From positions 1 through 64,000 of the forward strand of contig JAPOVL010000015.1 of NCBI GenBank assembly GCA_026708115.1: DNA of 64,000 nucleotides. Reading direction: 5' to 3'. The translations under genes were made by a program, and so were the position numbers. Shown here one piece after another: positions 1 through 64,000 of the stretch. Within the stretch, counting starts at the first letter, position 1. Each line of letters opens with the position of its first letter. The notes under the pieces were generated by a model. The model did no database searches and was not told the DNA's origin. It saw only the letters and a program-made list of their open reading frames with translations. Source of the DNA: Chloroflexota bacterium (lineage in GTDB: Bacteria > Chloroflexota > Anaerolineae > Aggregatilineales > Phototrophicaceae).

Positions 1-2
1 CA

Positions 3-2825
3 GCGACAAGCGTGGAGCTTGATATCCGCGCCAGTCGTACGGCCTTGGTGAAGCGAACGGCGACGGCAACCGCCACGTCTACCGCGACGGATATTCCGAG
101 CCCGACGGCGACTGACAGGATCGCGAAGACAGCGACAAGCGTGGAGCTTGATATCCGCGCCAGCCGAACGGCTCTGGTGAAGCGAACGGCGACCGCAACT
201 GCAACCGCTACGCCAACAACGGCGGATGTTCCGAGCCCGACGGCGACTGACGAGATCGCGGAGACAGCGACAAGCGAAGAGCGCTCTATCCGCGCCAGTC
301 GCACGGCTCTGGTGAAGCGAACGGCGACGGCAACCGCCACGTCTACCGCGACGGATATTCCCAGTCCGACGGCGACTGACAGGATCGTGGAGACAGCGAC
401 AAGCGAAGAGCGTGCCATCCGCGCCAGTCGTACGGCCTTGGTGAAGCGGATGGCGACGGCAACTGAAACCGCTGCGCCAACAGCGACGGATGTGCCAAGC
501 TCAACGGCGACTGACAGGATCACGGAGACAGATGCTAGCGTTCAGCGTGATATCCGCGCCAGTCGCACGGCTCTGGTGAAGCGGACGGCAACGGCCACAT
601 CTACCGCGACGGATGTGCCAAGTCACACGGCGACTGACGAGATCGTGGAGACAGCGACAAGTGCAGAACGCGACATCCGCGCTAGCCAAACGGCTCTCGT
701 GAAGCGGACGGCGACGGCGACTGCAACCGCCACTGCTACCGAGACGGATGTTGCAAGCCCGACGGCGACTGACGGGATCGCGGAGACAGCGACAAGCGAA
801 GAGCGCGCTATCCGCGCCAGTCGCACGGCTCTGGTGAAGCGGACGGCAACGGCCACATCTACCGCGACGGATGTGCCAAGTCACACGGCGACTGACGAGA
901 TCGTGGAGACAGCGACAAGTGCAGAACGCGACATCCGCGCTAGCCAAACGGCTCTCGTGAAGCGGACGGCGACGGCGACTGCAACCGCCACTGCTACCGA
1001 GACGGATGTTGCAAGCCCGACGGCGACTGACGGGATCGCGGAGACAGCGACAAGCGAAGAGCGCGCTATCCGCGCCAGTCGCACGGCTCTGGTGAAGCGG
1101 ACGGCAACGGCCACATCTACCGCGACGGATGTGCCAAGTCACACGGCGACTGACGAGATCGCGGAGCCAGCGACAAGCGTGGTGCGTGCTATCCGCGCCA
1201 GCCGCACGGCTCCTGTGGAGCGGACGGCGACCGCAACTGCAACCGCTACGCCAGCAACGGCGGATGTTCCGAGCCCGACGGCGACTGACGAGATCGCGGA
1301 GACAGCGACAAGTGTAGCGCTTGCTGTCCGCGCCAGCCGCACGGCTCTGGTGAAGCGGACGGCGACCGCAACTGCAACCGCTACGCCAGCAACGGCGGAT
1401 GTTCCGAGCCCGACGGCGACTGACGAGATCGCGGAGACAGCGACAAGTGTAGCGCTTGCTGTCCGCGCCAGCCGCACGGCTCTCGTGAAGCGAACGGCAA
1501 CTGCAACGGTCACCTCGACCGCGGCGGATGTTCCGAGCCCGGCGGCGACTGACGAGATCGTGGAGACAGTGATAAGCGTGGAGCGTGCTGTCCGCGCCAG
1601 CCGCACGGCTCTGGTGAAGCGAACGGCGACAGCAACGGCCACCGCCACGTCTACCGCGACGGATATTCCAAGCCTGACGGCAACCGCTACGCCAAGAACG
1701 ACGGATGTGCCAAGCGCGACGGCGACTGATAGAATCGCGGAGCCAGCGACAAGCGAAGAGCGTGCCATCCGCGCCAGCCGCACGGCTCACGTGAAGCGGA
1801 CGGCGACGGCAACCGCTACGCCAACGGCTTCGGATGTTTCGGGCCCGACTGCAACTGCAACCACCACTTCTACCGCGACAGATGTTCCAAGCCCGACGGC
1901 GACTGACGAGATCGCAGAGACAGTAACGACCACTCGGCCAGAGATAACAACAAGTCCTGATGTGATGGTAGCGACTGCAACCTCTGAAACCGAAACCGGA
2001 GCCCTGGCGATAGCTACGAAAGTTTTGCCTGTGAGCCGGGCGCTGACGCCGACGGCAGATGAACGCTCAACTAAATCCGCACGGGCGACGAGGACCGCTT
2101 CGGCAGACAATACGGAAAGGGCGTCACAGACCGACACGGCTGCCGATCCCGTGTATCAATCCACCGCTACACCTACGGTTCAAGCCAGCGCCGATGCTTC
2201 AATGCTACCATTGGTCTATTCTAGATTGGTGCCAACGCCCACTGCACTTGGATACGTCCCAACTGCGCAGTTCGAATCCTGCGAGGTAGCAATTGATTGG
2301 AAGCCGTACCAGGTTGCTGCAGGCGACAATCTGCTTGCCATTGCAGAAAGCATAGGCACAAGCATTGTCGAGATTCAGAAAGGCAATTGCTTTGAACCGA
2401 TTCGCGGTGTACTGGCAGGGGAGACCCTGTTGTTACCGACAATACCAAGCTTGCCGCCAGCAACAACTGTACCGGTATTGCCGGATACCTCGGTTCCACC
2501 AAAAATAATCGGTTGTGAATCGGAATCATCCCGAATCGTTTCGCCGGTTGTCTTGCAAGAGATACGCGGGATAATCGAGGTCATTGGCTCGGTCAACTTG
2601 CCAGAAGATTCGGGGTTCCGGCTTGACGTCCGGCCCGCTTGGTCGGACAAATACGCTCAGTACATTGAGGGATTCAATTCCGTTACAAATGATGTTATTG
2701 GTTTGATAAACAGCGAAGTATTCGGTATTGGATTGCACAGACTGCGTTTGAGCATCGTGGATGAACTGGGCACGATGCCGGAAGACGCAATTTGCGACAT
2801 ACCGGTCGTTTTTGTGGCGCCTTGA
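3..2825 (+). CDS. Repeat-rich secreted LysM protein, 5' end cut by window edge
   Basis: The reading frame is open to the left edge, so the N-terminus and any signal peptide are missing. Most of the visible protein is a 43-residue (129-bp) repeat built around an RASRTALVKR core, followed by Thr/Ala runs and PSPTATD; I count 14 copies of the core. After a degenerate Thr-rich stretch comes one LysM domain (YQVAAGDNLLAIAES, about residues 745-795 of the visible part) and then an all-beta-looking C-terminal domain with no clear family. LysM domains bind peptidoglycan or related glycans, and Thr/Ala/Pro linkers of this kind are common in Chloroflexota surface proteins and are often glycosylated. 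I infer a cell-wall-attached spacer protein. The next gene, an LCP protein, fits a cell-envelope context. The exact function is unknown. Confidence 0.75.
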   Translation, partial: ATSVELDIRASRTALVKRTATATATSTATDIPSPTATDRIAKTATSVELDIRASRTALVKRTATATATATPTTADVPSPTATDEIAETATSEERSIRASRTALVKRTATATATSTATDIPSPTATDRIVETATSEERAIRASRTALVKRMATATETAAPTATDVPSSTATDRITETDASVQRDIRASRTALVKRTATATSTATDVPSHTATDEIVETATSAERDIRASQTALVKRTATATATATATETDVASPTATDGIAETATSEERAIRASRTALVKRTATATSTATDVPSHTATDEIVETATSAERDIRASQTALVKRTATATATATATETDVASPTATDGIAETATSEERAIRASRTALVKRTATATSTATDVPSHTATDEIAEPATSVVRAIRASRTAPVERTATATATATPATADVPSPTATDEIAETATSVALAVRASRTALVKRTATATATATPATADVPSPTATDEIAETATSVALAVRASRTALVKRTATATVTSTAADVPSPAATDEIVETVISVERAVRASRTALVKRTATATATATSTATDIPSLTATATPRTTDVPSATATDRIAEPATSEERAIRASRTAHVKRTATATATPTASDVSGPTATATTTSTATDVPSPTATDEIAETVTTTRPEITTSPDVMVATATSETETGALAIATKVLPVSRALTPTADERSTKSARATRTASADNTERASQTDTAADPVYQSTATPTVQASADASMLPLVYSRLVPTPTALGYVPTAQFESCEVAIDWKPYQVAAGDNLLAIAESIGTSIVEIQKGNCFEPIRGVLAGETLLLPTIPSLPPATTVPVLPDTSVPPKIIGCESESSRIVSPVVLQEIRGIIEVIGSVNLPEDSGFRLDVRPAWSDKYAQYIEGFNSVTNDVIGLINSEVFGIGLHRLRLSIVDELGTMPEDAICDIPVVFVAP
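551..1160 (+). repeat. Perfect tandem duplication, 258-bp period, inside the repeat gene
   Basis: Positions 551-902 and 809-1160 read identically, giving about 2.4 copies of a 258-bp unit (two 43-codon repeats). Flanking 129-bp units have many synonymous differences, so this block was copied recently. Another exact 129-bp-period copy, encoding VALAVRASRTALVKR twice, lies around 1250-1500. Confidence 0.95.
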
Positions 2826-2898
2826 TCACATACTTCGTCGATGCAAGTGAATTCTGGAATCGCGCTCGCATACCTTCTTTCAACGCAATGGAGTCATC

Positions 2899-4482
2899 AT
2901 GCGCACTCTTAGAACAATGTTGCGATTATCGCTCAAGCTCGGTGTCTATCTGACCGTGACGCTTCTGCTTCTGGCGACTCTTTGGACGGCGACGCAAGTA
3001 CTAAGTCTCTGGGGCGACCAACGACAATACAGCGCGACTAGTAAGGCCCGCCAGCAGAGCTATCGGGCGACTGGTACGGCGCTGGCAAGGGAAGCATCCG
3101 GTGCCAGCCTGCGCGACGAATCGCAGATTGTACTGATGCAACAGGTATTCGTGACCAGTACCCCGAGTCCACAGACGCCTTCACCCAGAGCGACTCCGAC
3201 TGCGGTACTCGGTACGCCCGAACCCGTAGATCTGCCGCGACTATTCCTTCCCCCCGATCCAAGAGCGGGGCTCGAGCTTTCCGGCACCGCCGTGCCCACA
3301 CGCGTCCCCTTCATTCCCCGCGATTACGAGTTGATCAATGTCATACTTTTGGGCGGCGACGACGAATTGACGGAAGATCGGTCCGTGCGGACTGATACCA
3401 TGATCATCGTGTCGTTGAACACCGAAACCGGTACAGTTTCCATGATAAATCTGCCTCGTGATCTTTTCGTTTACATTCCCAGCGGAAAGATGGGTCGGCT
3501 CAACACAGCCTTCGGCATCGGCAAAAACATCGGCTGGGAACCCGGCGGCGGATTCGGTCTCTTGCGACAGACCATCTTTTACAATTTTGGGATCAATGTG
3601 CACTACTATGCGCGAGTCAATTTTTCCGGCTTCAAGTCCATCATTGATCGTCTAGGCGGCGTAGACATCGCGGTCGATTGCACGTACCGGGACTTATATC
3701 CGGTCACGCGGACGGAAACTGGCGTTGCCGAAGGCAGCGCCTACGACTGGCGGACATTGGATGTCGGTTATTATACATTCGACGGCTTTGACGCCTTGTG
3801 GTATGCGCGCACCCGTCGCTATACGGACGATCTGGACCGGGGGCGCCGCCAACAGTTGCTGCTTCGCGCAATGTGGCGCAAAGCGCGCAGCAACGGGTTG
3901 ATAAGCACAGTGCCAGCGATCTGGGGCGAGTTGGAAGAGGTAATCGATACCAACTTGCCGTTTAACGCCATGCTGAGCCTGCTGCCACATTTGCTTGAGC
4001 TTGATCTTGACCGCATTCAAAACTTCACCTTTCGGCGCATATACCATACTCAGAACTGGCGGACACCTAGCGGGGATTCTGTCCTCTTGCCGATTTATGA
4101 AACTGTCATGCAGCTTATGCGAGACTTCTATACGCCGCCATCGGCAAATCAAGTCGGTTTGTCGGGTCCTTCTATCGCTGTTTACAACGGCTCCGGCAAC
4201 GAAAACTGGGATCTGGTCGCGAGTGAACGATTGCGCTGGGACGGTTACAATGCGGTGGCGCTTGGGCCCTTGGCAGAGCGAGAAACTGTGGAATCGAGCA
4301 AGCTGATAGACTATGTAGCCGCGAGCAAGGGAAGTTTGGTACCGGGTATCACCAAGGCCTTAAACATGAATCGGAAGCAGGTTGAGGCCCAAGCCGACCC
4401 AGCGCGCGAATATGATTATGAGGTCATAGTCGGTCAAGATTATGACTCGTGCACATACGGCGTTTTGCCGATTGATGACTAG
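2899..4482 (+). CDS. LytR-CpsA-Psr (LCP) family protein with LytR_C domain
   Basis: LCP proteins transfer polyprenyl-linked glycopolymers onto peptidoglycan or cell-wall glycans at the outer face of the membrane. The 527-residue product has one N-terminal membrane segment (about residues 10-32), a Thr/Pro-rich stalk to about 145, then the LCP domain beginning NVILLGGDD, with the conserved arginines in RTDTMIIVSLN and NLPRDLFVYIP and later YARTRRYTDDLDRGRRQQ. A C-terminal LytR_C-like domain starts near IAVYNGSGN (about residue 430). A GGAG ribosome site precedes the ATG. It follows the LysM repeat protein on the same strand. The glycopolymer it handles cannot be read from the sequence. Confidence 0.93.
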   Translation: MRTLRTMLRLSLKLGVYLTVTLLLLATLWTATQVLSLWGDQRQYSATSKARQQSYRATGTALAREASGASLRDESQIVLMQQVFVTSTPSPQTPSPRATPTAVLGTPEPVDLPRLFLPPDPRAGLELSGTAVPTRVPFIPRDYELINVILLGGDDELTEDRSVRTDTMIIVSLNTETGTVSMINLPRDLFVYIPSGKMGRLNTAFGIGKNIGWEPGGGFGLLRQTIFYNFGINVHYYARVNFSGFKSIIDRLGGVDIAVDCTYRDLYPVTRTETGVAEGSAYDWRTLDVGYYTFDGFDALWYARTRRYTDDLDRGRRQQLLLRAMWRKARSNGLISTVPAIWGELEEVIDTNLPFNAMLSLLPHLLELDLDRIQNFTFRRIYHTQNWRTPSGDSVLLPIYETVMQLMRDFYTPPSANQVGLSGPSIAVYNGSGNENWDLVASERLRWDGYNAVALGPLAERETVESSKLIDYVAASKGSLVPGITKALNMNRKQVEAQADPAREYDYEVIVGQDYDSCTYGVLPIDD

Positions 4483-4554
4483 CAATCCGCCGGGCGTCCA
4501 CAAGCGATTGCGGGCTAGCAGTTTCTCAGATCTGTGTTATCATAAGGCTATGTT

Positions 4555-4632
4555 CGGGGTATGGCGCAGTCCGGCTAGCGCGCTTGCATGGGGTGTAAGA
4601 GGTCCCCGGTTCGAATCCGGGTACCCCGACCA
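4555..4632 (+). tRNA. tRNA-Pro(GGG), CCA encoded
   Basis: Full cloverleaf: acceptor CGGGGTA/TACCCCG, anticodon stem CTTGC/GTAAG with loop ATGGGGT (anticodon GGG, G37 as usual for proline), T arm GGTTCGAATCC, discriminator A and genomic CCA at 4630-4632. Confidence 0.97.
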
Positions 4633-4641
4633 GACTATGAC

Positions 4642-4670
4642 AGGCTCACTCTAAGCGGTGAGCCTTTTTC
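4642..4670 (+). terminator. Rho-independent terminator after tRNA-Pro
   Basis: Stem AGGCTCAC / GTGAGCCT (8 bp) with an 8-nt loop, followed by TTTTC, ten bases after the tRNA CCA. Confidence 0.85.
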
Positions 4671-4687
4671 TTGGAAGGTGTACGATT

Positions 4688-5743
4688 GTGAGCGAAGTTG
4701 AAATCAAGCTAACGAGCTTGGCCACTTGCGCCGGTTGAGCTTCCAAGCTCAACCCGGGCGATCTGGCGCAAGTCTTGCAGCCATTAAGTGACAACTTTAA
4801 GTCCGAAGAATTTCCGCAGGTGCTGGTGGGCTTGTCCGAGCCAGATGATGCGGCGGTTTATCGATTGGATGGCGACCGCGCGATCATAAGCACAACGGAT
4901 TTCTTCCCACCTGTTGTAGATACTCCGTACGAATTTGGCGCGATCGCCGCGGCGAATGCCCTCAGCGATGTTTACGCGATGGGCGGCAAACCATTGCTCG
5001 CAATTAACCTGGTAGCTTATCCGGACGATCTCGGGCTCGATATCCTCCAAGAGATTCTACGGGGTGGGGCAGAAAAGGTGCGAGAGTCCGGCGCAGTCAT
5101 TGCAGGTGGGCACTCAATAAGCGACGATGAGCCAAAATACGGTTTGTCGGTGACCGGCGAGGTCTCGGTGTCGAATTTCATTCGCAAAGCCGGCGCGCGA
5201 CCGGGCGACAAACTTGTTCTGAGCAAGCCCCTTGGCACGGGTGTTATTACGACCGCGTTGAAGCGCGGGCTGGCGTCATCGGCGCATATCGAGAGCGCTG
5301 TCAACGTAATGTCTCGGCTCAATCGCAGCGCAGCAGAATGCGCGCAACTGCATGGCGTAGGTGCGATGACAGACATTACGGGATTCGGCCTGGCCGGGCA
5401 TGGGCATGAATTGGCTCGCTCTAGCGGGGTGGATCTACGCCTGAACTTCGAAGCGCTTGTTTGGCTGCCAGGGACACTTGCATATGCCAGCCGCGGCATA
5501 TTCCCAGGTGGAATGGAACGCAATCATGAATATTTTTCGCGCTGGGTGTCCGTTTGGGACGGCGCCGGCGTCAATAGCGAGGCGCTGCTATTCGATCCGC
5601 AGACATCAGGGGGATTATTGATGTCAGTGGCGGCGGAAAGCGCAGCGGACTTGCTTGAAGATTTGCGCCAGTACGGCGACGACGCGGCTATCATCGGAGA
5701 CGTAATTGACGGCACGGGCAACTTAATCGTGTACGGCGCCTAA
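4688..5743 (+). CDS. selD: Selenide, water dikinase with in-frame UGA (selenocysteine)
   Basis: SelD makes selenophosphate from selenide and ATP for selenocysteine and selenouridine synthesis. Reading from the GTG at 4688, which has a strong GGAAGGTG ribosome site 7 nt upstream, gives VSEVEIKLTSLATCAG, then TGA (4736-4738), then ASKLNPGDLAQVLQPL, continuing without interruption to TAA. The TGA falls exactly where family members have the catalytic Cys or Sec (Cys17 of E. coli, motif GAGCGCK), and the neighbouring Lys is kept (U-A-S-K). With the Sec codon the protein is 351 residues, normal for SelD. The glycine-rich ATP-binding region (EPDDAAVYRL), ITGFGLAGHGHE and DPQTSGGLL are all present. 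Automated calls would begin downstream of the TGA and lose the active site. The second Cys of the E. coli motif is Ser here. Confidence 0.93.
4724..4773 (+). promoter_or_regulatory. Nested hairpin around the selD UGA (candidate SECIS)
   Basis: An inner perfect inverted repeat, GGTTGAGCTT-CC-AAGCTCAACC (4733-4754), contains the UGA in its 5' arm. An outer perfect arm pair, ACTTGCGCC (4724-4732) and GGCGCAAGT (4765-4773), stacks directly below it with a 10-nt bulge on the 3' side. Bacterial SECIS elements lie at and just after the UGA, so a structure here is expected. The tiny apical loop differs from the E. coli fdhF type, so the functional fold may be an alternative one. Confidence 0.55.
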
Positions 5744-5757
5744 CCTGAGGCCACAAC

Positions 5758-5853
5758 CACAGCCGCTCGGCGGCAGCGAAAAGGTCACAGGAATGTCGCG
5801 CTCACACAAAATAATAAACCTTCTCGTTGCATGAGCAACGCGGTTTATAAAAA
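5758..5853 (+). repeat. Dispersed hairpin repeat, copy A
   Basis: Member of an intergenic repeat family in this window: begins CAGCCGCTCGGCG, contains CGCTCACACAAAATAA, and ends with hairpin CGTTGC-ATGA-GCAACG followed by CGGTTTAT. It lies between the convergent ends of selD and the alpha-oxoamine synthase gene and is followed by an A-run that would be a T-run for the minus-strand transcript. Confidence 0.75.
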
Positions 5854-5877
5854 AGGGGCAAGCGCCGGCTCTTGGGC

Positions 5878-7077
5878 TTATACGGTCTCGCGGGACGGGA
5901 TCAAATCGAGGTTTTTGCCTACTCTCTCGAAGGCAGCCAGAGCGCGATCAAGGTGTCTCTGGCGATGAGTGGCTATGTAGCTCGTCCGCAAAAGGGCTTG
6001 ATTGGGCGGCGTTGCTGGCGGCACGACCGGATTCGTATATACGCCTTCTTCGATCAATGCCATCCAGGTAAGGCCGGTGCGAAATTGCTCGCCAATCTTG
6101 ACGGGGATGATCGGCGTCTGACTGTTGAAAGTATCATACCCGAGCTCGATCAAGCCCTTGCGCATGTATTCGGCGTTCTTCCAAACTTGTTGGACATGCT
6201 CCGGTTCATTTTCAATGATGTCCAGTGCTGCCAGGACCGCCGCCAAGTTCGGGGCGGGTAATGCAGCAGAAAAAATCAGCGATCGGGCATGGTGCTGTAT
6301 ATAATGAATAACGTCGGCTGACCCGGCGATGAATCCCCCGATAGAAGCGAAGCTCTTGCTAAATGTCCCCATGATGAGGTCGACTTGATCGGTTAGGCCA
6401 AAGTGCGCCGCCGTCCCGCGGCCGCCCCCGGCCACGCCAATGCCATGCGCATCGTCCACGAGAATGCGCGCGCCATATCTTTTGCATACATCTATAATTT
6501 GTGGCAAGAGGGCGAAGTCGCCGCCCATGCTATAGACACCATCAACCATGACAATTTTGCCATGTTCGTCCGGTATCCTGCTCAAGACACGTTCGAGGTC
6601 GGCAACGTCATTGTGTTTGAAGCGTTTCATCATGCCGCGCGACATGGAAACCCCGTCAACGACAGAGGCATGCACATCCTTGTCAAGGATCGCCACATCG
6701 TTCTTCCCGATTAAGGCGGAGACAGTCCCAAGGTTTGTCTGGTACCCGGTGGAAAAAACCAGAGCCGCTTCTTTGCCCACAAACTGGGCCAGACGCCGGT
6801 CCGCCTCGAGGTGCAGTTCGAGCGTGCCATTGAGAAATCGCGATCCCGTGACGCTGGTGCCGTAACGCTGTGTCGCTTCAATCGCGGCACTTTGCACGCG
6901 ACTGTCGGTTGTCAGGCCAAGGTAATTGTTGGAGCCCAACATAACGACGTCTTTGTCTTCGAAAGTCGCTGTTGTTCCTTCGGAGTCGCTCAGAGCGCGG
7001 AAGAAGGGGTAAATGCCCATTTCCATAGCTTCTCTGGCGACCGTAAATCCCGCTAACTTGTCGTAAATATCGGCCAC
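5878..7077 (-). CDS. Alpha-oxoamine synthase, serine palmitoyltransferase-like
   Basis: PLP enzyme of the family that condenses an amino acid with an acyl-CoA (serine palmitoyltransferase, KBL, AONS). The closest pattern I recognise is bacterial SPT: GIYPFFRAL near the N-terminus, MLGSNNYLGLT, GSRFLNGTLELH, DKDVHASVVDG, VDDAHGIGVAG and the PLP-lysine motif GTFSKSFASIGGFIAG. The frame is open 49 codons further upstream, but GTG at 7077 has GGGAG at the right spacing and gives 399 residues, the usual family length; the upstream extension has no family features. It converges on selD. If SPT, it would start sphingolipid synthesis from serine and palmitoyl-CoA; a KBL- or AONS-like substrate cannot be excluded. 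Confidence 0.85.
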   Translation of the reverse strand: MADIYDKLAGFTVAREAMEMGIYPFFRALSDSEGTTATFEDKDVVMLGSNNYLGLTTDSRVQSAAIEATQRYGTSVTGSRFLNGTLELHLEADRRLAQFVGKEAALVFSTGYQTNLGTVSALIGKNDVAILDKDVHASVVDGVSMSRGMMKRFKHNDVADLERVLSRIPDEHGKIVMVDGVYSMGGDFALLPQIIDVCKRYGARILVDDAHGIGVAGGGRGTAAHFGLTDQVDLIMGTFSKSFASIGGFIAGSADVIHYIQHHARSLIFSAALPAPNLAAVLAALDIIENEPEHVQQVWKNAEYMRKGLIELGYDTFNSQTPIIPVKIGEQFRTGLTWMALIEEGVYTNPVVPPATPPNQALLRTSYIATHRQRHLDRALAAFERVGKNLDLIPSRETV

Positions 7078-7279
7078 AGTATTCTCCCGGTCTTGTGACA
7101 AAAGCGTGGAAACGAAGGCACGAACGTCTGGGAGCAAGTTCGAACTGTCAAGAGTGTAACAGGGCGACCAGCGATTAACAACATTCAATCGACCAGCGAT
7201 TGACATACTTGTGCAATCCTTCACTTGCGTTTGACCGGCAATTCGTCGTACAATGACAAGCGTTCAGCTAGCGCCTATT

Positions 7280-7372
7280 GCCGCGCGGCGCGTAACCGGC
7301 GAACAGGTCTGTCGAGTTCACGTAGATTAGCAAGCCTTCTCGTGGCGTCAGCGGCGCGGCGTTACATAAACA
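7280..7372 (+). repeat. Dispersed hairpin repeat, copy E (diverged)
   Basis: Matches copy C at GCGGCGCGTAACCG and then AGCAAGCCTTCTCGT with a partly paired CGTGGC-GTCA-GCGGCG stem followed by CGGCGTTACATAAA. It fills the divergent gap between the alpha-oxoamine synthase gene and the small membrane protein. No other gene is seen in 7078-7383. Confidence 0.6.
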
Positions 7373-7383
7373 GGGAGCGAGTT

Positions 7384-7632
7384 ATGTCAAGTCTTACGAT
7401 CCGCCGAGTCGTTGTTTGGGTGATCTCAATGGTATTGGGTCTCCTCGTCGGTTACGGGATCATAACAGTGGGCTTCGATATGCTGCCGCTCTTTAGCGCA
7501 GTGCAAACGCCACAGGGCGTTAGTATTGAAGAATACGGGATGATCTATTATCTCTTCACGTCGATCCCGATCGGTCTTGTTTTCGTCATCTGGTTGGATG
7601 CCTTTATGGGCACACGCATTTTGCCAGACTAA
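7384..7632 (+). CDS. Small two-helix membrane protein, unknown function
   Basis: The 82-residue product has an ATG at 7384 preceded by AGGGAGCG. It begins with a short basic stretch (MSSLTIRRVV), then a hydrophobic helix (about residues 8-28), a short polar loop with PQGVSIEEYG, and a second hydrophobic helix (about 50-70) ending in GTRILPD. No family is recognised. The in-frame extension upstream of the ATG runs through a dispersed repeat and is not likely coding. A terminator follows directly, so it is probably a one-gene unit. Confidence 0.6.
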   Translation: MSSLTIRRVVVWVISMVLGLLVGYGIITVGFDMLPLFSAVQTPQGVSIEEYGMIYYLFTSIPIGLVFVIWLDAFMGTRILPD

Positions 7633-7655
7633 GGGTTCCTGATTTCTCAATGACG

Positions 7656-7685
7656 AAGTCCACTCAACGGTGGGCTTTTTTCTTT
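7656..7685 (+). terminator. Rho-independent terminator
   Basis: Stem AAGTCCAC / GTGGGCTT (8 pairs, one G-T) with a 6-nt loop, followed by a long T-rich run, 24 bases after the small membrane protein. Confidence 0.8.
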
Positions 7686-7727
7686 TCTTTAGCCAGAAGC
7701 CTTTCATCAGCTTTGGCTAAGCCCTGT

Positions 7728-7821
7728 CTAAACAGACCACGTCGCACACGCGACGAGAGCGTTCATCACCTTGTGCTAGCGCGGCAGACTTTTTCGCTTG
7801 TTACGCGTCGAGCAGCTGTCA
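7728..7821 (-). repeat. Dispersed hairpin repeat, copy D
   Basis: On the minus strand it reads CAGCTGCTCGACGCGTAAC, then CCGCGCTAGCACAA, then CTCTCGTCGC-GTGT-GCGACG with a TGGTCTGTTT end, matching copies A, B and C in order. It lies upstream of the HMG-CoA reductase operon. Confidence 0.7.
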
Positions 7822-7836
7822 TTTCGCAAGTTGATA

Positions 7837-7850
7837 GCTATCGCGACAGC
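7837..7850. promoter_or_regulatory. Candidate palindromic operator upstream of HMGR
   Basis: GCTATCGCGACAGC, an imperfect palindrome, lies 26 bp before the HMGR start. The near-identical GCTATCACGATAGC lies at 11442-11455, before the DUF35 pair. Shared placement within one locus is the only evidence for a regulatory role. Confidence 0.3.
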
Positions 7851-7876
7851 GATGATAGATTCTGCGAGGGGCCAAA

Positions 7877-9184
7877 GTGTATGATAGCTCTATAATGCGA
7901 GAACGACGATCAACCATATCAGGCTTGTACAAGAGGCCACTTTCCGAAAGGCAGGCGATCACCCGCGACTGGGCCGATCTTACCGACAAGGACCTGCGAG
8001 CCCTGGAAGAAGGGGGCTTGGCCTTGCATGAGGCCGATCTGATGATTGAAAATGTCATCGGACGATATGCCTTGCCTTTTGGCGTCGCCACCAACTTCTT
8101 GATCAATGACACCGACTATCTGATTCCAATGGTCATTGAAGAGCCATCGGTCGTTGCCGCCTGCAGCTACGCTGCCAAGCTGTTTCGCGCGGGTGGAGGC
8201 TTCCAGGCGTCGAGCGACGAGTCGCTGATGACGGGCCAGATTCAACTGCTTGATGTCGAGGACAGAAGTCGCGTTGTCCAGACCATTGAGAGGCATAAGG
8301 CCGAGATAATCGACAAGGCGAACGAAACAGCAGGCAGCATCAAGGCACGCGGAGGCGGCGCCGTCGACCTGCAAACTCGTGTTTTCAAGAATACAAGTAT
8401 AGGGGAGATGATCGTCGTTCATCTGCTCTACGATGCGCGTGATGCCATGGGCGCAAACGCAGTGAATACAGCTCTGGAACAGGTCTCGCCATTCATCGAA
8501 AAGATCACGGGCGGCCGGGTAAATCTGCGCATTCTAAGCAATCTGTCCGACAAGAGAATGGCTTGGGCCGAAGGCAGTATTCCCGCCTCCGCCCTCGGCC
8601 ACGAATGCGCGAGCGGGCCGGAAGTCATCGACAGCATTCTGGAGGCCGCCGTGTTCGCCGAGCTGGATCCCTACCGCGCGGCCACCCACAATAAAGGCAT
8701 CATGAACGGTGTTGACGCCCTGCTGATCGCCACAGGGAATGACTGGCGGGCAGTCGAAGCGGGCGCGCATGCCTATGCGGCGCGCGCCGGCCGCTATACA
8801 AGCCTTTCGCGCTGGTGGAAAGATGAACACGGCGACTTGCGAGGGCGAATTGAATTGCCCTTGGCGGTCGGCATTGTCGGCGGGGCGACGCGCGTCCAGC
8901 GACTGGCCCAGACCGCGCTCAAGATTCTCGGCGTTCAGTCGGCTCGGCAACTGGCGGAAGTGGCCGCGGCGGTGGGACTGGCGCAAAACCTGGCGGCAAT
9001 GCGCGCGCTGGCCACCGATGGCATTCAGAGCGGGCACATGCGTATGCACGCCCGCCAACTGGCGATTGCCGCCGGCGCACCTACAGAAGATGTTGTGGCG
9101 ATAGCGCAGCAAATGAAAGCGGAAGGCAAGATTCGATTGGAGCGCGCAAGAGAATTGGTCAATCAACGAAAGTCACCATCATGA
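7877..9184 (+). CDS. mvaA: Hydroxymethylglutaryl-CoA reductase, class II
   Basis: Makes (R)-mevalonate from HMG-CoA in the mevalonate pathway (class II enzymes can also run in reverse). The 435-residue product carries the four catalytic residues of the class: Glu58 in MIENVIG, Lys273 in HNKGIMNG, Asp289 in GNDWRA and His387 in GHMRMH. The GTG at 7877 has GAGGGG 5 nt upstream; an ATG 6 codons in has no ribosome site. The stop overlaps the HMG-CoA synthase ATG by 4 bases (ATGA), so the two are translationally coupled, and the thiolase homologue follows. This operon context supports the biosynthetic direction. Confidence 0.96.
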
Positions 9185-10248
9185 ATAGGGAATCACACTG
9201 GTTAATGAAGCCGGATCGAGGCGTAGGCATCGTCGGATATGGCGCCTACATACCGCGCTATCGATTGCCTGGCCGCGAGATCTCGCGAATATGGACGAAT
9301 GGACAGGGCGCTGTGCCGGTGCAGGAAAAGGCAGTAGCGGGTATAGACGAAGATGTGATTACAATGTCGATTGAGGCGGCGCGCAACGCTATCGCTTGTG
9401 CCGGGATTGACGCTGAAGATATTCGCGCGGTTTGGGTCGGCAGCGAGAGCCACCCCTACGCGGTAAAGCCGTCAAGTACGATCGTCGCCGAAAGCATTGG
9501 CGCCTCAGCCAATATCCAGGCCGCGGACTGGGAGTTCGCCTGCAAAGCGGGAACCGAAGCCGTGCAAGCGTCGATTGGGATCGTCGGCAGCGGTATGGCG
9601 CGCTATACATTGAGTATCGGCATGGACACAGCACAAGGCAGACCCGGCGACGCCCTGGAGTTTACGGCTGCTTCCGGCGGCGCCGCTTTTATATTGGGAC
9701 CGGCCGAGGAAAGTTACGCCGTCTATCAAGGGAGTTACAGTTACGTTACGGATACGCCCGACTTCTGGCGCAGATCCGGGGAAACTTATCCCAGTCACGG
9801 GGATCGCTTCACCGGTGAACCAGCCTACTTCGCCCATACCATCTCAGCCGCAAAGGCGTTGATGGACATGATGGGCAGTTGCGCTCAAGACTATCAGCAT
9901 GCCGTTTTTCATCAGCCCAATGTCAAGTTTCCCGCGCGCGCCGCCAGGTCGCTTGGCTTCACGACAGAACAGATCGCGGCGGGCTTGCTCACGAACGAAA
10001 TCGGCAATGTTTACTCCGGCTCGTGCATGATCGGATTGACCGCGATCCTCGATCGGGCGCACCCTGGCGATCGGATTCTGATGGTTAGCTATGGCAGCGG
10101 GGCAGGATCGGACGCCTTTGACCTGTGCGTTACCGAGCGGATCGACGCGAAGCCGAAAGATGTGCCGTCCGCCCGGGACTATATACAGCGGCGCAGCGAA
10201 ATTGACTATGCGACTTACGTTCGCTATCGCGACAAACTCAAGGACTAG
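9181..10248 (+). CDS. mvaS: Hydroxymethylglutaryl-CoA synthase, archaeal type
   Basis: Condenses acetoacetyl-CoA with acetyl-CoA to HMG-CoA. The 355-residue size, the [14 protein letters not shown] start and catalytic Cys121 ([10 protein letters not shown]), His244 (FHQPN) and the GSGAGSDAF segment identify the archaeal-type enzyme. In archaea this type works in a complex with a thiolase and a DUF35 scaffold that channels acetoacetyl-CoA, and both partners are encoded just downstream here. The first ATG overlaps the HMGR stop; an internal ATG at 9205 ([11 protein letters not shown]) fits the family start equally well. Unlike its thiolase neighbour, all catalytic residues I can check are intact. 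Confidence 0.95.
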
Positions 10249-10250
10249 AC

Positions 10251-11420
10251 ATGAATGTTTCAATTATCGGCGCAGGCATGATCCCGGTGCGCGAGCACTG
10301 GTCGAAGGGCATTCGCGAGTTGGCGGCGGAAGCCGCCGAATTGGCTCTCGCGGACGCAGGAATCGCTCAAGTTGACGCCATGTACGTCGGCAACGCCTAT
10401 GGCGCGACTTTCAACCAACAGACCCAGTTGGGCAGCTTAATCGGGTCGGCGTTAGGGATGCGCGGCATCGAGGCATTCACATGTGAAGCGGGCGACGCGT
10501 CGGGCGGCGTCGCCCTGCGAACGGCCTGTCTCGCCGTGGAGTCCGGATTGCTGAGGTCGGCGCTGGTCGTCGGTGTTGAGAAGGCGACTGACATCGTCGG
10601 TCCCGCACGCGTTGGCGCGCGCAATATCAGTCTGGATGCCGACCTGGAATCGGTCAACGGCGTGACCATGACCGCCTTGGCGGCACTGCTGATGCGGCGA
10701 TACATGCATCAGAACGATCTGACTCTGTCGGACTTTGAAGGGTTTAGCATCAACGCTCACAGTAATGGCGCTGTCAATCCCTGCGCAATGTATCGCAACA
10801 AGCTGCGAGACGGGACATTTGCCAAAGCGCCGATGATTGCCGACCCGGTAAGCCTGTTTGATTGCGCGCCAGATGGAGACGGCGCCGCAGCTGTCGTACT
10901 GGTTAAGTCGGATCTTGCGGCTGATATGGTGCCGCAGCCGGTGCAAATCTGCGCCAGCGCGGTTGCGACGGATCAATTTATGTTGCAGGACCGCGACGAT
11001 CCACTTCAATTCGCAGCAATCGGAAAATCGTTTCGTGACGCGCTGGAACAAGCCCAACTTCGGCGCGAGGATATTGACCTGTTTGAATTGCATGACGCCT
11101 ATACAATTATGACGGCGCTTGCCCTTGAAGCGATGGGATATTGTCTTCCGGGCGCTGGCTGGATGCTGGCCTCAGACGGGGGATCGCATATTTCTCTGGA
11201 CGGCGATCTACCCATTAGCACTTTCGGAGGGCTAAAGAGCCGGGGTAATCCTGGCGGAGCGGCCGGCATCTACCAAGCCGTGGAATCGGCCCTGCAATTG
11301 CGCGAGTCCGCCGGCCCGAATCAAGTTCCTGGGGCGCGGCGCGCGCTCATCCAGAATGTCGCCGGCCCGGGAAGCACCGTGGTAACGCACATCTTGCAGA
11401 GACAGCCGGACGAAGCCTGA
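10251..11420 (+). CDS. Thiolase-family protein lacking the catalytic Cys
   Basis: Two bases after the HMG-CoA synthase stop, a 389-residue member of the SCPx/archaeal thiolase family begins. It aligns by eye with archaeal acetoacetyl-CoA thiolases that partner HMGS: VVGVEKATD, DCAPDGDGAAAVV, ELHDAYTI and FGGLKSRGNP. In those enzymes the nucleophile lies in EAACASG; here the segment is EAGDASGG, with Asp83 in the Cys position. The GHP histidine is also changed (RGNPGG, Asn333). His281 of HDAYT remains. It may be a non-condensing structural partner of HMGS, or a thiolase-like enzyme with other chemistry, such as the Cys-less Ltp2-type aldolases that also pair with DUF35 domains. Family membership is clear; thiolase activity is doubtful. 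Confidence 0.9.
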   Translation: MNVSIIGAGMIPVREHWSKGIRELAAEAAELALADAGIAQVDAMYVGNAYGATFNQQTQLGSLIGSALGMRGIEAFTCEAGDASGGVALRTACLAVESGLLRSALVVGVEKATDIVGPARVGARNISLDADLESVNGVTMTALAALLMRRYMHQNDLTLSDFEGFSINAHSNGAVNPCAMYRNKLRDGTFAKAPMIADPVSLFDCAPDGDGAAAVVLVKSDLAADMVPQPVQICASAVATDQFMLQDRDDPLQFAAIGKSFRDALEQAQLRREDIDLFELHDAYTIMTALALEAMGYCLPGAGWMLASDGGSHISLDGDLPISTFGGLKSRGNPGGAAGIYQAVESALQLRESAGPNQVPGARRALIQNVAGPGSTVVTHILQRQPDEA

Positions 11421-11441
11421 TAGGCTGTGACAGTGTCAATT

Positions 11442-11455
11442 GCTATCACGATAGC
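11442..11455. promoter_or_regulatory. Palindrome GCTATC-AC-GATAGC before the DUF35 pair
   Basis: Perfect 6-bp arms. The same motif with two changes lies upstream of HMGR (7837-7850). As RNA it could form a 5-bp hairpin followed by TTTTG, so a weak terminator after the thiolase homologue is the alternative reading. Confidence 0.3.
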
Positions 11456-11520
11456 TTTTGATAGGCAGCTAATCGTAAAGTGATGGCGAACATCAAAGCT
11501 GGGGGGCAAGGAGTGACAAG

Positions 11521-11679
11521 ATGCGTGTAGCCAAATACTGGCGTAACAACAAACTTCGCTATCGCTTGATCCGGGGCGCTGAAGGCGCCGGCCGAAAGCT
11601 GGAGGTCAAGCCCAAGTCCAAAGACAGACGTCATATCGCGCTGCGCCGCGAAGCAGCGCTAGAGGCAGAGACGGCCTAA
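11521..11679 (+). CDS. DUF35 N-terminal fragment without zinc cysteines
   Basis: Preceded by a strong AAGGAGTG ribosome site. The 52-residue product starts MRVAKYWRNNKLRYRLI, which matches the N-terminal helix of DUF35 (ChsH2-like) proteins that accompany thiolases and HMG-CoA synthase. In normal members a rubredoxin-like CxxC...CxxC zinc ribbon follows; here the corresponding stretch (GAEGAGRKLEVKPKSKDRR) keeps the GRKL spacing but has no cysteine. The frame ends in TAATG, overlapping the start of the OB-fold part. Either the gene has been split into two coupled subunits or it is decaying; the good ribosome site argues for expression. Confidence 0.6.
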   Translation: MRVAKYWRNNKLRYRLIRGAEGAGRKLEVKPKSKDRRHIALRREAALEAETA

Positions 11680-11987
11680 TGCTTGACCAAGAGTCACGGG
11701 ATTCGGACACGCAATACTCACGCGCTGCAGGTAGAGCCTCAGCCAAGGGCGGTACCGTATACAGTTATACGCTGCTGCAGGAACCGCCTTTGGGTTACGA
11801 ATCGCAGGCGCCGTACTACGTGGCATGGGTGGAGTTGGATGACGGCGGTTTGGTGACAGCGCAATTGACAGACATTGATGGACCCGTGCAAATTGGGGAT
11901 CGCGTAGAGATGGTGACCCGCAAACTTACGACTGACGGGCCGCAAGGCATGATTGTCTACGGTTACAAGTTTCGTCCGGCACTTTAG
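11679..11987 (+). CDS. DUF35 OB-fold domain protein (C-terminal half)
   Basis: The 102-residue product holds the DUF35 OB fold: GTVYSYTLLQEPPLGYE, APYYVAWVELDDG, TAQLTDIDGPVQIGDRVEM and the terminal IVYGYKFRP. In archaeal HMG-CoA synthase/thiolase complexes this domain clamps CoA and channels acetoacetyl-CoA. It starts at ATG 11679, overlapping the stop of the N-terminal half (TAATG), which implies coupled translation of two polypeptides instead of one. The first 25 residues are polar and family-unlike. It lies immediately downstream of the HMGR/HMGS/thiolase operon and before a terminator. Confidence 0.85.
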   Translation: MLDQESRDSDTQYSRAAGRASAKGGTVYSYTLLQEPPLGYESQAPYYVAWVELDDGGLVTAQLTDIDGPVQIGDRVEMVTRKLTTDGPQGMIVYGYKFRPAL

Positions 11988-12019
11988 CAGGGTCAGTTGA
12001 AGACATCAGCAGACAAAAC

Positions 12020-12045
12020 AAAAGCCGCTCGTCTGAGCGGCTTTT
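12020..12045. terminator. Bidirectional terminator
   Basis: AAAAGCCGCTC-GTCT-GAGCGGCTTTT: 11-bp stem, 4-nt loop, with A-rich 5' and T-rich 3' sides. It serves both the DUF35 operon and the convergent ABC ATPase gene. Confidence 0.9.
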
Positions 12046-12073
12046 GCTGTCTATTGGTAAGCTAGGAACCCGA

Positions 12074-13207
12074 CTAGACGCTCTGAGCAACCTTGCGCTT
12101 TTCATCGTATGCCAAAGAGATTTCGCTGTCGGAATCAAAGATGTGGATGTTGTCCAGATTGAATGTCACGCTCATTTCGCTGCCCACGGTCGCATCGGTC
12201 CGCGGATCGGTACGGGCGATGAAGTTCTTGCCGCCGCTCTCGAGGTAGATGATCACCTCGTTGCCCATCTGCTCTACAACCTCGACATTGGACGCAAGGT
12301 TGGCCGGGATGATGCCCTGTGGCAAGTAATTCGAGTCATGAATGTCTTCCGGACGGATGCCGCAAACAACATCTGAGCCAACATGGCTGCTGTAGGTCGC
12401 GGTCTTGTTCGCGGGCATGCGCAAGGAGAACGATCCCAGGTCCACGACAATGTTGTCCCCATCCGGTTTAAGCGTCGCATCGAAGAAATTCATCGACGGG
12501 CTGCCAATGAAACCGGCCACGAATACGTTGCGCGGATTGTGATACAGATTATAGGGAGAATCGATCTGTTGCAGCCTGCCTTCGTTGAGCACACAGATCC
12601 GCGTTCCCATGGTCATGGCTTCGACCTGATCATGCGTTACGTAGATGAAGGTCGTTTCCAGACGCTGGTGCAGCCGGCTGATAAAGGAACGAGCTTCGAC
12701 GCGCAACTTGGCATCGAGATTCGATAGCGGCTCGTCCATCAAGAAGACGGCTGGCTCGCGCACAATGGCGCGACCCACGGCGACGCGTTGACGCTGACCA
12801 CCGGAGAGCTGGCGCGGACGCCGATCGAGCAAGTGACCGATACCCAATTCATTGGCGGCTTCGCGAACGCGCTCGTCAATGATTTTCTTGGGCGTTTTGC
12901 GCAGCTTCAAACCGAAAGCCATGTTATCATACACGGTCATATGCGGATAAAGGGCGTAACTCTGGAACACCATAGCCACATCGCGGTCCTTAGGCGCGAC
13001 ATTGTTGACAACACGGTCGCCGATCAAAATCTCGCCCTCGGTGATTTCTTCCAGACCAGCAAGCATACGCAAGCTCGTCGATTTACCGCATCCGGATGGT
13101 CCGACGAAAACCAGAAATTCTTTGTCGGCGACCTCAATGTTCAAGTCCGATACGACACGTTGATCGCCAAAATCCTTTGAAACATGATTGAATGTAACAC
13201 CAGCCAC
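12074..13207 (-). CDS. ABC transporter ATPase, MalK/UgpC type
   Basis: Energises import of a sugar or glycerol-3-phosphate-like solute. The 377-residue protein has Walker A GPSGCGKST, Q-loop FQSYALYPHM, signature LSGGQRQRVAVGRA, Walker B VFLMDEPLSNLD, H-loop THDQVEAM and the C-terminal MalK-type OB domain starting near VFVAGFIGSPSMNFF. It starts with GTG at 13207 after GGAGG. No permease or binding-protein gene is adjacent, so it probably serves several sugar importers as a shared ATPase, as is common for this type. Promoter elements lie upstream at 13299-13326. Substrate unknown. Confidence 0.93.
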   Translation of the reverse strand: MAGVTFNHVSKDFGDQRVVSDLNIEVADKEFLVFVGPSGCGKSTSLRMLAGLEEITEGEILIGDRVVNNVAPKDRDVAMVFQSYALYPHMTVYDNMAFGLKLRKTPKKIIDERVREAANELGIGHLLDRRPRQLSGGQRQRVAVGRAIVREPAVFLMDEPLSNLDAKLRVEARSFISRLHQRLETTFIYVTHDQVEAMTMGTRICVLNEGRLQQIDSPYNLYHNPRNVFVAGFIGSPSMNFFDATLKPDGDNIVVDLGSFSLRMPANKTATYSSHVGSDVVCGIRPEDIHDSNYLPQGIIPANLASNVEVVEQMGNEVIIYLESGGKNFIARTDPRTDATVGSEMSVTFNLDNIHIFDSDSEISLAYDEKRKVAQSV

Positions 13208-13298
13208 GAGAGCCTCCGATCAATTACCTAGATGGACGATAATACTGTTAAAACTGCACAAACACCCTACTTGACAGTGATTTGCTTTTATAGTGGCA

Positions 13299-13326
13299 AT
13301 TATAGCGGTTTTTTCTGATTTTGCAA
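13299..13326 (-). promoter_or_regulatory. Sigma-70-like promoter of the ABC ATPase gene
   Basis: On the minus strand: TTGCAA, 16-nt spacer, TATAAT, about 90 bp before the GTG start. Confidence 0.6.
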
Positions 13327-13384
13327 ATATTTTGGCGAATTGATGTAAAATTCCCGTAAACTCCCAGCGGAGAACGAAGAAGCC

Positions 13385-14605
13385 ATGGCTGACAATCCAA
13401 ACGCAGAGATCATCGCTATAGGAACGGAATTGCTTCTGGGCGAGATCACAGATACAAATTCGGTCTTCATGGCCAGGCAGTTGCGGAACGTCGGCGTCAA
13501 CATTTTCTTAATGACGACGGTGGGCGACAACCTCGGCAGGATCGCCGAATCGATAAGAGCGGCTCTGGACCGCGCGGAGATCGTTATAACTTGCGGCGGG
13601 CTGGGACCAACTGTGGATGATATGACGCGGCAAGCCGTTGCCGACGCCACTGATAGGCCTCTCGAGTTTCATCAATCCCTATACGACAGCATTGCCGAAA
13701 GATTTCGCGGCTTTGGCGTTCGCATGACCGAAAACAATCGACAACAAGCTTACTTGCCGCATGACGCCATATTAATAGAAAACCCCGTCGGCACAGCGCC
13801 GGCTTTCATTGTTGAGTCGGACTCGGGCATCGTTATCAGCCTGCCCGGGGTCCCGCGAGAAATGAAATACCTGCTGACCGAATCTGTCCTGCCCTATTTG
13901 CTTCGCAAGTTTGATCTGGGCATTATCGTTGCCAGGACCTTGAAGACCGCCGGCATCGGCGAAAGTTCGCTGGATGACATAATCGGCGCGGACATCCTTA
14001 ATGAGCGCAATCCAAGTGTTGGCCTGGCGGCGCATCATGGTTGCGTCGATATCCGTCTGACTGCCAAGGCGAAGAGTAAAGTCGCAGCGGAGTCGCTCTT
14101 GGACGCGATGCAGCACAGGCTTTTTGACCGAGTCGGGGATCATATCTTCGGGACCGACGAGGCGACATTAGAGGGCGTAGTTTCACAGATGCTGGGGGCG
14201 CGCCAACTCTCGATTCACATATTGGAAGCTGGCTTGCCGGGCGTCATAAGCGAGCGACTCGATTCGGGCCTGTCTCTTGTTACTTCAGAGTTACTTGCTC
14301 ATCCAGATGATTTATTCCACCGACTAGGGCGGGAGTCGCGGGAAATCTCGCTGAGGCAGTTGGCTGTGGATGCGGTTCAGCGTTCTCGACGAGAAAACAG
14401 GTCTGATGCCTGCGTTGTTTCGCTGAGTTATCCCGATCTTGACGAGAATGCGGATGTTGAGCAGGGTAGCGCCATCGCCATCGCAACCGCCGCCGGCATC
14501 GCGTACCGGGCATACGGTTTCGGCGCTCGCTCGGCTCTGGCACAAGAATGGCTGTCTCGCTGGGGCCTGGCCAACCTGTGGCGAATGCTCAAAGATGGAG
14601 ATTGA
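13385..14605 (+). CDS. cinA: CinA-like protein with degenerate C-terminal domain
   Basis: The N-terminal half is a normal MoCF/COG1058 domain (IAIGTELLLGEITDTNS, CGGLGPTVDDMTR, PVGTAPAF, LPGVPREMKYL), which in CinA acts as an ADP-ribose pyrophosphatase. The C-terminal half has the length of the PncC NMN-deamidase domain, but the catalytic AESCTGG motif reads LEAGLPG and the TGIAGP-type loop is not visible, so deamidase activity is probably lost. Weak family traces remain at the end (FGARSALAQEWLSRWGLANLWRML). The 406-residue length is normal for CinA, so this is divergence, not truncation. It is divergent from the ABC ATPase and convergent with lepA. Confidence 0.85.
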   Translation: MADNPNAEIIAIGTELLLGEITDTNSVFMARQLRNVGVNIFLMTTVGDNLGRIAESIRAALDRAEIVITCGGLGPTVDDMTRQAVADATDRPLEFHQSLYDSIAERFRGFGVRMTENNRQQAYLPHDAILIENPVGTAPAFIVESDSGIVISLPGVPREMKYLLTESVLPYLLRKFDLGIIVARTLKTAGIGESSLDDIIGADILNERNPSVGLAAHHGCVDIRLTAKAKSKVAAESLLDAMQHRLFDRVGDHIFGTDEATLEGVVSQMLGARQLSIHILEAGLPGVISERLDSGLSLVTSELLAHPDDLFHRLGRESREISLRQLAVDAVQRSRRENRSDACVVSLSYPDLDENADVEQGSAIAIATAAGIAYRAYGFGARSALAQEWLSRWGLANLWRMLKDGD

Positions 14606-14621
14606 GCACAGGACTAACGGA

Positions 14622-16421
14622 TCATTCGTCCAGGCTCAATAGCGCCATGAAGGCTTCTTGCGGCACCTCTACAGAGCCGATCATCTTCATGCGCTTTTTG
14701 CCCTTTTTTTGCTTTTCCAGCAGTTTCTTTTTTCGCGTGACGTCTCCGCCGTAGCACTTTGCCAGCACGTCTTTCCGCAGCGCTTTTACATTTGCGCGCG
14801 AGATCACCCGTTTGCCGACAGCGGCTTGCACCGGCACCGTGAACATTTGCCGCGGGATCAATTTCTTTAGCCTGGTAATCAAACGCTGGCCCCGGTGATA
14901 AGCATCGTCGCGATGGCAAATCATGGCCAATGCATCGACCGGCTCGCCATTTACCAAGACATCAATCTTGACCAGGTCGCCGGCGCGATATTCATGGAAC
15001 TGATAGTCGAGACTGGCATAACCCTGGGTTACGCTTTTGAGTTTGTCATAGAAGTCGATGATAATTTCCGACAGTGGTATAGAGAAATGCAGGATGATCC
15101 GCGATGCGTCGAGATATTCGGTCGTTTCGTAGAGCCCGCGCTTGTTGATTACCAGATCCATGACAGCACCGATATAGGTTTGCGGCGCGTAAATCTGGAT
15201 CTTCATCCAGGGCTCCTGGATCTCGACTATTGCGTTTTCGTCAGGCAACAAAGCCGGGCTGTCTATCAGGGCTGTCTCGCCATTCTTTTGCAATACGCGG
15301 TATTCGACGCTCGGCGCCGTCGCTAAGATGTCCAGGTCGTATTCGCGCTCCAGGCGCTCCTGGATGATCTCCATGTGGAACAACCCCAGGAAGCCCGCTC
15401 GAAAACCGAAATTCAGCGCCTGAGATGTTTCCGGTTGAAAGGCCAGGGAAGCGTCGTTGAGCTGAAGCTTGTCTAGCGCATCGCGCAAATCGGCGTAGTC
15501 TTCGTTGTTCGTTGGGTAGATACCGGCAAAGACCATCGGCTTGACCATCTCATAGCCGGGCAAGGCTACCTGACTGCCTTTGTTCGCCAAGGTCACGGTG
15601 TCGCCGACGCGGCACTCGCGGACGGTTTTCAGACCTGTGGCGATATAACCTACTTCTCCGGCGCGCAAATCGTCAACCGCGCGCATGATGGGGTCGAAGA
15701 CGCCGATTTCCACCGGCTCAAAGCGGGCGCCTGTCGCGACGAGCTTGAGCATGTGACGTCGATCGATCGCGCCATCAACCACCCGCACGTATGCAATGAC
15801 TCCCTTGTAGGCATCGTAGTGCGAATCAAAGACGAGGGCGCGGAATGGCTGCTCGGCGTCGGTTGACGGCGGCGGCACCTCGACGAGCACCTTCTCCAGC
15901 AAGTCACGCACGCCGATGCCATTCTTGGCCGAAATGCGGCACATTTCCTGCGCTGGCGTACCCAACAGCTCTTCCACATCACCGGCCACGTCGCCCGGCT
16001 GCGCTGCCGGCAAATCGATCTTGTTGATGACTGGAATGATTTCCAGGTCTTGTTCCAATGCCAAATAGACATTAGAGAGCGTCTGCGCTTCGATTCCCTG
16101 GCTGGCGTCGACGACAAGAATCGCGCCCTCGCAGGCTTGCAGCGCTCGGCTTACTTCATATGTGAAATCGACGTGCCCCGGGGTATCAATCAAGTTGATC
16201 GTATATTGATTGCCGTCGTCGGCGTCGTAAAGCATTCTCACCGCAGAGGCCTTGATCGTCACGCCACGTTCGCGTTCCAGCGCCATGCTGTCCAGCAATT
16301 GTTCTTGCATCTCGCGCGCGGCAACTGTATTGGTCAATTCCAGCAAACGATCCGCCAAGGTGCTCTTGCCGTGATCGACATGGGCTATGATACAGAAGTT
16401 GCGGATTTGATCGATTTCCAT
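14622..16421 (-). CDS. lepA: Elongation factor 4 (LepA) GTPase
   Basis: Ribosome-associated translational GTPase. The 599-residue length is standard. G1 AHVDHGKSTLADRL, switch ERERGVTIKASAVRM, G3 DTPGHVDF, G4 NKIDLP and G5 SAKNGIG are present, followed by domain II, the EF-G-like domains III and V and the LepA-specific C-terminal domain with PRQMFTVPVQAAVGKRVISR and the basic KKKLLEKQKKGKKRMK tail. It converges on cinA with a 16-bp gap and lies downstream of tlyA on the same strand. Confidence 0.98.
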   Translation of the reverse strand: MEIDQIRNFCIIAHVDHGKSTLADRLLELTNTVAAREMQEQLLDSMALERERGVTIKASAVRMLYDADDGNQYTINLIDTPGHVDFTYEVSRALQACEGAILVVDASQGIEAQTLSNVYLALEQDLEIIPVINKIDLPAAQPGDVAGDVEELLGTPAQEMCRISAKNGIGVRDLLEKVLVEVPPPSTDAEQPFRALVFDSHYDAYKGVIAYVRVVDGAIDRRHMLKLVATGARFEPVEIGVFDPIMRAVDDLRAGEVGYIATGLKTVRECRVGDTVTLANKGSQVALPGYEMVKPMVFAGIYPTNNEDYADLRDALDKLQLNDASLAFQPETSQALNFGFRAGFLGLFHMEIIQERLEREYDLDILATAPSVEYRVLQKNGETALIDSPALLPDENAIVEIQEPWMKIQIYAPQTYIGAVMDLVINKRGLYETTEYLDASRIILHFSIPLSEIIIDFYDKLKSVTQGYASLDYQFHEYRAGDLVKIDVLVNGEPVDALAMICHRDDAYHRGQRLITRLKKLIPRQMFTVPVQAAVGKRVISRANVKALRKDVLAKCYGGDVTRKKKLLEKQKKGKKRMKMIGSVEVPQEAFMALLSLDE

Positions 16422-16487
16422 GTTCGTCTTTGTTCCAGACCTTCGGAAGTCATTATCATCGATTAATGATTGCTGGAGTAGGGCTAG

Positions 16488-17279
16488 CTACGACGTGGAA
16501 TCAACCAAGCGCCGGATGATAGCGCGGTGGTTGCTGTCTGAACAGCTTGACCTGCCGTTGCGAAGCCACATCAAGAATTCTACGTTGCCCTTTTTGCCGG
16601 TGATGGGCGACCGCATCAGGTCCAAGACCGAGAAGCCCAGTGACACAGCATATGCCGCGATCTCTTGCAAGACGCGCCGATGCACCGCTGGATCTTTGAT
16701 GATGCCGCCTTTGCCGATATCCGACTTGCCGGCTTCAAACTGTGGCTTGACCAGGACAACAAGGTCGGCCTGGGGCGACAGCCATCCCCTGGCCGCGGGC
16801 AAGATATGCCGCAGGGAGATGAATGATACGTCGACGGCCACCAATCCGACGCGTTCTCCAAGCGAATCCAGATAACGCGCATTCGTCCGTTCCAGCGGGC
16901 GTACGCGCTCGTCCTGTCGTAATCTATAGTCGAGTATGCCGCTGCCAACATCTATGGCGTGAACTCGTGCTGCGCCCGCCTGCAGCAGGCAATCCGTGAA
17001 GCCGCCCGTGCTCGCGCCGACATCAGCGCAAACTTTCCCCGCGGCATCAATTCTGAATTCGCGCAGAGCCGCTTCCAGCTTGCGCCCAGCGCGACTGACA
17101 TAGCGCTGCTTCTCTTTGAGCCGGATGCATACATTGCTGGTAACCAAGGTGCCAGGCTTGTCAACCAATCTGCCATCAACACTTACCTCAGCGGCCATGA
17201 TCATGGCGGCAGCCTTATTGCGGCTATCGGCAAATTCTCGTTCGACCAGCAGTACATCCAGTCTCCGTTTGTCAGTCAT
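16488..17279 (-). CDS. tlyA: TlyA family rRNA 2'-O-methyltransferase
   Basis: 263 residues: an N-terminal S4 RNA-binding domain (RLDVLLVEREFADSRNKA, residues 1-60) and a Rossmann methyltransferase domain (VCADVGASTGGFTDCLLQAGA, VAVDVSFISL, VLVKPQFEAG). TlyA methylates 2'-OH of cytidines in rRNA and was first named as a haemolysin. Its start overlaps the 3' end of the protease gene by 8 bases, so it is the last member of a four-gene minus-strand run. Confidence 0.95.
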   Translation of the reverse strand: MTDKRRLDVLLVEREFADSRNKAAAMIMAAEVSVDGRLVDKPGTLVTSNVCIRLKEKQRYVSRAGRKLEAALREFRIDAAGKVCADVGASTGGFTDCLLQAGAARVHAIDVGSGILDYRLRQDERVRPLERTNARYLDSLGERVGLVAVDVSFISLRHILPAARGWLSPQADLVVLVKPQFEAGKSDIGKGGIIKDPAVHRRVLQEIAAYAVSLGFSVLDLMRSPITGKKGNVEFLMWLRNGRSSCSDSNHRAIIRRLVDSTS

Positions 17280-19500
17280 TTAAGTAACCGCGGACCAATT
17301 CCATCGTGATATCCACTGTGCGCTGGTCGACCCCGAATTGAAAGCTGTCTGCGGCGAGTGGCAGGTACCCGTCCGCGGCAACAACGACGCTATACGGCGT
17401 ATCTGCTGCCAGCGGTCTGGCAAATTGAAAATCGCCATTGCGATCAGTCATTGAAGTGGCGAACACTTGCTCTTCTTTCCATTCAAACTCGCTTGCCGAA
17501 TAATCTTCACTTATCAGGACGATTGTCACGTTTGCTATGCCGGTCAACGTTGCGGCATCCAGCACACGTCCACGAAGCAAGGCGCCATCGTATTCGGCCA
17601 GGCGATCAATCGGCAATTGCCCGATGCCTACGGTTCCTTCAATTGCCAAAATCTGTAAATTGTTCACGAGCAATTGCAACTGATATTTGCCGTCTGGGGG
17701 CGAATCAACAGACAGTATAAAGTCCGATCCGCTTTCCACTGTGACCCAGGGATATGTCGATTCGAAAAACGGTAAATCGTCAACTAACCAGCGGACCGAC
17801 CAGTCCGTGCCGGCTGCGATCTCCTGCCAATCGAACAGAGCGAAAATCGACGGTACAGCTTCTGTAAACGCTGACGACGCAATCGAGTCGCGCGCGTCAA
17901 AGACGCTTGACGCAGAAACATAGCGCCCGTTTGAGAATACAGCGGGAAGCGGGCCGCCTGTGCTCCCGGCGACGACGAAATCTGAGGTAGCGGATAGCAC
18001 GCGATCGAGGTAAAGCTCCAGACGGTATGTTCCCGGTATCAATCCGCCTAGCGGGCGGAGCTGAACAATATCCGATCCATTCGCGCCTCGGGACCAGATA
18101 TCATTACTGCGACCGACCTCTGCGCCGCCGAAGTACCAGATCGTGCTCCAGGGTGTGCCGTCTCTTAAATTAGCATAAAGAAAACGCGCGTAGGCAATTG
18201 TACCGATAGGCAAGATATAACCGTTGCCTATGAGATTGCCTTGATTATCCAGCAGGCCAAACACGATATTGCTGAAGCGAGCCGAATTGTCCGCTCCGCC
18301 ACCGACGACGATTTGCTGGCTGGCCGCGGCCAGGCCGTTGAGCAGCAACGTAAACTGATAGGCGCCATTTGGCCAGGGCTGATCTCGACTTCCGATATAC
18401 CACAGGCCATTCTGTCCGCCACTCCAGTGCACGGGTGGCAAGCTGAAAGTGGCGTCCGGTATACCGTCGCGCGTGACTCTTAGCTCATAGACCGTTTCGG
18501 GAGTCATGTTGCGATAGTCAAAAAAAAGATAGAGGCTGTTGGTGTTGGCGGGCATCGCGCCAACAACTGTCGAAGGCAACCCATCTACCGCCGAAGGGGA
18601 AAAAATGAGCCGCGTAACGGTGGGAGGTTCGGATGACAACAGCATCCTCGCTGGCACTGTATGGATTTGGACGCGCAGATCAAGAGCAGCGCCCCTGATT
18701 AGGCTTTGCGCCAGGCGAATCGGCCTTACCGTACTGATGAAGTCGCCAGTGGGGACACAGTGATCGCTGTTGTTGATGAGTCCATCGCCGGTCGTATCTT
18801 CAATGAAACGACAGCTATCTTCCGTCACAGGGCGGCCATACTTCGCGCTGGTAGGGATGCCAATCAATTGCCCCCGACTGTCGTACGCGCCGCCACCGGA
18901 CATTGTTCCCGGCAGTTCAGCCCTGGTTTTGAACCACGCGCGGGTACCGCCGCGTGGTTCCGAGATGAAAGCCGTGATTGTCCCTCGCGCGATTGTCACG
19001 GCTTGATTGCCTATGTCCCGATATCCGGCCACAAATATGTTGTCATCAATGTCGAGATCTGCTGACGCGCCGATCCCGACGAAAGGCAAGACTGGAAGCG
19101 CCCCGGCCGCAATCGTTCGGCCGTCCAGTTCGCGTGTGATGCGCAAAACCGCAATGTCCAGACCTTGGTCGGCATTGGCGATCTCGGCGCGATATTTTGG
19201 CACTGGAGGTTCGTTGAGGTCGACATTCAAGGAAACGATAAGCGTTTCGCCGTCGCAGGTTGGGCTTGGCACTACGCTGTGCGCATTGGTAACGATCAAA
19301 CCGTCCGCGCTGACGATTGTGCCGGAACTGACACATTTTACGACCAGATCGTTGGCTAGACTTTGCACTTGGTATATGAAGACTGTCGCCCGCTTGATGG
19401 CATCCAGATCCGTCTGGGCGACGCCAAAGGAAGGCGCAAACAACGAGAGCAGAAGCCCGCCAACAATATATATCGAGAGCTTGTTCACCGTTACAATCAA
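17272..19500 (-). CDS. Secreted S1-type serine protease with C-terminal beta domains
   Basis: 742 residues. A signal peptide (hydrophobic to about residue 28, cleavage near GVA-QT) leads to a trypsin-like domain with His74 (TNAHSV), Asp115 (LDIAVL) and Ser201 (GTMSGGG). A calcium-loop-like insertion, DTTGDGLINNSD (235-246), lies between two cysteines (230 and 248), followed by RPIRLAQ. The rest is repeated beta domains and a carboxypeptidase-regulatory-like module at the end (GRVLDAATLTGIANVTIVL). The start is uncertain: TTG at 19500 overlaps the upstream stop, while GTG at 19488 gives a cleaner signal peptide (MNKLSIYIVGG). Substrate unknown. Confidence 0.85.
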   Translation of the reverse strand: MIVTVNKLSIYIVGGLLLSLFAPSFGVAQTDLDAIKRATVFIYQVQSLANDLVVKCVSSGTIVSADGLIVTNAHSVVPSPTCDGETLIVSLNVDLNEPPVPKYRAEIANADQGLDIAVLRITRELDGRTIAAGALPVLPFVGIGASADLDIDDNIFVAGYRDIGNQAVTIARGTITAFISEPRGGTRAWFKTRAELPGTMSGGGAYDSRGQLIGIPTSAKYGRPVTEDSCRFIEDTTGDGLINNSDHCVPTGDFISTVRPIRLAQSLIRGAALDLRVQIHTVPARMLLSSEPPTVTRLIFSPSAVDGLPSTVVGAMPANTNSLYLFFDYRNMTPETVYELRVTRDGIPDATFSLPPVHWSGGQNGLWYIGSRDQPWPNGAYQFTLLLNGLAAASQQIVVGGGADNSARFSNIVFGLLDNQGNLIGNGYILPIGTIAYARFLYANLRDGTPWSTIWYFGGAEVGRSNDIWSRGANGSDIVQLRPLGGLIPGTYRLELYLDRVLSATSDFVVAGSTGGPLPAVFSNGRYVSASSVFDARDSIASSAFTEAVPSIFALFDWQEIAAGTDWSVRWLVDDLPFFESTYPWVTVESGSDFILSVDSPPDGKYQLQLLVNNLQILAIEGTVGIGQLPIDRLAEYDGALLRGRVLDAATLTGIANVTIVLISEDYSASEFEWKEEQVFATSMTDRNGDFQFARPLAADTPYSVVVAADGYLPLAADSFQFGVDQRTVDITMELVRGYLND

Positions 19501-20099
19501 AACTCCAGGCTTTGAATGAATCGATCCAGAGTCGCTCGTTCGCGCTGAAAGATGCTGGCGTCGGCGCGGAAGGAAACGATGACTGCTTGCCCACGGCTTA
19601 TCGTGAGCACGTCCAGGCCCGCGACAATTGCCGACACGCCTTCCAGGAATGGACTCGCATCCCTGGACACATACGAATAGGACATTGTCACTGCTGCAGA
19701 GTCGTCAGGCAGGACATAGATATCATAACCTAGTACCGTGTAGTCGATGAGCGTCTGAGAACGCCGAAGCGTCAAGCGGTCCAAAAGATTGCGCTCGGTT
19801 GTGTCGGGTCCTACGGGCAATGTGCGTACCTCTATCAGCGTGTTGAATCCCAACTGCGCTGTATTCTCTACGCGAAAGACATAGTCCTCGGCCTCGCTCA
19901 ATAGCCAGCGATGAGGATAGCGCGCTGTGATGCCGGCTTCGACATTGTTGTATATCAGTGACCGGTTGAGGCTGCTGTCGCGCAGGTTGGCGCCAGCGAT
20001 CAGGCCGAGCCCAATCAATACAAAGCTGAAGACCATCGACCAGCGCTGCCGAGGCGTCAACAAGACAGCCTCGGCACGACCCGTATCAAAGTCCATCAC
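19497..20099 (-). CDS. Single-pass membrane-anchored protein, unknown
   Basis: 200 residues: a short cytosolic N-terminus, one membrane helix (about residues 22-38) and an extracytoplasmic domain with ARYPHRWLLSEAEDYVFRVENTAQ, a pattern like the PsbP-type lipoprotein-attached domains, though I cannot assign it firmly. Its stop overlaps the protease start, and its start overlaps the upstream membrane protein by 14 bases, so all three are probably co-translated and may act together at the membrane. Confidence 0.7.
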   Translation of the reverse strand: MMDFDTGRAEAVLLTPRQRWSMVFSFVLIGLGLIAGANLRDSSLNRSLIYNNVEAGITARYPHRWLLSEAEDYVFRVENTAQLGFNTLIEVRTLPVGPDTTERNLLDRLTLRRSQTLIDYTVLGYDIYVLPDDSAAVTMSYSYVSRDASPFLEGVSAIVAGLDVLTISRGQAVIVSFRADASIFQRERATLDRFIQSLEF

Positions 20100-20997
20100 T
20101 TTCTCTGCTGCTTACAAACGCTTCGCGTTCTCGTCTCTCGGATGTGCTATACAAGAAATATGTCACTGCCCCGGTTAAACAGATTGCGGCAATTAGAAAT
20201 AGTATGCCGAACAACGGCCGATCTTGGTTTCCGGCCGTGCTTAAGGGCCCACTCATTATCCCGGTGAAGACCGGTGCGATGAGCCCAGAGGTTGCGGCCG
20301 CCGCGATTACGTTTGTTGGCAGCACAAGTGGCATGGCGTTTCCGAAATAGGATTCTGTGATACCCAAGGCGATGAACATGGCCGATGCAAACTGAATCGC
20401 GAGGTTGGCAAGCACATAGTTGGCCGCAATTGCCAGGGACGGTTGAAGTTGCAAGACTATTGCTATATTGAGGTAAAAGCTGTAGCCCACCGCGCTCGCT
20501 AAGCAATAGGCCACCGCATCGCTCCGCATACGCAGTTCATTGGGATAAATGGTGAATCGAAGAACCAGGAGCTTGAGGCCAGCGTCGACAACGCCAGCCG
20601 TCAGGGCAAACCCTAGAATCCGGCGGAAGACCGTCTCCAAAGGCAACCACTCGTCCAACCGAAAAAAGTCCTGCACAAGTGGTAGACCGATAGCCGCGGC
20701 AGACAAAGCGGAGAGGACGGCCACGCCAATCAGGCGGTGTCTTGGCCAAGTACTTTGCGCTTCGGGCGCCACCGCAACCGCCAGCCAAACACCCGGCGCA
20801 AATAAAAGCAATACCGCCGTGAGAACGCGGCTGACGTCGTCCTCCGGCTTTAGCGACAATGCTTCTGAGACGACAAGCAACAGGAGACAAAGAGCGATAA
20901 TCATGGCAAGCTGAATCACGATGTTCCGCCAGACAGGCACTGTCGCATGGCGCTGGCCATCGCCGGAAGCAACCAGTCCTTGAAAGGCCTCGCTCAT
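20086..20997 (-). CDS. PrsW-like multi-pass membrane protein lacking catalytic Glu
   Basis: 303 residues with about eight hydrophobic helices. The centre resembles the PrsW/CPBP-type membrane protease fold: a segment at the EExxK position reads DAGLK (138-142), and the following helix, where PrsW has GFAxxEN, reads GYSFYLN (171-177). The catalytic glutamates are therefore replaced. It is first in the run with the 200-residue anchor protein, the S1 protease and tlyA. A GGTGA ribosome site precedes the ATG. The family link is by pattern only; a plain membrane scaffold is the alternative. Confidence 0.6.
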   Translation of the reverse strand: MSEAFQGLVASGDGQRHATVPVWRNIVIQLAMIIALCLLLLVVSEALSLKPEDDVSRVLTAVLLLFAPGVWLAVAVAPEAQSTWPRHRLIGVAVLSALSAAAIGLPLVQDFFRLDEWLPLETVFRRILGFALTAGVVDAGLKLLVLRFTIYPNELRMRSDAVAYCLASAVGYSFYLNIAIVLQLQPSLAIAANYVLANLAIQFASAMFIALGITESYFGNAMPLVLPTNVIAAAATSGLIAPVFTGIMSGPLSTAGNQDRPLFGILFLIAAICLTGAVTYFLYSTSERREREAFVSSRESDGL

Positions 20998-21170
20998 AGA
21001 TTCACCGCAAATGGCGCGCAGCGCCGATGTTCAATCATACTTAAAAACTACGCAACTTTGCTGCTCTTGTAAAGTGGAAAGGCATGTCGCCATTTGTCTG
21101 CGCCTGCGTCGAGGTATGAGACGCCTTTACAGAGCATGTGGTATCCTCGTTCCAAGCAAAGGTAAACGCG

Positions 21171-22775
21171 ATGCATCGATTATGTACCGTCGCCTTGACA
21201 GTCTGTATCGCCTTCAATCTCTCCGGTTGCGCGGGCGACAGAACCCGCTTGCCCTGCGAGCAGGATAGCCTCTGCGCCCGATATGCCTTGACCGCGGATT
21301 TCCCAATCCTGGATCCTCATATCGCCGCGCTTCCCGAGGCCGGTATGATCTTCCGGCAGATTTATGACACGCTCGTATACCGCGATACCCGTACCAAAGA
21401 GTTTCTGCCCGGCTTGGCCCAATACTGGGAAACATCGCCAGATGGACTGATCTATACCTTCCACTTGCGCGACGATGTTCGCTTTCATGACGGCACGCCC
21501 TTCTCAGCGGCGTCCGTGGCGGCCAATTTGCATCGGATTATGGATCCCGCCTATGTATCTCGCCGTGCTCGGGGCCTACTTGGTCCCTTTAGCCACTATG
21601 AAATCCTTGACGCGCGGACGATTCGTCTGTACTTGCATTCACCGTTTGCTCCATTGCTCGACAGCTTGGCGCAGCCTTTTCTCGGCATCGCAAGCGAACA
21701 TGCGCTCGCCTCCTACGATAGCTTGCGCTATCAGTTTCATCAGTCCGGCAGCGGACCCTTCGTCCTGGAAAAATACTTGCCCGGGGACCGCATCGTGTTG
21801 CGGCGCTTCGACCATTACACGACTGAAGCGGGAATCTATTCGTCTCTAATTGGTGGAGAGGTGCAGCGAGTTGAATTCTACATAGCGGAAGGACAATATG
21901 CGACTTCGCAACAAGTTTTGAGCGAGTCCTTTGATATCCTCGACGAAGTTGCGCCAAAGACTGCCGCAAACCTTGCTGGAAACAGCCGAATCCAGGTCGT
22001 GCCAATTGAAATCCCCGGGCAGACGGTTCAGCTTCTCTTCAATACCAGGCGCGAGCACGTCAATGACGTTGACGTCAGAAGGGCATTGCTTCTCGCTACT
22101 AATCGCGTAGCGATCGCGAACAACATCTATGCCAATTACTCGCCTGTGGCATGGGCGCCCCTATCAATAGCAACAGGATATGCTCACACTGGGTTTGTCA
22201 ACGAACTGGCCTTTGATCTGGGGCTTGCTAAAGAGATACTTGAGCAGACTGGATATCAAGACTCGGATGAGGACGGAATCCTGGATCGCGATGGCGTCCC
22301 GCTAAGACTTTCAATTGTTATTCCACCCTGGGGGCAGTTGCCCGAAGTTGCCGAATTCATTCGGGAACAGTGGCGGCAGATCGGCGTGCAACTTGAGATC
22401 GATTCTGTACCTGGTTTCGTGCGGCTCGTCGAAAAAATCCAGGCCGGTGAAAACGACTTGGTCGCTATTGAGACTTACGGGCTTGATCCCGCGATTCTGG
22501 GCAGTATTTTCTCTAATCAAGCGCTATACACTCGTTCGAGAATGGAAGACGAAGCGCTTAACGATCTGTTGCTGAAGGCAGTGGAAACGCAAGATCCGTC
22601 TTCTCGGCGCAGCCAGTATTATGAAATTCAAGCATATCTGATGACAAACGCGCTCATTCTGCCTATCCGCGAAAATGTACGGTTGCGTCTTGTGAGATCG
22701 AATGTGCGCGACTTGCGTTTCGACGCCTACGGTTTCTATCCATTGTTATTCAACCTGCGACTGGACGGCAGCTAA
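21171..22775 (+). CDS. ABC transporter substrate-binding lipoprotein, DppA/OppA family
   Basis: Extracytoplasmic solute-binding protein family 5 (peptides, nickel, glycosides). The ATG at 21171, after AAAGG, gives a lipoprotein signal with lipobox LSGC, better than the GTG 11 codons upstream. The fold is recognisable from DPHIAALPEAGMIFRQIYDTLVYRD, LAQYWETSPDGLIYTFHLRDDVRFHDGTPFSAASV and SGPFVLEKYLPGDRIVL. 534 residues is the usual size. No permease genes flank it, so the substrate and its transporter are unknown. It is convergent with the isopentenyl phosphate kinase gene, one base apart. Confidence 0.92.
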   Translation: MHRLCTVALTVCIAFNLSGCAGDRTRLPCEQDSLCARYALTADFPILDPHIAALPEAGMIFRQIYDTLVYRDTRTKEFLPGLAQYWETSPDGLIYTFHLRDDVRFHDGTPFSAASVAANLHRIMDPAYVSRRARGLLGPFSHYEILDARTIRLYLHSPFAPLLDSLAQPFLGIASEHALASYDSLRYQFHQSGSGPFVLEKYLPGDRIVLRRFDHYTTEAGIYSSLIGGEVQRVEFYIAEGQYATSQQVLSESFDILDEVAPKTAANLAGNSRIQVVPIEIPGQTVQLLFNTRREHVNDVDVRRALLLATNRVAIANNIYANYSPVAWAPLSIATGYAHTGFVNELAFDLGLAKEILEQTGYQDSDEDGILDRDGVPLRLSIVIPPWGQLPEVAEFIREQWRQIGVQLEIDSVPGFVRLVEKIQAGENDLVAIETYGLDPAILGSIFSNQALYTRSRMEDEALNDLLLKAVETQDPSSRRSQYYEIQAYLMTNALILPIRENVRLRLVRSNVRDLRFDAYGFYPLLFNLRLDGS

Positions 22776-22776
22776 T

Positions 22777-23568
22777 TTACGGTCGCAGGGTGATTCTGGT
22801 GCCCGTCCGCTGATTTTGACTCAATAGATCTGTCAACACGTTTGGCCGGCGGCCGTTAGCAATGATGACCTCCAGGCTTGGATCTTCGACAACCAATGCA
22901 ACCATCTCTTCTACCTTCTGCAACATGCCGCCTGTAACATCAATGCCGGACGAGCCTCCCATGACAGATCTGATCGAATCGAAAGTCGAGGGTGTGACCG
23001 ACGGGATCACGCCTCCGTCAGCATCCAAAACGCCATCAACTTCGCCTAGCAGAATTATCCGTTTCACCGGCAGCGATTTAGCCAGATGCGCAAATATCCG
23101 CTCCGTTGAAATGATCGTGCCGCCAATTTGGCTGTCAAGCGCAACATCGCCATGCAGCAGCGGGATGATATCGGATTCCAAAGCTTGAGCGATCAAGCTC
23201 GTTTGCATTGCGACGATTTGCCCGTCGGTCGCTTCGATGAAGGACGATGGCTGAAAGCGCATCACTGGCAAGCCTTGCTCCAACAGTTCAAGCAAAACCA
23301 GGTGGCTTAGCGCCAGCGCAGCCTCGGCAACTTCGCTGAAGCCGAGCCACTGTTTCGCTGAGTCTACGCCGGCCGCTGTTTCATGGATTTCCGCCGCAAA
23401 ATGCCCAAACGAACCGCTGCCGTGCCCAATGACCAATCGCAAGCCGGGCTCGGCTTTCCATACCTTGCGTATCTGGCTCGCGATTATTCTTGTGGCCTCC
23501 TGGCGAAATGCCCGCGCTTTGTGCTTGTCGGTGATGAGTGAGCCGCCAAGCTTAATTAGAGTAGTCAT
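22777..23568 (-). CDS. Isopentenyl phosphate kinase
   Basis: Phosphorylates isopentenyl phosphate to isopentenyl diphosphate, the last step of the alternative mevalonate pathway. It is an amino-acid-kinase fold of 263 residues with LIKLGGSLIT at the start, the IPK hallmark HGSGSFGH (catalytic His56 with His49 at its start), HGDVALDS, TERIFAHLAKSL and GEVDGVL, and GIDVTGGMLQKVEEM near the end. The HGxGSFGH motif separates it from glutamate-5-kinase and aspartokinase. Its start overlaps the mevalonate kinase stop by 4 bases. Confidence 0.95.
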   Translation of the reverse strand: MTTLIKLGGSLITDKHKARAFRQEATRIIASQIRKVWKAEPGLRLVIGHGSGSFGHFAAEIHETAAGVDSAKQWLGFSEVAEAALALSHLVLLELLEQGLPVMRFQPSSFIEATDGQIVAMQTSLIAQALESDIIPLLHGDVALDSQIGGTIISTERIFAHLAKSLPVKRIILLGEVDGVLDADGGVIPSVTPSTFDSIRSVMGGSSGIDVTGGMLQKVEEMVALVVEDPSLEVIIANGRRPNVLTDLLSQNQRTGTRITLRP

Positions 23569-24530
23569 GAGTAAACCGGTCCCAAGCTCAATACAAAATC
23601 GACGACGCGCGCGGCGCCCGCCTGTCTTAAGGCTCGCCTTACTGCCGGGACGGTTGATCCGTCTACCAAGGCGATCATGTTGCCCCCCATCCCGCCGCCA
23701 GAGAGTTTGGCGCCCATAGCGCCCGCGGCAATGCTGGCATCAACAAGCTCATCCAATTCTGGGGACGATATGCCAAGCTGACGAAGCAAACGATGGTTCT
23801 CGCTCATTAAGGCGCCCAATTGCCCCAGCTTACCGCTCTCAAGCGCGCCTCGAGCATTGCTCGCGACTTGGCCGATGCTTACGAATACCTCCTCAGTCGC
23901 CGATTGTCGTTGCTCGTAGCGCTGGCGAACGCGGCTGACCGCCTCGCGTGTCATCGTGGCGCGTCCTGTATCAGCAATCACAATGTGGCAGGGACGCTTG
24001 ACGGTCAGCAGTTCAAGATCTTTGCCTCGTTGAAAGTAGACCGGGCGCTCGTATACCACGACAGTATTGTCTATTCCGCTTGGCGTACCGTGATGAATCC
24101 TCTCCATTTCGAATACGAGTTGATTCAGGTCTTCATTGGAGACGCTCCGACCAAACAGCGCCGCCAAAGCGCGTATCGCAGCGGCGGATACGGCTGCGCC
24201 GCTTCCTAAGCCTCCTGCGACTGGAATATCCGATCTGATGACGAGGTCTCCGGTCGGTTTCCTCATACCGAAATAGCTGGATGCAATCTGTAGCAACTGT
24301 TGCAGTGGTCGCAGGGAGTCATCGCTTGCAGGCGAGCCTATTGCGACGCTCTTTTCGAACTCGAGAGACCGGATGCTTAGCGGCGTATCAGACGGCTGCG
24401 CGCAAGCATAAGCGCGCAAAGATTGTATCGGCGCGGCAATCGCCGGCATGCCATATACAACGGCATGTTCTCCCAAGAGAATGATCTTCGCCGGCGCGCT
24501 TGACTTGAACGGGGGTCTATTACAAGGCAT
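23565..24530 (-). CDS. mvk: Mevalonate kinase
   Basis: GHMP kinase that makes 5-phosphomevalonate. 321 residues with the substrate motif APAKIILLGEHAVVYGMPAIA (Lys15), the ATP loop PVAGGLGSGAAVSAA and the catalytic aspartate in GTPSGIDNTV (Asp154), plus AKLSGGGMGGNMIAL near the C-terminus. It sits between the UbiA-type gene (11-base overlap) and isopentenyl phosphate kinase (4-base overlap) in one minus-strand operon. Confidence 0.96.
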   Translation of the reverse strand: MPCNRPPFKSSAPAKIILLGEHAVVYGMPAIAAPIQSLRAYACAQPSDTPLSIRSLEFEKSVAIGSPASDDSLRPLQQLLQIASSYFGMRKPTGDLVIRSDIPVAGGLGSGAAVSAAAIRALAALFGRSVSNEDLNQLVFEMERIHHGTPSGIDNTVVVYERPVYFQRGKDLELLTVKRPCHIVIADTGRATMTREAVSRVRQRYEQRQSATEEVFVSIGQVASNARGALESGKLGQLGALMSENHRLLRQLGISSPELDELVDASIAAGAMGAKLSGGGMGGNMIALVDGSTVPAVRRALRQAGAARVVDFVLSLGPVYS

Positions 24531-25401
24531 AGAGAATTATGAAATAGGCAATGCCGGCCAACATGACCGTAATCTGGATCGGTCGGTCAGCAAGTAAGAT
24601 TTCTTCAGGCGCGCTGGTAGATTCTTCCACGTGCAACAAGTAAAGGTAGCGCAACAAGCCATAAAGCACAAATGGGACCGTAGTCAGTCCCCAGTTTGCT
24701 CCGTCCTTGGTCATTGTTTCTACTTCTACCGTATACAGAATGTAGGTTATGAGCGTGGAAGTGGTGACGATCCTCAGCATGTCATCCAGCAAGGGAAGAT
24801 TGTAATGTCGGAATGTCAGGCGCGTCTTCTCGGCTTGTTCACCTAACATAACGAGTTCTTGTCGGCGCTTACCAACTACCAGGAACATCGCGAGTAAACC
24901 GGTAAAGGCATATAACCAGGGTGAAACTTCGACATCGATGACGACGCCGCCGATCATAACGCGAATGACAAAGCCCGCTGCTACGATGAGTACATCAAGC
25001 AAGGCGATATGCTTCAGACGAAGCGAATATGCTACCTGGATAATCAGATATAACGCGAGCAGAAGGAATAGCTCAAAGTCCAAGCTATGCGCGAGCCCCA
25101 AACTGACAACAACGAGTACGGCTGATGCCAACTTCGCGACCGCCGCAGACAGCTCGCCAGAAGCGATTGGGCGATGACGTTTGTTCGGATGCGCTCGGTC
25201 CTGATCCCGGTCCATCAGGTCGTTGATGATGTACACGCTGCCCGAAACAAGAACGAGCAACCCAGCGGCCGCAATTACCCGTAGCAACAGATCGAATTCC
25301 AGAAGTTTGGCGTCGAAGAGAATCGCGGGGAAAACGAAGAGAATGTTTTTTGTCCATTGCTGAGGGCGCATGGATCGGATTAGCGCGCGAAACGTACTCA
25401 A
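24520..25401 (-). CDS. UbiA-family prenyltransferase, DPPR-synthase-like
   Basis: 293 residues, about eight or nine membrane helices. The first Asp-rich motif, NDLMDRDQDRAHPNKRHRPI, is of the decaprenyl-phosphate phosphoribosyltransferase type (transfer of phosphoribose from PRPP to a polyprenyl phosphate), not of the quinone or haem type. As first gene of the operon with mevalonate kinase and isopentenyl phosphate kinase, it joins isoprenoid supply with a polyprenyl-phosphate user. The product would be a pentose donor for cell-surface glycans, fitting the polysaccharide genes further on. The exact acceptor is inference. Confidence 0.85.
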   Translation of the reverse strand: MSTFRALIRSMRPQQWTKNILFVFPAILFDAKLLEFDLLLRVIAAAGLLVLVSGSVYIINDLMDRDQDRAHPNKRHRPIASGELSAAVAKLASAVLVVVSLGLAHSLDFELFLLLALYLIIQVAYSLRLKHIALLDVLIVAAGFVIRVMIGGVVIDVEVSPWLYAFTGLLAMFLVVGKRRQELVMLGEQAEKTRLTFRHYNLPLLDDMLRIVTTSTLITYILYTVEVETMTKDGANWGLTTVPFVLYGLLRYLYLLHVEESTSAPEEILLADRPIQITVMLAGIAYFIILYAL

Positions 25402-25509
25402 CCGGGGCCTCGCTGCTTAGACAGTAGACAGGTCTATTAGTTTAGTGTTATCGTCCAGCTTTGCCAGATGCATTTGCCACAGCGACAGCTTGGTCTGCGA
25501 ATCGAAAAC

Positions 25510-26508
25510 ATGGTCACTGAATATACTGCAACGGCCAGGGCGCATTCAAATATCGCGTTTATCAAGTATTGGGGCAATAGAGATTCCGGGATTCGGCTTC
25601 CGGCGAATTCGTCGCTCAGCATGAATCTTGCAGCATTGCATTCCACCACCAGCGTAACCTGGTCCGATGCGCTGGAAGAAGATCGCTTGCTGATTAACGA
25701 CGAGCCGGCGGTGCCGGCAGCGCTTCTTAGAGTCAGCGCCCACCTCGATACTTTGCGGGCGGAACTAAGATCAACCTTACACGCCGATGTGTCTTCGCAC
25801 AACAACTTTCCCATGGGCGCTGGTATTGCATCATCCGCGTCTGCCTTTGCTGCGCTGACCCTAGCGGCAACGGCTGCGCTCGGCATGCGGCTTTCCGAAC
25901 GCGAATTGAGCCTGTTGGCGCGGCGCGGATCCGGCTCGGCAGCTCGCTCGATTCCCACGGGCTTTGTCGAATGGCACGCTGGCAGCGCAGACAAAGACTC
26001 ATATGCGGAGTCTATTGCGAGTCCAGATTACTGGCCGCTTGAAGACGTGATCGCGGTTATCAGCCGAGATCATAAACATGTTGGTTCAACAATGGGACAT
26101 GCCACGGCCAATACCAGTATCTTGCAAAGAGTGAGGGTCGAAACAGCAGCCGATCGACTCCTGAGCGCCATACATGCCATTCTAGCGCGCGACTTTGAGG
26201 CTTTGGCCCCCGTAGTAGAAGAAGATAGCAATTTGATGCACGCTGTCATGATGACCAGCAAGCCTTCGCTATTCTATTGGTTGCCGAAATCCTTGCGCGT
26301 CATGCTCGCTGTTCAAGAGTGGCGGCGTCAAGGTTTACAGGTGTGTTACACGCTGGATGCCGGTCCCAATGTTCATTGCATTTGCGGCGCCCAGGATGCA
26401 GCGGTAGTCGCGGCCCGCCTGAAAGAACTTGATCCGGATATCGAAGTCATTCGTTCAGCCGTCGGTGGGGGCGCGCAGCTATTGACCGCGAATGACCGGA
26501 CGGATTAG
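25510..26508 (+). CDS. Mevalonate (di)phosphate decarboxylase, probably phosphomevalonate type
   Basis: GHMP-family decarboxylase. The ATG at 25510 gives the family-typical start MVTEYTATARAHSNIAFIKYWG and 332 residues; the upstream in-frame ATG adds 14 unrelated residues. Arg146 (GSGSAARS) and Asp283 (TLDAGPNVH), the conserved active-site pair, are present, and Lys19 of IKYWG is kept, but the usual second Lys of KYWGKRD is Asn23. Next to isopentenyl phosphate kinase, and with no phosphomevalonate kinase seen, the likely substrate is mevalonate 5-phosphate, giving isopentenyl phosphate, as shown in Roseiflexus. Classical diphosphomevalonate decarboxylase is the alternative. It is divergent from the UbiA/mvk/IPK operon. 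Confidence 0.9.
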   Translation: MVTEYTATARAHSNIAFIKYWGNRDSGIRLPANSSLSMNLAALHSTTSVTWSDALEEDRLLINDEPAVPAALLRVSAHLDTLRAELRSTLHADVSSHNNFPMGAGIASSASAFAALTLAATAALGMRLSERELSLLARRGSGSAARSIPTGFVEWHAGSADKDSYAESIASPDYWPLEDVIAVISRDHKHVGSTMGHATANTSILQRVRVETAADRLLSAIHAILARDFEALAPVVEEDSNLMHAVMMTSKPSLFYWLPKSLRVMLAVQEWRRQGLQVCYTLDAGPNVHCICGAQDAAVVAARLKELDPDIEVIRSAVGGGAQLLTANDRTD

Positions 26509-26514
26509 TTTTGC

Positions 26515-26544
26515 TTGCGCTATCTCACGCCTAAGTCCTATAAT
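26515..26544 (+). promoter_or_regulatory. Sigma-70-like promoter of the site-2 protease gene
   Basis: TTGCGC, 18-nt spacer, TATAAT, ending 34 bp before the ATG at 26579; AAGGTG ribosome site in between. Confidence 0.55.
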
Positions 26545-26578
26545 GTAGTAAGTTGAAGCCAGAACAAGGTGACAATTC

Positions 26579-28081
26579 ATGATCTTCCCCGCTGCAGGTA
26601 ACGACATCATATTGGCGCTATTGGCGTTTGGGATCATTTTGATCCCCGCCATCATCATTCACGAATTGGGACATTTCTTTGCCGCCAAGCTAGTCGGCAT
26701 CAATGTTTTGGAATTCGGTATTGGATTCCCGCCCCGCCTGGGAAGATTGTTTACCTGGGGCGAAACCGAATTCACCATCAATTTGCTTCCAATAGGGGGC
26801 TTTGTGCGGCCGCTAGGCGAGGACATGATCGGTCCGGCCGACGACGACAAGGTGAAGCGGGATCGCGAAATCCTGGAAGATCGGTTTGACCAATATGGCA
26901 GCCGCTTGACCGAGCGCGAACAATTGCGTTTGCGTGGTGTCAGCGAACACCGAATGATGTCGGTAAACGAGGCGCCGCCACTGGCGCGCATATTCTTTAT
27001 GGCAGCGGGCGCGCTTGCCAATTTCGCTACGGCCATGATCCTTTTCTTCATTGTCGCATTGATTGGCTTGCCGACTAATGTTGGTGGTTTGGCGCAATTG
27101 GTGGCCATCCCGGACGGCTCGCTCTTCGCCGGCAGTCCTGCAAACGTCGGTGACGTCATCGAAATGGTGAACGGTGAGCGCTTTGATGATTTCCGGGCCT
27201 TTTACGACATCCTGGAATCCTATAGTAACGATACGATAACGTTTTCTCTGCTGCGACAGGAAACCGGCGAGCCCTATACGGTTACGGTCGAGCCGGGTTT
27301 CGAAGAGCGACGCGCCTACGTACAAGTCGTTGGGGTGCAAGACGATTCGCCCGCCTTCCAGGTGGGTATCCAACCAGGCGACCTGCTTACCCACATTAAT
27401 TCAGCGCGCATTCCGGCGACGGGCGACGCCGTAGCAGTGCTCCGGGAGGTAACCCGCGAATACGAAGGCCGCGTCATGAGCTTGACCTTCTTGCGCGCCC
27501 TGGACGATCGCGAGCGTCTTCAAATTGATATTCGGGTCGTACCCCGCGTCAACCCGCCGGAAGGCGAAGGTCGGCTCGGCGTCGCAATACGCTCCCAGTT
27601 CGGTTTGAATGACGAGACTCGTTTCGCAGATGCCGGCTACAGGACAGAGTTGATTCCTCAAACTATTTCGGCAGCTATTTCTCATAGCCTGCGAACGACC
27701 CGCAATACCTTCGAGCTTATCGCTTCGATCCCGGGGCGTCTCCTTGATGGATCACTGAGCGGCAGGGATGCGCGTCCAATTAGCATTATTGGCATTAGCA
27801 AGATCGGTGGCGAATTTCTCCAGCGCAGCTTGCAAGAAGGTCCTGGATTAATGCTCAATTTCATTGCCCTAATCAGTATATTCCTGGGAATCAGCAATCT
27901 GCTGCCAATACCGGCGCTGGATGGCGGCCGCATCGTCTTTGTCTTGCTCGAGATACTGCGTGGCAAGCCAATCAATCCCAGGATTGAAGCGCGTATTCAC
28001 CAAATCGGAATCCTGCTTTTGCTGGTGCTGGGGGTGATCATAATGGTCATTGATCTCTTGGATCCGCCCAGCATAACCTAG
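26579..28081 (+). CDS. rseP: Site-2 (RseP-type) zinc metalloprotease
   Basis: Intramembrane protease that cleaves membrane-bound regulators such as anti-sigma factors or leftover signal peptides. 500 residues: first helix with HELGH (His28, Glu29, His32), a long cytosolic insertion rich in charged residues, a second helix, a PDZ region (about 170-330; VQDDSPAFQVGIQPGDLL) and the third zinc ligand in NLLPIPALDGGRI near the C-terminus. The insertion between helices is longer than in E. coli RseP. The HEAT-repeat gene follows 17 bp later and probably shares its transcript. Confidence 0.95.
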   Translation: MIFPAAGNDIILALLAFGIILIPAIIIHELGHFFAAKLVGINVLEFGIGFPPRLGRLFTWGETEFTINLLPIGGFVRPLGEDMIGPADDDKVKRDREILEDRFDQYGSRLTEREQLRLRGVSEHRMMSVNEAPPLARIFFMAAGALANFATAMILFFIVALIGLPTNVGGLAQLVAIPDGSLFAGSPANVGDVIEMVNGERFDDFRAFYDILESYSNDTITFSLLRQETGEPYTVTVEPGFEERRAYVQVVGVQDDSPAFQVGIQPGDLLTHINSARIPATGDAVAVLREVTREYEGRVMSLTFLRALDDRERLQIDIRVVPRVNPPEGEGRLGVAIRSQFGLNDETRFADAGYRTELIPQTISAAISHSLRTTRNTFELIASIPGRLLDGSLSGRDARPISIIGISKIGGEFLQRSLQEGPGLMLNFIALISIFLGISNLLPIPALDGGRIVFVLLEILRGKPINPRIEARIHQIGILLLLVLGVIIMVIDLLDPPSIT

Positions 28082-28098
28082 CGCTGCGAGGCAGAAGA

Positions 28099-29091
28099 AT
28101 GACAGAGTCGGAGATCATGCTGGAAGAATCGAGCTCAAGAAAACCCGAGTTGATTGAAGTCATCAACGCCTTGCAAAGCGAGGCCCATTCAAATTCATCA
28201 ACTCATTCGTCTACCGTGATCTATGGATTATCCGATTTGTCCGAACCCGAACTGGATCGGTTGGCGCCAGTTTGGGCTGGCTTGCCCGCGACCTACAAGC
28301 ACCGAATTCTCAAGCAATTGGTCGAGACCAGCGAAGCGGTATTCGAATTGGATTTCGGCGCCTTTGCTCTTATGAACCTGACAGATAAAAACAATCTGGT
28401 TCGCTCGGCGGCCATTGAGTTGCTTTGGTCCGACGAGTCCCTTGCGACAATGCGGCGGTTGATAGACCTCGCTCGTACCGACGAGTCTCATGATGTGCGC
28501 GCCCAAGCGTTTTCGGCTTTGGGTCGGTTTCTTCTTTTGGGAGAATACGGGGACATTCCAGCGCATGATGCCCGCGAGGCGCAGGAGTTGGCGCTTATTG
28601 CCGTCAAGGATCGTCATGCGCCGGTAGAGATCCGCTGCCGGGCGCTGGAGGCAATTGCCAATTCAAGCCATCCGCAAGCGGCGGCATTGATCCGGGCAGC
28701 ATATGATGATGGCAACCACTTGCTGAAGGTCAGCGCGATTTATGCCATGGGCCGAACCTGCGACAAGAGCTGGCGCGATACCATCCTCGAAGAGTTGGAG
28801 AGCAGCGACAACCAGATTGTATACGAATCGGTTCAAGCCTGTGGCGCGCTGCAACTGGAAGAAAGCGTGCGATTGATCGGGGACTTGGTCCTCGGCGACG
28901 ACCGAGAGATTCAGTTAATGGCTATATGGGCTCTGGGTGAGATCGGTGGAAAACGCGCATTCGAAATCCTGTCTGATCTGGAGGAGACCGTTGAAGACCG
29001 GGAATTCCTGGAAGCCATCGAAGAGGCCGTCGACGCCGCCAGTTTCAGCCTGAGCATGTCATCGCTCGACTTCGAGTTCGACAACATCTAG
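28099..29091 (+). CDS. HEAT-repeat protein
   Basis: 330 residues, soluble, acidic, built of about six alpha-helical HEAT-like units (for example VRAQAFSALGRFLL, IRCRALEAIANSSHPQAAALIRAAYDDGNHLLKVSAIYAMGR in pieces, and IQLMAIWALGEIGGKRAFEIL). Such repeats act as protein-binding scaffolds. It has a GAGG ribosome site and lies directly after the site-2 protease. The specific partner is unknown. Confidence 0.8.
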   Translation: MTESEIMLEESSSRKPELIEVINALQSEAHSNSSTHSSTVIYGLSDLSEPELDRLAPVWAGLPATYKHRILKQLVETSEAVFELDFGAFALMNLTDKNNLVRSAAIELLWSDESLATMRRLIDLARTDESHDVRAQAFSALGRFLLLGEYGDIPAHDAREAQELALIAVKDRHAPVEIRCRALEAIANSSHPQAAALIRAAYDDGNHLLKVSAIYAMGRTCDKSWRDTILEELESSDNQIVYESVQACGALQLEESVRLIGDLVLGDDREIQLMAIWALGEIGGKRAFEILSDLEETVEDREFLEAIEEAVDAASFSLSMSSLDFEFDNI

Positions 29092-29195
29092 GTTTGTGTC
29101 AATCTCGAAACGCGCTGCAGAGCGCATCAAGTGAGTATGGCGCGCTCAAGGTCCTCGCAGCCGCAAAGCGCAATGAGGATCAGATCGACAGTAGG

Positions 29196-29525
29196 TCATT
29201 GGGCAAACATCGTTTGCAATTTCATCGCCAGGCTCATATCGCCAAGAATCTTCAGCTTACCGGTCATAAATGCCTGCATCGCATTCATTTGGCCGGTGGA
29301 GACCGCGTGCCAGTCGTCTGCGCTCGCTTTCAAGGTCATCTCCGGTTCGGCGATTTCGCCTTCGCCGTGTTCTATCGATCCACTGCTAATCTTGAGCCAA
29401 AACATGCCCCCATTGTGTCCGCTAAGATCAAAGAGGATCGTTGCATTGATGCCGTCGGCCTTTTCCGGCAGGAATCGCTCAGCCATGTTTGGAAATATGT
29501 TCTTGACTTCGTCGGCAGCAGCCAT
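29196..29525 (-). CDS. SCP2 sterol-binding-domain protein
   Basis: 109 residues with the SCP2 fold pattern: VKNIFPNMAERFLPEKA, ATILFDLSG, GMFWLKISSGSIEHGEGEIAEPEMTLKASADDWHAVSTGQMNAMQAFMTGKLKILGDM (conserved core in pieces). SCP2-domain proteins carry lipids or acyl-CoAs in a hydrophobic pocket. The start has AAGGAG at good spacing. It converges on the HEAT gene; the 104-bp gap between them shows only a short GCGC inverted repeat. Confidence 0.9.
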   Translation of the reverse strand: MAAADEVKNIFPNMAERFLPEKADGINATILFDLSGHNGGMFWLKISSGSIEHGEGEIAEPEMTLKASADDWHAVSTGQMNAMQAFMTGKLKILGDMSLAMKLQTMFAQ

Positions 29526-29634
29526 AATAAACTCCTTGGACTCGTTTCGCGTATTTCAATCCTAGATTTAGTATACATTTGTTGCCGCAGCCGCCCAAGA
29601 GCAGCTTAGGCTAACCGTACCAGACGAACATACA

Positions 29635-31323
29635 ATGCGACTATCCATTATTTCCAGTTTACTACTTCTCTTTGTCGCTTCAGGTTGCACGTTTTCTGGC
29701 TCGACAGAAAATCCAGTTTCCGCCCAAGCCGCGACAGCTGTTTCTGAAGAGGGGGCTACAGCGCCGAGCGATCCATCAGTAACAGCAACGCTACAAGCAC
29801 CGCAGATGAAGCTTTCTCCCACCGGCAATTCCCGGCAAACAGAAAAGCGCGATGCTCTTGTTGCTACCGCGACGCTTCCCCGGCAATTGGCATCCCGCTT
29901 TGCCGATGCAACCGGGGACGCCTTTGCTGCGGCAATCGACCCGCAATCGCTGAACAATGTTACAGAGTATGTCGTGGCCTGGGGCGATACCTTATCAAGG
30001 ATCGCCTCAATTCACGGGCTGTCCATAGAAACGCTGATGGCGACAAACAACTTGCAGAACCCCGACTTGCTGAGGGTTGGACAAATCATCAAGCTGCCAC
30101 CGCCGCCCGACGCAAATGGGCCATCGTTTCATATTCTGCCGGATTCGAGGTTAGTTCGTTCCTATGGGGCTCATTCCTTTGATATCCAGGCTTTTGTTAA
30201 TGCGCAACCCGGCATATTGCGCAAAATGGGTGGCAGCGCTGTGTCGCGTCACGCGGACGGCAGCACGGCCAATATCGCCTTGACGGCTAGCGAAACCGTG
30301 CAACGAGTTTCCTTGGATTTCAGTGTTGACCCGCGTGTCTTGCTGGCCTTCCTGGAATACCGGGCCGGGCTGCTATCAAATCTTGATGTCGGGGGCGAGC
30401 AGTTGCTTTATCCTTTATTTTCGCCACAAGCATCAGGCGGCATTGACCGGCCCGGGCTTTATGCCCAGTTGACCTGGCTAGCTGACCAGCTCAATTATGG
30501 ATACTACGGCAAAAAGTATCGCGGGGACGCGATTGTTGATTTCGCCGACGGCAGTCGCCTGCTTTATCACCATGATCTAAACCCCGGCACTGCCGCGATT
30601 CAGCATGTTCTCGCCAGAATGACTTCGGGAGCGAGTTGGACGCGCGATGTTGGCGACGGCGGCTTCTATCTCGTATATCGCTCCCTGTTTGGAGATCCTT
30701 TTGCAGATTACGAAGAGGACGATACCAGCGCGTTGATGCAGCCCAAGCTCAGCCTGCCGTTTCGACCGGGCGAGGTTTGGCGATTCACGGGCGGCTATCA
30801 TGGCGGCTGGGGTAATGGCAGCGCTTGGGCTTCGGTCGATTTCGCTCCGCCTGCAGAGTCGGGTCCAGTACACTATTGCTATACGAGCACTTTTCCGGTT
30901 ACTGCGGTCGTCCGCGGCAAAATTGCCAGGCTGTCTGAAGGTGCGGTAATTCTGGATCTCGATCTGGATGGCAACGAGGGAAGTGGCTGGACAATCTTGT
31001 ATTTGCATACCTCTCATGCCGAGTCATTGGAACAAGGGCAGATTGTAGAAGCGGGCGATGTCCTGGGTTACCCCTCGTGCGAAGGCGGCTATTCAACAGC
31101 CACTCATCTGCATATTGCCCGCCGCTACAATGGAGAATGGATCCCCGCCGACTGCGTCAATTGCCCATCTTCGCTGACCGTACCGCCTTTTACGATGAGT
31201 GATTGGCAAGTGGTCGGATTGAGAAATCAAGCATATCAGGGTTTTTTGCTTAACACGACGGATAATCGCAGTGTGATTGCCGAGCAGGGCAGAGCCACAA
31301 GCGTCAATCAAATATCATGGTAA
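29635..31323 (+). CDS. LysM and M23-peptidase-like lipoprotein
   Basis: 562 residues. A lipoprotein signal with Cys in VASGCTFSG, a Thr/Ser-rich linker, one LysM domain (EYVVAWGDTLSRIASIHGLS, about 115-165), a middle helical domain, and a C-terminal LasA-like M23 domain with zinc-ligand candidates GGYHGGWGNGSAWASVDFA (His and Asp) and ATHLHIARR (His-x-His). M23 enzymes cut peptidoglycan cross-bridges. Four cysteines near the C-terminus (CVNC and others) suggest an extracytoplasmic fold. The SH3b gene follows 16 bp later. Confidence 0.88.
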   Translation: MRLSIISSLLLLFVASGCTFSGSTENPVSAQAATAVSEEGATAPSDPSVTATLQAPQMKLSPTGNSRQTEKRDALVATATLPRQLASRFADATGDAFAAAIDPQSLNNVTEYVVAWGDTLSRIASIHGLSIETLMATNNLQNPDLLRVGQIIKLPPPPDANGPSFHILPDSRLVRSYGAHSFDIQAFVNAQPGILRKMGGSAVSRHADGSTANIALTASETVQRVSLDFSVDPRVLLAFLEYRAGLLSNLDVGGEQLLYPLFSPQASGGIDRPGLYAQLTWLADQLNYGYYGKKYRGDAIVDFADGSRLLYHHDLNPGTAAIQHVLARMTSGASWTRDVGDGGFYLVYRSLFGDPFADYEEDDTSALMQPKLSLPFRPGEVWRFTGGYHGGWGNGSAWASVDFAPPAESGPVHYCYTSTFPVTAVVRGKIARLSEGAVILDLDLDGNEGSGWTILYLHTSHAESLEQGQIVEAGDVLGYPSCEGGYSTATHLHIARRYNGEWIPADCVNCPSSLTVPPFTMSDWQVVGLRNQAYQGFLLNTTDNRSVIAEQGRATSVNQISW

Positions 31324-31339
31324 CGAGCTAAGGACCTGA

Positions 31340-32116
31340 ATGTTCAACATGTATGCATTGCTTTGCTTCCTGAGCTCGACAGCGCTGATCTGGATCCTAG
31401 CGGCGCCGAAGGTTGTCCTTAGCGCGCAGGCACAGCGAACCGCCACGCCCATTACCGTCAGACTCGTGACTGCAACACCGCCAGGTGTCCAGCCGTTCCC
31501 TCCAACAGTTACTAGCATTCCGACAGCGACGTTGCCGGGGCCGACCTTCCTCCAGGCGCCCGTGACCGCCGGCAACATCAACGTGCGTGCCGCTCCCGAT
31601 CTGGGGAGCGAAGTTCTGGGGACGATTTCCTTCGGCACCCTCTATCCGGCTCTGCGTCGTTATTTTCAGTGGTACGAATTGCGCTACGAGCCCTCTCCAA
31701 ACGGCAGAGCGTGGGTCTACGGAGAACTGGTAGAGGTAACAGGTGATCGAGACAACGTTCAAGTCGTGGATAATTTTGCGGATATCAGCGTCATTCCAGA
31801 TGATGACAACAGCCTTGAAGGGGAGGGCAGTGGGGCAGCCGCGGAATCAGACAGCGATTCGCGCATTTTAGTTATCTCCACGGAAGATGGAGCGGCAGGA
31901 CGTTCAGAGGCCGAGAGAATGGCGTCTCCTTTACCAACCTTTACGCGCCCTCCAGATTTGCCCGCTATCATTCCCACCGGCAGCGTTGTCCGGCCGACTC
32001 TCGACGAAATCCGCACAGACCCCGACCGCCGCTCAGAATTCCCGCCTCTGTTTCCGATCCTGATGCTCGCTGGATTCGGTCTTGTCGGCCTGCTAATCAA
32101 CCTGATCCGTCAGTGA
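31340..32116 (+). CDS. SH3b-domain protein with N- and C-terminal membrane segments
   Basis: 258 residues: hydrophobic N-terminus (signal or anchor), Thr/Pro linker, one bacterial SH3 domain (GNINVRAAPDLGSEVLGTI, ending GRAWVYGELVEVTGD, about 78-140), an acidic low-complexity region, and a C-terminal helix (PPLFPILMLAGFGLVGLLI) just before the end. SH3b domains bind cell-wall peptides. AAGGA precedes the ATG. It is probably co-transcribed with the LysM/M23 gene. Confidence 0.8.
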   Translation: MFNMYALLCFLSSTALIWILAAPKVVLSAQAQRTATPITVRLVTATPPGVQPFPPTVTSIPTATLPGPTFLQAPVTAGNINVRAAPDLGSEVLGTISFGTLYPALRRYFQWYELRYEPSPNGRAWVYGELVEVTGDRDNVQVVDNFADISVIPDDDNSLEGEGSGAAAESDSDSRILVISTEDGAAGRSEAERMASPLPTFTRPPDLPAIIPTGSVVRPTLDEIRTDPDRRSEFPPLFPILMLAGFGLVGLLINLIRQ

Positions 32117-32196
32117 ATCTCAATTGCAGGCAATCGAACATATAGCCGCCGAATGGGGGGCAAGTTCGGCAGAGTATCGCGAAATCAATGGCTATT

Positions 32197-32622
32197 CTAA
32201 TAGCTGCTGCAGGTACCGCAACCTTCGGTGGCTGCGCCACTTTGCTCATCAGAGGACTTGAAAGAGTGTCCGCAGCCGCAACTGGAAACGGCGTTAGGAT
32301 TGTCGATGCGAAATCCTCCGCCGATCAGGGTATCTACGTAATCGATCGTCGCGCCACGCAGATACATCATACTGGTTGGATCTACCAGCAGGCGTACACC
32401 ACCGACTGATACCATCGTGTCACCAGCGTCAGCAGACTCCTGAAACGCCATGCCGTATTGCATGCCCGAGCAACCGCCCCCTGTTACAAAAACGCGCAAC
32501 GCGTGCTCGGGAATCTCGCGCTGTGCCAGCAAATCCTTTATGATGGTGACGGCCGCAGGCGTTACCGTCAATACGGAACTGTCCACTTGAACTGTTGTCT
32601 GCGTCTGCTGAGCGAGCGCCAT
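32197..32622 (-). CDS. Iron-sulfur carrier, IscA/ErpA (A-type) family
   Basis: Delivers Fe-S clusters to apoproteins. The A-type core is complete, with the three ligand cysteines in TGGGCSGMQYGM and SSCGCGHSF. The protein is longer than usual (141 residues): after the CGCG motif it carries an extra tail, SSDEQSGAATEGCGTCSSY, with a further CxxC pair. Ribosome site GGGAGAGG precedes the ATG. No isc or suf genes are adjacent. Confidence 0.93.
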   Translation of the reverse strand: MALAQQTQTTVQVDSSVLTVTPAAVTIIKDLLAQREIPEHALRVFVTGGGCSGMQYGMAFQESADAGDTMVSVGGVRLLVDPTSMMYLRGATIDYVDTLIGGGFRIDNPNAVSSCGCGHSFKSSDEQSGAATEGCGTCSSY

Positions 32623-32977
32623 AGTCTTTCCTCTCCCTGTACCAGATCAGCCGTCAGTTTAACATAGGTCAAGCAAGCTGTCAATTTCGCGTGGGTCTAT
32701 CTTGATGGATATAGTTCTGTTTTTACGCCAATCTCGGCGGACTGCTCCCTCAAAACACTCGGCCACCGCGAACTGGTGAGTCCGGCAAGTATTCTATATC
32801 CATATTTTCGATACTCCCAACGCCAATGCAAAGGAGCATGAGGAATTGCCTCTTAATTCAGTGTTTATTCGTTTGCGCGAAATTAACCCTGAACATATAC
32901 TGAAATCGCTAAACACGCTGAAATATTTCGCCGATCTTGTCCAACTGAGACAATTTATTGTATATGGGGGGAGGGGT
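32623..32977. other. Divergent intergenic region, no gene seen
   Basis: 355 bp between the ErpA-like gene and the SH3b-repeat gene, A/T-richer toward the right. It must hold promoters for both. A possible minimal promoter for the right-hand gene is TTGTCC (18-nt spacer) TATATG just before the GGGGGGAGGGG ribosome site. Nothing else is supported. Confidence 0.4.
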
Positions 32978-34066
32978 ATGAAATCCTGCTATAGTTGTCG
33001 CTTAGGTTTGGTTTTGTTGGTCGTTTTGCTTTTGCTAGCGACATTTCCGATAACGGGCTTTGCGCAATCACCACATTTGGTGGTCAACACGCACCGCCTT
33101 AATGTTCGTAGCGGTCCAGGTGTCGGCCATCACATCATTACTTCGGTTCCAGGGGGCACAGAGTTGCCTGTGACGGGTATTGACAGCGGGAGACTCTGGT
33201 TCCAGGTATCTAGCCCGGCAGGAACCGGCTGGGTCAATTCGCATTATGCGGTTGACCGGGGCAATTTCTCCGGCGTCCCAATCCTCAATTCAAGTACGGC
33301 CGGTGGACCCGCGATCGCGCCGGGCCAAGCGCATTTGGTCGTTAATACCGGCTACCTAAATGTAAGAACCGGTCCCGGCGTAGGTCACCAGGCTATCGGC
33401 AACGTGCCCGGGGGTACCAAGCTGCCGGTTATCGCAATTGATAGCGGCGGGTTGTGGTATCAAGTGAACAGCCCCCTGGGGAGCGGCTGGGTCAATTCTC
33501 ACTATACGATCCCTCGCGGCGCATTCTCTGGCATTCCAAGAGTTAGCAAGCCAACTGACGCGCCGACGATCGATCGCAGCACACCGCATTTGGTTGTGAA
33601 TACCGGTTACCTGAATGTCAGAAGCGGTCCGGGCGTTGGCCACGGCATTATTACGACTGTGGCTGGAGGTACCAAACTGCCGGTCATCTCGATTGGCAGC
33701 GACAATTTGTGGTACGAAGTGAACTCCCCGGCAGGCCCCGGGTGGGTCAATTCGTATTACACGGTGACCCGCGGCAATTTCGCAAGTTTGCGTTCCCGTA
33801 CCTTGCTCGACCCGCCATCGCCCGCGCTGTCGGGACCGACCCCGCGCGCTGTGGTGAACACGCACCGGCTAAACATACGGACTGGTCCGGGCGCTAACTT
33901 TGATATAATCACCAGCGTTCCCGGCGGATCACAATTGGCAGTATTGGGGCTTTCTCGTGGTCGGCATTGGTACTTGGTCGAAGGCAGTTTTGGTCAGGGC
34001 TGGCTCAACAACGATTACGTGGTGTTCCGCGGCGACTTCAGCCGGGTATCTGTCGTCCAGTACTAG
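32978..34066 (+). CDS. Secreted protein of four tandem SH3b domains
   Basis: The ATG at 32978, after a very strong GGGGAGGGG site, gives a classic signal peptide (MKSCYSCRLG, hydrophobic core, cleavage near GFA-QS). The mature protein is four near-identical SH3_3 units of about 80 residues, each opening VVNTxxLNxRxGPG and closing GWVNSxY or GWLNNDY, spaced by short Ser/Pro/Thr linkers. It has no catalytic domain, so it is probably a cell-wall-binding or decoy protein. In-frame sequence upstream of this ATG lacks a signal peptide. Confidence 0.88.
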   Translation: MKSCYSCRLGLVLLVVLLLLATFPITGFAQSPHLVVNTHRLNVRSGPGVGHHIITSVPGGTELPVTGIDSGRLWFQVSSPAGTGWVNSHYAVDRGNFSGVPILNSSTAGGPAIAPGQAHLVVNTGYLNVRTGPGVGHQAIGNVPGGTKLPVIAIDSGGLWYQVNSPLGSGWVNSHYTIPRGAFSGIPRVSKPTDAPTIDRSTPHLVVNTGYLNVRSGPGVGHGIITTVAGGTKLPVISIGSDNLWYEVNSPAGPGWVNSYYTVTRGNFASLRSRTLLDPPSPALSGPTPRAVVNTHRLNIRTGPGANFDIITSVPGGSQLAVLGLSRGRHWYLVEGSFGQGWLNNDYVVFRGDFSRVSVVQY

Positions 34067-34100
34067 GCGCTTCTGGCTGAGACATACAAGTAAGTATAGA

Positions 34101-34134
34101 ATGCACCCCATCATCAGGTGGGGTGTATTTCTTT
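34101..34134 (+). terminator. Rho-independent terminator after SH3b-repeat gene
   Basis: Stem ATGCACCCCA / TGGGGTGTAT (10 bp), loop of 8, then TTTCTTT. Confidence 0.85.
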
Positions 34135-34145
34135 GGGCATAACAT

Positions 34146-36176
34146 ATGTTAAACGCAGCGGAGAGAATGAAATCAATCGGCAGGCGCGCTGCCCCCGGTC
34201 CTTCGGGGTCCTCGATCTTTGGCAGCACTGCCATCTTGTCCGACACAATCAATACAGAAGAGCCCTTTCGCATCGCTGTCTATCCGATTATCAGCGACAC
34301 GATGCCCGACCTCGCGATGGGCATCGCATCCTGCCTCTGCTACTTGCTGGAGCAGTGGCCGGGAGTCAAGGTTTATCGTTGTTTTGTTAAGATCGAAGCG
34401 GACGAAGAAGATAACGACATCACTAGCGACGATTACCAGTTCTCACCGGCTGACTGGGAACTGGATGGGCTTGACGACAATTTGGTGCTGTATGGATCCG
34501 CGACTTTTCACGAGACGGCAGCGCAACTGCAACTCCACGCCGACGCGAGCATGGTCAATGCGGAAGCAGACTCTGTTCTTACATTCAATTATCAGAGTGT
34601 TCCGGAACTCATAGAGGCTTTGCCGACAGTTGCTGCGGAAATTGTGTCGAATCTGTTTGACCAAGAGCCGCTTCATCTAGTGATTGATTATCCCAAGGTC
34701 GAACAGAAATCCGCTGCTCTTCAAAGCATGCTCGAAGACCTGTTCGCTTGGAATCTGGACCTTTATCTGAGCCACTGGGGCGTCGAGTGGCCAGCCGATG
34801 AAATCGAGTCACAATTTCTGTCCCTCGCCGGCATCTGCCGCGAAATTGGAACCGATTTCACTCTTTGGTGCCTGGGTATGACCTGCCAACAAATAATGCA
34901 ACTGGGGCTGGAGGAGCTGGGAGAGGTGATCGTCCCGCTTATCGATCGTGCCTTTGGGGACGAAGGCACGGCCGCACAAGGCCGGGCGCTAGCAGCGCTG
35001 GGCTTAAGCAGACTGGGCCATGTCGATCCCGCGCTGACGACGCTTGAGGAGCTAGCGGCAAACAGTGCGGAGCCAAGTGTATGGCACACGTTGATCGAGG
35101 TTACCCTCGACGCCGGGCGCGCATGGGAGGCGATCGACGTTTGCCAGCGCGCGCTGGAAACCGGCGTTCAGCATCCGGCGCTGTACTGGAAGTATGCCGA
35201 ACTCTTGATTATGTCCGAGGCGAACAACTGGTTGATCGAAGATGTGCTGTTTGTTGACCCCGACGAGATCGACGAAAGCGACCAGATTCCTTGCGAAATA
35301 GTTGGCGCATTAAAGACATTGCTGGAAACGCAACCAGACCATCTACAGGCATTGCAACTGGCGCTGATGTACATGGTTGATGTTGAAGACCTTGAGTTAT
35401 GGGACTACTTCGAGCAATTGGTCAAACGTGATGATAATTCTACATACGTAGGCGAAATCATCGAAAGGTTGGCTGATACCGAATCATTGACGCCCGCATA
35501 TCAGATTTTGCAGAACGCGATTGTCGAGCCCGTTAGGAACCCATACCTATATGCTAATTTGGCGCAGCTAGCCATCGTCGACGGCAACCCCCAAATGGCC
35601 AAGGAACAACTGCAAGAATGCAGGCGCGTCACAGAAACTATTGATGACGAATTGGAACTGGAATTGCAGAGGCTAGAACTTTCCGCCGATCGACCGGGTT
35701 TTGAGGGGAGTTTCGCCGAGATCAAAGTATTGCTAAACGCGAAGCGGTCCATTCGCGAAAGCGATGCGGAACTGCTGGAAGAAGCCATTGAAATCGCACC
35801 GCGAATGATAGATCTTTATGTCACATTATCGCGCTGCTATTTGAGTTGGCAAGATAAGGACAGCGCCATTGAGGTGCTAAGCGAAGCAAAGAATCGAGCC
35901 GGAAATCATCCTCGGATCGTCTTGGGTATGGCGCAGATCCAGTGGACACTTGTGATGCGCGACGAAGCCATCTTGACGCTCAACGCCGGAATCGCCGAAT
36001 TCCCGAACGATGTATCCTTGTTGGCGCAGACTGCCAGCTATCTGATCGAGAATGGTCAGTTAGACGATGCGAAACAGTTTGTAGAACGGGCGGAAAGCAT
36101 CGCGCCGTCACATGGCGCACTGATACAATTGCGGCGATTCATTGCTGCGAACATGTCGAGCCAAGAGCTAGGATAA
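34146..36176 (+). CDS. Large TPR-repeat protein, unknown function
   Basis: 676 residues, soluble and acidic. The N-terminal 200 residues form an alpha/beta domain without a family I know (FRIAVYPIISDTMPDLAMGIA, YLLEQWPGVKVYRCFVK). From about 230 on there are TPR-like helical pairs, for example AALGLSRLGHVDPALTTLEEL, AWEAIDVCQRALETG and LSRCYLSWQDKDSAIEVLSEA. The start is uncertain: ATG 34146 has no ribosome site and ATG 34170 has GGAG very close. The 3' end overlaps the convergent YigZ gene by 9 bp. A scaffold or assembly role is the usual reading. Confidence 0.8.
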   Translation: MLNAAERMKSIGRRAAPGPSGSSIFGSTAILSDTINTEEPFRIAVYPIISDTMPDLAMGIASCLCYLLEQWPGVKVYRCFVKIEADEEDNDITSDDYQFSPADWELDGLDDNLVLYGSATFHETAAQLQLHADASMVNAEADSVLTFNYQSVPELIEALPTVAAEIVSNLFDQEPLHLVIDYPKVEQKSAALQSMLEDLFAWNLDLYLSHWGVEWPADEIESQFLSLAGICREIGTDFTLWCLGMTCQQIMQLGLEELGEVIVPLIDRAFGDEGTAAQGRALAALGLSRLGHVDPALTTLEELAANSAEPSVWHTLIEVTLDAGRAWEAIDVCQRALETGVQHPALYWKYAELLIMSEANNWLIEDVLFVDPDEIDESDQIPCEIVGALKTLLETQPDHLQALQLALMYMVDVEDLELWDYFEQLVKRDDNSTYVGEIIERLADTESLTPAYQILQNAIVEPVRNPYLYANLAQLAIVDGNPQMAKEQLQECRRVTETIDDELELELQRLELSADRPGFEGSFAEIKVLLNAKRSIRESDAELLEEAIEIAPRMIDLYVTLSRCYLSWQDKDSAIEVLSEAKNRAGNHPRIVLGMAQIQWTLVMRDEAILTLNAGIAEFPNDVSLLAQTASYLIENGQLDDAKQFVERAESIAPSHGALIQLRRFIAANMSSQELG

Positions 36177-36818
36177 CTGAACGACGGAAACCTGGGCCGA
36201 TGTGCGTTCTCGCAGATTCTCAGTAAAGTCCGCCACATCAGCGGCGGCGAACCTCGCGATGATTAAAACCTGAGCCGCAAATTCTTCCTCCTGGATCTCT
36301 CCGCGGTACGTGGCAACTAGCTGTTTGACAATATTGTAAAGCGAGTAGGGCATCTCTAGGCCCAGCACTCGCTTCTCGACCTTGAGCTCGGTTTTTAACA
36401 TGGACAACGCTACTTGCGCGGACTCGGTATAGGCACGGACCAATCCGCCAGTCCCAAGCTTGGTACCGCCAAAGTAGCGCGCTGTCACCAAGGCGATGTC
36501 TCCGATGCCCGAACCGCGTACCACTGCCAGCGTAGGCGGGCCGGAGGTGCCCGTCGGCTCGCCATCGTCGCTCATGCCCTCCGTCACTGTATTCCCGAAG
36601 CCGACGCGAAAAGCATAAACGTGATGATTCGCATCCGGCGTTTCCGCGCGCACGCCGGCGTTGAAGTCACGGGCTTCTTTCACAGAAGCCGCGAGTCCTG
36701 CAGTTGAGACGAAACGCGACTTCTTGATGACGATCTCGGTTTGAACCCGTTCGGCCGGGATCAAGTAGCTGGAGGTCATGCTCGCTGGCCGGGCTGTCGG
36801 TCCGGGACACTTAGGCAT
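36168..36818 (-). CDS. YigZ/IMPACT family protein (UPF0029)
   Basis: Family signature SDDGEPTGTSGPP and RYFGGTKLGTGGLVRAY are unmistakable. Human IMPACT binds GCN1 and YigZ is linked to translation or stress, but the biochemical role is not settled. The C-terminal DUF1949 part (VLGLEMPYSLYN and following) is present. The first ATG gives 216 residues; the ATG at 36779 (MTSSYLIPAE) is closer to the family start, so the first 13 residues are doubtful. Confidence 0.92.
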   Translation of the reverse strand: MPKCPGPTARPASMTSSYLIPAERVQTEIVIKKSRFVSTAGLAASVKEARDFNAGVRAETPDANHHVYAFRVGFGNTVTEGMSDDGEPTGTSGPPTLAVVRGSGIGDIALVTARYFGGTKLGTGGLVRAYTESAQVALSMLKTELKVEKRVLGLEMPYSLYNIVKQLVATYRGEIQEEEFAAQVLIIARFAAADVADFTENLRERTSAQVSVVQLS

Positions 36819-37087
36819 TTGTGATCATGTATCGGACTGGTGGATAAGTACAGACACACAAATTTAACTCTTTATACATCTGTTTCTATCGGGTTAACTC
36901 GCCCAAGAGATTTTCCGCCATCATACGTCGCGGCCAAAGCCAGGTTAACACCTGACGCCAAGAATGTATCGCGTATTGGTAAATGCAGTAAGCAGCCACG
37001 GGCTCTTGCGCTTCATCAGGCTAACCGGCGCTTCACTGTCGTGGATGGAGAGCCGCAGGTCAAAACGGCGGAAGTATACAACAGCAA

Positions 37088-37160
37088 TGCCCCATAGGAG
37101 ACTCGAACTCCTGTTTTGGCCTTGAGAGGGCCACGTCCTAGGCCACTAGACGAATGGGGC
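37088..37160 (-). tRNA. tRNA-Glu(CTC)
   Basis: Acceptor GCCCCAT/ATGGGGC, D arm GTCTAGTGGCCTAGGAC, anticodon stem TGGCC/GGCCA with loop CTCTCAA (anticodon CTC), T arm AGGAGTTCGAGTCTCCT, discriminator A; CCA not encoded. The 269 bp to its left (36819-37087) hold no gene I can support. Confidence 0.96.
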
Positions 37161-37195
37161 TTGAGCAACCATTCTAGATCAGCCTGCGGTCTTGG

Positions 37196-38215
37196 TCAAG
37201 ACGGCGCCAGGAAACCCATACGGTCCTGCGCCAGCTTCAGTGTCTGGTCGGCGACGGTGCTGGCTTTCTCTCGACCTAGTTTAAGCACAGAATCCAGGTA
37301 CCCGGCCTCGTTCATGAGTTCGTTGTAGCGCGCCTGCAATGGTTCGAGGGTCGAAACAACAGCCTCTGCGACAGCCTTCTTCAAGTCGCCATATCCCTTG
37401 TCAGCAAAGCTATATTCAATTGCTTCGCGCGATTCGTCGCTGATCGCTTGATAAATGGTCAGCAAATTATTGACGCCGGCGCGTTCCGGTTCGTCGCTGA
37501 AGCGTATGTCGCGATAGGAATCGGTCACCGCGCGCATGATCTTCTTGCGGGCACGCGACAAGTCATCAAGCAGAAAGACGGCGTGGTTTTCCGAGGCTTC
37601 GCTCTTGGACATTTTGGCTGTCGGGTTATCAAGTCCCATGATGCGGGCGCCAGCTTGCGGATTCATCACCGAGGGCAAGGTAAAGGTCTCGCCATAGAGA
37701 TGGTTAAAGCGCTGCGCTAGATCGCGCGTGAATTCCAGGTGCTGGTTTTGATCATCGCCAACCGGAACCAGATCCGCGTGATACAGCAAGATATCTGCCG
37801 CCATCAGCGAGGGATAATTGAGCAGTCCGGCGCCAATCGACTCCTGACTCTGCTTTCCCGCCTTGTCCTTGAACTGCGTCATGCGCTGCAGCCAACCCAG
37901 CGGCGCCATGCAGGTCAACATCCATGCCAATTCGGAATGCGCGGGAATGTGCGACTGCACGAAGATGGTCGAAATCTCCGGGTCAATCCCCGCCGCGATA
38001 TAGATCGCGGCGCTCTCGCGGGTTTTTTGCCGCAACTCCACGGGATCCTGGGCCGCGGTAATGGCGTGAAGATCAACCACGCAGTAGAAGCAGTCGTAAT
38101 CATGCTGCACTTCTACCCATTGCTTCAGCGCGCCGAGGTAGTTGCCGATGGTCAAGTTGCCAGATGGCTGAATCCCGGACAGTACGCGCGGCTTCTTGTT
38201 GTTCGAATTTACCAT
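37196..38215 (-). CDS. trpS: Tryptophanyl-tRNA synthetase
   Basis: Class I synthetase of 339 residues with PSGNLTIGNYLGAL (HIGH-like) near the N-terminus, the tryptophan-site GDDQNQHLEFTRDLAQRFN, and KMSKS (TAKMSKSE). Standard length and order. It lies 35 bp upstream of tRNA-Glu on the same strand, and the smpB gene is upstream. Confidence 0.98.
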   Translation of the reverse strand: MVNSNNKKPRVLSGIQPSGNLTIGNYLGALKQWVEVQHDYDCFYCVVDLHAITAAQDPVELRQKTRESAAIYIAAGIDPEISTIFVQSHIPAHSELAWMLTCMAPLGWLQRMTQFKDKAGKQSQESIGAGLLNYPSLMAADILLYHADLVPVGDDQNQHLEFTRDLAQRFNHLYGETFTLPSVMNPQAGARIMGLDNPTAKMSKSEASENHAVFLLDDLSRARKKIMRAVTDSYRDIRFSDEPERAGVNNLLTIYQAISDESREAIEYSFADKGYGDLKKAVAEAVVSTLEPLQARYNELMNEAGYLDSVLKLGREKASTVADQTLKLAQDRMGFLAPS

Positions 38216-38308
38216 AGCCTTGTATAGTCTCTAGAAAGCTCATTCAAGTGCGGCGATTCTAACATCCCCCAAGACGCCGTTCAACCGCCGCCTGCTGTCG
38301 TCGGTCGA

Positions 38309-38785
38309 CTAGCGCTCCTTTAGCGCCCTTGCGATTTGACGATTCGCGTCGCGCTTTGCCAAGTCGGCGCGCTTGTCATACTGCTTCTTGCCTTTTGCAA
38401 TGCCGATCTCCACTTTCGCCCGCCCACGCTCCAGGTAGACTTGCAGCGGTATGGCGGTCATGCCGTTCTCCCGAATGCGCGTGATGATCCGGTTGATCTC
38501 GCGTCGGTGCAGCAGCAGTTTGCGTGGTCTCCGCGGATCGGTATGGCCGAATAGTCGCGCCTGCTCATAAGGCGCTATATGCGTATTCATCAGCCAGAGT
38601 TCGCGGTCTCTCTCTTGCACGTATCCGTCGCCAATGTTGATGCGATGCGCGCGAATCGATTTTATTTCCGAACCCAGCAGCACTACACCCGCATCATAGC
38701 GGTCTCTGATCAAATAGTCCCGATGTGCCTTGCGATTCTTGCTGATGATCTTTCGTCCGTCGGTCATGATGCATCTCGTGGTCAT
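38309..38785 (-). CDS. smpB: SsrA-binding protein SmpB
   Basis: tmRNA partner in trans-translation. Conserved blocks NRKAHRDYLIRDRYDAGVVLLGSEIKSIR, GDGYVQERDRELWLMNTHIAPYEQA and the basic tail with GKKQYDKRADLAKRD, in pieces. 158 residues as read from the first ATG; the ATG 6 codons in (MTDGRKIISKNRKAH) is an equally good start. No tmRNA gene is seen nearby. Confidence 0.97.
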   Translation of the reverse strand: MTTRCIMTDGRKIISKNRKAHRDYLIRDRYDAGVVLLGSEIKSIRAHRINIGDGYVQERDRELWLMNTHIAPYEQARLFGHTDPRRPRKLLLHRREINRIITRIRENGMTAIPLQVYLERGRAKVEIGIAKGKKQYDKRADLAKRDANRQIARALKER

Positions 38786-38936
38786 TTGAAGGACAGGTAT
38801 AGCGATAGACCATAGAATCTGCCGATTCAGTCGTACAGAGCGATGATGGCTGCCTGCGGGAAATTGTAATCATTCGCGGACGATAGGATAACCGCGATGC
38901 AAGGCATTGCCAACACCGTGTATGTGCGCAATACGG

Positions 38937-40064
38937 CTATGCCAAGTTGTGCCAAGCTCTCTGGAAAGCCTTGTCGTCGATCGCTTCCGCGGCGAAATCG
39001 TCGAGAACGCTACGCGCCACGCCAATAGTCCGCACGCTGGCGTTTTCGTCTGCGCAATTCAGCAAGCTCACGGCAAAAGCCTGGACTTGTGCCGGGAGAC
39101 GGTCGGACACGCGCGCTGCCGCATTCATGACCGCTTGGAGACGAGCATTAAATTCCGGACCCGGCTCGGCACAAGTGAAAATATCAAGGGTCATGCCGAG
39201 TTGAGTCACTCTGGAGGAACTGCGTTCGGCATCGATAGGAATATCACTGATCTCTTCGCCGACGAAATCAACAACCGTGGCCAGATCGGTAGCGGACAGC
39301 GTGGGCGCTGCGGTGACGATCATGGTGGGCTCCGCGGTGGCAGGCAGCGAGGTGGCGGACGGCGTGGGCGATGCGGTGGCATCCGTCTCCGCTTCCGTTT
39401 CGGTTGAAGGCTCTGCTGTCACTTCAGACGCGGTCTCGCCGGCGGCGGTTTGCGGGATCGCGGACGGCGCAACCGCGGGCGTGTCAGTCGCTTCGGGCTG
39501 CGGGGGCAACTCAGTAGCGGTTGCTTCCGCTGTGGGCGCTGCTACGACAATGATTGGTTCTGTAGTCGGTTGGCCAAACAATGACAGGATGTCATCAATA
39601 TCGATCGCTCCCGATAGCACGAGCACCGCGCCAGACGCCAATATCAGTAGCGCCGCGATAATCAGCACGAAGCCGCGCCCCGTTCGCGGATTCGCAGAAG
39701 CGTCGTCCACTGCGGGTCGTATCGATTCCCAGTCATCAATATCGTCTTCGTCCACCAGCGATGACGGTGCGCTGGCCACCTCAAGATCTGCATCCAGGTC
39801 GCTCGCCAGCAGGTCTTGAGCCGAAAGAACCTCCGCTTTGAGTTCACGCGCGCCCGGATACGTTGGATCGAGATCCAAGACACGATCAAGCGCGGCAACG
39901 CCAATCTCGCTGTCAGTGACGGCATGAGCATACACCCACCAGAGCGCCGGATTACTACTCTCAGTCTCTAGCAACGGCGCCAACACCTCTTGCGCTTGCT
40001 CATGCTGATCGTTCTCGATCAACTCGTGAGCGCGGCGCAACAACGCATCAGTGGATTCACTCAT
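38937..40064 (-). CDS. TPR-like membrane protein with Thr/Ala linker
   Basis: Start at ATG 40064 (MSESTDALLRRAHELIENDQ), 375 residues. A short N-terminal TPR-like region (about 1-75), an acidic stretch, one membrane helix (FVLIIAALLILASGAVLVLSG), a long Thr/Ala/Pro/Glu-rich linker outside, and a C-terminal domain with two cysteines (DIFTCAEPG, LLNCADEN). This is the topology of many Chloroflexota membrane proteins with a cytosolic scaffold and a surface stalk. No function can be assigned. Confidence 0.75.
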   Translation of the reverse strand: MSESTDALLRRAHELIENDQHEQAQEVLAPLLETESSNPALWWVYAHAVTDSEIGVAALDRVLDLDPTYPGARELKAEVLSAQDLLASDLDADLEVASAPSSLVDEDDIDDWESIRPAVDDASANPRTGRGFVLIIAALLILASGAVLVLSGAIDIDDILSLFGQPTTEPIIVVAAPTAEATATELPPQPEATDTPAVAPSAIPQTAAGETASEVTAEPSTETEAETDATASPTPSATSLPATAEPTMIVTAAPTLSATDLATVVDFVGEEISDIPIDAERSSSRVTQLGMTLDIFTCAEPGPEFNARLQAVMNAAARVSDRLPAQVQAFAVSLLNCADENASVRTIGVARSVLDDFAAEAIDDKAFQRAWHNLA

Positions 40065-40131
40065 GCAAGCGTCCTTCGTCAAGAGCCAGATTCTTCAAAG
40101 GCAGTTTACATCTGCTTCATATAGAGCGCAA

Positions 40132-40158
40132 CAAAAAAGCCTGCCAACAGCGGCAAGC
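40132..40158 (-). terminator. Terminator after tRNA-Leu
   Basis: On the minus strand: GCTTGCC-GCTGTT-GGCAGGC followed by TTTTTT, 9 bp beyond the tRNA 3' end. Confidence 0.85.
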
Positions 40159-40167
40159 CAATCGGGA

Positions 40168-40249
40168 TGCCCTGAAGAGGACTCGAACCTCCACCCCGTT
40201 AAGGACACGGCCCTCAACCGTGCGCGTCTGCCAGTTCCGCCATCAGGGC
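40168..40249 (-). tRNA. tRNA-Leu(GAG)
   Basis: Acceptor GCCCTGA with TCAGGGC, D arm with GGCAGAC, anticodon stem CACGG/CCGTG with loop TTGAGGG (anticodon GAG), long class II variable arm, T arm GAGGTTCGAGTCCTC, discriminator A; CCA not encoded. The rest of 40065-40411 holds only its terminator and a featureless stretch before plsX. Confidence 0.96.
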
Positions 40250-40411
40250 AAGCTGTAGCGATTAGTATATGGTTTTCGCCCCCGATGTCAATCCTCTGCA
40301 TAGTTCTTCATTTGCCCTCCTCTGTCCTTAATTGATCTTGAGCGAGCCTCGATCCTGCCTTATTATTAGCATTTGTTGAATTTGACTGATCCCAAAGAAA
40401 GCCTTGGATAC

Positions 40412-41446
40412 ATGCGCATTGCTGTGGATGCGATGGGTACGGATACTCGTCCAATTGCGGACGTCGCCGGAGGCGTTATGGCGGCGAACGAGTTTGGCGA
40501 TACGATTGTCCTTGTGGGCGACAAGACCACAGTCGAAGACGAGCTAAAAAAGCATGATGTCAGCGCTGGCAATGTAGAGATCTTGCATGCGCCCAAGCAC
40601 ATCGCCATGGACGAGAAGCCGGCGGATGTGCTCAAAGCCGAGGCAAGGTCCTCGATTCATGTTGCGCTTGACGCTGTCAAGACAGGCGATGCTGATGCCT
40701 TTGTTACCATGGGCAATACCGGCGCCGTTCACGCTATCGCAACGTTGAAGTCCTTGCGGCGGATCCAGGGTGTCAAGAGACCGGTGCTATCGGCCTTGTT
40801 TCCCATCATGGATCATCGGATGATTTTTCTTGATGTCGGGGCCAATACCGATGTCAAACCAGAGTGGGTTACGCAGTTTGCCGTGATGGGCAGCATTTAC
40901 GCGCAGCGCGTGCTCGGTTATCCGCAGCCGCGTATAGCTTTGTTATCCAACGGGGCTGAAGATACCAAGGGCAACCTGCTCATTCGCGAAGCTTCCGATA
41001 TCTTGACGCGCAGCAAACTAAACTTCGTTGGCAATGTCGAACCGGTCCAATTGATGAGTTCCGTCGCCGATGTTATTGTGATGGACGGCTTTGTCGGCAA
41101 CATCGTGCTAAAAATGTTTGAAGCGACAACGCATTATGTCGCGACTTTGATTCGCCAGGAGATTCGCGGCGACTTGGTTTCCATGCTGGGCGGCGCGCTG
41201 GCGCGGCCAGCCTTCAGCCGCATCCGGCGCCGGGTGGATACTTCCGAAATCGGCGGGGCGCCCCTTTTGGGTGTCAATGGTGTTGTCATCATTGGACATG
41301 GGCAGAACTCTGCGACCGGCATCAAAAACGCAATCAGGCAAGCGCGCACTGCTGTGCAAGAAAACGTCATTGGCGCAATCCGCAGTGGCATATCGCGGGA
41401 GTCGCCCTTAATCGGAGTCTCGCAAGATGCAATTGACGCGACATGA
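40412..41446 (+). CDS. plsX: Phosphate acyltransferase PlsX
   Basis: Converts acyl-ACP to acyl-phosphate for phospholipid synthesis. The ATG at 40412 gives the family start MRIAVDAMGTD; 344 residues. Conserved TMGNTGAV, FLDVGANTD, LLSNGAEDTKG and DGFVGNIVLKMFE are present. First of the run plsX-fabF-trmFO-hflX; it overlaps fabF by 20 bases. An ACP gene lies at 58.7 kb. Confidence 0.96.
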   Translation: MRIAVDAMGTDTRPIADVAGGVMAANEFGDTIVLVGDKTTVEDELKKHDVSAGNVEILHAPKHIAMDEKPADVLKAEARSSIHVALDAVKTGDADAFVTMGNTGAVHAIATLKSLRRIQGVKRPVLSALFPIMDHRMIFLDVGANTDVKPEWVTQFAVMGSIYAQRVLGYPQPRIALLSNGAEDTKGNLLIREASDILTRSKLNFVGNVEPVQLMSSVADVIVMDGFVGNIVLKMFEATTHYVATLIRQEIRGDLVSMLGGALARPAFSRIRRRVDTSEIGGAPLLGVNGVVIIGHGQNSATGIKNAIRQARTAVQENVIGAIRSGISRESPLIGVSQDAIDAT

Positions 41447-42689
41447 CCGCAGGCGGGTCGTTATTACTGGACTGGGCGTCGTTTCTCCCTTGGGGGCAAA
41501 AAACGAGTTTTGGGAAGCTATAGCGCAGGGTCAATCCGGCGTACGCCACCTGCAAAACGTTGAGACAGAACACCTGAACGTTAAGATCGGCGCCGAAGTT
41601 CTAAATTTCGACTCCTCAAAGTATATCCCCCCCAAGCAAGCGCGACGGATGGGTCGAGCGTCGCAGTTTGCCATCGTAGCGGCTGCCCAAGCGGTAGAAG
41701 ACGCCGGGTTCCAGGTCGCGGACATTGCCGAGATTGGGAACCGCGTAGCGACCGTTCTCGGCACAACGCTCGGCAGCTATGAAATCGGCGAATCGGGCAT
41801 CCGCGACTGGCGCGACTCGGACTACAAGCGCGCCAATCCGCTGAGCATTATCAACGCGCTGCCCAATATGCCCTCTCACTATGTTAGCCGCATGATGGGC
41901 GCTGTTGGCCCCTTGATAACGCCGTCGGTTGCCTGCGCCACAGGCGTTCAAGCCGTGGGCACTGCGACAGATCTGATTCAATTCGGCAGATGCGATGTCG
42001 CGATTGCGGGCGCGCTCGACGCCGTTATGTTTGATTATATTCTGGCCGGCTTCAGCGCCACGCGCGCCCTGACCCGGGAGTACAACGATAATCCAGCGGC
42101 CGCCAGCCGTCCTTTTGATGCCGATCGCTCCGGCTTTGTGCTGGGAGAAGGCGGCGCCGTCTTTCTTGTCGAAAGTCTGGAGCATGCCCGGCAGCGAGAC
42201 GCGCCGATATATGCCGAGGTCTTGGGATATTCATCCTCGTCCGACGCCTATCATGTTGCTGCGCCCAACCCTGAGGGCGCCGGCGCTCAGCGCGCCATGC
42301 AATGGGCTTTGGACGACGCTCGGGTAGCGCCGGAGGAGATCGAATACATCAATGCCCATGGTTCATCAACAGCCGCCAACGATTTGATCGAAACGAAGGC
42401 GATCAAGCGTGTCTTTGGCGAATCCGCCTATGGTATCCCCGTGAGCTCGACCAAAAGCATGATTGGGCATGCTATGGCCGGATGCGGTTCCTTGGAATTG
42501 TCCGCTTGTCTGATGACGCTAGAATGCGAGCTCTTGCACCCGACAATCAACTACGACCGTCCGGATCCCGAGTGCGACCTGGACTACGTACCGAATCAAG
42601 CGCGAGAAGTCTCGGGCATCAATACTGTTATGTCCAACAGCTTTGGCCTGGGCGGGCAAAACGCCTCCATTATCATCCGTCGGCTCTAA
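41427..42689 (+). CDS. fabF: Beta-ketoacyl-ACP synthase II
   Basis: Elongates fatty acids by condensing malonyl-ACP with acyl-ACP. The catalytic triad is intact: Cys in SVACATGVQAVG, His in NAHGSSTAAND and His in STKSMIGHAMAG. 420 residues, with VVITGLGVVSPLG at the start and SNSFGLGGQNAS at the end. GGAG ribosome site inside plsX, so the two are probably co-translated. Confidence 0.97.
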   Translation: MQLTRHDRRRVVITGLGVVSPLGAKNEFWEAIAQGQSGVRHLQNVETEHLNVKIGAEVLNFDSSKYIPPKQARRMGRASQFAIVAAAQAVEDAGFQVADIAEIGNRVATVLGTTLGSYEIGESGIRDWRDSDYKRANPLSIINALPNMPSHYVSRMMGAVGPLITPSVACATGVQAVGTATDLIQFGRCDVAIAGALDAVMFDYILAGFSATRALTREYNDNPAAASRPFDADRSGFVLGEGGAVFLVESLEHARQRDAPIYAEVLGYSSSSDAYHVAAPNPEGAGAQRAMQWALDDARVAPEEIEYINAHGSSTAANDLIETKAIKRVFGESAYGIPVSSTKSMIGHAMAGCGSLELSACLMTLECELLHPTINYDRPDPECDLDYVPNQAREVSGINTVMSNSFGLGGQNASIIIRRL

Positions 42690-42704
42690 AGGACAGAAGC
42701 CACA

Positions 42705-44087
42705 ATGAACCAAGCCGTGACAGTGATAGGCGGCGGATTGGCCGGTTGCGAAGCCGCCTGGCAATTGGCGGAGCGTGGGCACCGCACCCTGTTATACGAA
42801 ATGCGACCCCAGCGATCGACTGGCGCCCACGTGAGCGATCGATTGGCGGAACTGGTCTGCAGCAATTCCCTTGGATCCAAGTTGCCGGATCGCGCGACAG
42901 GTATCTTGCAGGCGGAAATGAAAATGCTGGGTTCGCTGCTCATGCGCTGTGCCGAAGCCGCATCGGTACCGGCCGGCGGCGCATTGGCGGTGGATCGGCA
43001 GCGCTTCGCCGACGCCGTCACCGTGACCATGAATCGCCATCGCAACATCAAGGTGATTCGTGAGGAAGTAACCGTATTGCCCGGGGACGCGCCCGCGATT
43101 GTCGCGACGGGTCCGCTGACGTCGCCCGCGATGACCAAGGAGATTGCGCGCTACACCGGCGAAGACTACTTGTACTTCTACGACGCCATCTCCCCGATTG
43201 TAGATGTCGGCAGCATCAATATGGCGCGCGCTTTCGCGGCCAATCGCTACGGAAGGGGCGACGATTCCGCCGGCGACTACATCAACTGCCCAATGGACAA
43301 AGATCAGTATTTGCGCTTCGTTCGCGCCTTGCAAGGCGCCGAGACGATCGAACTGCGCGACTTCGAGCGCGAAGATGCGAACTTTTTTGAGGGCTGCGTT
43401 CCGATTGAGCAACTCGCGAAGCGTGGCGACGATACGCTGGCTTTTGGACCAATGCGCCCGGTCGGTTTGACTGATCCGCACACCGGCCGTCGACCCTACG
43501 CGGTTGTTCAATTGCGGCAAGACAACCTCGCCGGTACCCTTTACAATCTGGTTGGCTTTCAAACCAACATCCGCTGGAAACAGCAGAAAGCGATACTCAG
43601 GCTCATTCCCGGGTTGGAAAATGCCGAGTTTATGCGCATGGGTCAGATGCACCGCAATACTTTTTTGAACGCGCCGGCGCTCCTGCGCGCAACCATGCAG
43701 TTTCGTCAGAATTCAAATCTATATTTTGCCGGTCAAATAACCGGGGTCGAAGGTTATGTTGGCAATACCGCCACTGGCTACATTGCCGCGCTCAATCTGT
43801 CGCGACAACTGAGTGGCTTGTGTGAATGGGTGCCGCCGCGGGAGACGATGTTGGGCGCTCTGTGTCACTACGTGACGCATTGCCCGCCAACGGAATTCCA
43901 ACCCATGAAAGCAAACCTGGGCATATTGCCGTCGCTAATGGTCAAGATCAAAAACAAGGCGCAACGCAGGCGAGCTTACGCTGAACGCGCGCGCAGCGCC
44001 ATGTTGGCCGCGCTTGCCGATTTGGATGATCAGGTGATTCAAGCAAATCTCGAACAGAGAGAGTTGGAACAACATGTCGAAGCCTGA
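42705..44087 (+). CDS. trmFO: TrmFO, folate-dependent tRNA U54 methyltransferase
   Basis: Makes ribothymidine at tRNA position 54 using methylenetetrahydrofolate and FADH2. FAD motif VIGGGLAGCEAAWQLAERG, then ELVCSNSLGSKL, the nucleophile region NCPMDKDQYLRF, and FAGQITGVEGYVGNTATGYIAA. 460 residues, normal. It lies 16 bp after fabF and overlaps hflX by 14 bases. Confidence 0.97.
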   Translation: MNQAVTVIGGGLAGCEAAWQLAERGHRTLLYEMRPQRSTGAHVSDRLAELVCSNSLGSKLPDRATGILQAEMKMLGSLLMRCAEAASVPAGGALAVDRQRFADAVTVTMNRHRNIKVIREEVTVLPGDAPAIVATGPLTSPAMTKEIARYTGEDYLYFYDAISPIVDVGSINMARAFAANRYGRGDDSAGDYINCPMDKDQYLRFVRALQGAETIELRDFEREDANFFEGCVPIEQLAKRGDDTLAFGPMRPVGLTDPHTGRRPYAVVQLRQDNLAGTLYNLVGFQTNIRWKQQKAILRLIPGLENAEFMRMGQMHRNTFLNAPALLRATMQFRQNSNLYFAGQITGVEGYVGNTATGYIAALNLSRQLSGLCEWVPPRETMLGALCHYVTHCPPTEFQPMKANLGILPSLMVKIKNKAQRRRAYAERARSAMLAALADLDDQVIQANLEQRELEQHVEA

Positions 44088-45402
44088 GCTAATTGCAAAC
44101 GAAGATGCCGAACGCGCCTATCTGGTCGGAATCGAGGTGCAGCAGGTGTCAGCACCATTTTCAGTAGCAGATTCCTTAAGTGAGCTTGCGCTTCTCGCCG
44201 AAACCGCGGGTCTTGAGGTCGTCGGGCAAACGTTTCAGCGCCTGCGGAAGATCAATGCCAAGACTTTCATAGGATCCGGGAAGCTTGAGCAAATCATAGA
44301 CGAGATTTCTTTGCTCGACGTTAACGTCATCGTATTTGACGAAGAACTCTCCCCACGTCACCAGCGCGAACTGGAAAAACAGTTTGGCGAGACGATCAGG
44401 CTACTGGATCGCTCGGCACTGATTCTGGACATATTCGCGCAGCACGCGCGCACCAGCGAAGGGGCGCTGCAGGTTGAACTGGCGCAATATGAGTATCGTT
44501 TGCCGCGCTTGACGCGGCAGTGGACGCACCTTGCCAGACAGGCTGGAGGCGGAGGCGCGCGTGGTGGCTCTGGAGGTGTCGGTTTGCGCGGCCCAGGCGA
44601 AACCCAGCTCGAAGTTGATCGGCGCGAGATTACCCGGAAGATTACCAAGCTAAGGGCCGCGCTCGAACAAGTACGCTCACACCGCAGGCTGCATCGAACG
44701 CGGCGCCAGGGCTCCGGAATGCAATTGGCAGCGCTGGTGGGCTATACCAACGCCGGAAAATCGAGCTTGCTGAATGCGCTGGCGGATTCTGACGTCTACG
44801 CCGCCGATCAACTTTTTGCGACACTTGATCCCACAACGAGGCGCATTTCTTTGCCCAATTACTCGGACGTCCTGCTTACCGATACCGTCGGCTTTATCCA
44901 GAAGCTGCCGACCACACTGATTGCCGCCTTCCGCGCGACTCTTGAAGAGGTCGTAGAAGCCGATCTGCTCTTGCACATTGTCGATGTTAGTCATCCAAAC
45001 GCCTTGCAACATATCGACGCGGTGGAAGATACATTGGCGGAAATTGATGCCGCCAGCATGCCCCGGATTCTGGTATTGAACAAGATTGACCTGCTAGAGG
45101 GTCCGCTTCCACAGTTGCCGCTCGTCGACAATTACCGCAGCGTCGTCGCCGCGTCCGCGCTAGAGGGCGAGGGTATTACCGACTTGCTGTCAACTATGCG
45201 AGATGTCTTGGCCGAGCGGGATACAACGCTTGAGGTGTTGCTTCCTTACCACGCTGGAAGCGAGTATTCAAAACTGTACGAGCGCGGATATATTCGCCAA
45301 CAGTCTACGGACGAGAATGGTTGGCTCTTGACCCTGTCCATGCCCAAGCAAGTCAGCAACTACTATCTGAAGTTTGCCATCGACAGCACAGAGTCAACTT
45401 AA
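44074..45402 (+). CDS. hflX: GTPase HflX
   Basis: Ribosome-splitting heat-stress GTPase. The HflX N-terminal domain (TFIGSGKLEQI, VIVFDEELSPRHQRELEKQ), the glycine-rich loop GGGGARGGSGGVGLRGPGE and the G domain (VGYTNAGKSSLLNAL, DTVGFIQKLP, NKIDLLEG) are all present in 442 residues. Last gene of the plsX run. Confidence 0.97.
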   Translation: MSKPELIANEDAERAYLVGIEVQQVSAPFSVADSLSELALLAETAGLEVVGQTFQRLRKINAKTFIGSGKLEQIIDEISLLDVNVIVFDEELSPRHQRELEKQFGETIRLLDRSALILDIFAQHARTSEGALQVELAQYEYRLPRLTRQWTHLARQAGGGGARGGSGGVGLRGPGETQLEVDRREITRKITKLRAALEQVRSHRRLHRTRRQGSGMQLAALVGYTNAGKSSLLNALADSDVYAADQLFATLDPTTRRISLPNYSDVLLTDTVGFIQKLPTTLIAAFRATLEEVVEADLLLHIVDVSHPNALQHIDAVEDTLAEIDAASMPRILVLNKIDLLEGPLPQLPLVDNYRSVVAASALEGEGITDLLSTMRDVLAERDTTLEVLLPYHAGSEYSKLYERGYIRQQSTDENGWLLTLSMPKQVSNYYLKFAIDSTEST

Positions 45403-45423
45403 ACAAACCGTCCTTCGCGATTG

Positions 45424-46389
45424 TCAGGTTGGCAACTGCGCCCAATAGACCTCCGGGCGGAAGCGGCTGTGCAAGAATAGCCGCAGGTCAGACGAGAGCG
45501 CCAGCGATACAGGCGCCGGTATGTCCGAGAAGACAACCATTTCTGTCTCGTCCCCGCTACAACCATCCTCCAGGCAAGAATCGGGATCAACGCGTCCGAT
45601 AACCGCGCGCGTGCCCAGCGCGTAACCGAAATACAGTAGGCCGTCATCGCCGAGGATGACGTTAGTTGTGTTTTGCAAGCCCTTCACCAATGGTTTCGGC
45701 CCGGAGATCGCGCCGTTTTCCTCTACCTGCATCCACTCTATCCCACGACGCGCGCTACCGCCGTTTGCGAAATAGATCCGGGCGTCGTCGATCGCGATGC
45801 CGGTTGGCGACCGCAATCCTGAGGCGATGGTAATCGCTTCGCCCGCCTCGCTTACTTGAAAGATGGCGTTTTCCTTGGTATCAGACACCAGAAGTGAGCC
45901 TTCGTCAATTCGAGCTATGCCCCACGGCGCTGCGAGTTGGTCGAATACGCTCTGCGGAGCAAGCCGGTCTTGGTTGACTTTCCACAGCGTCTCACTCTCG
46001 GGGTCCGGAACCCACAGGTCGAATCCCGCATCAGTGCTCTCCATGAGCATGCTGTGGCCATTCTTGACACCAAATACGTAGGTGATGGTATCGCCGCTCC
46101 GATCATCGATCTGGTAAATCGTCCAATCTCCGTTGCAGACGGTGTAGAGGTGATCCTCAAACCAGACCATGGCATTTGGTCGCTGCACATTACCCACTAG
46201 CAGTTGCAGATCATCCTGCAAAAGCGGAGTCACAAGCGCGACAACACTGCTATCATCCGCATCATTCGTGCCCGGCACAGAAGTTTCGGCGGCCGAGGCC
46301 GCTTCGTCGCTTGAATCCGAAGACCTGCTATCTTGGGCGCTGATGACAGTGGAAATGACTACCAAGAAAGTGAGTATAGCGAGCTTCAT
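45424..46389 (-). CDS. Secreted NHL/SMP-30-like beta-propeller protein
   Basis: Start at ATG 46389 (MKLAILTFLVVISTVISAQ, a signal peptide); an upstream in-frame ATG would bury it. The mature part opens with a Ser/Asp/Ala-rich linker and then about six short beta-propeller blades (AMVWFEDHLYTVCNGDWTIY, GIARIDEGSLLVSDT, SGLRSPTGIAIDDARIYFAN). NHL/SMP-30 propellers bind ligands or act as lactonases, but metal ligands are not evident. It converges on hflX. Confidence 0.75.
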   Translation of the reverse strand: MKLAILTFLVVISTVISAQDSRSSDSSDEAASAAETSVPGTNDADDSSVVALVTPLLQDDLQLLVGNVQRPNAMVWFEDHLYTVCNGDWTIYQIDDRSGDTITYVFGVKNGHSMLMESTDAGFDLWVPDPESETLWKVNQDRLAPQSVFDQLAAPWGIARIDEGSLLVSDTKENAIFQVSEAGEAITIASGLRSPTGIAIDDARIYFANGGSARRGIEWMQVEENGAISGPKPLVKGLQNTTNVILGDDGLLYFGYALGTRAVIGRVDPDSCLEDGCSGDETEMVVFSDIPAPVSLALSSDLRLFLHSRFRPEVYWAQLPT

Positions 46390-46496
46390 TGATACCCCAG
46401 CTGATAAGTTCCACAGACAGTACATCAGAACGATTGCGCGGCTTGAGTTTCTTCGGATGACTAGCGCGTTATTCTACTACACATGCCGCCCATCCA

Positions 46497-46841
46497 CTAG
46501 CGCACAGCCGTAGGTAGTGTATCGATTTCGGTGGAAGTAGAAAATGACGCAGCCAAGCCTTCAGCGTACAGAAAATCGTTTGCCAGAGTGACGCCGCTTT
46601 CCAGCAGTTTTTGCCGGAAATCCGCGAGTTCGGCAAAGGAATCGGCGGGTTCGGCAAAGGTTTTATCCCCCGCTGTGATTGGGATTGCGGGTTGATTGAG
46701 GGCGGGATTTGCCATTGCCGGCAAAGGTGAATATTCGGCAAAGGCAGCGAGCGCGTTCTTTTCTTCGTGTTCTTCGGGCGGCCGGGCGCATATTTTGGCA
46801 TGATGGTCCTTGTGAGGGTGGATTTGCTGGCATGGTAGCAT
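46497..46841 (-). CDS. Possible small heptad-repeat protein, doubtful
   Basis: An open frame of 114 codons whose second half looks protein-like (ADFRQKLLESGVTLANDFLYAEG) and includes a repeated FAExAD heptad made by an 11-bp DNA repeat. The first part is atypical, no ribosome site is clear and no family is recognised. It may be non-coding. Confidence 0.25.
   Translation of the reverse strand: MLPCQQIHPHKDHHAKICARPPEEHEEKNALAAFAEYSPLPAMANPALNQPAIPITAGDKTFAEPADSFAELADFRQKLLESGVTLANDFLYAEGLAASFSTSTEIDTLPTAVR
46629..46744. repeat. Clustered 11-bp repeat TTCGGCAAAGG
   Basis: Exact copies at 46629, 46650 and 46734, and a one-step variant (GCCGGCAAAGG) at 46717, inside an intergenic stretch. The first two are 21 bp apart. 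Confidence 0.7.
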
Positions 46842-47136
46842 AGCTATGAGGCAGAGTGGCGACTATTTGGTCGCGGTTTAGGACAAAGCGCCTGGAATTG
46901 CCTGTCTAAATGGCGCTAGCGAGATTTGATGCAGGAACGCAAGCATTTCAACCGAAAATGATACACTTCCCAGCCGTATCCTGGAAATATGATAGGGCCG
47001 CGCTTCCGCCGCCATTCTGGCACCGCGCTATAATACTTGCGCTGGCCAGTTGGTGAGGTCAATCTGGGCAGGCTCAGCGGAGACGCCAGGCATTTGCAGG
47101 TATTTCCAAAACGTTAAAGCAGGGAAGCAAGCACAG
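46842..47136. other. Intergenic region with promoter-like TATAAT
   Basis: 295 bp before the RNA methylase gene. It has a TATAAT at 47029-47034 about 100 bp before the start; the -35 region is weak. No gene seen. Confidence 0.35.
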
Positions 47137-48192
47137 ATGCGCAAGCGGGCAAGTCTTTCTAACGTATACGAACTGGAATGCATTCCTGGTTTGGAAGCGT
47201 TCGCAATGGACGAACTCAATTCCTATGATGCTCGCAGTTTAGAGACCCTTAGACCGGGATTTCTCCGCTTTCGCTTTGCTGGCGACTCTCGACTGCTCTT
47301 GACTCTTCGATCAGCAATTGCAGCGTACAGTGTACATCGGTTCGAGATCCCGCGCCCAAAAGCATTGTTAGGTCATCAGCATCTCACTCGACTGATCGGT
47401 ATCTTGCGGGCTGCCATGCGTGACTGGACTTTGAAAAATCCCAGACTGGGTATCGGCGCCGCGGGAGCGAACTCGCAGGTAATGAGGCGCTTGAAGGAAG
47501 AATTGGCAAGGTCACTCGATGTTGAATTGGCGGAGGAAAACAAAGGCGGACTCTATCTGCGCCTGGTAAGACCAGTTGATCGGTCGGCTTGGGAAGTTCT
47601 CGTTCGCCTTGGACCGCGTCCGCTGTCCAAACGCGAATGGCGAGTTGTCAATGTGCCTGGCGCACTAAACGCGACAGTCGCTTTCGCCATGACCCAGATC
47701 CGATCAGGAGACGCACAGGATAGAGTCCTCAACTTGTGCTGCGGTTCCGGAACTATTCTCGTGGAACATGCCCTTGGCAGAACCTCGGATCAATTGATCG
47801 CGATCGATAACAGCGCCAAAATGCTAAGCGCTGCCAAGCGTAATCTTTGCGCATCCGACACCAAGCATCGAGTTATTCTATTACATGCTGACGCGGGTCA
47901 CACACCTCTGCCTTCGCGCGCTATCGATCGTATCTACGCTGACTTGCCCTTTGGCGGACACATCGGTTCGCATGCCGACAATCTCCGGCTATATCCAGCT
48001 TTGCTGCAGGAAGCCTATCGGGTTTCCAAGCTAGACACGGTAATGATTCTACTGACGCATGAGGTCAGTTTGCTTCGAAACTGTATCGCGCAATCAGATT
48101 GGCGCACGATTTCGGAAACCAAAATAACGCTCAGCGGCTTGCATCCACGGTTATTTGTCCTCAAGCGAAAATCGACTAGGATATATAGATAA
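47137..48192 (+). CDS. Putative RNA methyltransferase (UPF0020/THUMP-associated type)
   Basis: ATG at 47137 after AGGGAAG; 351 residues. An N-terminal region of the THUMP-linked type (YELECIPGLEAFAMDEL) is followed by a Rossmann methyltransferase with SAM motif VLNLCCGSGTILVEHAL, an acidic loop LIAIDNSAKML and the catalytic DLPFG (the N/DPPY/F class, N2-guanine or related base methylation). The closest families are TrmN/Trm14 and RlmL-like enzymes; the target is unknown. The next gene begins immediately after its stop. Confidence 0.85.
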   Translation: MRKRASLSNVYELECIPGLEAFAMDELNSYDARSLETLRPGFLRFRFAGDSRLLLTLRSAIAAYSVHRFEIPRPKALLGHQHLTRLIGILRAAMRDWTLKNPRLGIGAAGANSQVMRRLKEELARSLDVELAEENKGGLYLRLVRPVDRSAWEVLVRLGPRPLSKREWRVVNVPGALNATVAFAMTQIRSGDAQDRVLNLCCGSGTILVEHALGRTSDQLIAIDNSAKMLSAAKRNLCASDTKHRVILLHADAGHTPLPSRAIDRIYADLPFGGHIGSHADNLRLYPALLQEAYRVSKLDTVMILLTHEVSLLRNCIAQSDWRTISETKITLSGLHPRLFVLKRKSTRIYR

Positions 48193-49812
48193 TTGTCAAC
48201 GAACTCCAAGAGGACCAGAAAATTGATCCGCTCCTGCTCGCTGGCGTTCATGTTGCTTGTCCTGGTCGCGTGTCGAGCACCAGTCGAAGAAGTAACGGTG
48301 AACGTTTCCTTGCTCGCCGATGGCAGAACGCAGACCTTTACTTACGCTTCTCGGGTATCTGTCGAAGAATTGCTGGCAAACGCCAAAATTGTTCTGGGTG
48401 AACTGGATCGAGTCAGTCATCCCCTAAGCCTGCAACTCGCAGACGGAATGCTTGTAACGGTGCGCCGAGTACGGGAAGAGCAAGTCTGCCAGCGCGAAAG
48501 CCTGCCCTTCCAGCGTCAGCGGATTCCATACGAGGGTATCGCCCCCGGGCAAGAAAGATTGAGCCAGGCCGGGAGGACCGGTATGCAGGAAGCCTGCTAC
48601 CGCGTCGTTGTTGAAGACGATGTTGAGTCCGGTCGGAGCCTCATGGGGCAACCTACTGTCCTCACCGAACCACAGGACGAAATCGTGTTTGTAGGTCCTT
48701 CGCGTTCGGTCGAACCATATGAGCTTGCAGGAAGGCTAAGCTACATCAACAACGGGACTGCCTGGAGCATTCGTGACAACACCGTTAACAAGCGGGCCTT
48801 GCGCAATAGCGAGAATCTGGACTCGTTGGTATTTGCGGCCAGCCCCGACGGATCGGTTCTGCTTTACACTGTGGCAAGCAGCAGAACAGAAAAGTTTTTT
48901 AACGAACTCTGGATGGTATCCCTCGATGACGACGAGCCCATCAAGTTGGCTCCAACCGACGTTCTCTTTGCAGAATGGCGGCCGAGATCCAGCAATACAA
49001 TTGCCTATTCGACCGGCGAACGGGGCCAGGGGCGGGCGCCTTGGAAATCTCTTAACAACCTGTGGCTGATGCAGATCGACCGTCAAACGGGTCGTACGCT
49101 TTCCATCCAGGAGATCATTGGGGAAGATCCAGGAGGCACATTTGGATGGTGGGGTACCGATTTTGCTTGGTCACCGCGCGGGGACGGGCTCGCGTGGGTG
49201 AAGGCCGACAGCGTGGGAGTAGTTGAGATCGAAGGCAAACAAGTTAAAACTTTGCTTGAGTATCCAGAGTTTAACACGTCCGGATCTTGGGTCTGGCTCT
49301 CACAGGTGTCTTGGTCCCCCGGCGGGGACCTTATTTCCGCGACAGCGCATGGAGGTCCGCTGGCTAGTGAACCCGCCACAACCAGTCCGGTATTTGATCT
49401 CGCGATTCTTGGCGCGAATGGCGGATTTAAGGCGACCATGAGACGAGCTGTCGGGATGTGGGCGGCTTCGAGTTTTTCGCCGAGCATTGACTTGCCGGGC
49501 GCCGAACGCTCTGAAGGCTTTCTGGCGTGGTTGCAGGCGCGCGAACCGTACAATAGCATCTACAGCGAGTATGACCTCGTTGTCGCGGATCGCGACGGCA
49601 GCAACCAGAAAGTAATCTTTCCCGGCGCCGATCAACCTGGCATCCGCAAAAGCGACTTCGGTCTGACCGCCACCGATATGAGTTGGAGTCCGGATTCGCG
49701 GCACATCGCTATCGTGTATTTGGGGGACATTTGGTTGGTCGACATAGAATCAGGCGAAGGCCGCCAAATAAGTTTTGACGGTGGCGCAAGCAATCCGGTT
49801 TGGACGCGATAA
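48193..49812 (+). CDS. Lipoprotein with DUF348, G5 and TolB-like propeller
   Basis: 539 residues from a TTG start that abuts the previous stop. A lipoprotein signal (Cys in LVLVACRAP), a DUF348 ubiquitin-like domain (VNVSLLADGRTQTFTYAS), a G5 domain (RESLPFQRQRIPYEG to EIVFVGP) as in YabE/Rpf cell-wall proteins, then a WD40/TolB-like propeller (AASPDGSVLLYT, FAWSPRGDGLAW, MSWSPDSRHIAI). G5 domains bind cell-wall sugars. Its stop overlaps the ATG of the glycosidase/polymerase fusion (TAATG), tying the two proteins together in translation. Confidence 0.82.
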   Translation: MSTNSKRTRKLIRSCSLAFMLLVLVACRAPVEEVTVNVSLLADGRTQTFTYASRVSVEELLANAKIVLGELDRVSHPLSLQLADGMLVTVRRVREEQVCQRESLPFQRQRIPYEGIAPGQERLSQAGRTGMQEACYRVVVEDDVESGRSLMGQPTVLTEPQDEIVFVGPSRSVEPYELAGRLSYINNGTAWSIRDNTVNKRALRNSENLDSLVFAASPDGSVLLYTVASSRTEKFFNELWMVSLDDDEPIKLAPTDVLFAEWRPRSSNTIAYSTGERGQGRAPWKSLNNLWLMQIDRQTGRTLSIQEIIGEDPGGTFGWWGTDFAWSPRGDGLAWVKADSVGVVEIEGKQVKTLLEYPEFNTSGSWVWLSQVSWSPGGDLISATAHGGPLASEPATTSPVFDLAILGANGGFKATMRRAVGMWAASSFSPSIDLPGAERSEGFLAWLQAREPYNSIYSEYDLVVADRDGSNQKVIFPGADQPGIRKSDFGLTATDMSWSPDSRHIAIVYLGDIWLVDIESGEGRQISFDGGASNPVWTR

Positions 49813-52800
49813 TGCGACAGTTGATACTGGTGCTTATCAGTTTGCTGCTGCTTTCGGGCAGCTTGATAGCCACCTTGGGCACCCTTCACTTTCGTAATTT
49901 CGAACTTCGCGGCTATGTCGATCCAACGGTGGATCAGAATCTCCCCTTCCTGACGCCTCGACCTGGCGTAAATGTTGACTTGCGGCAGTATGAGCTTGAC
50001 AGCCTGCATGCTAATCTTGCTCTCATCAGCGAAACTGGTTTCGTATGGCTGCGACAATTCGTCTATTGGGATGAGATTGAGATTAGCAAGGGCCAGTACC
50101 ATTGGGCACAGTGGGACGAGATCTTTAATGTTCTTCGCGAGTACCCGCGTTTGGAACCTGTTGTCGTGCTCATGCATTCGCCTCAATGGGCGCGCGTATC
50201 GCCACCGGGAAGAGAAGTGACGAAGACGGCGCCGCCGCAGTCGCTCGATGATTTCGCGCGTTTCGCCGGCCGCTTCGCGCGGCGCTACGGCGATGCAGTG
50301 GATTATTATCAGATTTGGGATGAGCCAAACCTCGACGACGCCTGGGGCTCGCTGCAACCCAGACCAGCGGACTATGTCGCTTTGCTCAGCGCCGGCGGCC
50401 AGGCGATCCGCGCCGAGGACCCAAGCGCAAAGATTATCGCCGCGGCCTTGGCCCCGACCACCGAGACAGGCGGTCAGAACATGAGCGACCTGCTTTATCT
50501 GGACGCGATGTATCAACTTGGCGCAGCGGATCTGATGGACATCGTGGCTGGTAAGCCGTACGGATTCTCAACCTCTCCTTTGGATCGCCGCGTTGATGAA
50601 AGCATCCTGAACTTTTCCCGGATTGTTGCCTTACGCGAAGTGATGCTGGCGCACAATGATGGACGTACGCCGCTTTGGGCGAGCCACTGGGGCTGGAATG
50701 CATTACCCGGCAAATGGGCGGGCGACGCATCCATCTGGGGAAGCGCCACGCCCAACGAGCAAATCAGATATACGCTTCAAGCATTCGACCGCGCGCACCG
50801 CGAGTTTCCCTGGCTAGGCGCGATGTTATTGCACCATTGGCAGCCCAATGTAGAAAGCAGCAGCGCCCAGTGGGGATTCGCGCTGATTGGACCGGACGAT
50901 CAGCCCTCGGAATTGTTGACAGCCGTGCAAAGCTATGATTTTCCCGCGGTGGCGCAGAACGGCCTATTCCATGCGCGCACAGAGCATGCTCGTTACAGTG
51001 GCGTCTGGCAATTCAGCGAGTTAGGAGCGGACATCGGCTGGTTGGAGACGAGCGACAGTCAACTCGAATTCGACTTCTACGGTACAGATCTCGCTATGCT
51101 CTTGCGGGAGGATGATTATGTAGCCTTCCTGTATCCGACTGTCGACGGCAGCCCAACAGACGCGACGACCCATGACTCCGACGGAAACAGCTATATCTTT
51201 CTCCGAAGCAACTCACATGGCCCGGAACAGAATCTGGTTCCCATCGCACGCGACTTGCCCCTTGGTACACATACCCTGCGCGCTGTGGCAGATCGCGGAT
51301 GGGATCGTTGGGCGGTCGCCGGATACGCCGTAAGTTCAGGCAATCTATCATTCGCCTTCGACCGGCAGATTGCGCTCGGCGCTATCGCGACGCTCTTGTC
51401 GCTGTCCATTGTATTGTTGACCTTTGCGACCTCGCCATGGCGCCGATGGATCCCTCCTATCGGACTGGTCTTTGCCGGTCTGTCCGCGACGGCGCACCTG
51501 GCGATCAGCAGCGTCGCGTCCTTGGTACTGCTTTTTGCCATGATGTGGACATGGACAAGTCACAGACCTGCCCTGTTCGTCCGCGACGAGATCAATATCT
51601 TGATCGCTCTGGCAACTGGCGGCGTCCTTTACTTATCACCTTCGTTTTTCTTGACAATAGTTTCAGGTCTGGTTCTATTCGTATTGATCTTCCATCGCCT
51701 GGAAACGGGCTTGATCTTGACCTTGTTCTGGGCGCCCTTTTTTCTAACACCAGTCGAATTATACCGGTTTGCCTTTCCGATGGTGGAAATCCTGATATTG
51801 ATCACGTCAATCGCAGCTTTCTTTAGATTAGTCGTCCGGCTAGGCGAGCAGTATCAAATGGCAAACAGCCACTATCCGCTAAAACTTAAGTCGCTACTTT
51901 CGCACATCAAGTTTATTGACATTGCAGTGGCCGGGATCGCAGTTGTCGCCATTCTATCGCTAAGCTGGGCGCGCCATACCGATATGGCGACGACAGAACT
52001 GCGCACGCTCGTTCTGGAGCCATTGCTCTTCTATGTGATATTCAGAGCCCTACGTCCACCCAAGCGAACTGTGTTGCACTGCGTCATCGCGCTTGTCCTT
52101 GCTTCCGTATTGGTCTGTGTCATCGGCATGTTTAGATACTTTTCGGCAAACGATGTTATAGTCGCGGAAGAGGGCGCGCGTCGTCTCATTTCAGTGTATG
52201 GTTCTCCCAACAACGTTGGCCTTTTGCTTGGCCGGTCGATACCCTTCGCGCTGGCGCTGCTATTAGTCGGGCATAGCGCGCGCATGCGTTTAACCTGGGT
52301 AGTAGCGCTGGTCGTCATGGCCATAACTGCAGTCCTGACGCAGAGTGTGGGCGCGATACTTCTCGGAATCCCCATGGGAATGGCGGTAGTGCTGATCGGT
52401 CACGCTCAACGAAAAGCATTCATCCCGATCTTGGGCATCGGGGCTGCGCTAGCGGCTGGATTGGCCATTTTGACGCAAGTTTCGGCGCGTTTTGCCAACG
52501 TACTTGATTTCACAAGCGGCACCAGTTTTCTTCGTCTTAGGCTATGGGAAAGCGCCATTGAAATCATTCGTGATCATCCTATTTTCGGTATCGGATTGGA
52601 TCAGTTCCTTTACTATTACAGTGGAGAATATGTTCGGCCGGACGCGATCTGGGATCTGAATCTGTCGCACCCGCACAATTTTTTGCTGGATTTTTGGACG
52701 CGTCTAGGTATCGCCGGGCCGATCATCTTTCTGCTCTTACAGTTTGCATTTTGGCGATATGCTCTTGTCACCCTGAGCAAGTTGAGAAACACAGACAGAG

Positions 52801-52997
52801 ACGGTTTCGCGATCATGCTGGGTCTGATGGGAAGCATGGCAGCGCTATTAGGTCATGGCTTAATTGACAACAGCGTCTTTGTCATCGACTTGGCATTTAT
52901 ATTCATGTTCCAGGTGGCTGCAACCGCCCGTCTACGTGAACTGGCGCCAGCTATAGAATCCGATTCCGGTCACGAGCGAAGTCATGCCAAGCGTTAG
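49812..52997 (+). CDS. Fusion: glycosidase-like domain plus O-antigen polymerase/ligase-like membrane domain
   Basis: 1061 residues. A signal-anchor helix leads to a TIM-barrel glycosidase-like domain (about 40-390) of the GH39/GH5 clan: WLRQFVYWDEIE, the acid/base motif YYQIWDEPNLDDAW (Glu171) and WLGAMLLHHWQP. Where the nucleophile is expected (W-x-T-E-x-G-W) it reads WASHWGWN, so hydrolysis may be lost. A beta-sandwich segment follows (400-510), then about twelve membrane helices with the Wzy/WaaL signature HPHNFLLDFWTRLGIAG near the end. The start ATG overlaps the upstream stop. A polymerase with its own glycan-binding or trimming domain is the likely reading. Confidence 0.85.
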   Translation: MRQLILVLISLLLLSGSLIATLGTLHFRNFELRGYVDPTVDQNLPFLTPRPGVNVDLRQYELDSLHANLALISETGFVWLRQFVYWDEIEISKGQYHWAQWDEIFNVLREYPRLEPVVVLMHSPQWARVSPPGREVTKTAPPQSLDDFARFAGRFARRYGDAVDYYQIWDEPNLDDAWGSLQPRPADYVALLSAGGQAIRAEDPSAKIIAAALAPTTETGGQNMSDLLYLDAMYQLGAADLMDIVAGKPYGFSTSPLDRRVDESILNFSRIVALREVMLAHNDGRTPLWASHWGWNALPGKWAGDASIWGSATPNEQIRYTLQAFDRAHREFPWLGAMLLHHWQPNVESSSAQWGFALIGPDDQPSELLTAVQSYDFPAVAQNGLFHARTEHARYSGVWQFSELGADIGWLETSDSQLEFDFYGTDLAMLLREDDYVAFLYPTVDGSPTDATTHDSDGNSYIFLRSNSHGPEQNLVPIARDLPLGTHTLRAVADRGWDRWAVAGYAVSSGNLSFAFDRQIALGAIATLLSLSIVLLTFATSPWRRWIPPIGLVFAGLSATAHLAISSVASLVLLFAMMWTWTSHRPALFVRDEINILIALATGGVLYLSPSFFLTIVSGLVLFVLIFHRLETGLILTLFWAPFFLTPVELYRFAFPMVEILILITSIAAFFRLVVRLGEQYQMANSHYPLKLKSLLSHIKFIDIAVAGIAVVAILSLSWARHTDMATTELRTLVLEPLLFYVIFRALRPPKRTVLHCVIALVLASVLVCVIGMFRYFSANDVIVAEEGARRLISVYGSPNNVGLLLGRSIPFALALLLVGHSARMRLTWVVALVVMAITAVLTQSVGAILLGIPMGMAVVLIGHAQRKAFIPILGIGAALAAGLAILTQVSARFANVLDFTSGTSFLRLRLWESAIEIIRDHPIFGIGLDQFLYYYSGEYVRPDAIWDLNLSHPHNFLLDFWTRLGIAGPIIFLLLQFAFWRYALVTLSKLRNTDRDGFAIMLGLMGSMAALLGHGLIDNSVFVIDLAFIFMFQVAATARLRELAPAIESDSGHERSHAKR

Positions 52998-53013
52998 TCT
53001 TTTCATCTCTTAT

Positions 53014-53102
53014 TCAGTAAACCGCGTCGCTCATGCGACGAGAAGGCTTGTTATTTTGTGTGAGCGCGGTAGCCCAAATTCGCTGACGTCGAGCGGCTGT
53101 GG
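53014..53102 (-). repeat. Dispersed hairpin repeat, copy B
   Basis: On the minus strand: CAGCCGCTCGACG, CGCTCACACAAAATAACAAG, CCTTCTCGTCGC-ATGA-GCGACG, CGGTTTACTG. It is the closest match to copy A, with one stem pair changed on both sides (C-G here, T-A in A). It sits between the fusion gene and the UXS gene. Confidence 0.8.
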
Positions 53103-53141
53103 TACACTTTGCCAAGCCAATCAAATCGAGGATACCAAGAC

Positions 53142-54089
53142 TTGCGTGTACTGATCACAGGTGGCGCCGGGTTCATAGGATCGCATTTGTGCGATCGCTT
53201 CTTGGGCGATGGTCATCATGTAGTGGCCGTTGACAATCTCATCACAGGCACTCAAGACAACATCTCGCACCTGGCTGGCAATCGTCATTTCGAATTTGTG
53301 TATCACGATGTCAGCAACTTCATCCACCTTCCCGGTCAGATCGACGCCGTTTTGCATTTTGCCTCTCCTGCTAGCCCGATTGACTATCTCAAGTATCCGA
53401 TACAGACCTTGAAAGTCGGCGCGCTCGGTACGCACAACGCGCTGGGTTTGGCACGGGCGAAGCGCGCGCGCTTTTTGCTTGCGTCTACATCCGAGGTCTA
53501 CGGCGATCCGCAGGTACATCCACAGAGTGAGGACTATGCTGGCAATGTTGACCCAGTTGGTCCGCGCGGCGTATACGACGAAGCAAAGCGTTATGCGGAA
53601 GCGTTAGTCATGGCTTATCATCGCCAACACGATATGGACACCCGCATCGTACGCATATTCAACACCTACGGGCCGCGAATGCGCCTTGACGATGGGCGGG
53701 TCGTCCCGAATTTTGTTGGCCAGGCAATCCGTGGCGAGGCGCTGACGGTCTATGGCGACGGCAGTCAAACGCGCTGCTTTCAATACATTGACGACCTGGT
53801 GGAGGGCGTTGTGCGTTTGCTTGATAGCGATTTCGTCGAGCCGGTCAATATCGGTACTACTCGCGAAGTGAGCATTCTTGATTTTGCCAACGTAGTCAAC
53901 CGCGTATCGGACAATCCCGCCGGCATTGTCTTTGACGACGGTCTTCGTATAGACGGCGACCCGCAGACGCGCAAACCGGACGCGAGCCGCGCGCATAATC
54001 TGCTCGATTGGCGGCCGCAAGTGGCGCTGGAAGATGGCCTCGCGCGCACAATCGCATATTTTCGTCATGTTATCGCCGCCGCCACTTGA
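53142..54089 (+). CDS. NAD-dependent UDP-glucuronate decarboxylase-like (UXS) epimerase
   Basis: Short-chain dehydrogenase/epimerase with [36 protein letters not shown], the catalytic YDEAKR ([14 protein letters not shown]) and [10 protein letters not shown]. The GPRxxYDExKR pattern is that of UXS, which makes UDP-xylose from UDP-glucuronate; related dehydratases are possible. The TTG at 53142 has GAGG 10 nt upstream and gives the family start [10 protein letters not shown]; 315 residues. It begins a same-strand polysaccharide run. Confidence 0.9.
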
Positions 54090-54090
54090 G

Positions 54091-55551
54091 ATGCATGGGT
54101 TCCAGAATCTTTTGCGTGGTCGAATCTTCTGGCTTGTCATCGCGCTCACCGTCGCGATTGTGAATCTGTTAGTTGCGACGCCCGAATTCCTTGGTCTTAC
54201 CCTAACAGGCTTATGTTTGATCGCAGCGCTCGCCTCTCCCCCGGCAATGCTTGTCGTTTTGCTCGTTCTTGCGCCCTTGCGTGCGCTGATTGCGACAGAA
54301 TCCGGTATTGATCTCCCGTTCGATATCGGTCAGATCCTTTTCGTCCTTTATATTGGAGTTTGGTTGGCGCATCGAATCGCGCTTCGCCAACCCGTAGTTA
54401 CGTTGCATCGCAACATCGTATTATCTGCAAGCTTGTGCCTTTGTGCAGTTTTCGCGCTCGGGTCTTGGACAAGCGCCTCGCAGTCTGCCTGGCTGCGCGA
54501 GTGGCTCAAATGGATTTTGATGGCGATTTTCGTATGGCAAATAACGATCTCGGAACATAGCTGCTGGCCTTGGATGGTATTCGCGCTGCTCGTCGCCGCT
54601 ACAGCAAATGCGCTTGTCGGGTTGTACATATTCTTTGGTGGAAGCGGCGCAGACCATCTTGCGATTTTGGGTCGGTTTTTCCGCGCCTTTGGCACGTTTG
54701 GACAGCCGAATCCCTTTGCCGGATTCATGGGGCTTATGCTCCCGCTCGCTTTAATGGGCGCCTATGTTCAGCTTGCGTCGATCCTGTCCGAATACCGAAA
54801 AAAACAGCGGCTTCGCTGGAACACCCTGCAGCTTCTTATCTGCTTCGGGCTGTCAGCAGCCTTGATTTCAGCCGCACTGCTCACATCCTGGAGTCGCGGC
54901 GCCTGGCTCGGCACAGCAGTTTCAGTGGCAGTTATGCTCTTCGCACTGCCCAAACGCCTGACAACCGGGTTCGCCGCCGCGCTTGGTCTAGCGCTTCTGA
55001 TTGCGGGGTTGTGGTTGGGAGGATTGTTACCGCGATCCCTTGTCAACCGGTTGACGGCTTCCTCTGACGATTTTCTCACGATGGAAGATGTTCGTGGTGT
55101 TGATGTCAGCCCGATAAACTACGCGGTGGTTGAAAGAATTGCCCATTGGCAGGCGGCCCTCAATATGGCGCAATCCAACCCAATTCTGGGGGTCGGGCTG
55201 GGAAACTACGAAATCGTCTATGACCAGTATCGACTTATCAATTGGAAAGAGCCATTAGGGCATGCGCATAACTTTTATCTGAATACGCTTGCCGAAACCG
55301 GCATAGTCGGATTGCTCGCGTATCTGGCTTTCTGGCTCGTGATCTTTCTTGTCACCTGGCGCGCGCGCACCCACCCGGATTTGTTCGCTCGAGCAACAGC
55401 GATCGGTCTGCTTGGCAGTTGGACGTACCTGGCGGTCCATAGCATTTTTGATAACCTCTTCGTAAACAACCTCTTTCTGCATATTGGTGTATTATTAGGT
55501 ATACTTGCGATCTTGTATTGTCAACTCAATCACAGGCTGGTGTTGGATTAA
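54091..55551 (+). CDS. O-antigen ligase/polymerase family membrane protein
   Basis: 486 residues from ATG 54091, one base after the UXS stop. About twelve membrane helices, with the Wzy_C/WaaL loop containing FGQPNPFAGFMGLMLPLALM, TSWSRGAWLG and HAHNFYLNTLAETGIVG. Such proteins polymerise or ligate undecaprenyl-linked glycans at the outer face. It is the second protein of this family within 5 kb. Confidence 0.9.
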   Translation: MHGFQNLLRGRIFWLVIALTVAIVNLLVATPEFLGLTLTGLCLIAALASPPAMLVVLLVLAPLRALIATESGIDLPFDIGQILFVLYIGVWLAHRIALRQPVVTLHRNIVLSASLCLCAVFALGSWTSASQSAWLREWLKWILMAIFVWQITISEHSCWPWMVFALLVAATANALVGLYIFFGGSGADHLAILGRFFRAFGTFGQPNPFAGFMGLMLPLALMGAYVQLASILSEYRKKQRLRWNTLQLLICFGLSAALISAALLTSWSRGAWLGTAVSVAVMLFALPKRLTTGFAAALGLALLIAGLWLGGLLPRSLVNRLTASSDDFLTMEDVRGVDVSPINYAVVERIAHWQAALNMAQSNPILGVGLGNYEIVYDQYRLINWKEPLGHAHNFYLNTLAETGIVGLLAYLAFWLVIFLVTWRARTHPDLFARATAIGLLGSWTYLAVHSIFDNLFVNNLFLHIGVLLGILAILYCQLNHRLVLD

Positions 55552-55553
55552 CT

Positions 55554-56159
55554 ATGTCTCAAGCGATTACGCCGGATGTCTCATCTAAAGGCGAAGGTTA
55601 CCGAGGGCTATCAACACCTATTGATCGTTTCATCATTGCCCTAGCAAGCCGGGTCGGTGGCAGACGGGCAAAAGAAGTCGAGCGATTCATCAAATTCGCA
55701 TTCATCGGTTTACTGGGTTTTGTCATCGATTTCGGCGTTCTGTTTATTCTGCAGTCGACTGTCTTGCCAGCGGCAGACGACCAAAACATTGAGTTGCCGC
55801 TCAACGTGGCGCTCGCCACTACCATAAGCTTTACACTGGCGGTTAGTAGCAATTTCACTTGGAATCGTCTTTGGACTTACCCGGATTCAAGATCGTATTC
55901 AGTTCGTCGCCAATTGACACAGTTCGCCATAGTCAGCGTGATCGGCTGGATTGGTCGAACCTTCTGGATCACAAGTTCCTTTGCCTTCTTTGGCCTATGG
56001 TCGACCGCTACGATTCAAAGCATGATGTCGAGTTACAATCCCGTTCTACAAGACGAGTTGAAACTAGGCACGATGATCTCGCAGTTTATTGGAGTCATTG
56101 TCGTGATGATTTGGAATTTCCTCGCAAACCGTTACTGGACCTTTAACGACGTCGAATAA
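55554..56159 (+). CDS. GtrA-family membrane protein
   Basis: 201 residues from ATG 55554, 2 bp after the ligase stop. Four membrane helices with the GtrA pattern (FIKFAFIGLLGFVIDFGVLF, SNFTWNRLWTY, NFLANRYWTFN). GtrA proteins are thought to flip polyprenyl-linked sugars. It fits the polysaccharide run between the ligase and the GT4 enzyme. Confidence 0.92.
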   Translation: MSQAITPDVSSKGEGYRGLSTPIDRFIIALASRVGGRRAKEVERFIKFAFIGLLGFVIDFGVLFILQSTVLPAADDQNIELPLNVALATTISFTLAVSSNFTWNRLWTYPDSRSYSVRRQLTQFAIVSVIGWIGRTFWITSSFAFFGLWSTATIQSMMSSYNPVLQDELKLGTMISQFIGVIVVMIWNFLANRYWTFNDVE

Positions 56160-56160
56160 C

Positions 56161-57300
56161 GTGTCCCGTATTGCCATTGACTATACACCTGCTTATGAAC
56201 AGGGTGGCGGCATCGGGCGCTACGTTCGCGAGTTGACGGCAGCGCTTGCCGTAAAAGATCCATTGACGGACTACCGGCTCTTCGTCGCAGGCTCGAAACG
56301 CGAGCGACTCCCGCACCCGCCCGGACCGAACTTTGACTGGCGGACGACAATCTTGACGCCACGGTGGCTGGCAAGAATCTGGCAGCGCGCTCACCTGCCC
56401 CTGCCAGTCGAAGCATTCACCGGGCCCGTGGACTTGTTTCATGCGACCGACTTCGTCTTGCCACCGACTCTGCCCCAGACCCGCAACTTGCTGACAGTGC
56501 ATGACCTTTCCTTCCTTCGCGTGCCAGATGCTGCCAGCCCGTCTCTAAGGCGATACTTGGAAGCCGTGGTGCCGCGTTCTGTAGAGCGGGCCGATCACGT
56601 ACTGGCGGATTCACAGGCGACCAAAGACGATCTCATAGAAATCTACCGGACGCCGGCCGACAAGATCAGCGTTTTGTATTCCGGCGTGGATAGCCGTTTC
56701 GGTGCTGTAACGGACGAGATGGCGCTTAGTGACGTATTGGAAAGGCACAATCTGAAAGATATCGCATATGTCCTTTCGGTCGGTACTGTCCAGCCACGCA
56801 AAAACTATAGCAGAGCAATCCGCGCATTATCAAAAATACGGGATCAAGGCATAGACTTGCATTATGCCGTTGCAGGCGGCAGTGGCTGGCTCGAAGACGA
56901 GATGTATCGCAGCATCAAAGAATCCGCGATGGAAGATTATGTCCATATTCTTGGTTTCGTCCCTGATGAGGATCTGCCCGCGCTCTACTCAGGCGCGCGC
57001 GCGCTTCTTGCTGTCTCTTTGTACGAGGGCTTCGGACTGCCGGTTCTGGAGGCTATGGCATGTGGTACACCGGTGATCACGAGCAATTTGTCGTCCCTAC
57101 CAGAAGTAGCCGGCGCCGCGGGCATTCTGGTCGACCCGCTGGATAACGAGGCAATCAGCGATGCCATTGTGAGGACTTTGACCGACGCAGCCTTGCGACA
57201 GCAGCTAGTAGCCGTGGGCTTTGAGCACATCAAGCGTTTCTCGTGGGCCAGTGCTGCAAGCCAACTGAAGTCCATCTACGATTATATACTTGGCGCGTAA
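56161..57300 (+). CDS. Family 4 glycosyltransferase
   Basis: 379 residues from GTG 56161. GT-B fold with GGGIGRYVRELTAAL at the N-terminus, VLSVGTVQPRKNYSRAIRA, and the nucleotide-sugar site EGFGLPVLEAMACGTPVI. It transfers a hexose or deoxyhexose from an NDP- or GDP-sugar. The donor and linkage cannot be told. Confidence 0.93.
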   Translation: MSRIAIDYTPAYEQGGGIGRYVRELTAALAVKDPLTDYRLFVAGSKRERLPHPPGPNFDWRTTILTPRWLARIWQRAHLPLPVEAFTGPVDLFHATDFVLPPTLPQTRNLLTVHDLSFLRVPDAASPSLRRYLEAVVPRSVERADHVLADSQATKDDLIEIYRTPADKISVLYSGVDSRFGAVTDEMALSDVLERHNLKDIAYVLSVGTVQPRKNYSRAIRALSKIRDQGIDLHYAVAGGSGWLEDEMYRSIKESAMEDYVHILGFVPDEDLPALYSGARALLAVSLYEGFGLPVLEAMACGTPVITSNLSSLPEVAGAAGILVDPLDNEAISDAIVRTLTDAALRQQLVAVGFEHIKRFSWASAASQLKSIYDYILGA

Positions 57301-57342
57301 GTAAAACCTTAGTCCGGTGAAGATGAGAGGCCTTCACGTCGT

Positions 57343-57960
57343 ATGAACACGGCAAATAGCGCGATAAATGCTCGCGGGAACGGGGTATTAGTTCTCTTGC
57401 TGCTGGCATTGGCAGGTTACCTGTTGCCTTGGGTAACAGCCCCGAATGCAGCTATGACGCTCAACGCATTCGATTTAGCCGAATGGACGAGCTTGCATCC
57501 CATACAGCAGCAAGCGATGCCGCCCTTGATTGTGCCATTGCTACTGCGTGCGCAACTGGCGATTTTGGCGGTTTTAATCGCGCTTTGGTCGATCAGCCGA
57601 AACGAGCGTTTTTTCGCCATTCTATTCGTTGCCTTGCTCTCGGTTTCACAACTCCCTCCGTTGGAGTTCCTGAACAACGTCGCTGATCTAAACTACCGGC
57701 AACTGCTGTTTCTTGCCTTAGCTACAATCATCTTGACAACGGGACTAGGCCTCATTCTGCCAGCGCAGTTTCGGCCGTTTGTGATTATCTTCCTGGCGGT
57801 TTCGGGTATCGTCACATCACTCTTGGGACAATCACAAGCGATTGAGTTGTATCAAGTTACGCTGGAGCAAGGTGAGACAGGTGGTGGTTTATGGCTAATC
57901 GTAGTGGCCTATGCCGCTATCAGTCTAAATGGGCTTCGAAGATTCCTAAGCCGTCGATGA
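57343..57960 (+). CDS. Multi-pass membrane protein, unknown
   Basis: 205 residues with about six hydrophobic helices (for example GVLVLLLLALAGYLLPWV, LLFLALATIILTTGLGLIL and FRPFVIIFLAVSGIVTSLLG). Ends in a short basic tail. It follows the glycosyltransferase by 42 bp and overlaps the convergent DinB-like gene by 15 bp. No family is recognised. Confidence 0.7.
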   Translation: MNTANSAINARGNGVLVLLLLALAGYLLPWVTAPNAAMTLNAFDLAEWTSLHPIQQQAMPPLIVPLLLRAQLAILAVLIALWSISRNERFFAILFVALLSVSQLPPLEFLNNVADLNYRQLLFLALATIILTTGLGLILPAQFRPFVIIFLAVSGIVTSLLGQSQAIELYQVTLEQGETGGGLWLIVVAYAAISLNGLRRFLSRR

Positions 57961-58443
57961 TCCAAGATACGCGGCCGGCTTATCGAGAGCTTCGGCAACC
58001 ATCGTCATTTGACCGACGTGGTAGCTTTCATGGAAATGGAAATACAGCAGGCTATCGAATACGCTGTTATCACTGTAGCCGGATGGTTGCAGCAGCGCTT
58101 CATCGTCCATCATCTGCAACCCGGCTTGTAAACGCCGTTGCGTCTTGTTGAACAGGCTCACTAATTCCTCGAACTGAAGCACCGTTTCATCTTGAAAGCT
58201 GATTGGGCTGCTGCCATGACGATATCGCGCTCGACACGCGTCCGACCATATGTTTTCTGCTCCAACCAGAGTCAACGGCCTAGCTCGGGCGGAAACGATA
58301 TGACCCAAAAGCCAGTTGATGGTGTGCGCATTGTCGAAAGGCTGAACCATGCTTTCAGCATGGCCGACGACACGGGCTTGCATACGAACTGTTTCCGCCG
58401 TGTATTCAAAGCAATTCAAGAGCGCCCTGCAAAGCATCTGCAT
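57946..58443 (-). CDS. DinB/YfiT-like four-helix metal protein
   Basis: 165 residues from the ATG at 58443, which has a perfect GGAGGAG site; longer in-frame starts lack one. DinB-superfamily features: first metal histidine in INWLLGHIVSARARPL and the second pair in FHFHESYHVGQM. These proteins are thiol-S-transferases or related metal enzymes; the substrate is unknown. Confidence 0.88.
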   Translation of the reverse strand: MQMLCRALLNCFEYTAETVRMQARVVGHAESMVQPFDNAHTINWLLGHIVSARARPLTLVGAENIWSDACRARYRHGSSPISFQDETVLQFEELVSLFNKTQRRLQAGLQMMDDEALLQPSGYSDNSVFDSLLYFHFHESYHVGQMTMVAEALDKPAAYLGSSTA

Positions 58444-58551
58444 TCTCCTCCTCAATAGACGTCGGTTTTCTACTACACATATACACGCGTGGCCTGCAAG
58501 TAAGGCCCATGAGTCAGGCAGCTTGTCTCTACTCTGTCGATGTCTACCGCG

Positions 58552-58582
58552 GAAAACGAAAAGAGGCGGCAACTGCCGCCTC
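58552..58582 (-). terminator. Terminator of acpP
   Basis: Minus strand: GAGGCGGC-AGTT-GCCGCCTC followed by TTTTCGTTTT, 34 bp after the acpP stop. Confidence 0.9.
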
Positions 58583-58615
58583 GTTCAGTTTAGAAAATGC
58601 TTGTTGCGTATTGGA

Positions 58616-58852
58616 TTATTCCATGTTGGATTGAATGTACTCCACGGCTTGACCAACAGTTTCGATTCGCTGCGCGTCCTCATCGCTGATTTCGCCGCCG
58701 AATTCTTCCTCAAATGCCATGATCAATTCGACGAGGTCGAGCGAGTCGGCTTCCAGATCTTCGCGGAAACTCGCGGTACTGACGACGCGTTCTTCTTCCA
58801 CACCAAGCAACTCGACCACGATTCCTTTGACCCGATCTTCAATAGATGCCAT
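58616..58852 (-). CDS. acpP: Acyl carrier protein
   Basis: Carries acyl groups on phosphopantetheine during fatty-acid synthesis. 78 residues, acidic, with the attachment serine in [18 protein letters not shown]. The ATG at 58852 has GGAGGAG 8 nt upstream; the GTG three codons earlier sits on the ribosome site. Partner enzymes plsX and fabF are at 40-43 kb. Confidence 0.97.
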
Positions 58853-58900
58853 CTTGGCCACTCCTCCCCAACGGAATCTTTAGCAATCGCATAAGCGACA

Positions 58901-58929
58901 ATTATACCGTTTATCACTTTCCGTGCCAG
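58901..58929 (-). promoter_or_regulatory. Sigma-70-like promoter of acpP
   Basis: Minus strand: CTGGCA, 17-nt spacer, TATAAT, about 50 bp before the ATG. Confidence 0.55.
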
Positions 58930-59036
58930 CCTGTATGGTGGCGACCCGCATAATTGACACGTCATAACTTCAACAGTACGATGATTCGGCGGCGACCTAG
59001 ATTCATCAACCGCCTCAATAAAGGGAACACTTCGTT

Positions 59037-60080
59037 ATGCCTAAAGTCACGGAAACACCCTCAACCGAAAGCCGCAAACTGGACCACATCCGGATCAACC
59101 TGCAAGAGAATGTTCAGTTTCCTCGCATTAGTACCGGATTTGAACGGTATCGGTTTACTCATCAGGCGCTTCCCGAGTTAAGCTTGCATGATATCGATAC
59201 GTCGGTTCAAGTATTTGGCAAACTGTTGCAATCACCGATCCTGATATCGTCGATGACAGGCGGTACCGACGCCGCGCGACGCATCAACAGACACCTGGCG
59301 GCGGCTGCTCAAGAACATGCTATAGCAATGGGTTTGGGCTCACAGCGAGCGGCGATAGAAGATGAATCCTTGCGCAGTTCCTTTCAAATCCGAGAGGTTG
59401 CGCCGGATATTCTACTCTTCGCTAACCTCGGCGCCGTGCAACTCAACTATGGCTACAGCATCGAAGAGTGTCGCAAGGCGATCGACATGGTGGCTGCCGA
59501 TGCCCTGATTCTTCATTTCAATGTTTTGCAAGAAGCCGTTCAAGCCGAGGGCGATGTCGATTTTTCCGGTCTTCTTAAGAAAGTGGAGTCGATATGCGCG
59601 CATCTTGCAGTGCCGGTTATTGCGAAAGAAGTTGGCTGGGGCTTTTCTCACAGAAATGTACGCGATTTGGCCAACGCAGGTGTCTCAGCAATTGACGTGG
59701 CCGGATCAGGAGGCACGTCCTGGAGCGAAGTAGAGTATCATCGCGCCCCTACGCCCTTCCACGCGCGCGTGGCCCGCAGCTTCGCTGACTGGGGAATCCC
59801 TACTGCCGAGGCGATAACTTACGCGAGGACGGCGGCGCCAGAATTGCCGGTGTTCGCCAGCGGGGGTTTGCGCGACGGCGTCGATATTGCCAAATGTATC
59901 GCATTAGGCGCTTGTCTTGCCGGCCTGGCCAGCCCCTTCCTAAGCGCGGCGGACGAATCCGCAGAAGCGGTTGATCTACTAATTGCCGAACTGAACGCTC
60001 AATTGCGTATCGCGATGTTATGCACGGCTTCGCAAAACATCGCCCAACTGCGCAATGCGGAGATCAAATCAATTGATTGA
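59037..60080 (+). CDS. fni: Isopentenyl-diphosphate delta-isomerase, type 2
   Basis: FMN-dependent interconversion of IPP and DMAPP, the step after isopentenyl phosphate kinase. 347 residues with [10 protein letters not shown], the FMN segment [53 protein letters not shown], the [14 protein letters not shown] substrate region and [13 protein letters not shown]. It completes the mevalonate pathway but is 33 kb from the other genes. Confidence 0.97.
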
Positions 60081-60085
60081 ATCAG

Positions 60086-61258
60086 TTACACCAGTTCCCG
60101 TATAACTGCGTTGCTAAGCAGCCGACCCCGCTCGCTCAAGCGGACGCGGTCGCTTTCCACATGAATCAAGCCCAAAGTCTTCATTTTCCCAATGCCGACA
60201 GAGAACTTGTCGACGATGTCCACACCGAACCGCCTTTGAAATGTAGGACGATGTATGCCCTCGCGGGTTAACCTTATGCTCATCATGACAGTCTCATAAA
60301 GGTCTTCCCGGCTGTTGACGTTTGTGGATTTCGCTACGGCCGGCGTAAGGGGAAAGTCATATTCCGCGTCTACGTGCTCGTTGAGCGACTCGACATATCG
60401 TATGGGATTGGCAATGTTGGAATAACGGACACCGTCCGCGAAACCGTGCGCGCCAGCGCCAAAACCAAGATAGGGCAAGTTGCGCCAATACTGTAAGTTA
60501 TGGCGACATTCGAACTGCGGGCGTGTCCAATTGCTAATCTCGTATTGCGCGTATCCGTCGCCTGCCAGATTGCGCGACGCATATTCGTACATATCTGCGA
60601 AAATATCGTCGTTGGGCCGCGGCAACGCGCCGGCGTCGACTTGCGCGCGCAAAGCCGTTCCGCCCTTCAGTTCCAGACCGTACATCGAGACATGTTCCGG
60701 CGCATAACTGAGGATCGCGTCAACCGTACGCTTCCATTCATCGAGGGTCTCGCCAGGGGACCCAAATATCACGTCCAGGTTCACATTTTCGAAGCCCGCC
60801 TGTCGCGCGCAGTGCAGAGCGCGTTCGACGGCATCGAGGTCATGGCGGCGCTCGAATAGACGAAGGACTCTTTCCGATGCGGACTGCATGCCAATGCTCA
60901 AGCGATTGATGCCGATCTCACGCAATTCGCGCAAATATGAAGTTGATACGTCATTGGGATTGGTTTCTATGGACACTTCAAGATCGACAGCTAGGGAAAA
61001 GTGCTTCGCCAAGCAATGCAGGATCTCCCCATAGTAGCGCGCCGCGAGCAGGGACGGGGTACCGCCTCCGAAGTAGACGGTATGAATCTCCCGATGTGGA
61101 TTGTTCGCGGAGGCAAACTCAATCTCTTGGAGAAGCGCGCGAATATACGCTGGAACTAGAGACCCAAGATCGGTGTAGATGTTGAATGCGCAGTAGCTGC
61201 AACGCGTCTCGCAAAATGGTATATGAATGTACGCGGACAGCGGCGTTTGAGAACTCAT
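60086..61258 (-). CDS. hemW: HemW-like radical SAM protein
   Basis: CoPro oxidase-like family now viewed as haem chaperone. Radical-SAM cluster motif HIPFCETRCSYCAFNIY, then VYFGGGTPSLL, SIETNPND, NRLSIGMQSA and the HemW C-terminal domain with NLQYWRNLPYLGFGAGAHGF. 390 residues from ATG 61258. It converges on fni with a 5-bp gap. Confidence 0.93.
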   Translation of the reverse strand: MSSQTPLSAYIHIPFCETRCSYCAFNIYTDLGSLVPAYIRALLQEIEFASANNPHREIHTVYFGGGTPSLLAARYYGEILHCLAKHFSLAVDLEVSIETNPNDVSTSYLRELREIGINRLSIGMQSASERVLRLFERRHDLDAVERALHCARQAGFENVNLDVIFGSPGETLDEWKRTVDAILSYAPEHVSMYGLELKGGTALRAQVDAGALPRPNDDIFADMYEYASRNLAGDGYAQYEISNWTRPQFECRHNLQYWRNLPYLGFGAGAHGFADGVRYSNIANPIRYVESLNEHVDAEYDFPLTPAVAKSTNVNSREDLYETVMMSIRLTREGIHRPTFQRRFGVDIVDKFSVGIGKMKTLGLIHVESDRVRLSERGRLLSNAVIRELV

Positions 61259-61349
61259 GATCACGGCCGGTTTCAACACAAGCCAGAGATTGCGCCAATG
61301 TTATTACTTAAATATAATTATGCAAGTCAACGTTCCCAGACCTATTCGC

Positions 61350-61443
61350 TACAGCCGCTCGGCGCGTAACCGTGAAGAAGTCGGCCGCGCTCACTCAAAA
61401 TAATATTCGTTCTCGTCGCATAAGCGACGCGGTTTGTTAAAAG
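61350..61443 (+). repeat. Dispersed hairpin repeat, copy C
   Basis: ACAGCCGCTCGGCGCGTAACCG, CGCTCACTCAAAATAAT, then TTCTCGTCGC-ATAA-GCGACG, CGGTTTGTTAAAA. It occupies the divergent gap between hemW and the PP2C gene. The remaining 160 bp before the PP2C start show no gene. Confidence 0.78.
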
Positions 61444-61603
61444 AATTCCGGTCGGGTCGACAACTCCGCAAGCTAGCAGGTAGGATGTTGTGCAAGCCCG
61501 AAACAGTCGAATCCGAACAATCAGCGGAACCGAATCCACGGGTATGGACGCGGCGGGTGTTTCTATTTGCAAAAGCCATGACCTCTGGCATTAGGGAAAC
61601 GCG

Positions 61604-62728
61604 ATGAACTTTTTGCGGCGTCTACTTGGCATGTCCCCTGACCACGTGGGAAGGGATACGACGTCTCGTCGTGTGGCGCATGTTACACGCAGCAGGGACG
61701 TGCCGGCAGCGCTCATACCAAGGGCAGTGGACACCGAAGCCCAGCTAGGCGACGACGAAGCTGATTTGGAAGAATTGCCACCTAAGCAGCCTCCACTAGA
61801 GGACGAGGATAGAGCGGATCCAAAAACCGAATCCGTCGCAGAACCACAAGTGCAGCCGGCACAAATGCAAGTCAATATTCAACGGTGGCCACGTGCGGAA
61901 CCTACGCCGCCGCGACGCGAGCCTCCTCGGGAGTATAAGCCCAAGCGCGCTTTGACCTACGGCATCGCCACAGACGTTGGCAAGCTACGCGACAACAACG
62001 AAGATGCCTGTTTCGCCATGCAGTGGCATACGATGACTGTGGAAAATCGCCCGGACTTTGGTTTCTTTGTTGTTGCAGATGGTATGGGTGGACATCTCGA
62101 TGGCGAAAGGGCGGCAGGCATCGCCGTTCAGACGCTCGCGTCCGAGATGCTGCAAAGCGTCTATATGCCCTTGCTGCGGAATTTCAGAGCCGCGGAAAAG
62201 ACAACAATCCTTGAAGCCTTGGTCGCCGCGTCAGAAAAGGCGAATTCAGCGGTCATTGACGCGGTGCCAGGTGGTGGCACGACCTTGTCCACTGTGGCAA
62301 TTGTGGGCAATCTTGCCTATCTTGTGCATGTGGGCGACAGTCGCGCCTATCTGATCCACAATGATGAAATCGAGCAGTTGACGACTGACCACACCTTGGT
62401 GCAGCGATTGGTCGAGATGAAAGAACTCACGCCCGAAGAAGCCGAGTATTACCCGCAGAAGAATGTTCTATACCGAGCTCTCGGACAGAATGAGAGCCTA
62501 AAAATGGAAAGGTTGATTCGCACATTGCCCTCAGCGGCTCAAATGATAATCTGCAGCGATGGTTTATGGGACCTGGTGGACAACGAAACGATGAAGCGCG
62601 TGACGCTCGAATCACCAAGTCCGCAAGAAGCCTGTGATCGGCTGGTCAGCCTTGCCAATGACCACGGGGGAACAGACAATATTTCCGTCATCATACTGAA
62701 AGTCCCGGAAAACGACGTCAATATCTAG
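61604..62728 (+). CDS. PP2C-type serine/threonine phosphatase
   Basis: 374 residues: an N-terminal basic start, a Pro/Glu/Asp-rich linker (to about 105), then a PP2C domain with GIATDVGKLRDNNEDACF, VVADGMGGHLDGERAA, VGDSRAYLI, SDGLWDLVDN and GGTDNISVIIL, so all metal aspartates are present. It removes phosphate from Ser/Thr, typically opposing Hanks-type kinases; no kinase gene is in this window. It is followed by a response regulator gene on the same strand. Confidence 0.94.
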   Translation: MNFLRRLLGMSPDHVGRDTTSRRVAHVTRSRDVPAALIPRAVDTEAQLGDDEADLEELPPKQPPLEDEDRADPKTESVAEPQVQPAQMQVNIQRWPRAEPTPPRREPPREYKPKRALTYGIATDVGKLRDNNEDACFAMQWHTMTVENRPDFGFFVVADGMGGHLDGERAAGIAVQTLASEMLQSVYMPLLRNFRAAEKTTILEALVAASEKANSAVIDAVPGGGTTLSTVAIVGNLAYLVHVGDSRAYLIHNDEIEQLTTDHTLVQRLVEMKELTPEEAEYYPQKNVLYRALGQNESLKMERLIRTLPSAAQMIICSDGLWDLVDNETMKRVTLESPSPQEACDRLVSLANDHGGTDNISVIILKVPENDVNI

Positions 62729-62830
62729 ACTGTGTCGCATCCCGTCGCAACTGCCAACTTTAATCGTATCTGTTTGCTTACGCTACAGCAATGCTCTGTT
62801 CAAGGACCTGAAGGAATAGACTGGAAGAAA

Positions 62831-63571
62831 ATGAATTCAGTGCCATCTATCAATCGGATTCGCAAGCGCAAGACAATATTGGTTGTTGACGACGAACCGC
62901 GCATGATTGGCTTCATTCGAATGAATCTCGAATTGGAAGACCATCAAGTAATCGAGGCCCATAGCGGTTTGGAAGCGCTTGACGCGCTCCGCACACAATT
63001 GCCGGACCTGGTTCTCCTCGACGTCATGATGCCGGATCTGGACGGCTTCGAGACCTTGCGCATGTTACGAGAGTTTTCCGATATTCCGGTCATAATGTTA
63101 ACCGCCAAAGGCGAGGAAAACGACAAAGTGCTGGGTTTGGAACTGGGCGCCGATGATTATATCACCAAGCCCTTTGGACCACGGGAGTTGTCAAGCCGCA
63201 TCAAAGCCATATTCCGACGACTGGAAAAACCATCGACCGATGAAGCTGTCTTGCGCGTTGACGATCGGCTCAGTGTGGATTTCAACCAGCGCCAGGTTAT
63301 TGTAGACGGCGCGGCCGTGAAGTTGCGACCGACCGAGTATCGCCTTCTGTATCATCTGATTCGCAACGCCGGCTGGACGGTGCCGCACGATCAGATCCTG
63401 CAAAAGGTCTGGGGATACGAATACAGAGATGAGGCGCATTACGTGCGGCTGTATGTCAACTATCTGCGCGAAAAGATAGAAGAAGATCCTTCAAATCCGC
63501 GTTATATCATTACCGAACGCGGTGTCGGCTATCGTTTCATCAACTTCAGGGATCAAGATCAACAGTCCTAG
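62831..63571 (+). CDS. OmpR/PhoB-type response regulator
   Basis: 246 residues from ATG 62831 ([14 protein letters not shown]). Receiver domain with VVDDEPRM, phospho-acceptor Asp64 in [11 protein letters not shown] and [10 protein letters not shown], then a winged-helix DNA-binding domain with [40 protein letters not shown] and TERGVGYRF. No partner histidine kinase follows. The 102-bp gap to the PP2C gene has no gene. Confidence 0.94.
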
Positions 63572-63573
63572 AC

Positions 63574-63915
63574 TTAGGCGAGCAAGAAGCCGAATTCAAG
63601 GTATAAACACACTTGGTCGGGCCCGACCGATGTGTATTCCGAACATGCTACCGATCCGTAGTCACGAAATACAAAAACCCTGCGGTTGCGCCGCTTGAGT
63701 TTTTTCTTGAGCGTGTTCCACTGCGATTTGCTTGGCATATCCGCGCCATCGATCAGTTCGAAATAACTCCGGCGGAAAACCGCGCGAAAGTGATGATCGT
63801 CGTATTCGATCAGCTTTATCAGACAGGCTCCTCGCGGACCGGACAAGACATTATTGATAAAGTCCGCCGCAAAATGATGGCGCACCTTCTGGAACTTTGG
63901 CAACTCATGAGGCAT
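63574..63915 (-). CDS. Hypothetical protein, basic, about 113 residues
   Basis: ATG at 63915 (MPHELPKFQKVRHHFAADF). The product has a mixed charged pattern (LIEYDDHHFRAVF, SQWNTLKKKLKRRNRRVFVFRDYG) and ends YLEFGFLLA. The frame upstream of this ATG runs into the dispersed repeat at the right edge, so it is not extended. No family is recognised. An overlapping plus-strand frame is less protein-like. It converges on the response regulator with a 2-bp gap. Confidence 0.5.
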   Translation of the reverse strand: MPHELPKFQKVRHHFAADFINNVLSGPRGACLIKLIEYDDHHFRAVFRRSYFELIDGADMPSKSQWNTLKKKLKRRNRRVFVFRDYGSVACSEYTSVGPDQVCLYLEFGFLLA

Positions 63916-63934
63916 TTTCAGACTGGTCCTTTTA

Positions 63935-64000
63935 GAGAACCCTCTTGCTCGCGCAAGGAGAAGGCTTGTTGTTCTGTTCTCCAATAAACCGTCCTGCTCA
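63935..64000 (-). repeat. Dispersed hairpin repeat, copy F, cut by window edge
   Basis: Contains AGAGAACCCTCTTGCTCGCGCAAGGAGAAGGCTTGTTGTT in pieces: the stem is CTTGC-GCGA-GCAAG on the minus strand. The last 20 bases, CCAATAAACCG and CTGCTCA, look like the start of a second copy. Confidence 0.55.

Follow-up and report, generated by a model that had tools for sequence, protein, structure and literature searches.

What is left for a thiolase to do when it has lost its catalytic residues but is still encoded beside HMG-CoA synthase (HMGS)? The question is raised by a gene in the 64,000-nucleotide stretch of Chloroflexota DNA analysed here, referred to as the window. Archaeal thiolase, DUF35 and HMGS form a complex that is well known for channelling through a shared CoA site (PMC12329534, PMC6392133). 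In the window, HMG-CoA reductase (HMGR) and HMGS genes are followed by the thiolase-fold ORF, a 52-aa ORF and a DUF35 OB-fold ORF (Table 1). The 3' end of the HMGR gene overlaps the HMGS start, and the start of the OB-domain ORF overlaps the stop of the 52-aa ORF. The thiolase-fold ORF begins with ATG, encodes 389 aa and is intact from end to end. HMGS retains its catalytic Glu89, Cys121, His244 and Asn276. The first-pass annotation had placed a thiolase homologue inside an HMGS operon, and this is borne out, as the protein adjoins HMGS and DUF35 and is homologous over its full length. Further genes of the pathway lie 11-15 kb from the operon, at 22777-26508, where mevalonate kinase and isopentenyl phosphate kinase are found with a UbiA-type prenyltransferase and a decarboxylase family gene. 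Upstream, a selenophosphate synthetase (SelD) gene at 4595-5743 (+) directly follows a tRNA-Pro gene at 4555-4632. Its in-frame TGA is read through in the motif CAG-U-ASK, so the product is apparently a selenoprotein SelD; the ORF list begins it further downstream, at a TTG.

Table 1. Features of the HMGS operon and of the mevalonate pathway genes in the window.
Feature	Position	Strand	Profile match or remark
HMG-CoA reductase, TIGR00532 type, operon gene 1	7877..9184	+	TIGR00532 407 bits (cut-off 260); PF00368
Archaeal-type HMG-CoA synthase	9181..10248	+	TIGR00748 513 bits (cut-off 353)
Thiolase-fold ORF, proposed pseudo-thiolase subunit	10251..11420	+	Lacks catalytic Cys (Asp82) and GHP His (Asn333)
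Asp82, position of nucleophilic Cys	10494..10496	+	Codon GAC
His281, HDAF-type motif	11091..11093	+	Codon CAT; kept in most Cys-less relatives
Asn333, position of GHP His	11247..11249	+	Codon AAT
Short ORF, 52 aa, resembling the DUF35 N-terminal helix	11521..11679	+	MRVAKYWRNNKLRYRLI; no zinc-ribbon cysteines
DUF35 OB-fold domain, separate ORF	11679..11987	+	PF01796 65 bits (cut-off 27)
Isopentenyl phosphate kinase	22777..23568	-	NF040647 177 bits (cut-off 120)
Mevalonate kinase	23565..24530	-	TIGR00549 262 bits (cut-off 163)
(Di)phosphomevalonate decarboxylase family protein	25468..26508	+	TIGR01240 254 bits (cut-off 171)

The window protein is an archaeal-type thiolase by full-length homology and by fold. 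Phmmer matched it to the thiolases in 7YVY (1.3e-86, 294 bits) and 6ESQ (1.9e-56). Its scores are below the NCBIfam equivalog cut-off, with 283 bits against 600 for NF053570 and 358 against 420 for the nearest subfamily, NF004720. The segment around the nucleophile reads C78-E-A-G-D82-A-S-G-G, the counterpart of the GHP motif is R-G-N333-P, and HDAY occupies positions 281-284. In the HMMER alignment with the archaeal HMGS-partner thiolases, Asp82 falls on the Cys of EAACASG in both 7YVY and 6ESQ, and Asn333 falls on the GHP His. The replacement of the nucleophilic Cys by Asp noted in the first-pass annotation is thus confirmed, with the residue number corrected from 83 to 82, and the GNP reading at 333 is upheld by both the codon and the alignment. 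In an AlphaFold model of the single chain (mean pLDDT 87.4), residue 82 lies at the N-terminal end of helix 81-98, the site of a nucleophile elbow. The best structural match of the model is 6ESQ, with a Z score of 58.8 over 382 residues, rmsd 1.6 and 34% identity. Z scores are 57-59 for 6ESQ, 6ET9 and 7YVY, 48.2 for Ltp2 and about 42 for classical thiolases.

The thiolase of Methanothermococcus thermolithotrophicus (6ESQ, 6ET9) has the same fold and the same gene partners, HMGS and DUF35. However, its catalytic Cys and GHP His are in place, whereas the window protein has Asp82 and Asn333, and DUF35 in the window is encoded in two parts and has no zinc ribbon. Pyrococcus furiosus PFC_04095 (7YVY) is the closest solved sequence, with 45% identity over the structural alignment. 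It carries EAACASGG and GHP, and the window protein carries neither.

The loss of the Cys extends far beyond the window. We sampled 34 genomes of the genus, 298 of the class and 251 of the phylum, and read about 150 distinct homologues. The Cys is absent from all 33 sampled congeners, in which the position is mostly Asp, Glu in a few and Gly in one, a consistency well outside what chance would give. The thiolase-fold gene adjoins HMGS in each of the 34 genus genomes, and other families of the order are mostly Cys-less as well. Many members of this Chloroflexota group read as sponge symbionts from their isolate names. Residues were compared in 148 homologues, nearly all from Chloroflexota and mostly from MAGs. 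The Cys is missing from 102 and present in 46. All 46 Cys-containing proteins have the GHP His, compared with four of the 102 Cys-less ones. Among the latter, the Cys position holds Asp (65), Gly (20), Glu (13), Ser (2), Gln (1) or Asn (1), and the His position holds Asn (82), Asp (10), Phe (5), His (4) or Tyr (1). These varied substitutes indicate that no replacement catalytic set is conserved across the Cys-less homologues. The trait is phylum-wide, with DUF35 decaying in parallel, and so is broader than could be seen from the window. Outside the class, the Chloroflexia-type genomes L212-L214 are also Cys-less, with Gly at the Cys position.

Most Cys-less genes are found in HMGR-HMGS-thiolase-DUF35 operons; in four genomes of family f8 the gene is located away from HMGS. 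Cys-containing homologues occupy the same type of operon in other families, or are second copies, located away from HMGS, in genomes whose operon copy is Cys-less (for example L219, L221 and L223). Two operon thiolases, L236 and L237, keep the Cys (EAACCSGA) and have GNP in place of GHP, a possible intermediate in the loss. The genome of the window encodes a second homologue (L172:3436-4635), which has GGGATG at the Cys site, YDSY and GAP, and adjoins a zinc-ribbon DUF35 protein. It is perhaps an Ltp2/Sal-like aldolase.

Trees of 130, 150 and 67 proteins all contain one large Cys-less clade, with SH-aLRT 99 in one and bootstrap 97 and SH-aLRT 93 in the careful tree. The clade covers Anaerolineae and Chloroflexia and is old. 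At least three further losses are nested inside Cys-containing groups: one in L143/L234 and one in L161/L233, with two genomes each, and one in L165. These topologies put the number of independent losses of the Cys in Chloroflexota at four or more. The 150-row tree without the two catalytic columns gave four Cys changes versus three, and the main Cys-less clade persisted. An independent-pairs test for correlated loss, run on the tree, did not reach significance because the pairs were too few.

The gene has nevertheless remained under purifying selection, as indicated by a dN/dS of 0.137 (0.109-0.172) among six close relatives, compared with 0.085 for HMGS. Relative to HMGS, the Cys-less thiolase diverges about twice as fast as the Cys-containing one, a ratio uncorrected for shared ancestry. 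Binned by HMGS distance, the thiolase/HMGS distance ratio is about 1.0-1.2 with the Cys and about 1.6-2.0 without it, in pairs that are non-independent. The faster divergence could also reflect adaptation. Twenty-two positions that are near-invariant in Cys-containing proteins, including 82, 333 and their neighbours, have decayed in Cys-less proteins, and 56 have stayed invariant. The invariant set contains many glycine, Asp and His positions, and the fold is conserved. Near-invariance also persists at His281 and His170. In an Asp/Asn-type subclade of 74 rows, Asn333 has become near-invariant together with N183, F203, A206, W304 and F325. These changes, read from sequence and a single-chain model, could reflect a reshaped pocket, either plugged or repurposed.

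HMGS itself shows no such decay. The positions of Glu89, Cys121, His244 and Asn276 are invariant in all 119 HMGS of the set, and loss of HMGS function alongside the thiolase was rejected on this ground. Residue 304 of HMGS is Tyr in 91 of 100 proteins linked to Cys-less thiolases and Phe in 18 of 19 linked to Cys-containing ones, a split that may come from shared ancestry or from adaptation. Dxr was found in none of 61 genomes, with controls that worked, so a MEP pathway making HMGS dispensable was rejected as well. Mevalonate kinase is present. Given the absence of Dxr, the presence of mevalonate kinase and the intact HMGS residues, HMGS must work. An alternative mevalonate pathway was shown for Roseiflexus (PMC3857490), and by sequence the mevalonate kinase, isopentenyl phosphate kinase and decarboxylase encoded in the window form a set matching it.

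Acetoacetyl-CoA could be supplied by other enzymes, since a further thiolase gene is present in each of the Cys-less genomes checked. The genome of the window has three classical thiolases with Cys, NEAF and GHP intact, as seen in a residue check of this genome. A strong Thiolase_C match is found in 91 of 92 Cys-less genomes, and in the remaining one (G041) a second archaeal-type thiolase has the Cys. Among 34 Cys-containing genomes, six lack a strong match. The difference in strong Thiolase_C matches between the two groups gives a Fisher p of 0.0015, uncorrected for ancestry. In family f4 and part of f2, the HMGS operon has no thiolase and a Cys-containing relative is encoded elsewhere in the genome, which means that a thiolase-fold protein still accompanies HMGS.

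Changes in DUF35 run alongside those in the thiolase. The zinc ribbon is present in 20 of 20 Cys-containing operons and in 20 of 74 Cys-less operons. In the genus, DUF35 is split: one ORF encodes a peptide of 49-62 aa that retains the conserved N-terminal helix, and another encodes the OB domain. The peptide gene is found in 34 of 34 genus genomes, and its codons 2-17 show pN of 0.157 against pS of 0.698. In other families, homologous N-termini and the OB domain are fused in one protein. The N-terminal tail of PhlB is in tight contact with both of its partners, the HMGS-like and the thiolase-like one (PMC6392133). By analogy, a role in partner contacts would explain why the DUF35 helix was kept while the ribbon was lost. 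Two HMGR-HMGS operons without a thiolase (L178 and L179) contain two DUF35-type N-termini, one in a free zinc-ribbon ORF and one in a complete fused DUF35.

The analysis suggested that the protein is probably a pseudo-thiolase, kept as a scaffold of HMGS or as a subunit at its CoA site, with a separate thiolase providing acetoacetyl-CoA. Its ancestor would have made acetoacetyl-CoA as the thiolase of an archaeal-type complex with DUF35 and HMGS, its gene lying in an HMGR-HMGS-thiolase-DUF35 operon. Loss of the nucleophilic Cys and the GHP His would have made acetyl-enzyme formation, and with it the thiolase reaction, impossible. The thiolase-fold dimer and DUF35 may still hold or complete the HMGS assembly and the shared CoA site, and retention of the protein would follow from HMGS having been built on an assembly that the three proteins share. 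Such a physical complex with HMGS and DUF35 is predicted by analogy with the archaeal one. Acetoacetyl-CoA made by the separate thiolase would reach HMGS from solution instead of being channelled. With channelling gone, DUF35 would have been relaxed, losing its ribbon in several lineages and being split in the genus.

Two features expected of a pseudoenzyme are found. The catalytic residues were lost with no conserved replacement, a feature that is less clear inside the Asp/Asn subclade, and the gene is under purifying selection. A structural partner that keeps HMGS active had been one of two alternatives in the first-pass annotation, the other being a different C-C bond reaction. The first of these fits the retained operon, the intact HMGS, the varied substitutes at the catalytic positions, the relaxation of their neighbours in a conserved fold and the presence of other thiolase genes. 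There are parallels for an inactive partner. Ketosynthase chain-length factors in type II polyketide synthases are Cys-less proteins of the condensing-enzyme fold that partner an active enzyme; unlike the window protein, they belong to another branch of the superfamily, act with ACP substrates and form a heterodimer with their own paralogue. Another case is PhlACB of Pseudomonas protegens (5M3K, 5MG5), which is made of the same three parts, HMGS-like PhlA, DUF35 PhlB and thiolase-like PhlC, and in which the half without catalytic residues is still required (PMC6392133). It is a mirror image of the system described here: PhlA is the half that has lost its Cys and Glu, and PhlC is a working thiolase, whereas in the window HMGS is intact and the thiolase residues are lost.

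A counterpoint to a pseudo-thiolase comes from the Asp/Asn subclade, where the new near-invariant positions could mark a pocket with a function. A pocket formed by Asp82, His281, Asn333, Trp304 and Phe325 that catalyses a novel reaction on CoA thioesters, or gates HMGS under ligand control, is unlikely. Quite unlikely is the more specific proposal that Asp82, His281 and Asn333 make up a new acid-base site that works on a CoA thioester, by decarboxylation or retro-aldol cleavage for instance, and so feed or regulate HMGS. Position 82 is Asp or Glu in most of the subclade, Asn333 is fixed, His281 is kept, and W304 and F325 have become near-invariant, all of which speaks for such a site. Cys-less thiolase-fold aldolases with a DUF35 partner also exist, namely the steroid aldolases Ltp2-ChsH2 and Sal-Shy (6OK1, 9MYR; PMC12329534). 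However, these aldolases use YDHF or YDCY, and the window protein has HDAY instead, matches them with a Z score of only 47-48 compared with 57-59 for the archaeal thiolases, and adjoins HMGS. The acid is lost inside or beside the subclade while the gene is kept (Gly in L032 and L038, Gln in L112, Asn in L119), and HDA varies in the same way (QDSH in L034, NDTF in L105, ADIT in L097). In addition, Cys-less lineages with Gly or Ser occupy the same operon position, so the role shared by all of them cannot depend on Asp82. With Asp and Asn not conserved across the Cys-less relatives, the Ltp2-like C-C chemistry put forward earlier is weakened. New chemistry in the subclade is possible, but the pseudo-thiolase explanation works without it.

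An improbable alternative is that the Cys-less protein binds acetyl-CoA, CoA or acetoacetyl-CoA and controls HMGS allosterically. The conserved fold and the many invariant glycine, Asp and His positions would suit a regulator, as would the CoA site that HMGS and thiolase share in the archaeal complex (PMC12329534). Against this, the positions around the catalytic residues are relaxed, and regulation is a proposal from sequence.

Catalysis by another nucleophile or another Cys is very improbable. Cys78, four residues before the site and common in the genus, had been named as an example of a residue that could overturn the reported loss. It was rejected as a displaced nucleophile, since Cys or Ser occurs there near the genus and other Cys-less lineages have V, I, L, A or S. 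The GHP His is also gone, the substitutes vary, and PDB entry 1M3K, the Zoogloea thiolase with the C89A mutation, carries the word inactive in its title. Finally, a functionless decaying leftover or a sequencing or binning artefact is extremely improbable: the divergence is faster than that of HMGS, but the gene is intact in 34 of 34 genus genomes and across families, also in closed genomes, dN/dS is 0.11-0.17, the operon position is kept, absence of the Cys from 33 congeners and closed genomes rejects a frameshift or sequencing error, and selection and conservation already refute the leftover reading for most lineages.

Literature searches on thiolase and HMGS in Chloroflexota, or on thiolase as a pseudoenzyme, found no description of such a case, an absence that is weak evidence. 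Annotation pipelines may name the Cys-less proteins acetyl-CoA acetyltransferases or thiolases, and pathway reconstructions and engineering designs that depend on these names would be wrong. Closed genomes inside the Cys-less clade make the pseudo-thiolase reading testable. If instead new chemistry or gating is at work, part of the phylum would start the mevalonate pathway by a route other than thiolase-HMGS channelling. The long selection on the gene despite the loss of its catalytic residues suggests that an enzyme has turned into a structural part of the complex that starts the mevalonate (isoprenoid) pathway. Across Chloroflexota the operon outlasted at least four losses of catalytic residues from the thiolase half, a natural experiment on which parts of the complex HMGS needs.
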